From: a virus
IMG/VR virus record: IMGVR_UViG_3300025732_000298
Location: 1-21,891 of that record
Length of the DNA stretch: 21,891 nucleotides
Strand: one strand, 5' to 3'
This document shows positions 1 through 21,891 of the stretch, piece by piece (position 1 is the stretch's first letter; the number at the start of each line of letters is the position of its first letter). A program made the position numbers and the translations under genes. A model generated the notes under the pieces. The model ran no database searches. It worked only from the letters and a program-made list of their open reading frames with translations, and was not told the DNA's origin.

Positions 1-135
1 TTCTCCCGCAATCCACGGCACGACCAGTATTCCCACGGAGCAGATGCCTTCCGATATATCGCCATGATGGTCAAGGAAACTCCCAAGCCAAGGCCAAAGG
101 GGAATGTTGCTATGGCTGGAAGTTGGATGGGGTGA
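1..135 (+). CDS. Terminase large subunit, C-terminal end (partial)
   Basis: Only the last 44 codons are visible, in frame from base 1 to the TGA at 133-135. The segment HDQYSHGADAFRYIAMM (residues 7-23 of the visible part) matches the end of the nuclease domain of large terminases, where a His/Asp-containing SHxADAFRY stretch supplies the last metal-binding Asp. A basic, proline-rich tail follows (KETPKPRPKG). The enzyme is the ATP-driven motor and nuclease that packages DNA through the portal, which is encoded immediately downstream, the usual order. The ATPase domain is outside the window, so the assignment rests on this C-terminal motif and the gene order. Confidence 0.85.
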   Translation, partial: FSRNPRHDQYSHGADAFRYIAMMVKETPKPRPKGNVAMAGSWMG

Positions 136-177
136 CGGAATGATGCCCGAATGTAATAATTGGGAAAAGGGGTTTAT

Positions 178-2322
178 ATGGCTACCGTAAAAGCAACTGA
201 CGCTATTTCTGACGATCGCATCACCGAAGCCATAGAGTTTTGGCGTTTGGTTAATGACTCAGACTCCACCAACCGAAGCGAGGCGCTGAACGATATTCGC
301 TTTGCCGCAGGGGATCAGTGGCCTGTTGAGATTCAAAACAGCCGAAACCTTGAAGCCCGTCCTTGCCTGACCATCAACAAGATTGATGCTTACGTCCGTC
401 AGGTCACAAACCAGCAACGGATGAACCGCCCCCGCATTAAGGTTCACCCGGTTAATAACGAAGCTGATTACAAGATCGCCCAAGTCATTGAGGGCATTAC
501 CCGTCACATTGAGGTTAACTCCAATGCTGACACGGCTTACGACACCGCATTTGATTACGCTGTTCGCATGGGTTGGGGATATTGGCGGGTGAATACTCGC
601 TATGTCCGTGAGGATTCGTTTGATCAGGAAATCTTCATTGACACGATTGACAATCCCTTCACCGTTTATTTCGATCCCAACTCGGTTCTCCCCGATGGTT
701 CAGACGCAGAACGCTGCCTGATAACCACGGTTGTTGATAAAAAGAAGTTTCGTCAGGAATATCCTGGCGCTAACGATGGTGCGTCCTTTACCCAACGATC
801 CACCGGAGATGATTCGGCATCCTGGGTGACGAAAGAGGACATTCGCCTTGCTGAATATATGTATGTGAAGCGGGTGAAGGCCAAACTCTACCAATTGAGC
901 AACGGTCAGAACACCTTTGCCGACACTAAGGACTTCTTTGAGCGTGTCCAGATGGCAGGCTTGACCATCGTCAATGAGCGCGAGTCCTTCCGCAAACAAG
1001 TGCATTGGGTCAAGATGACTGCGATGGAAGTGCTAGAGGAGGCGATTCTCCCCAGTAAATATATTCCCATTGTTCCCTGCTACGGCGCAATGGTCATTGT
1101 TGACGACAAACGTAAGAAATATGGTCTGGTTCGGTTCGCCAAAGACCCGCAACGGATGTACAACTTCTGGCGCACCTCAATGACCGAATCGGTGGCTCTG
1201 GCTCCCAAGGCCAAATGGCTGCTTGCCGAGGGTCAGGATGAGGGCCACGAACAAGAATGGGCGCTGGCTAACCAGAAGTCCTATCCCGTCCTACGGTACA
1301 AGCAGAAGGACATTGAAGGCAATCCCGCCCCGGTTCCGTCTCGCCTTCAGCCCGAGCCGCCTCCTTTGGGAATCATGGAATCGGCTGCTGCCATTTCTGC
1401 TGACCTTCAGATGGTTATTGGCATTACCGACCCGAACCAATTGCCCTCGGGGAATATTTCTGGGAAGGCATTGGCAGGACAGCAGAACCAAGTTGATCTG
1501 TCGAACTTCCATTTCTACGATAACCTGTCTCGCTCCATCCGTCATACCGGAAAGATCATTCTTGACTTGATCCCGAAGATTTACGATACCGAGCGTGTTG
1601 TTCGCATCATTGGCGCAGATGGGCAGCCTGACATGGTGACTCTGAACCAATCTGTTCAGACCGCAGAAGGCATCCAGAAAGTGCTGAATGACGTTACTGT
1701 GGGTGAATACGATGTGGTGATGGATACCGGACCGGCATTCCAGACTAAGCGCCAGCAAGCTGTTGAAGCCATGATGCCGCTGATGGCCCAGAATGAGATC
1801 TTCCAGGCTGCTGGTGACTTGTTTTTCCGTAACATGGACTTCCCTGGCGCTGATGTGATTGCAGACCGCCTTGCCGCCATGAACCCGCTGGCTCAGATTG
1901 ATGAGAAGTCTGACATTCCCCCGCAGGTTCAGATGCAACTTGCCCAACAGAAACAGATCATTGAGCAGATGCAACAGCAAATGCAGGTCATGGGTCTGGA
2001 CATTAAGTACAAGCAAGGCGTTGAGGAACTCAGGCAACAGGGTGAAACACAGCGCGAACTCATGCGTCAGACCTCACGGGCGCACAACACCGAAACGATT
2101 GCAGAGGTCAAAGTCAACGACCAGAACACCCGTTCTATCACCTCGCAGAACAAGGTTGAGATCGAGGCGATTGTTGAATTGCTCCTGCACAACATGGACA
2201 CCGCCCGTCTCAACCAAGAGATTGACCGCAGAAACCGCGAACAGGCTCAAGCCATGCAGTTTGCCGCAATGGACATTGGTCACGGAGGCAATCCTTTGAC
2301 TGAGCCGGGATTGACGCAATAA
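178..2322 (+). CDS. Portal protein, P22 gp1-like
   Basis: 714 residues, close to the 725 of the P22 portal. It forms the dodecameric ring at the packaging vertex, taking DNA in from terminase and later binding the neck proteins. The N-terminal part (RSEALNDIRFAAGDQWP, then RPCLTINKIDAYVRQVTNQQR) is typical of this portal family. From about residue 580 to 700 the chain becomes helical and rich in Gln and Met, resembling the C-terminal helical barrel of P22-type portals. I chose ATG 178 because the purine-rich GGGAAAAGGGG at 161-171 sits just upstream as ribosome binding site. An in-frame TTG at 160 would add six residues but lies upstream of that site. It is followed by a 68-base gap before the scaffold gene. 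Assigned by family pattern, not by search. Confidence 0.93.
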   Translation: MATVKATDAISDDRITEAIEFWRLVNDSDSTNRSEALNDIRFAAGDQWPVEIQNSRNLEARPCLTINKIDAYVRQVTNQQRMNRPRIKVHPVNNEADYKIAQVIEGITRHIEVNSNADTAYDTAFDYAVRMGWGYWRVNTRYVREDSFDQEIFIDTIDNPFTVYFDPNSVLPDGSDAERCLITTVVDKKKFRQEYPGANDGASFTQRSTGDDSASWVTKEDIRLAEYMYVKRVKAKLYQLSNGQNTFADTKDFFERVQMAGLTIVNERESFRKQVHWVKMTAMEVLEEAILPSKYIPIVPCYGAMVIVDDKRKKYGLVRFAKDPQRMYNFWRTSMTESVALAPKAKWLLAEGQDEGHEQEWALANQKSYPVLRYKQKDIEGNPAPVPSRLQPEPPPLGIMESAAAISADLQMVIGITDPNQLPSGNISGKALAGQQNQVDLSNFHFYDNLSRSIRHTGKIILDLIPKIYDTERVVRIIGADGQPDMVTLNQSVQTAEGIQKVLNDVTVGEYDVVMDTGPAFQTKRQQAVEAMMPLMAQNEIFQAAGDLFFRNMDFPGADVIADRLAAMNPLAQIDEKSDIPPQVQMQLAQQKQIIEQMQQQMQVMGLDIKYKQGVEELRQQGETQRELMRQTSRAHNTETIAEVKVNDQNTRSITSQNKVEIEAIVELLLHNMDTARLNQEIDRRNREQAQAMQFAAMDIGHGGNPLTEPGLTQ

Positions 2323-2340
2323 TAAATTCGGGTAAATAAT
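2311..2340 (+). promoter_or_regulatory. Candidate sigma70-type promoter before scaffold gene
   Basis: TTGACG at 2311-2316 (five of six consensus bases) and AATAAT at 2335-2340 (five of six) are separated by 18 bases. The -35 falls in the last portal codons; initiation would be near 2347, giving a leader of about 45 bases ahead of the scaffold start. The -10 lies inside the palindrome at 2330-2345, an arrangement that could allow repression. This is inference from consensus matching only. Confidence 0.35.
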
Positions 2341-2345
2341 TACCC
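2330..2345. repeat. Palindrome GGGTAA-ATAA-TTACCC over the -10
   Basis: Perfect 6-base inverted repeat, GGGTAA (2330-2335) and TTACCC (2340-2345), with a 4-base centre. It overlaps the candidate -10 at 2335-2340. It could be an operator for a phage regulator or a small RNA hairpin; no T-run follows, so it is not an intrinsic terminator. Confidence 0.5.
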
Positions 2346-2350
2346 AAACC

Positions 2351-2374
2351 TTACCCGTGAGGTTCACGGGGTAA
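2351..2374 (+). repeat. Inverted repeat / leader hairpin before scaffold gene
   Basis: TTACCCGTGA (2351-2360) faces TCACGGGGTAA (2364-2374) across a 3-base loop; the arms pair fully except for one extra G. The first arm repeats the TTACCC of the upstream palindrome, so GGGTAA at 2330-2335 could pair with either copy, giving two mutually exclusive folds. No T-tract follows. The ribosome binding site GGAG (2381-2384) lies 6 bases beyond the hairpin. Likely roles are leader structure, mRNA end or processing site; unproven. Confidence 0.55.
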
Positions 2375-2390
2375 ATTCTTGGAGTAATCC

Positions 2391-3299
2391 ATGTCTGAAG
2401 TGCAAGAGAGGTCTACCACCACGGTGGTGACATCTGAAAATCTGGCTGAATTTGCAGCTAAAAAACTTGGTTTGAACACAGAGCCTCCTGCGGCAGTACC
2501 TACTGAGCCAGTCGAAGCAAGTGAGCCAACCGAGGTTTTAGAGTCCGATTCAACCGAACCAGTAGAGGAACGCAAACAGAATCCTAAGATCGAAAGGCGC
2601 TTTTCAGAGATAACCAAGCAACGTGAGGCCGCACGCCAAGAGGCGGAGCGTGAGCGACAAGCTAGGTTGGAACTGGAAAACAAGGTCAAGGAATTGGAGT
2701 CCAAACTGTCTCCTCCTCCCCAGGAGCCGACAGAAGCCGACCCAAAACCGAAGCCCGAGCAGTTTAGCGATATGTTTGAGTATGCAGAAGCACTCTCCGA
2801 GTGGACTGCTGACAAACGTATCCGGGAAGAAAAGGCAAAGGAAGCGGCTCAAAGAGCAGAGCAGGAACGCCAAAAGACTATGGACACATGGTCGAATCGC
2901 GTTAATGATTTCCGTTCTAAGACCCCTGATTTTGATGAAATGGTTGGGTCTGCTGACGTTGTTGTGAGCAACGAAGTGCGGGACGCAATCTTTGAGTCAG
3001 ATGTTGGACCGCAAATCCTTTATCACCTGGCAGAAAACCCGGATGTTGCTAAGAAACTGCAAGGCATGACTGCGATTGGTGCTTTGAGAATGATTGGGAA
3101 ACTGGAGGCCAAATTTGAGGAACCTGCACAACCTCAAACTCAGCGTGAGACTGCTGTAAAAACAAGCAAAGCGCCCCCGCCGATCAACCCGATTCGGGCG
3201 ACTGCTGGAGGTCCGGTAACTGACTTGGATGCCAACCGGCAATTCCACGGAAGTTATCAGTCTTGGAAAGCAGCGAGATTAGCAGGGCGAATCCGGTAA
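2391..3299 (+). CDS. Capsid scaffolding protein
   Basis: 302 residues, very rich in Glu, Lys, Pro and Gln. Residues about 1-60 are acidic and probably disordered. A long charged coiled coil follows (from about QREAARQEAERERQARLE to KELESK), then a Pro-rich linker, a second helical charged stretch (IREEKAKEAAQRAEQERQ) and a globular part. The chain ends in a basic SYQSWKAARLAGRIR tail. A basic C-terminus after coiled coils is what P22-type scaffolds use to bind the coat protein. Position between portal and coat protein is the canonical scaffold slot. Start ATG 2391 has GGAG at 2381-2384. No protease gene is visible nearby, which fits a scaffold that leaves the prohead intact as in P22 rather than being digested (inference). 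Confidence 0.85.
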   Translation: MSEVQERSTTTVVTSENLAEFAAKKLGLNTEPPAAVPTEPVEASEPTEVLESDSTEPVEERKQNPKIERRFSEITKQREAARQEAERERQARLELENKVKELESKLSPPPQEPTEADPKPKPEQFSDMFEYAEALSEWTADKRIREEKAKEAAQRAEQERQKTMDTWSNRVNDFRSKTPDFDEMVGSADVVVSNEVRDAIFESDVGPQILYHLAENPDVAKKLQGMTAIGALRMIGKLEAKFEEPAQPQTQRETAVKTSKAPPPINPIRATAGGPVTDLDANRQFHGSYQSWKAARLAGRIR

Positions 3300-3318
3300 T
3301 CTTTTTTAAGGAAATGAA

Positions 3319-4560
3319 ATGAGCAATAACCTGCTTACCATCTCCATGATCACCAACGAAGCGTTGATGGTCCTGGAAAACGAATTGGTGTTCTCGGACG
3401 CCGTAACCCGTGAATATGACGATCAGTTCGCCGTGACCGGTGCAAAGATTGGCGCAACGTTGAACGTTCGCCGTCCTGCCCGTTTTATCGGCACGACCGG
3501 TCCTGCTCTGAACGTTGAAGATTTCAACGAAACCAGTGTTCCCGTGACTCTGAGCACTCAATTCCACGTTGACACCCAGTTCACCACTCAAGACCTGGCT
3601 CTGTCTCTGGATATGTTCTCTGATCGCGTGCTGAAGCCTGCTGTTGCTGCCGTAGCCAACAAGATTGACTATGACGGTTTGAGCATGGCTAAACTGGCAA
3701 CCGCCAACATCGTTGGTACTGCTGGCACGCCCCCCACCTCGCTGCTGACCTACCTGAACGCTGCTGCGTATCTGGATTCGGAAGGCGCTCCCCGCGATGG
3801 TCGCCGTTCGATGATTGTTGAGCCGTTCACCGGTGCAACGATTGTTGACAGCCTGAAAGGTCTGTTCAACCCGAGCGACAAAATTGCCGAGCAATACAAG
3901 CGTGGCCTGATGGGTCGTGACTCTGCTGGCCTGTACTGGCGTATGGACCAGAACGTTGTGCCCCAGACGTTCGGTAACTACTCTGTTGGCCTGCAAACCA
4001 ACACGTCAACCTTCACGGGTTCGATCAGCACTGGTTGGGCACAAACCTCCACGATCACCATTGCAACTGCTTCTAGCACTGCAACGATCAACGCAGGGGA
4101 CGTGATCCAGATCGCTAACGTCTATGCGGTTAACCCCCAGAACCGTCAAGCCTACGGTGGCAACAAACTGCGTAATTTCGTGGTTCAGAGCACCGCTAAC
4201 CTGACGACCGGCGGCGTTGCTGTCACCGTTTCTCCTGCCATCATCACTGGTGGTCAGTTCCAGAACGTGACCGTTACCGCTACCAGCGCAACTGCTACGG
4301 TGACCCCGTTCGCTGACAACGGAGAAGTCTCCCCGCAGAACATTATGCTGCACCGCAATGCCTTCACGTTGGCTACCGCCGATTTGGAACTGCCTGATGG
4401 TGTCCATTTCGCTGGTCGCGCTTCCGACAAGGAACTCGGTCTGTCCATGCGTGTGGTTCGCCAGTACACGATCAACAACGATTCGATCCCGACTCGTATT
4501 GATGTGCTGTATGGCTGGGCTCCGCTGTACCCCGAACTTGCCTGCCGTGTCGCATCTTAA
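3319..4560 (+). CDS. Major coat protein, P22 gp5-like
   Basis: 413 residues, close to P22 coat (430). It builds the icosahedral shell with the HK97-type fold. The N-terminal part (NNLLTISMITNEALMVLENE, then GATLNVRRPARF) and the middle (DLALSLDMFSDRVLKPAVAAVANKID) match the gp5-like coat family. Residues about 228-338 are Thr/Ser/Val-rich beta strands, in the place where P22 coat carries its inserted beta-barrel domain, which stabilises the subunit and helps size the shell. The C-terminus (IDVLYGWAPLYPELACRV) is typical of the family. AAGGA at 3308-3312 is the ribosome binding site. Base composition is about 55% GC (66 of 120 bases in 4441-4560). No cleavage site is evident. Confidence 0.93.
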   Translation: MSNNLLTISMITNEALMVLENELVFSDAVTREYDDQFAVTGAKIGATLNVRRPARFIGTTGPALNVEDFNETSVPVTLSTQFHVDTQFTTQDLALSLDMFSDRVLKPAVAAVANKIDYDGLSMAKLATANIVGTAGTPPTSLLTYLNAAAYLDSEGAPRDGRRSMIVEPFTGATIVDSLKGLFNPSDKIAEQYKRGLMGRDSAGLYWRMDQNVVPQTFGNYSVGLQTNTSTFTGSISTGWAQTSTITIATASSTATINAGDVIQIANVYAVNPQNRQAYGGNKLRNFVVQSTANLTTGGVAVTVSPAIITGGQFQNVTVTATSATATVTPFADNGEVSPQNIMLHRNAFTLATADLELPDGVHFAGRASDKELGLSMRVVRQYTINNDSIPTRIDVLYGWAPLYPELACRVAS

Positions 4561-4579
4561 TTAGGAAAGGAAACAGATC

Positions 4580-4813
4580 ATGTCTAATCCCGGACCCGCA
4601 TCTACTCAGACCGTCAACTACATTCTTAACGGCAACGCCAGCGATGGCGCTCAAGTTGGTGCAGTTGGTGGCAAAGTTGGTTTCTATGGCGAAACCCCTG
4701 TGGTGCAAGCCAGTGCTATCACGGCGCTGACCGCTGCTCCCACGACCGCCGAGTTTGTTGCTGCCACTAACAGCATCATCACGGCTCTCCAGAACATTGG
4801 CATTACGGCCTAA
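4580..4813 (+). CDS. Small head fibre / capsid decoration-like protein
   Basis: 77 residues. The central segment GGKVGFYGETPVVQASAI followed by a helical tail TTAEFVAATNSIITALQNIGI is a recurrent pattern in small phage proteins annotated as head fibre or decoration proteins and encoded right after the coat gene. The pattern suggests a beta-rich hook that binds capsid followed by a trimerising helix. It starts 20 bases after the coat stop with a strong ribosome binding site (AAAGGAAA at 4566-4573) and is followed at once by a terminator, so it is probably co-transcribed with coat at high level. Family recall gives fair confidence; the decorative role is inferred. Confidence 0.7.
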   Translation: MSNPGPASTQTVNYILNGNASDGAQVGAVGGKVGFYGETPVVQASAITALTAAPTTAEFVAATNSIITALQNIGITA

Positions 4814-4828
4814 TTCTTGAGTGAAATA

Positions 4829-4863
4829 GCCGCCCTGCTTACCCGTGGGGCGGCTTTTCTTTT
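4829..4863 (+). terminator. Intrinsic terminator closing the head operon
   Basis: Perfect 7-base-pair GC stem GCCGCCC (4829-4835) / GGGCGGC (4848-4854) with a 12-base loop, followed by TTTTCTTTT (4855-4863). It starts 16 bases after the stop of the head-fibre-like gene and ends just before the next ribosome binding site. It separates highly expressed head genes from the accessory cassette; downstream genes then need read-through, antitermination or their own promoter. The loop holds CTTACCCGTG, also present at 2350-2359. Confidence 0.88.
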
Positions 4864-4872
4864 GGAGACACC

Positions 4873-5532
4873 ATGCACGTTATGATCGCCATCCCCGCCT
4901 ACACCGGCGTGGTTCACATGGCTACGATGCGCTCGTTGATGACCGACACAATAGAACTAATACGGCGCGGCGACACTTTTACATTGGTTGACGACATAGG
5001 GAATGCCCTAATAGCCGACTCAAGAGGCGTAATTGCCACCAAATTCTGGGAATCAGACGCAGATTGTCTGGTTTTCATTGATTCCGATGTGACCTGGCAA
5101 GCCGGGGCGCTCCTAAAGTTAGTAGACGCACCAGTAGACCTGTGTGCTGGGGTCTATCCCAACCGAAAAGACCCGATTGCCTATCCCTTACATTATCTTG
5201 ACAGACCACAATTGTGGGCAGATCCCGACACGGGGCTTTTGGAGGTTAAATCCGTAGCCACAGGGTTTTTGAAGCTGTCTAGGAATTGTATTGGTAAGAT
5301 GATTCAGGCTTACCCTGAAAAGCACTATTACACGGCTGAACGAGACAAGCAGTTTTATCCCCTTTTTGACCACGTTTTTGAGGACGGGTATAAATGGGGG
5401 GAGGATTACAGCTTCTGCATCCGTTGGGGGAAAATCGGGGGGCAGGTCTGGGTTGACCCCGAAATTGCGATGGGCCACGTTGGATATAAAGTTTTCCAGG
5501 GCCATCTAGGAAATTGGCTCAGAAACAGATAA
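4873..5532 (+). CDS. GT-A fold glycosyltransferase
   Basis: 219 residues, soluble, no signal or membrane segment. The N-terminus MHVMIAIPAYTG is the nucleotide-sugar-binding first strand of GT-A enzymes. CLVFIDSDVTW (residues 65-75) supplies the DxD metal site (D70-S-D72). GEDYSFCIRWGKIGGQVWVD (176-195) resembles the ED acceptor/base motif, with H202 in MGHVG as possible last metal ligand. The length matches small phage and bacterial family-2-like transferases. GGAG at 4864-4867 is the ribosome binding site. It is the first gene after the terminator and precedes small structural-type genes and fibres. Likely substrates are a virion protein, host surface glycan or DNA base; which one cannot be told. 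Catalysis is inferred from motifs; sugar and acceptor are unknown. Confidence 0.8.
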   Translation: MHVMIAIPAYTGVVHMATMRSLMTDTIELIRRGDTFTLVDDIGNALIADSRGVIATKFWESDADCLVFIDSDVTWQAGALLKLVDAPVDLCAGVYPNRKDPIAYPLHYLDRPQLWADPDTGLLEVKSVATGFLKLSRNCIGKMIQAYPEKHYYTAERDKQFYPLFDHVFEDGYKWGEDYSFCIRWGKIGGQVWVDPEIAMGHVGYKVFQGHLGNWLRNR

Positions 5533-5561
5533 ACTCATGTAACCTTTGCAAAGGAACCGCC

Positions 5562-5825
5562 ATGTCGAATTACGCTCAGATTTCAGCAACCACGCTGATC
5601 AAGAACTCTCAGGGCAAGATCAAGGGCATCATGGTCAGTGCCGCCTCTGGCTCTCCCTCAATCACCATTTATGACCAGCAAACCGCTGGAACGGCAATTA
5701 AAGTGATTGACACCTTTACCCCTGTTGCTGCCACAAACTACAACTTTTATGATGGAATCAACTGCAAAAACGGCATTTATGTCGTGATTGCGAACACGGT
5801 AAGCTGCACTGTTTACTATGAGTGA
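5562..5825 (+). CDS. Small beta-rich phage protein, possible decoration protein
   Basis: 87 residues with alternating beta-type strands (GKIKGIMVSAASGSPSITIY, then KVIDTFTPVAATNYNF, GIYVVIANTVSCTVYYE), probably one beta sandwich. Short proteins of this shape are common in phage structural regions, but their role is not established. I chose ATG 5562, which has AAAGGAA at 5550-5556; an in-frame start at 5514 would overlap the glycosyltransferase and lacks such a site. The ribosome binding site is part of a perfect 12-base palindrome CCTTTGCAAAGG (5543-5554). The stop overlaps the region of the next start. Could be a capsid decoration protein, a fibre accessory or the acceptor of the neighbouring transferase; all are inference. 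Confidence 0.7.
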   Translation: MSNYAQISATTLIKNSQGKIKGIMVSAASGSPSITIYDQQTAGTAIKVIDTFTPVAATNYNFYDGINCKNGIYVVIANTVSCTVYYE

Positions 5826-5827
5826 AC

Positions 5828-8311
5828 ATGGCGAATCCAGCAGACACTCAAACGACTAACATCGTCCCGGTTCAGGGCGTTTTTGATCCTGAACCAACAT
5901 TTGCCCTGCAATACTTTGTCGGGCCTGCTGGAACGCCTTTCCTGCCCCCTGTTGACCCCAATATTGACGGGGCAACAATCACCAATTCGACCATCAACAG
6001 TTCGATAATTGGTGGATCTGTCCCCGCTGCCGCTTATTTCACCAGTATCAGCACAACAACCGGACAAATCTCAACCTTACCAACGGCTGACAACGACATT
6101 GCTAACAAGCAATATGTCGATTCTGTTGCCCAAGGGTTGGACATTAAAGCGGCTTGTTCGTACACAACCACCGGGAACATTACCCTCACCGGGCTGACAA
6201 CTCAGGCTGGTGGCGATTGGGGATCAACCCTGACCGCAGGCACTCGGATTCTGGTTAAGAATCAAGCCGCCCCCGCCGAAAACGGCATTTATGCGGCATC
6301 TGCAACGGGATGGACACGCACTTCAGACATGAATGTTTGGGCAGAAGTCCCCTCCGCATTCACGTTTATCCAGCAAGGCGTAACCCTGTCAGATACCGGT
6401 TGGGTTTGTACGGCTGACCCAGGTGGCACGATCAACGTCACCGCAATGCCTTGGACGCAGTTTTCAGGAGCTGGGACGTATCTCGCAGGCAACGGCCTTC
6501 AGATTGTTGGTAACACTTTCTCCGTCAAGCCCAACGGCACAAGCCTAGATGCTAGTTCTAGTGGCCTCAAAATCTCCGACACTTACGCAGGACAGACCTC
6601 GATCACGACTCTGGGCACGATTGGGACGGGAACCTGGCAGGGTAGCACCATTGGTGTGGCTTATGGTGGAACCGGTGCGGCGACCTTTTCTGCTGGTTAT
6701 GTAAAGGCCAACGGGACGACTGCATTCACCACGGTTGCCACAATCCCCAACACGGACATTACCGGCCTGGGTACTATGTCCACCCAAGATGCCAACAACG
6801 TAGCCATTACAGGCGGTTCTGCGGCTCTAGGAACGCTTAAAACCCTTGGCTTGACCGGATACCTATACGGTAACGATACAAACGCTGTAACGGCCTCTAC
6901 AACGATTCCCAACACTGCCATCACGGGTTTGGGAACCATGTCCACTCAGAACGCCAGTGCTGTGGCGATTACGGGTGGAACCGCTACCGGCCTCACTAAC
7001 CTGGGCGCTGATTACCTGCAATTGAACGTTGCGGCGGGTGCGACTTATGCCTACGGCAAACTCTACTGGAGTTCTACCGGTACGCTGAACGTTGGCCTTG
7101 ATGGTAGTGCAAGTCTTGTAATGCCTGTGGGTGAGGTTCTGTATACCTACGGAAAAGCATCTTCTAACATCACCATCGGTCAGGTTGTCATTAAAACCGG
7201 CGTGGTTGGCGCATCTGGCGTGATTCAGATGGGGCCATCAACCGCAGGAATTACTGACGGAAATGCGATTGTCGGCATTGCCTGCGAATCAATTGCCTCT
7301 GGTAGTTTTGGGCGGGTTGTGAATCATGGCGTTGTGCGCGGATTTAACCTTTCTGCTTACAACAACAACGACACGCTTTGGTATGACCCCGCGGGGGGCG
7401 GTGCATTTACGGCTACAAAGCCCTCTGCACCCAACCTGAAGGCTGAAGTTGGGATTGTGATCAACGCTGGCTCTGGAGGCTCGGGGTCGATGTTTGTGTC
7501 CCTGTTTCCAGGCTCACAGCTTGGTGGCACTGACCAAAACGTTCAGATCACGGGAACGCCAGCAGACGGATCATTGCTTCAATACGATGCGACATTGCAG
7601 TATTGGAAGAACGTTGCATCCAGTACGGTTTCGGTCGGAACTGCAAGCAATCTGGCTGGTGGTGGCGCTGGTTATATTCCCTATCAGTCTGGTGCTGGCG
7701 CTACATCTTTTCTCGGTGTTGGCACTACCGGGCAAGTCCTGACCTCTAATGGCTCAAGCGCCCCGACCTGGACGACTCCCACGGCTTACGCCACGGTAAC
7801 GGACGACACCACCACCAACTCGACCCGGTATCCGCTGTTTGCCAACCAGACAACGGGCAACCTGACCACAAACTACGTCAGTTCGACCAAGTACCAATTT
7901 AACCCGTCCACCGGAGAATTGAGTGCTACAGGGTTCACCGGATCTGGCGCAAACCTGACCAACCTGCCTGCTGGACAGCTATCAGGCACGATTCCAAGCG
8001 CAGTTCTGGGTAATTCCACGGTCTACATTGGAACCACGGCAATTCTGCTGAATCGCTCAAGCGCCAGCCAATCCCTGACCGGGGTGAGCATTGACGGATC
8101 GGCAGGATCTGCAACCACGGCAACCACGGCGACAAACGCCACCAATGTTGCGGTGACTGACAACACCACGACTAATTCGGACTATTACCCGACTTATGTC
8201 ACCAACACCACGGGCAATTTGCCTATTACTGTGTCATCCACTAAACTTAAATACAACCCATCCACAGGCGTTTTGACCGCGACAGGTGGCGTTGCTGGAG
8301 GTAATTTCTGA
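5828..8311 (+). CDS. Large repeat-rich tail fibre
   Basis: 827 residues, Gly/Thr/Ser/Asn-rich and almost without Lys-rich or helical parts, as in trimeric fibres. From the N-terminus: a short attachment region; ATITNSTINSSIIGGSVPAA fibre motif (about 45-65); ANKQYVDSV (about 92), a frequent start of fibre shafts; a beta domain with ILVKNQAAPAENGIY (about 140-155); GTWQGSTIGVAYGGTGA; a tandem unit with IPNTDITGLGTMSTQ / IPNTAITGLGTMSTQ spaced 53 residues; and two copies of a ~46-residue unit (about 657-702 and 776-822). It ends right after the second copy, with no S74 chaperone or obvious receptor tip. ATG 5828 was preferred; an in-frame GTG at 5822 adds two residues. Probably a virion adhesin; the target is unknown. 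Confidence 0.85.
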   Translation: MANPADTQTTNIVPVQGVFDPEPTFALQYFVGPAGTPFLPPVDPNIDGATITNSTINSSIIGGSVPAAAYFTSISTTTGQISTLPTADNDIANKQYVDSVAQGLDIKAACSYTTTGNITLTGLTTQAGGDWGSTLTAGTRILVKNQAAPAENGIYAASATGWTRTSDMNVWAEVPSAFTFIQQGVTLSDTGWVCTADPGGTINVTAMPWTQFSGAGTYLAGNGLQIVGNTFSVKPNGTSLDASSSGLKISDTYAGQTSITTLGTIGTGTWQGSTIGVAYGGTGAATFSAGYVKANGTTAFTTVATIPNTDITGLGTMSTQDANNVAITGGSAALGTLKTLGLTGYLYGNDTNAVTASTTIPNTAITGLGTMSTQNASAVAITGGTATGLTNLGADYLQLNVAAGATYAYGKLYWSSTGTLNVGLDGSASLVMPVGEVLYTYGKASSNITIGQVVIKTGVVGASGVIQMGPSTAGITDGNAIVGIACESIASGSFGRVVNHGVVRGFNLSAYNNNDTLWYDPAGGGAFTATKPSAPNLKAEVGIVINAGSGGSGSMFVSLFPGSQLGGTDQNVQITGTPADGSLLQYDATLQYWKNVASSTVSVGTASNLAGGGAGYIPYQSGAGATSFLGVGTTGQVLTSNGSSAPTWTTPTAYATVTDDTTTNSTRYPLFANQTTGNLTTNYVSSTKYQFNPSTGELSATGFTGSGANLTNLPAGQLSGTIPSAVLGNSTVYIGTTAILLNRSSASQSLTGVSIDGSAGSATTATTATNATNVAVTDNTTTNSDYYPTYVTNTTGNLPITVSSTKLKYNPSTGVLTATGGVAGGNF

Positions 8312-8664
8312 TGGACTGGAAAATTCTCGACATTGAGGCTGAAGGCGACTTGATCACCAAGGCCCGTTATCTTGTCACCGCTGTTAACGAAGTGACGGAA
8401 GTCTCCACGGAAGGCTGGTGGCACTTCCAAAATCCAGCCCTTGTGATCCCTTTCACGGACGTTAAAGAAGCTGATGTAATTGCCTGGATTGACGCAGAAG
8501 CCTCTCAGCCAACCAGTTACACCGACATTGATGGCAACGTTCAAACGGACACCAGCCACAAGATTACGGCGCGTCTTGAGGAGCAATTAACGGCATTGAC
8601 GCAACAAAAACAGAAGAAGGTAATCCCGCCTTGGTTGCCTCAAACCTTCACGCCAAGCATTTAA
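8311..8664 (+). CDS. Small fibre-linked phage protein (assembly-factor-like)
   Basis: 117 residues; the start ATG overlaps the fibre stop by one base (TGATG) with an ideal GGAGGT at 8297-8302, so translation is coupled to the fibre. The sequence has an N-terminal beta part (MDWKILDIEAEGDLITKARY, EGWWHF), an acidic patch with VKEADVIAWID, a helix (LEEQLTALTQQKQKK) and ends in a Pro/Trp tail (PPWLP). This layout resembles a family of short conserved phage proteins found after tail fibre genes, for which a fibre assembly or chaperone role is often guessed. The one-base coupling supports a partnership with the fibre; direct function is not shown by sequence. Confidence 0.7.
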   Translation: MDWKILDIEAEGDLITKARYLVTAVNEVTEVSTEGWWHFQNPALVIPFTDVKEADVIAWIDAEASQPTSYTDIDGNVQTDTSHKITARLEEQLTALTQQKQKKVIPPWLPQTFTPSI

Positions 8665-8673
8665 GGAAAGAAT

Positions 8674-10635
8674 ATGGCAGTCAATCTCTCTCCTGTTGGC
8701 GGCGTTGCAGCACAATTCTTTGACAATGACGGGAATGTCTTGTCAGGCGGCAAGATTTACACCTACGCTGCTGGATCTTCTACGCCTCAGACAACCTACA
8801 CCACAGGCGCTGGCAATATAGCTCATAGCAACCCGATCATTCTTGATTCGGCTGGGCGTGTGCCTACGGGTGAAATTTGGCTGACGGATGGTCTTTCCTA
8901 CAAAATCGTCATTAAAGATGCCAATGACACGCTGATTGGCACTTACGACAACATCGTTGGCATTAACTCTAACTTTATCAATTTCCTAGCCGAGCAAGAG
9001 ATTCAGACTGCAACAGCAGGACAGACTGTTTTTACGTTAACAACCACCTCTTATCAGCCTGGCACTAACACTCTGTCTGTGTTTGTTGACGGAGTGAACC
9101 AATATGGTCCTGGCGCTCAATACGCTTACACCGAGACAAGTTCCACGGTAGTGACGTTTACTTCTGGCCTTCATGTTGGCGCAGAAGTTAAGTTCACGAC
9201 TGCCCAGACTCTAAGTGGCGGGGCAATTGATTCATCTCAAGTTGTTTACGATCCTCCTTTTGCAAATTCTGTTTCAACTAATGTTGAAGCAAAACTTTCA
9301 CAAACCGTTAGTGTGATTGATTTTGGTGCTGTTGGAGATGGAACGACTGACGACTATCAAGCGTTTCAAGATGCAATTGACGCGTTGCCGGTTAGTGGTG
9401 GGACAATCATTATTCCCGCTACTACAACAAACGAATGGGTTATTTCGCAGACGTTAAATGTGCGGAAAAAAGTGCATTTGGTCGGTCAAATTGCAAAGGG
9501 AACTGGAACAAAAGGCACAACGCTTATTTTTCCCGCTGACACTTCCGGTATTGTTTTTAACTCTTACAACACTTCTCTCTATCAAACCGTTGCGGCTGAT
9601 CCGTTGTTACCTGGCGCTTATGGCTCCATTCTTGAAAACGTTGCGTTGTATGGAGACAAGGCAGGAAGTAGTACGGCGGCTGATGGTGTTGTAGTGCGTT
9701 GCACAATGGAATGCCGAGGCGTTGCTGCTCGTAACTTTTATCGTTACGGTTTCCGAATTTACGCAGATTTAGGCGCAGGCGGTTCAATTGAAGGCGATGC
9801 AAACCAGTGGGCGTTGTATCGTTGTGACGCTATTTTGAACGGTGATCATGGTGTTTATGTCAACGGTGATGACGCAAACACAGGCGTTGCCACAAAAGTG
9901 TTTTCTCAGTTAAACGGCGGCTATGGCATTTATGACAATTCGCTAATTGGCAACACTTATATTGGGTGCGACACGGTTGGTAACACGTTAGGTTCAATGT
10001 GGGCTGATCGCGCATCTGCTGCAAATACCGTAATTGGTCTTTGGGAAGATGATGGTTCTGCCACTTCTCAATTTGGTGGTGTTAATACGATTATTGGTGG
10101 CAACGCTGGTAATCCCTCAACATCAAGTAGCGCGTTTTCAATGTTTCGCGGAATCGCCAAACAAGCGCCATATGTTTATCTAAATAATCGAGGGTCTGAA
10201 GAAGTATCTGGTCAACTTGGAGCAAACTATAACGACACAAGCATGACTGCTTTTGCGTTTGGTGCGTTGACTTCAGAAACCATTGCAACGGCTTGGAAAT
10301 TTCAATTTGATGCAACGGAACAAGCATGGTTCTTGCAATATGCGGCCAGCGCTGCTTTTACGCCAATTGCGTATTTGAACTCTGCTGCATCGTTGTACAC
10401 ACTCAAAGGGTTTACTGGCCCAGTGTTCCGAAACGGCTATGCGGTTCGCAAGACCGGCAACATCAATACGTCTAAAGTGCGGATGTTGGATAGCGCCGCA
10501 CCGACCACAGGCACTTGGGCTGTCGGCGACATTGTTTATAACGACACGCCAACGGCTGGAGGATATATTGGTTGGGTTTGCGTAACCGCTGGAACCCCAG
10601 GCACATGGAAAACTTTTGGGCCAATTTCGGTATAA
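8674..10635 (+). CDS. Tailspike with P22-like head-binding front and beta-helix
   Basis: 653 residues. Residues about 1-100 (GGKIYTYAAGSSTPQTTYT, then SNPIILDSAGRVPTGEIWL) resemble the virion-binding N-terminal domain of P22-type tailspikes. Residues about 108-180 form a beta domain (TATAGQTVFTLTTT, NTLSVFVDGVNQ). From 212, VSVIDFGAVGDGTTDD and GGTIIIPA mark the start of a pectate-lyase-3-type right-handed beta-helix, the fold of phage spikes that bind and often cut polysaccharide. The C-terminus (TGTWAVGDIVYNDTPTAGGY, then GWVCVTAGTPGTWKTFGP) is a recurring spike module. Catalytic acids cannot be picked reliably. Ribosome binding site AAGGAAAG follows the previous stop. Depolymerase activity is an inference; the spike assignment is strong. 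Confidence 0.88.
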   Translation: MAVNLSPVGGVAAQFFDNDGNVLSGGKIYTYAAGSSTPQTTYTTGAGNIAHSNPIILDSAGRVPTGEIWLTDGLSYKIVIKDANDTLIGTYDNIVGINSNFINFLAEQEIQTATAGQTVFTLTTTSYQPGTNTLSVFVDGVNQYGPGAQYAYTETSSTVVTFTSGLHVGAEVKFTTAQTLSGGAIDSSQVVYDPPFANSVSTNVEAKLSQTVSVIDFGAVGDGTTDDYQAFQDAIDALPVSGGTIIIPATTTNEWVISQTLNVRKKVHLVGQIAKGTGTKGTTLIFPADTSGIVFNSYNTSLYQTVAADPLLPGAYGSILENVALYGDKAGSSTAADGVVVRCTMECRGVAARNFYRYGFRIYADLGAGGSIEGDANQWALYRCDAILNGDHGVYVNGDDANTGVATKVFSQLNGGYGIYDNSLIGNTYIGCDTVGNTLGSMWADRASAANTVIGLWEDDGSATSQFGGVNTIIGGNAGNPSTSSSAFSMFRGIAKQAPYVYLNNRGSEEVSGQLGANYNDTSMTAFAFGALTSETIATAWKFQFDATEQAWFLQYAASAAFTPIAYLNSAASLYTLKGFTGPVFRNGYAVRKTGNINTSKVRMLDSAAPTTGTWAVGDIVYNDTPTAGGYIGWVCVTAGTPGTWKTFGPISV

Positions 10636-10644
10636 AGGCATAGC

Positions 10645-11868
10645 ATGGCACAAACAGGTTACACCCCAATCCTGATTTATAGTAGCACGACTGCTAGTCA
10701 GGCTCCGTCTGCCTCAAATTTGACTAACTCTACGTTGGGGTCTGAACTTGCCATCAATATTACTGACGGAAAATTGTTCTACAAAGACAACGGTGGCTCT
10801 GTTCAGGTGATTGGATGGAAAGTTGTGCCTGCAACCGCTGGTGGCACAGGACAAACATCTTATGCTGTAGGCGATCTGCTTTATGCAGACACAACCACAA
10901 GCCTTGCAAAACTTGCTGATGTAGCAACTGGAAATGCGCTTATTTCTGGTGGCGTTTCAACTGCCCCAAGCTGGGGGAAAATTGGCCTCACAACGCACGT
11001 TTCAGGAACTTTGGGTGTTGGTAATGGCGGCACAGGAACAGCTACCGCATTCACGGCTGGATCGGTTGTATTTGCTGGCGCATCGGGTGTTTATACCGAA
11101 AGCAACGCAAACTTTTTCTATGATGCAACTAACAACCGATTAGGGTTGGGAACTGCAACACCCTCACAACGCCTGCATGTGAACTCTAGCGGCGCTGTTG
11201 CGATGAGAATTTCCCGAAGCGGGGGAATTGTTGCAAACAGTTGTATTGAGTATTACAACGGCACACAAACCTGGAACATCGGCGTTTCGGGAACAGATTT
11301 TTTTGGCATTAATTACAACAATGCTGCTATTGATACTGCATTGTTCCGTGTGTCATCGGCTGGCGATATAACTGTTTCAAGTGGAAACATCATCCCAAGC
11401 ACAGCCGCCAAAGGCATCAACTTTACCGCCAACACTGCCGCAGCGGGAAAAACCAGCCAGTTGCTGAATTGGTACGAGGAAGGCACTTGGACACCAACCA
11501 TCATTGGTTCTAGTACTAATCCAACCTACACAACTTCTACGGCAAGAGCCATATATACAAGAATTGGCCGAGTTGTTTACATTGAGTTTTTGATTATCGT
11601 TAGTGGCGTTACTGCTCAAGGAACTGGTGGAATTGGCGTTGGCGGGCTTCCGTTCGATCCTAGCGTATCTTGGACAGGCGCTGGATATAGCGCCAACATT
11701 GGAGTTGTCTATAACGATGTTTGGGATGTAAACGTGCGAAATGGATACGCACGTTCAGGAAGCATAATTTATTTTGCAACAAACGCTGTTACGCAAACAG
11801 ATTACACATATGCGACTGCGGTTTTAAGCACCGGCTACTTTTCGGGTAGTGGGTTCTACATGATTTGA
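10645..11868 (+). CDS. Tail fibre with C-terminal WTPT-type domain
   Basis: 407 residues. The N-terminus (TPILIYSSTTASQAPSASNL, then ELAINITDGKLFYKD) is a recurrent opening of phage fibres. Gly-rich shaft segments follow (ATAGGTGQTSYAVGDLLYAD, LGVGNGGTGT). RLGLGTATPSQRLHVNSSG (about 170-190) is the knot-like motif that often precedes fibre tips. NWYEEGTWTPTI leads into a beta-rich C-terminal domain (about 280-407) in place of an S74 self-cleaving chaperone. That domain resembles the end of the next gene product. The stop codon and ribosome binding site are fused at the 5' junction (TAAAGG, 10633-10638). GC content is lower than in the head genes. Probable receptor-binding protein. Confidence 0.83.
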   Translation: MAQTGYTPILIYSSTTASQAPSASNLTNSTLGSELAINITDGKLFYKDNGGSVQVIGWKVVPATAGGTGQTSYAVGDLLYADTTTSLAKLADVATGNALISGGVSTAPSWGKIGLTTHVSGTLGVGNGGTGTATAFTAGSVVFAGASGVYTESNANFFYDATNNRLGLGTATPSQRLHVNSSGAVAMRISRSGGIVANSCIEYYNGTQTWNIGVSGTDFFGINYNNAAIDTALFRVSSAGDITVSSGNIIPSTAAKGINFTANTAAAGKTSQLLNWYEEGTWTPTIIGSSTNPTYTTSTARAIYTRIGRVVYIEFLIIVSGVTAQGTGGIGVGGLPFDPSVSWTGAGYSANIGVVYNDVWDVNVRNGYARSGSIIYFATNAVTQTDYTYATAVLSTGYFSGSGFYMI

Positions 11869-11879
11869 TGAGGTAAAAA

Positions 11880-13313
11880 ATGAGCCTGACAAAAGTTTCC
11901 TATTCTATGATTGAAGGCGCATACTTGAATGTGCTGGATTATGGCGCTTACAATGATGGCACAAATGCAACCGCAACTACCGCAGCCATTCAAGCGGCGA
12001 TTGATGATCTTGGGCTTGCGGGTGGCGTTTTATATTTTCCTGTTGGAACTTACAGCATCAATTCCACGATTACAACGCCTACGGATTCGTATGGCATTTG
12101 TATGATTGGATCGGGTTTAAGAACAACATTTTTGCAGTGGACGGGTGGCGCGTCACCAATGCTTGTTGCCCATCAAGGAACAGATAACTTTACCTTGCAA
12201 TCATTTGCATTAAACAACACGGGAACTGGAACAGTGGGTGTTCAGTTAAACGGTATTCGATGCAACATCATTGATGTGTTTACAAACTCAGATGTTGCAT
12301 GGTCTGATTCTGTCTTTTCTACTGTTTCAACAGTTTCCAGTTATAACTACAAAGTTATTTTTGACAATGTAAATTTGTTTTGTAGAGATAACGCTGCGGG
12401 GCAAGGGGACGTTGCGATAAGACTTGGATCAGGGCATTCGGTTACTATTCAAAATTCAATGTTTTCGGGTTTTGCTAGTGCGGCTGTTTACAGAGACATT
12501 ACAAACGGTTCAGACTTAAATGGACTAAGCATTACAGGAACTCGATTTGAGGCATTTTCAGGAACATCAACTGGTTACCCTGGGTCAAGCACTGCTGTTG
12601 GCGTTTTTTTGCAGAATGTAGAAGGCGTGAGCATTACAGGTTGTAATTTTGAAATGTCTGGCGATCAAGTTGGATCAACAAACCAACGCGCCATTTATAT
12701 GGGTAATAGGTCTTATGGGGTTAATATTAGCGGAAACTATTTTACAGCAAATGGTCAAGTTCAATATTTAATTTATATTGGACAGAATGATACAGAAGCA
12801 ATAACAATTGACAGTAATTATTTTTATCGAACAAATATTGCTGGAATCGCCGCAGTTGGAACTTTGGCATTGGCAAAAGCGCAAATCGGAAATAATATAG
12901 CCCAAGCAGGCTCGGCTGTAATTGTGGACAACACGTTTACACCAACATTGACAATTGGTGGGGCTTCAACCGGCATAACGTATAGTGTTCAAAAAGCAAG
13001 ATTTACAAGATACGGAAAAAATTTAACGTATGAAGTCGCAATAACTTTGACAAGCAAAGGCGCACTGACGGGTGCAGTAAGAATTGCTGGTTTGCCACTT
13101 GGCGCAGATTCCACAATTACGCCCGCCGTTCCTGATTTTATTGGTAGTGTATTTGCTCAAAATCTTGGATCATCATTAAGTCTTGTTTCTTTTATGTCAT
13201 CAAGCGGATCGCAAGATATTCGTTTGTATAAAAATTCAGGCACGGAATTGCAAGACACAGACATAACAAACACAACAATATTGGTGGCAAGTGTTACGGT
13301 TCAAACCGCATAA
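11880..13313 (+). CDS. Beta-helix tailspike, AT-rich gene
   Basis: 477 residues. The start SLTKVSYSMIEGAYLNVLDY with YGAYNDGTNATAT (21-33), then GGVLYFPVGTYSI (48-60), is the typical entry into a pectate-lyase-3-like right-handed beta-helix; many rungs follow (for example VSITGCNFEMSG and VNISGNYFTANG). There is no head-binding domain, so it must attach by its short N-terminus or through another fibre. Residues about 352-477 form a domain beginning TFTPTLTIGG that parallels the end of the preceding fibre. The gene is strikingly AT-rich: 30 of 120 bases are G or C in 12721-12840, against 66 of 120 at the end of the coat gene, suggesting recent acquisition. GAGG (11869-11873 region) precedes ATG 11880. 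Glycan binding or cleavage is likely but not demonstrated. Confidence 0.84.
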   Translation: MSLTKVSYSMIEGAYLNVLDYGAYNDGTNATATTAAIQAAIDDLGLAGGVLYFPVGTYSINSTITTPTDSYGICMIGSGLRTTFLQWTGGASPMLVAHQGTDNFTLQSFALNNTGTGTVGVQLNGIRCNIIDVFTNSDVAWSDSVFSTVSTVSSYNYKVIFDNVNLFCRDNAAGQGDVAIRLGSGHSVTIQNSMFSGFASAAVYRDITNGSDLNGLSITGTRFEAFSGTSTGYPGSSTAVGVFLQNVEGVSITGCNFEMSGDQVGSTNQRAIYMGNRSYGVNISGNYFTANGQVQYLIYIGQNDTEAITIDSNYFYRTNIAGIAAVGTLALAKAQIGNNIAQAGSAVIVDNTFTPTLTIGGASTGITYSVQKARFTRYGKNLTYEVAITLTSKGALTGAVRIAGLPLGADSTITPAVPDFIGSVFAQNLGSSLSLVSFMSSSGSQDIRLYKNSGTELQDTDITNTTILVASVTVQTA

Positions 13314-13322
13314 AGGCGCAAA

Positions 13323-14291
13323 ATGACTAAGCCAATTGACATCATCACCCGCGCCATGAAGGACATTGGCGCTGTTGCCGCTGGTGAAGTGCCAACGGCT
13401 GACGAAGCGCAGGACGGTCTAGATCTGCTCAACGGGATGATTGACCAATGGTCCAATGAGTCCATGATGGTCTTTTACCGGACCGAGATCGTGTTTAACA
13501 CTGTCCAGAACACGGTTCAGTACACCCTTGGTCCTGGCGGATCGGTTGGGGCTACCTTTGTTGGATCTGTCTCTGGAAACGTCCTGACGGTGACCTCGAT
13601 CACTTCTGGTGCGGTTACTATGGGCATGACCCTGACCGGTACGGGAATCACCGCAGGAACCCGAATTGTGGCGTTTGAGTCTGGGGCTGGTGGTAACGTA
13701 AATGAGGCGGGAACGTACTTGCTCAGTAAGTACATGACTGCTGCCAGCACCACGATCAATGCTTACTATGAGCGTCCTCTGACCATCGAATCGGCCTTTG
13801 TGCGGGTCGCAACGATGCAGGGCGGGTCTAATATTGCCGGTGGATATTTGGACTATCCTGTGGCGATTCTGAGCCTTGAGGAGTATGAGGGCATTGGTAT
13901 CAAGTCCCTGAATGGGCCTTGGGCGAAAGCTGTCTACTACCAACCGTCCGAGATTCTGGGAACGGTGTACTGTTATCCCAATCCTTCCCAGGGCGAGTTG
14001 CATCTGTTCACGCAGACGATCTTCCGCAACTTCCAAACCCTGACGGACGATATTCAATTCCCGCAAGGGTATGACATGGCTCTACGCTGGTGTCTTGCCG
14101 AGCGTCTGATGCCCATGTACGGGAAAACCAACACCACCCAGATTGCCATGATCAACGGCTTGGCGGCTCAGTCCAAGGCCACGATTAAGCGGATCAATAT
14201 GCAGCCTCCCAAGGTTGCGCGTTATCCTGATTCGCTTATGATGGGTCGGGCTAAAGACGCTGGGTTTATCATGGATGGCGGATTCCGCTGA
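13323..14291 (+). CDS. Tail accessory factor, P22 gp4-like, with extra beta module
   Basis: 322 residues, about twice the 166 of P22 gp4. This protein seals the portal after packaging and makes the platform for the gp10-like protein. The N-terminus (IDIITRAMKDIGAVAAGEVPTADEAQDGLDLLNGMIDQW, residues 5-43) is the helical family signature. Residues about 74-148 are an added beta module: GSVSGNVLTVTSITSG, MGMTLTGTGITAGTRI and AGTYLLSKYMTAASTTINA, which resembles a repeat-like module common in phage structural proteins. Family-type sequence resumes with YYERPLTIESAFVRV and the helical FPQGYDMALRWCLAERLMP. No gap from the spike gene; TAAAGG (13311-13316) fuses stop and ribosome binding site. Codon use returns to GC-richer values. 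In a few P22 relatives gp4 has also been linked to cell wall hydrolysis; no such site is visible here. Confidence 0.82.
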   Translation: MTKPIDIITRAMKDIGAVAAGEVPTADEAQDGLDLLNGMIDQWSNESMMVFYRTEIVFNTVQNTVQYTLGPGGSVGATFVGSVSGNVLTVTSITSGAVTMGMTLTGTGITAGTRIVAFESGAGGNVNEAGTYLLSKYMTAASTTINAYYERPLTIESAFVRVATMQGGSNIAGGYLDYPVAILSLEEYEGIGIKSLNGPWAKAVYYQPSEILGTVYCYPNPSQGELHLFTQTIFRNFQTLTDDIQFPQGYDMALRWCLAERLMPMYGKTNTTQIAMINGLAAQSKATIKRINMQPPKVARYPDSLMMGRAKDAGFIMDGGFR

Positions 14292-14307
14292 TTTAGATAA
14301 TGCGAGG

Positions 14308-14319
14308 ATTTAGCTAAAT
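14308..14319. repeat. 12-base palindrome at the gp10-like start
   Basis: ATTTAGCTAAAT is a perfect palindrome that touches the ribosome binding site GAGGA (14304-14308) on one side and the start ATG (14318-14320) on the other. It could be chance or a weak translational control site. Confidence 0.3.
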
Positions 14320-15790
14320 GGACTTTGGTTTTGTCGGACTATCCTATACGTCGCCCTCGATCTACCAGGACGATCAGGAGGCCATCAATTTCTTTGCTGA
14401 AATCGACCCTACCAAAGCGCAGGGCGAGAGGGGCGTTGTCGCCCTATATCCGACTCCTGGCCTTGAGACTCAAGTAACGCTGGACGTTGATACCCCCATT
14501 CGTGGGATGTTTACCATGTCCGGTGGCGACTATTTTGTCGCTGTGTCTGGATCATCTCTGTACAAAGTCAACACCAGCATGGTTGCCACAAAAGTGGGCA
14601 CTTTGACGACTTCTACGGGGCCGGTGTCTATCTCTGACAACCAGACTTCTACGGGTCTAATCGCCTTCCTAGCTGATGGCGTGAACCGCTATACCTACAA
14701 CTTTGGAACCAATACCTTCACGACTCTGCCCTCAACGGATGGTCCTTGGCAGGGCGCAAACGTGGTGGATTCGGTTGACGGATATAACATCTACAACCAG
14801 CCTGGAACCTACAACTGGGCGGTTACTGACCTTAACTCTGGTCTAAGTACTAATGCGTACTACGGCTCTGCCAACGGCTATCCTGATGACATTGTGAGCC
14901 TGATTGTTGACCGCCGGCAGGTTTATCTGCTCAAGGAAGTCACCACGGAAGTCTGGACAGATGTGGGTAATCTTATTACTGGATTGACAGGGTTCCCCTT
15001 CCAGCGTGTGCCGGGAACATTGATGCAGTCCGGTTGTGGTGCTCCGTTCTCAGTGGCTCGATTTGGTGAATCTTTTGCTTTGGTTGCCAAAGATACCCGA
15101 GGCGATGCAACCATCGAAATGATGGATGGGTACTCTTTCAAGCGCATTTCTACCCATGCCGTGGAGCAATCCCTGTTGGGTCAGGTCACCAGCGATGCGA
15201 TTGCCTACACCTATCAGATTGAAGGCCACGAAATGTATGTGGTCACTTTTCCGTCAATCGGAAATGGCCTCACATGGGTTTATGACCTCACCACGCAATC
15301 CTGGCATAAGTGGTTGTATTGGAACTCCCAAACTGCCCAATATGAGCGTCATCGGTCTAATTGTGGGTGCTTCTTCCAACAGATGTATCTGGTCGGTGAC
15401 TACGAAAACGGCAAGATTTACAGCCTGGAGAATGAGCAGTACACGGACAACGGTGAAACGATCCGCAGATTGCGCCGAGCCAAGCACCTGACGACAGACT
15501 TACAGAGACAGTTTTTCGAGTCTTTCCAGATTCAATTCCAGCCTGGTGTTGGATTGAACTTGGGTCAGGGTCAGAATCCCCAGGCCATGCTGCGCTGGTC
15601 AAATGACGGTGGTTCTACTTGGTCGAATGAGCATTGGGTTTCCATTGGTAAGCAGGGAAACTACGCAAACCGGGCGCTCTGGAGGCGTTTGGGCTGGTCT
15701 AGGGACAGAATCTTTGAGGTTGTGGTCACCGATCCTATAAAGGCGGTGATTGTCTCTGCTGAACTTAAAGCCTCGTCAGGGGACAACTGA
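14318..15790 (+). CDS. Tail accessory factor / DNA stabilisation protein, P22 gp10-like
   Basis: 490 residues, near the 472 of P22 gp10. It forms a hexameric beta-propeller hub under the gp4-like ring and carries tailspikes and needle. The start GFVGLSYTSPSIYQDDQEAI then NFFAEIDPTKAQGERG is the family opening; repeated propeller-type segments follow (LIAFLADGVNRYTYN, VDRRQVYLLKEVTTEVW, LTWVYDLTTQSWHKW). The C-terminal MLRWSNDGGSTWSNEHWVSI and RRLGWSRDRIFEVVVTDP is also characteristic. It begins after GAGGA at 14304-14308 and overlaps the next gene by one base (TGATG at 15788-15792). Position right after the gp4-like gene is as in P22. Confidence 0.9.
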   Translation: MDFGFVGLSYTSPSIYQDDQEAINFFAEIDPTKAQGERGVVALYPTPGLETQVTLDVDTPIRGMFTMSGGDYFVAVSGSSLYKVNTSMVATKVGTLTTSTGPVSISDNQTSTGLIAFLADGVNRYTYNFGTNTFTTLPSTDGPWQGANVVDSVDGYNIYNQPGTYNWAVTDLNSGLSTNAYYGSANGYPDDIVSLIVDRRQVYLLKEVTTEVWTDVGNLITGLTGFPFQRVPGTLMQSGCGAPFSVARFGESFALVAKDTRGDATIEMMDGYSFKRISTHAVEQSLLGQVTSDAIAYTYQIEGHEMYVVTFPSIGNGLTWVYDLTTQSWHKWLYWNSQTAQYERHRSNCGCFFQQMYLVGDYENGKIYSLENEQYTDNGETIRRLRRAKHLTTDLQRQFFESFQIQFQPGVGLNLGQGQNPQAMLRWSNDGGSTWSNEHWVSIGKQGNYANRALWRRLGWSRDRIFEVVVTDPIKAVIVSAELKASSGDN

Positions 15791-16038
15791 TGGCGACTGC
15801 CCCGAATACTTCTGGCATTCGGATTCCGATCAACCAGTTCGTTAATCCTGACACTGGCAGACCGACTCAAGAATGGTTGTTATGGTTGCTGAATCCTCAG
15901 ACAATCAGTTACACGACCCAGTATGTCATCATCAATGGCGGGGTAATCAACAACACCACCATTGGCCTAACAACCCCGGCTGCTGGTAAGTTCACGGATT
16001 TGACCGCCTTGAACGGGATTGGTGGAGGAACATTTTGA
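15790..16038 (+). CDS. 82-residue fibre-motif protein in the tail-needle slot
   Basis: 82 residues. It has a short N-terminal part with FVNPDTGRPTQEWLLWLLNP (17-36), a pattern seen at the start of small phage tail proteins, then a beta stretch GGVINNTTIGLTTPAAGKFT, a trimeric-fibre motif also present near the start of the large fibre (NSSIIGGSVPAAAYFT). It ends LTALNGIGGGTF, similar to the fibre end LTATGGVAGGNF. Overlaps the gp10-like stop by one base; AGGGGA at 15778-15783 is the ribosome binding site. In P22 this place is held by the 233-residue tail needle gp26, but no long coiled coil exists here, so it is at most a reduced functional stand-in. Function unknown. Confidence 0.75.
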   Translation: MATAPNTSGIRIPINQFVNPDTGRPTQEWLLWLLNPQTISYTTQYVIINGGVINNTTIGLTTPAAGKFTDLTALNGIGGGTF

Positions 16039-16397
16039 ACCTGGCAGAACTATTCCAGCAAAAAGAAGGTCAATTTGACGTTGACCTAGGGACAACTCAT
16101 CACTTTTCCGATGGTTTGTATGCCAAGGAAATGATGATTCCTAAAGGATTTATTGCTGGAAGCCATGCCCACAATTACAGCCATTTCAGCATCCTAGCGA
16201 AAGGGCGTGTAATTTTGAGGACAGATGAATACAATAAAGAATATGCGGCTCCTGCCTGCATAGAGATCAAAGCTGGTGTCCATCACATGATTGAAGCACT
16301 GGAAGATTCTGCATGGTTTTGTATTCATGCCACAACGGAAACCGATCCCGAAAAAGTGGATGAAGTATTGATCGAAAGGAAAATATCATGCCGTTAG
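16035..16397 (+). CDS. Small cupin-domain protein (TTG start)
   Basis: 120 residues, single cupin barrel. GSHAHNYSHFSILAKG (42-57) gives motif 1 with H44, H46 and H50; PACIEIKAGVHHMIEAL (73-89) gives motif 2 with H83/H84, a plausible four-histidine metal site. It opens with TTG at 16035-16037, overlapping the previous TGA (16036-16038), preceded by a near-perfect GGAGGA (16024-16029) at a spacing of five bases. The next in-frame ATG would delete 32 residues, including the first strands. The end overlaps the next gene by 10 bases. Cupins bind metal and range from enzymes (dioxygenases, isomerases, sugar epimerase relatives) to ligand binders. The role in the virion or the infected cell is unknown; a link with sugar chemistry is speculative. 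Confidence 0.78.
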   Translation: MNLAELFQQKEGQFDVDLGTTHHFSDGLYAKEMMIPKGFIAGSHAHNYSHFSILAKGRVILRTDEYNKEYAAPACIEIKAGVHHMIEALEDSAWFCIHATTETDPEKVDEVLIERKISCR

Positions 16398-17092
16398 GAT
16401 GGGCACTTGCCGGGTCTGCTGTACTCGGTTATTTGGGAAGCCAAAAACAGGCGGGTGCTGCTGAAAGCGCGGCACAAACTCAATTGCAGGGCACTCAAGA
16501 AGCCGCCCGTATGCAACGGGAGATGTTTGACATTCTGAATGCTCAACAGGCTCCCTATCGTGAAGCTGGTAAAGTTGGCTTGACCAAGATTCAGGAGATG
16601 TTGCCCTTCTTTACGAAGATGCCAACAGAGGCTGACATTACTGGAATGCCAGGTTATCAGTTTGGTTTGAAACAAGGTCTTGGATCGGTTTCCCAAGGCA
16701 TGAACGTGTTAAGCCCTGGATCAAACGTTGATGTGGCCCGTCAAAAGTTTGCCACTGATTACGCACTGACTCAAGGTCTGCCTGCATATCTTAAGCAACG
16801 TACCGATATTTTTAACACTTTGGCAAGTATTGCTGGCATCGGTCAAAAAGCCACTGACGTAAGCACTAATCTTGGTGCGGCAACCGGAACTAACTTGGCT
16901 CAGTTGGCTGTTGGTGGGGCTGGTGCTCTTGCTGGTGGTCAGGTGGGATCAGCCAATGCATTAGCTGGTGGATACCAAGGACTTGGTAATACGGCGGCTT
17001 TGTATGGATTGATGAATAGATCATCAGGAGGTGCTTTGCCCACTGGTTATGGAACACCTGTAACTGGTGGACTTGATTGGAATTTAGCATAA
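16388..17092 (+). CDS. DNA ejection protein, gp7-like (internal virion protein)
   Basis: 234 residues. A hydrophobic Gly/Ala start (GWALAGSAVLGYLGS) is followed by a helical region with QREMFDILNAQQAPYREAGK, then GMPGYQFGLKQGLGSVSQGM, FNTLASIAGIGQKATD and a Gly/Ala-rich C-terminus with QVGSANALAGGYQGLGNTAA. These elements in this order are shared by a widespread family of phage internal or DNA-transfer proteins placed after the neck genes. Such proteins leave the head with the DNA and help form a channel across the envelope. AAAGGA (16375-16380) precedes the ATG. The Gly-rich C-terminus may insert in membrane. TAAAGG fuses its stop with the next gene's ribosome binding site (17090-17095). Confidence 0.78.
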   Translation: MPLGWALAGSAVLGYLGSQKQAGAAESAAQTQLQGTQEAARMQREMFDILNAQQAPYREAGKVGLTKIQEMLPFFTKMPTEADITGMPGYQFGLKQGLGSVSQGMNVLSPGSNVDVARQKFATDYALTQGLPAYLKQRTDIFNTLASIAGIGQKATDVSTNLGAATGTNLAQLAVGGAGALAGGQVGSANALAGGYQGLGNTAALYGLMNRSSGGALPTGYGTPVTGGLDWNLA

Positions 17093-17101
17093 AGGCTAAT
17101 C

Positions 17102-18562
17102 ATGGCTGATTTCAACATTCAACCCATTGCTACCCAGATCAAACCTGTCCAAGGCATGAGCCTTGGTGACATGGTGAATTTGGCGCGTGGTGCTCAACAG
17201 TACCAACAAGCGGAACAAGTCAACCCGCTTGAATTGCAGATTCGCCAGCAACAGGCGCGAACTGGTGAAATTGCTCTTGGCGTTGAGGAGCAGAAAAACA
17301 AGGAACGATTGAACTTCCAAACTTTCATGTCAGACCCTAACAACTACATGACTGACAACAAGTTTGACGAACAAAAGTTCAACACGGCAATTCCTAAGAT
17401 CATGCCCTTGACAGGGACTGTCGCCATCAAAGATTTGACCGGACTTGCCCAAGCCCAAAGTGAAGCACTAAGAGCAAAGCACAATCTGACGCAAGACAAA
17501 CGTGAATTGGTTTCTCGCACTCTTGGAATAGCTGGTCGAGCAAAAGTTGACAATCCAGCATTAGTCAATGAAATGTTGGACATACTTGTACAACAAAATC
17601 CTAACGATCAAGACCTTAAAGATTTGGTTGAAAAAGGATACAAACCTGTGTTTGGCAAAATGCAGGCTGGTCCTAATGTTCCTGATTCATTGATCAAAGC
17701 ATCTCAGCAGATGCTGACTCCGAGTCAGTTACAGACTACATTCCAACCATCCACAAGCGTTACGCCAGAAGGCAAAGTTGTTACAACTCAACAAATGCCT
17801 GGTACGGCTCAACCTGTCACAAACATTAGTGTTGCCGGTGGTTTGCAAGCGCCTCAACCTGCTGCCGAGCCAAAGAATCTGCCTTATCCGGTTCGTAGCG
17901 CAACTCAACCATACATTCCAGAACCTAGCGAACCTGCTGATCTTCAAGCTGGTTTGACGTACAGAAACAGATTGGTTGGTGCTCAACAGTCTATGGCGAC
18001 AAATCGTCGCAATACTGAGGAGGTCATTAAACAGGCCAACAAAATTGGCGATCAATTGATCTTTGAAAAAGGCGGCAAACCTGGTCAGATTGAACAAAAG
18101 ATTCGCACTGCAATTGGAAGTGCTGAATACGATATGCTTGCCAAAGACTTGGCAAACTTGGCATTGTCAAACGTTCAAGCTATGGGCGGTGTGAGCAATA
18201 CGGTTGCTGGACTTGATATGCAACAGGTTGCAAATGGCACAGTCAAAGTGCCTCCAGATGTGCTTGTCAATATTGCGCGTCGAGTGCAAGCCGACCAAAC
18301 AAATTTGGATATGCAAGCCAATGGCGCTCAGAAGTTTGCCGAGAAATTTGGCGACAACAACATGAAGCGTTTTCAGCAGGATTGGAACAACAACGCTGAC
18401 ACCAAGATTTTTGAGGTGATGAACATCTATCGTGATGTGTCTGATCCGAACAAACGTAAGTTTGAAATCGACAAGTTGCTTGGTAGCGATCCTAAGAAAC
18501 GCAAAGAGTTTTTTGAGAAGTATCAGAATCTCAAGAAATTGTCTGAAACTGGAGGGTTGTGA
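17102..18562 (+). CDS. Putative ejection protein, gp20-like position
   Basis: 486 residues, soluble, mostly helical and rich in Gln, Asn and Lys. The N-terminus carries a Gln-rich helix (LARGAQQYQQAEQVNPLELQ). A Pro/Thr/Gln-rich linker spans about residues 215-285. The C-terminal part is helical and charged (LALSNVQAMGGVSNTVAGLD, then VARRVQ-type and KKRKEFFEKYQNLKKL). No enzyme motif is visible. It lies between a gp7-like and a transglycosylase-bearing protein, the slot of gp20 in P22, and overlaps the next gene by one base (TGATG at 18560-18564). Assigned by place and composition; direct sequence recognition is weak. Confidence 0.65.
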   Translation: MADFNIQPIATQIKPVQGMSLGDMVNLARGAQQYQQAEQVNPLELQIRQQQARTGEIALGVEEQKNKERLNFQTFMSDPNNYMTDNKFDEQKFNTAIPKIMPLTGTVAIKDLTGLAQAQSEALRAKHNLTQDKRELVSRTLGIAGRAKVDNPALVNEMLDILVQQNPNDQDLKDLVEKGYKPVFGKMQAGPNVPDSLIKASQQMLTPSQLQTTFQPSTSVTPEGKVVTTQQMPGTAQPVTNISVAGGLQAPQPAAEPKNLPYPVRSATQPYIPEPSEPADLQAGLTYRNRLVGAQQSMATNRRNTEEVIKQANKIGDQLIFEKGGKPGQIEQKIRTAIGSAEYDMLAKDLANLALSNVQAMGGVSNTVAGLDMQQVANGTVKVPPDVLVNIARRVQADQTNLDMQANGAQKFAEKFGDNNMKRFQQDWNNNADTKIFEVMNIYRDVSDPNKRKFEIDKLLGSDPKKRKEFFEKYQNLKKLSETGGL

Positions 18563-21234
18563 TGGATGAACTTGGCGCTCTCATTTTGGGAGAAAAACCC
18601 AAAGCATCCCAAACAAGTGTAGTCACCGATCAAATCTTAGATAACCTGAAAAAGGTTGAAAGCGGCGGTGATCGTTTTGCTTTGAACAAGCAAAGCAAGG
18701 CAATGGGCGCATATCAATTCATGCCTGAACAAGTGCAAACCATGCACAAGCAAGGCATCGAATTTAATCCGTTCAATGAAAAAGAATCTAGAAATGCTGC
18801 CAAAACCTATCTTGAAAAGTTAGTTCAAGAAAAAGGAAGCCTAGAAAAAGCACTGGCTGCTTATGGTGGATTTGTCACCAAAGACCCGACTGATTACGTT
18901 CAAAAAGTCATTCAGGGCACTAAGACACAGCCTCAACAAGCGCAAAAAGTTCAACAAGCGCCAGCAGATGAGTTGGGTGCATTGATTCTTGGCACTGCCA
19001 AACCCACTGAACAACAGGCTTTGCCACCTACTGGCGCTGGTGCTGGTCGTGGTTCTTATGAAGGCTACAACCCGGCAGAAGCCCAAGCAAGCATGGCGCA
19101 GAAAAAACCTCCTGGGAAAATCCAGCAATTGGTTGGCGATGTGCTGATGAAAGGTTTTGAAGCAAAACAACAACTCCCAGAGCGTGTTGCTGGCGCGGTA
19201 GATGTTCTTTATGGGGCTGTTCCCGCTGCCTATGGCGCAGCCATGCAAGCATTGTCAAGAACCGCTGTATCTCCAGAAAGAGCCGCTGAAATCGGTAAAG
19301 CAGCAGAGCAATCCATTGCACAACCAGTTGGCAAAGCATTTGGACTTACTGGTAAAGAAACGTATCAGAAGCCATTAGGCGGCGTTACTGAGCCTGTTGT
19401 TGAGCAGGTAAAACAGTTGGCTGAAAAATTAGGATTGACTCCCAAGCAGATTTCCGAAAAGACCGGAATTCCAGAGCAAGACGTTAGCAATATGCTGGTG
19501 ACTGCTGGTTTTGCTGTGCCGCAAGCCGTAAAAGAAATTGCGCCAGTTGCCAAACAAGCTGGAGCCGCTGTTACCAAGCCAATCCGTGAAGCCGTTTCGG
19601 AATTGGAAATTCAACGACCCGGTGCTACTGCGGCACAAGCAGAAGCCAAATTTGCTGAAATGCAAGGTAAACCAGCGCCTGGAAGCGCAGGGGCGGCGGC
19701 TGCACAAAACAATCCGTATTTTGGCAAGTTTACGGGCGAGGAAGTTGGCGGTAGCGAAACATTCCCCCGGATTAAGCTGACCAAAACACCGACAAATGTT
19801 CCGATGAATGAGCAGGCTTTGCGCTCACAGTTGTTCCAAGAGGTTTTGCCTGGACTCAAGCCAAGACCTGGCGTTGTTACTGGCAATGAGAATCTCTTGC
19901 GTAACGAACACGGTTTGGCAAAGCATCCTGAAGAATCAGCCCTTGGCATGAAGATGAAAGAGCAGATTGCCAATGAGCAGATCGGCTTGTCTAAGTTTGC
20001 TGAAGAACGGGTGGATGCAACTGGTGCGTCGCGTAGTCTGATCAATGACGAACAACGTGGTGGACGCATCAATGATGTGTTTTATGGTGTTGATCCCAAT
20101 GATGCTTCAAGCGCAAGCATTACGGGTTATTTCAACCAGGCCAAAAAAGCCATTTACGATGATGCTTTTGCCAAGGTTGGAAACAACAAAATCAACACTT
20201 CCCATGCTGATGCGCTATTTGTTGATCCGCAGACAAAAGCAACCTTTAAGGCAGCAGGAACTCTTAATGTTCTTGAAGGCGCAAAGGAACTAATTGACTT
20301 AGCAAAGACCACCGGCTTTAAGTTGCCAGATGGAACGATTGCTCCTCCCGGCTCTGTGGCTGCTTTTGACCACGTTCGTAAAACCATGAACGGTCTTTGG
20401 TCTAAAGAAAAAGCTAGTTCTATCCGAGAAATCAACCAAGCAATCGACAGAGACATTGCCGCTGTTGCCGATCCTGCTTTGTACAAACTTGGTGACAAGA
20501 TTCACAAGGCTGAAAAAGATTTGTTGGGGTCTAAGGGCATCAATAAATTGTTTGGTGAAATGGATCAAAACGGCGTTATTACATCGGCAACCCCGCTTGA
20601 GAAGATCACATCAAAACTCAACAACTTGCCCAAAGATCAATGGCGGCACATTCGTGATACTTTGAATGAATTGGCTGAAGGACGCATTCGTAATGCCCCA
20701 GAAGGAATGCCTGCTGTACCGGATGAATTGCGTCAGTCTGCTAGGGCGGCTGTTGCTGAGATTGACGGTGCTTTGGCTCGGGAAGTCTATAAAGCTGGCG
20801 CTAAAAATGTTGGCGAATGGAGTTCCAAAAAGGCTAACGATGTTTTGAATTCCGTTGTTGGTCAAAAGATTGTTGAAACATTCCCACCAAGCGAAGTTCA
20901 AAAGTTTCATGCCTTGAACTATGTTGGGCATTACACGCCTCCGCTAAGTTATGAAGGCGCGGCATTGCAACAGCGCAGGATTGGTTTGCTGGAGAAAAAT
21001 CTTCCAGGCCTCGGTGCTTCTACTGGAGCCGCAGTTGGTGGTTTTGTTGAAGGTGGACCTGTTGGAATGGCTGGTGGCGCATACATCGGCAAAGAGGCCG
21101 GTGAATTCCTGCAAAAAAGAGGAGCCGCTAGAGCAGAACAAAAAGCGGTGAAAAAGATGGAAAAAGAGATGGAAAAAGCCGCCAAGTTGGGCAAGCAAAC
21201 TGGCGAGAACAAAGTCCGTGATCTTGGAAAATGA
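18562..21234 (+). CDS. Large ejection protein with lytic transglycosylase domain, gp16-like
   Basis: 890 residues. Near the N-terminus, LKKVESGGDRFALNKQS and MGAYQFMP (about 29-55) form a lysozyme-like transglycosylase signature, with E33 as likely catalytic acid; NAAKTYLEKL and LAAYGGF complete the domain by about residue 110. DELGALILG occurs twice, at 2-10 and 136-144, bracketing it. The long rest is helical with no known motif. Residues about 815-848 are Gly-rich with GxxxG spacing, fit for membrane insertion, and the C-terminus is highly basic/charged. It probably cuts peptidoglycan locally during DNA entry. I chose ATG 18562, with GGAGGG at 18551-18556; a GTG at 18559 is too near that site. 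Confidence 0.82.
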   Translation: MDELGALILGEKPKASQTSVVTDQILDNLKKVESGGDRFALNKQSKAMGAYQFMPEQVQTMHKQGIEFNPFNEKESRNAAKTYLEKLVQEKGSLEKALAAYGGFVTKDPTDYVQKVIQGTKTQPQQAQKVQQAPADELGALILGTAKPTEQQALPPTGAGAGRGSYEGYNPAEAQASMAQKKPPGKIQQLVGDVLMKGFEAKQQLPERVAGAVDVLYGAVPAAYGAAMQALSRTAVSPERAAEIGKAAEQSIAQPVGKAFGLTGKETYQKPLGGVTEPVVEQVKQLAEKLGLTPKQISEKTGIPEQDVSNMLVTAGFAVPQAVKEIAPVAKQAGAAVTKPIREAVSELEIQRPGATAAQAEAKFAEMQGKPAPGSAGAAAAQNNPYFGKFTGEEVGGSETFPRIKLTKTPTNVPMNEQALRSQLFQEVLPGLKPRPGVVTGNENLLRNEHGLAKHPEESALGMKMKEQIANEQIGLSKFAEERVDATGASRSLINDEQRGGRINDVFYGVDPNDASSASITGYFNQAKKAIYDDAFAKVGNNKINTSHADALFVDPQTKATFKAAGTLNVLEGAKELIDLAKTTGFKLPDGTIAPPGSVAAFDHVRKTMNGLWSKEKASSIREINQAIDRDIAAVADPALYKLGDKIHKAEKDLLGSKGINKLFGEMDQNGVITSATPLEKITSKLNNLPKDQWRHIRDTLNELAEGRIRNAPEGMPAVPDELRQSARAAVAEIDGALAREVYKAGAKNVGEWSSKKANDVLNSVVGQKIVETFPPSEVQKFHALNYVGHYTPPLSYEGAALQQRRIGLLEKNLPGLGASTGAAVGGFVEGGPVGMAGGAYIGKEAGEFLQKRGAARAEQKAVKKMEKEMEKAAKLGKQTGENKVRDLGK

Positions 21235-21235
21235 T

Positions 21236-21436
21236 ATGACCCCCGAAATCGACCCCGTTAAGTATGGTGTTCTGTGGCAAAAAGTACAGGACATGGACAA
21301 AAAGATGGACAAGATGGAAAAGCAAATGGAACAGTTGCTGGACATGGCAAGCCGTTCCAAGGGCGCTATCTGGTTGGGGCTTGGCCTTTGGTCATTCCTA
21401 ACCGGGATTGTTGGCTTTTTTTTTGGTAAACATTAG
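21236..21436 (+). CDS. Small coiled-coil membrane protein (XhlA-like lysis accessory)
   Basis: 66 residues: a soluble N-terminus, a heptad-like coiled coil (VQDMDKKMDKMEKQMEQLLD, about 18-37) and one C-terminal membrane segment (WLGLGLWSFLTGIVGFFFG). This layout resembles XhlA-type or other holin-accessory proteins that precede holins. It starts one base after the previous stop; GGAAA (21226-21230) is the ribosome binding site, and the in-frame GTG at 21218 was rejected as it precedes that site. A run of nine T (21416-21424) encodes the terminal FFF and is a spot for slippage or sequencing error. Confidence 0.7.
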   Translation: MTPEIDPVKYGVLWQKVQDMDKKMDKMEKQMEQLLDMASRSKGAIWLGLGLWSFLTGIVGFFFGKH

Positions 21437-21444
21437 GAGTAACC

Positions 21445-21612
21445 ATGAAAGCATACGTTATTGAGCGACTCAAAGAAGCATCTACCTGGCGCGGCATCAT
21501 CATGCTGTTGACCGCTGCCGGTATCCCGCTGGCTCCTGAAATGCAACATCTGGTCATCTCTGTTGGGATGGCTCTAGCTGGCGCTGTTGGCGTTGCAATG
21601 CCTGACAAATGA
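21445..21612 (+). CDS. Holin
   Basis: 55 residues: MKAYVIERLKEASTWRGII, then a hydrophobic segment (MLLTAAGIPLAP), and a second one (LVISVGMALAGAVGVAMP) ending in a charged PDK. Two short membrane segments with a charged end, size and place directly before an endolysin are typical for holins, which permeabilise the inner membrane at a set time. GGAG (21436-21439) lies 5 bases before the ATG. The stop overlaps the endolysin start (ATGA, 21609-21612). Confidence 0.78.
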   Translation: MKAYVIERLKEASTWRGIIMLLTAAGIPLAPEMQHLVISVGMALAGAVGVAMPDK

Positions 21613-21891
21613 AACAGAATTGGGATGTTTGCCTAGCCCATGTCCTCAAGTCTGAGGGCGGGTTTGTCAATCATCCGTCCGATCCTGGTGGCATGACCAA
21701 CCTTGGGGTCACCAAGAAGGTCTGGGAAGAATGGACGGGCAAACCTGCAACTGAACAGGATATGAGGAATCTGACCCATGATGACGTTGCTCCGCTATAT
21801 CAGAAGCGTTATTGGGACGCTATACATGGTGATGATCTTCCCTCTGGTGTTGATCTTTGCGTTTTTGATTGTGCCGTTAATGCAGGCGTTG
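21609..21891 (+). CDS. Endolysin, GH108-type muramidase (partial, cut by window end)
   Basis: 94 full codons are visible. LKSEGGFVNHPSDPGGMTNL (residues 13-32) followed by GVTKKVWEEW is the signature of glycoside hydrolase family 108 N-acetylmuramidases, with the Glu of SEGG as the catalytic acid. RYWDAIHGDDLPSGVDLCVFDCAVNAGV also fits. It hydrolyses peptidoglycan once the holin has opened the inner membrane. No signal peptide is seen, consistent with holin-dependent release. It overlaps the holin by four bases (ATGA) with no clear ribosome binding site of its own, so translation is probably coupled. The C-terminus, where a peptidoglycan-binding domain may lie, is outside the window. Confidence 0.9.
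   Translation, partial: MKQNWDVCLAHVLKSEGGFVNHPSDPGGMTNLGVTKKVWEEWTGKPATEQDMRNLTHDDVAPLYQKRYWDAIHGDDLPSGVDLCVFDCAVNAGV

Follow-up and report, generated by a model that had tools for sequence, protein, structure and literature searches.

The stretch of DNA analysed here, hereafter the window, is a 21,891-base IMG/VR contig from a short-tailed freshwater phage; the contig is incomplete, so further adhesins may sit outside it. Five intact open reading frames, all on the + strand and in the same order as in a preliminary description of this DNA, fill positions 5828-13313 between a coat gene and a gp4-like gene. The host-recognition cassette which that description had placed there is borne out, with landmarks identified by profile matches. 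The features that matter for the argument are as follows:

3319..4560, + strand: coat protein, P22 gp5-like, left landmark (P22_CoatProtein, Pfam PF11651, E=2e-33; phrog_283)
5562..5825, + strand: 87-aa gene, left border of the cassette (retained in the cassette-free relatives L019, L022-L025)
5828..8311, + strand: 827-aa fibre-like protein with a FibN front, a COG5301-like domain at about 70-300, a repeat body and a conserved end
8311..8664, + strand: 117-aa DUF7936 companion (PF25590)
8674..10635, + strand: 653-aa spike with a head-binding domain (1-96), the DOCK domain (about 107-175) and a beta-helix from about 205
8992..9198, + strand: DOCK domain, residues 107-175 of the 653-aa spike, predicted socket for the second spike
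10645..11868, + strand: 407-aa fibre with an MtdN-type front, MAQTGYTPILIYSS...SELAINITDGKLFYKD (front conserved, remainder variable)
11880..13313, + strand: 477-aa beta-helix spike without an anchor domain (Pfam PF12708, E=6e-11)
11880..11924, + strand: N-terminal peptide MSLTKVSYSMIEGAY of the 477-aa spike, predicted plug for DOCK
13323..14291, + strand: gp4-like adaptor, right landmark (SU10_adaptor / phrog_12985)
14318..15790, + strand: gp10-like nozzle or head closure protein (phrog_578, Phage_stabilise)
15790..16038, + strand: 82-aa stub occupying the place of P22 gp26; its first ~42 residues serve other relatives as the anchor of long fibres

To the left of the cassette lie, in order, the genes for portal, scaffold and coat followed by 77-aa, 219-aa and 87-aa genes, and to its right the gp4-like, gp10-like and 82-aa stub genes are followed by those for a 120-aa short-tail-fibre-like protein (phrog_12032) and the ejection proteins. 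A terminator at 4828-4855 (11 pairs, 8 of them GC) was the best of 16 terminator-like matches in a scan that as a whole gave no excess over shuffled sequences. The Lederbergvirus order of coat, gp4, gp10 and gp26 with no adhesins between them is not what the window shows, as a cassette of 7.5 kb intervenes. Two scans with gp10 and gp4 as queries recovered more than 100 loci, GenBank supplied MW202674, MW202520, PBR31, P26218 and DSL-LC05, and the comparison covered approximately 140 related DNA stretches; one locus with two gp4/gp10 sets, which looks chimeric, was excluded (L071). In most close relatives, adhesin genes take up 3.7-9.1 kb between coat and gp4. This gap measures only about 0.8 kb in L019, L022-L025 and L091, where the adhesins follow gp10 and precede the short tail fibre gene, and in a more distant group (DSL-LC05, L196 and L197) the stretch from portal to scaffold encodes a head-binding/DOCK protein and a peptide-bearing spike. 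The cassette-free loci L019 and L022-L025 read coat, 140-aa gene, 87-aa gene and gp4 (gap 0.80-0.84 kb); since they keep the 87-aa gene beside gp4, the insertion border is exact, between these two genes. Judging from these gene orders, the cassette is mobile, and at least three different slots are in use (coat-gp4, gp10-gp7 and portal-scaffold). The nearest cultured relatives, Xanthomonas phage PBR31 and Rhodoferax phage P26218 (coat 57% and 36%, gp10 39% each), have no adhesin cassette in the coat-gp4 gap, and the PBR31 tail spike follows the internal proteins, unlike the spikes of the window. In phage PhiM5, adhesin genes have been reported to lie among homologues of gp4/gp10 (PMC10386132), and the position of the cassette is therefore not new by itself.

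The products of the first two cassette genes need not be tail adhesins. The 827-aa reading frame starts with ATG (a GTG 6 bases upstream would give 829 aa), and its product matches the head decoration family phrog_2647 (E=3e-23). In addition, a profile of its residues 1-300 matches the 'capsid decoration protein' of PDB entry 9nx3 (E=2e-7), over about 140 residues only (112-252), and the gene lies on the coat side of the cassette. On these matches, the protein may be capsid-bound rather than a tail fibre. A tentative reading, to which we give somewhat less than even weight, is that it represents a capsid decoration or head fibre, which would make the cassette a mixed capsid and tail surface module. 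However, the protein has long fibre-type repeats and its relatives are annotated as tail fibres; database labels are not function, and the AlphaFold model of the N-terminal 300 residues had a pLDDT of 42 and was not used. The start of the 117-aa gene overlaps the stop of the 827-aa gene (TGATG), and because the end of the latter carries the Shine-Dalgarno sequence of the former (GGAGGT, within the last codons of the fibre), the pair is probably translationally coupled. The 117-aa protein, for which searches gave no family match beyond DUF7936 and no PDB match, is small, recurrent in these cassettes and probably accessory. A C-terminal GG[TN]F shared by the 827-aa protein and the 82-aa stub was considered as a docking tail and dropped, because the DNA at that point is the Shine-Dalgarno sequence of the next overlapping gene (GGAGG...TTCTGATG).

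Residues 1-96 of the 653-aa spike match the tailspike heads 7eeq (E=6e-15) and 9vyg by profile, and the AlphaFold model of this domain (pLDDT 86) is matched by Foldseek with probability 1.00 to Pam1/Pan3, P22 (2vky, 1lkt, 9jg6) and Sf6. By homology, the protein carries a true P22-type head-binding domain of approximately 100 aa as its virion anchor, and the earlier statement that it alone among the adhesins has a P22-like front is upheld. Residues 212-299 match Pfam PF12708 (E=1.5e-7) and probably belong to a right-handed beta-helix receptor domain. Between anchor and receptor domain lies DOCK, a candidate branching domain of approximately 70 aa (about 107-175), which is found in some relatives and missing from others. 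Adaptors of 159-172 aa that consist of the head-binding domain and DOCK alone are common, and a peptide-bearing spike is always present with them where the locus is complete. The DOCK profile has a weak match to the solved tailspike chains 7rfo/7rej (E=0.18), which we take to be those of CBA120; antibody light chains among the PDB matches of the DOCK-S1 profile were set aside as composition noise. A tblastn search of GenBank phages with the DOCK of the window alone returned nothing, while the adaptor version used as query did match. The DOCK profile also matches the capsule depolymerase 9k4a in tandem, at residues 116-170 and 188-246 (E=1e-5), and in such depolymerases that place is occupied by T4gp10-like branching regions (Latka 2019, PMC6872550). 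At the sequence level, DOCK is linked to branching domains of the T4gp10 type only weakly.

The second spike of these cassettes begins with one of two short peptides, M[SA]LTKVSYSMI (TKV) or M..L[IV]P[KR][FYI] (PKF), and that of the window, the 477-aa spike, has LTKVSYSMI, which a literature search did not find. Among 57 lineage representatives, DOCK and a separate TKV or PKF spike occur together in 32 and are both absent from 25, with none carrying just one of them (Fisher p=1e-16); the peptide stands on an anchorless spike in all 32 DOCK loci with a complete gap. The pattern used to recognize the peptides was relaxed once for variants first spotted by eye in DOCK loci and then applied to all loci. 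On the gp10 tree, DOCK and the peptide spike changed 13 times each, and 11 of 11 independent contrasts run in the same direction (p=0.001). In the wider set with full flanks, 59 loci have both and a single one (L179) has DOCK without a recognizable peptide spike, as probably do two loci not scored for full flanks (L180 and L208), and the peptide is found in none of the 28 non-DOCK loci, which encode other adhesins. Subtypes are matched as well: in the wider set S1 goes with TKV in 32 of 32 loci and S2 with PKF in 15 of 15, while F goes with TKV in 36 and with PKF in three, in which the F and S2 scores of DOCK are nearly tied. The same pair recurs in similar order in another slot in the distant DSL-LC05 and L196/L197. 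Statistically, it is shown that DOCK and the peptide are coupled and that the DOCK subtype predicts the peptide subtype, as judged from sequence.

The reading that we prefer, with a probability of about 0.7, is that of a recombining adhesin cassette in which the 477-aa spike is plugged on the DOCK domain of the head-bound 653-aa spike. The docking step is proposed from co-occurrence and subtype matching. The 653-aa spike would be held on the tail by its P22-type head-binding domain, DOCK would act as a socket, and the separately encoded 477-aa spike, since it carries the LTKVSYSMI peptide, is predicted to plug in by its N-terminus. Each tail position would then bear a branched pair of beta-helix spikes differing in receptor or depolymerase specificity, whose bodies, given their Pect-lyase fold, may bind or cleave different surface glycans. 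Relatives often have the first spike reduced to a bare head-binding and DOCK adaptor of approximately 165 aa, which would carry the plugged spike only. Because fronts, sockets and plugs are kept, distal domains are freely swapped. The 827-aa protein would be a further fibre or a capsid decoration. The multi-adhesin, branched apparatus suggested in the preliminary description thus stands in part: branching is likely and has a specific predicted joint, the DOCK domain with the N-terminal peptide, but of the supposed components the 827-aa protein matches head decoration and the 117-aa protein is probably accessory.

The 407-aa fibre would serve as one more adhesin, with the 82-aa stub behind gp10 as its possible point of attachment. 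In the comparison set, the gene behind gp10 encodes a stub of 75-122 aa in some loci and a long fibre in others (139 aa where cut, up to 844 aa), and only the first ~42 residues are common to the two. Across the 59 tree rows in which both regions are known, loci with a stub have an MtdN fibre in the gap and loci with a long fibre lack one. MtdN and a long stub are opposed in nine of nine independent contrasts on the gp10 tree (p=0.004), FibN and a long stub in about 7.6 of 8 (p ~0.008). Three exceptions that separate FibN from MtdN (L018, L074 and L082) identify MtdN as the one tracking the stub, and for the s82C stub and MtdN, 40 loci have both, 23 have neither and none is mixed. The stub could accordingly be a tail-tip anchor at which the 407-aa fibre docks in place of a one-piece long fibre, an arrangement that we consider conceivable and lean slightly against. 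The correlation is as strict as that of DOCK and its peptide, but it points less clearly to docking. MtdN fibres are also encoded by MW202484 and MW202545, whose 16-kb stretches examined here gave no stub homologue; that MtdN docks on the stub is therefore put forward as a hypothesis. A 75-aa stub is found without MtdN in more distant relatives, among them L143 and L144, but the stubs seen there differ in their C-terminus.

Alternatively, DOCK and the peptide spike could travel together merely as neighbours, with the 477-aa spike attached directly to gp4/gp10 and DOCK serving as a spacer. The two genes do lie in one cassette, and its differing slots show block transfer; however, the MtdN fibre gene usually separates them, as it does in the window, and their order is reversible, the spike preceding the adaptor in PKF loci as well as in L005 and L240. 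The coupling, moreover, survives 11 independent changes with subtypes matched, and adaptors of 159-172 aa made of a head-binding domain and DOCK would make little sense without a partner. We consider this explanation unlikely.

The content of the cassette is highly mosaic, even among contigs with a near-identical gp4. In L004, whose gp4 is 96% identical to that of the window, the first 100 residues of the 653-aa spike are approximately 90% identical, and past residue ~255 similarity is no longer detectable; the 407-aa fibre retains its front together with some of its body, and the 477-aa spike little beyond its front. Across representatives, BLAST coverage of both spikes drops from about 100% at the front to less than 10% in the body, while that of gp4 and gp10 remains close to 100%. 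Conserved fronts with replaced distal parts are, as read from these alignments, the signature of receptor-binding parts swapped on conserved mounts. That the arrangement is an ordinary fixed trait of the lineage, with the same order and orthologous fibres in all relatives, is very improbable: coat-gp4 placement and the gene fronts are common to most close relatives, but distal adhesin parts are not orthologous even beside gp4 proteins 96-97% identical to that of the window (L004, L086 and L087), the tree shows 8-10 alternations between cassettes that have FibN/MtdN and cassettes that lack them, and L019, L022-L025 and L091 have an empty gap, so a fixed trait is contradicted for content and holds for position only. 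The proposed comparison of gene order has therefore had a divided outcome, since the receptor-binding parts are not orthologous and the position is a lineage trait that is not peculiar to the window.

Anchor-branched receptor-binding systems are known from G7C, K1-5/SP6 and Klebsiella KP32-type phages (Latka 2019, PMC6872550). As in those systems, one protein here has a virion anchor and a candidate branching domain, a second is anchorless with a short conserved N-terminal peptide, and adaptors made of anchor and branch only also exist. Unlike in those systems, the anchor is a P22-type head-binding domain, a single DOCK of ~70 aa has subtypes matched to two peptide families, the pair has been gained and lost many times within one uncultivated freshwater phage lineage, and the cassette position differs. 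The P22/Sf6 tailspikes (Lederbergvirus) likewise have a head-binding fold followed by a beta-helix, and coat, portal, gp4 and gp10 are P22-like; P22, however, has just one tailspike, whose gene lies far from coat-gp4, whereas here the spikes lie in the coat-gp4 gap, with DOCK inserted and a second spike added. The closest solved head-binding domains are those of the tail machines of cyanophages Pam1 and Pan3 (7eeq, 9vyg). In the CBA120 TSP1-4 system, with its T4gp10-like domains, hub spikes have docking domains for other spikes, the role predicted here for the 653-aa spike and its DOCK; these tailspikes sit on a myovirus baseplate, unlike here, and the profile link to them is weak (E=0.18 to 7rfo/7rej).

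A broader generalization, which we advance tentatively and at slightly under even odds, is a plug-and-socket code in which each virion anchor (the P22-type head-binding domain or the gp10-adjacent stub) would be either fused to its adhesin or left as a bare socket that accepts a separately encoded adhesin with the fitting plug. There would be two or more socket/plug classes, and switching between fused and plugged forms and between slots would have been repeated at least about ten times. If this is true, the lineage rebuilds its tail without touching the tail core. For P22-type phages that have never been grown, the sequence rule described here predicts a second, plugged-on spike and the protein into which it plugs; the rule is clean and testable, and draws on numerous natural gains and losses, not on a single example. 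Anchor-branched receptor systems, which have been described mainly in enterobacterial phages, would extend to freshwater phages, there with an anchor of the P22 type.

Two genes, one directly behind the 82-aa stub and one on the left side of the adhesin cassette, are as follows:

16035-16397, 120-aa short-tail-fibre-like protein, TTG start
4873-5532, 219-aa gene, match to phrog_1574

The TTG start of the first, whose product looks like a cupin and comes, one per relative, in two very different versions (~70-78% or ~30% identical), overlaps the stub's stop codon. In the window, the genes for the 827-aa and 82-aa proteins each carry the Shine-Dalgarno sequence for the next overlapping gene within their final codons (8280-8315 and 16010-16040, respectively), and this double use of the codons explains the conserved GG[TN]F C-terminus of both products. 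The 219-aa gene, shared at 71% only by locus L008 among the gp10-query relatives tested, contains a FIDSDV stretch of glycosyltransferase-like appearance.

The gp4-gp10 interval with an additional ORF is a fourth variable spot; this ORF (~150-210 aa) occurs in related loci L004, L006, L009, L020, L029, L050, and L082. The gp4 homologues of L048, L050, L051, L053-L055, L059, and L067 are 395 aa long and contain an insertion that the 322-aa form lacks. The L071 contig, which carries two gp4/gp10 sets and is probably a chimeric assembly, was left out of counts.

Fibre fronts of the MtdN type, that of the window's 407-aa fibre, were also found in two otherwise different phages, L250 (MW202484) and L251 (MW202545), in fibres annotated as endo-N-acetylneuraminidase. 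The MtdN module is common to phages beyond the window's lineage.
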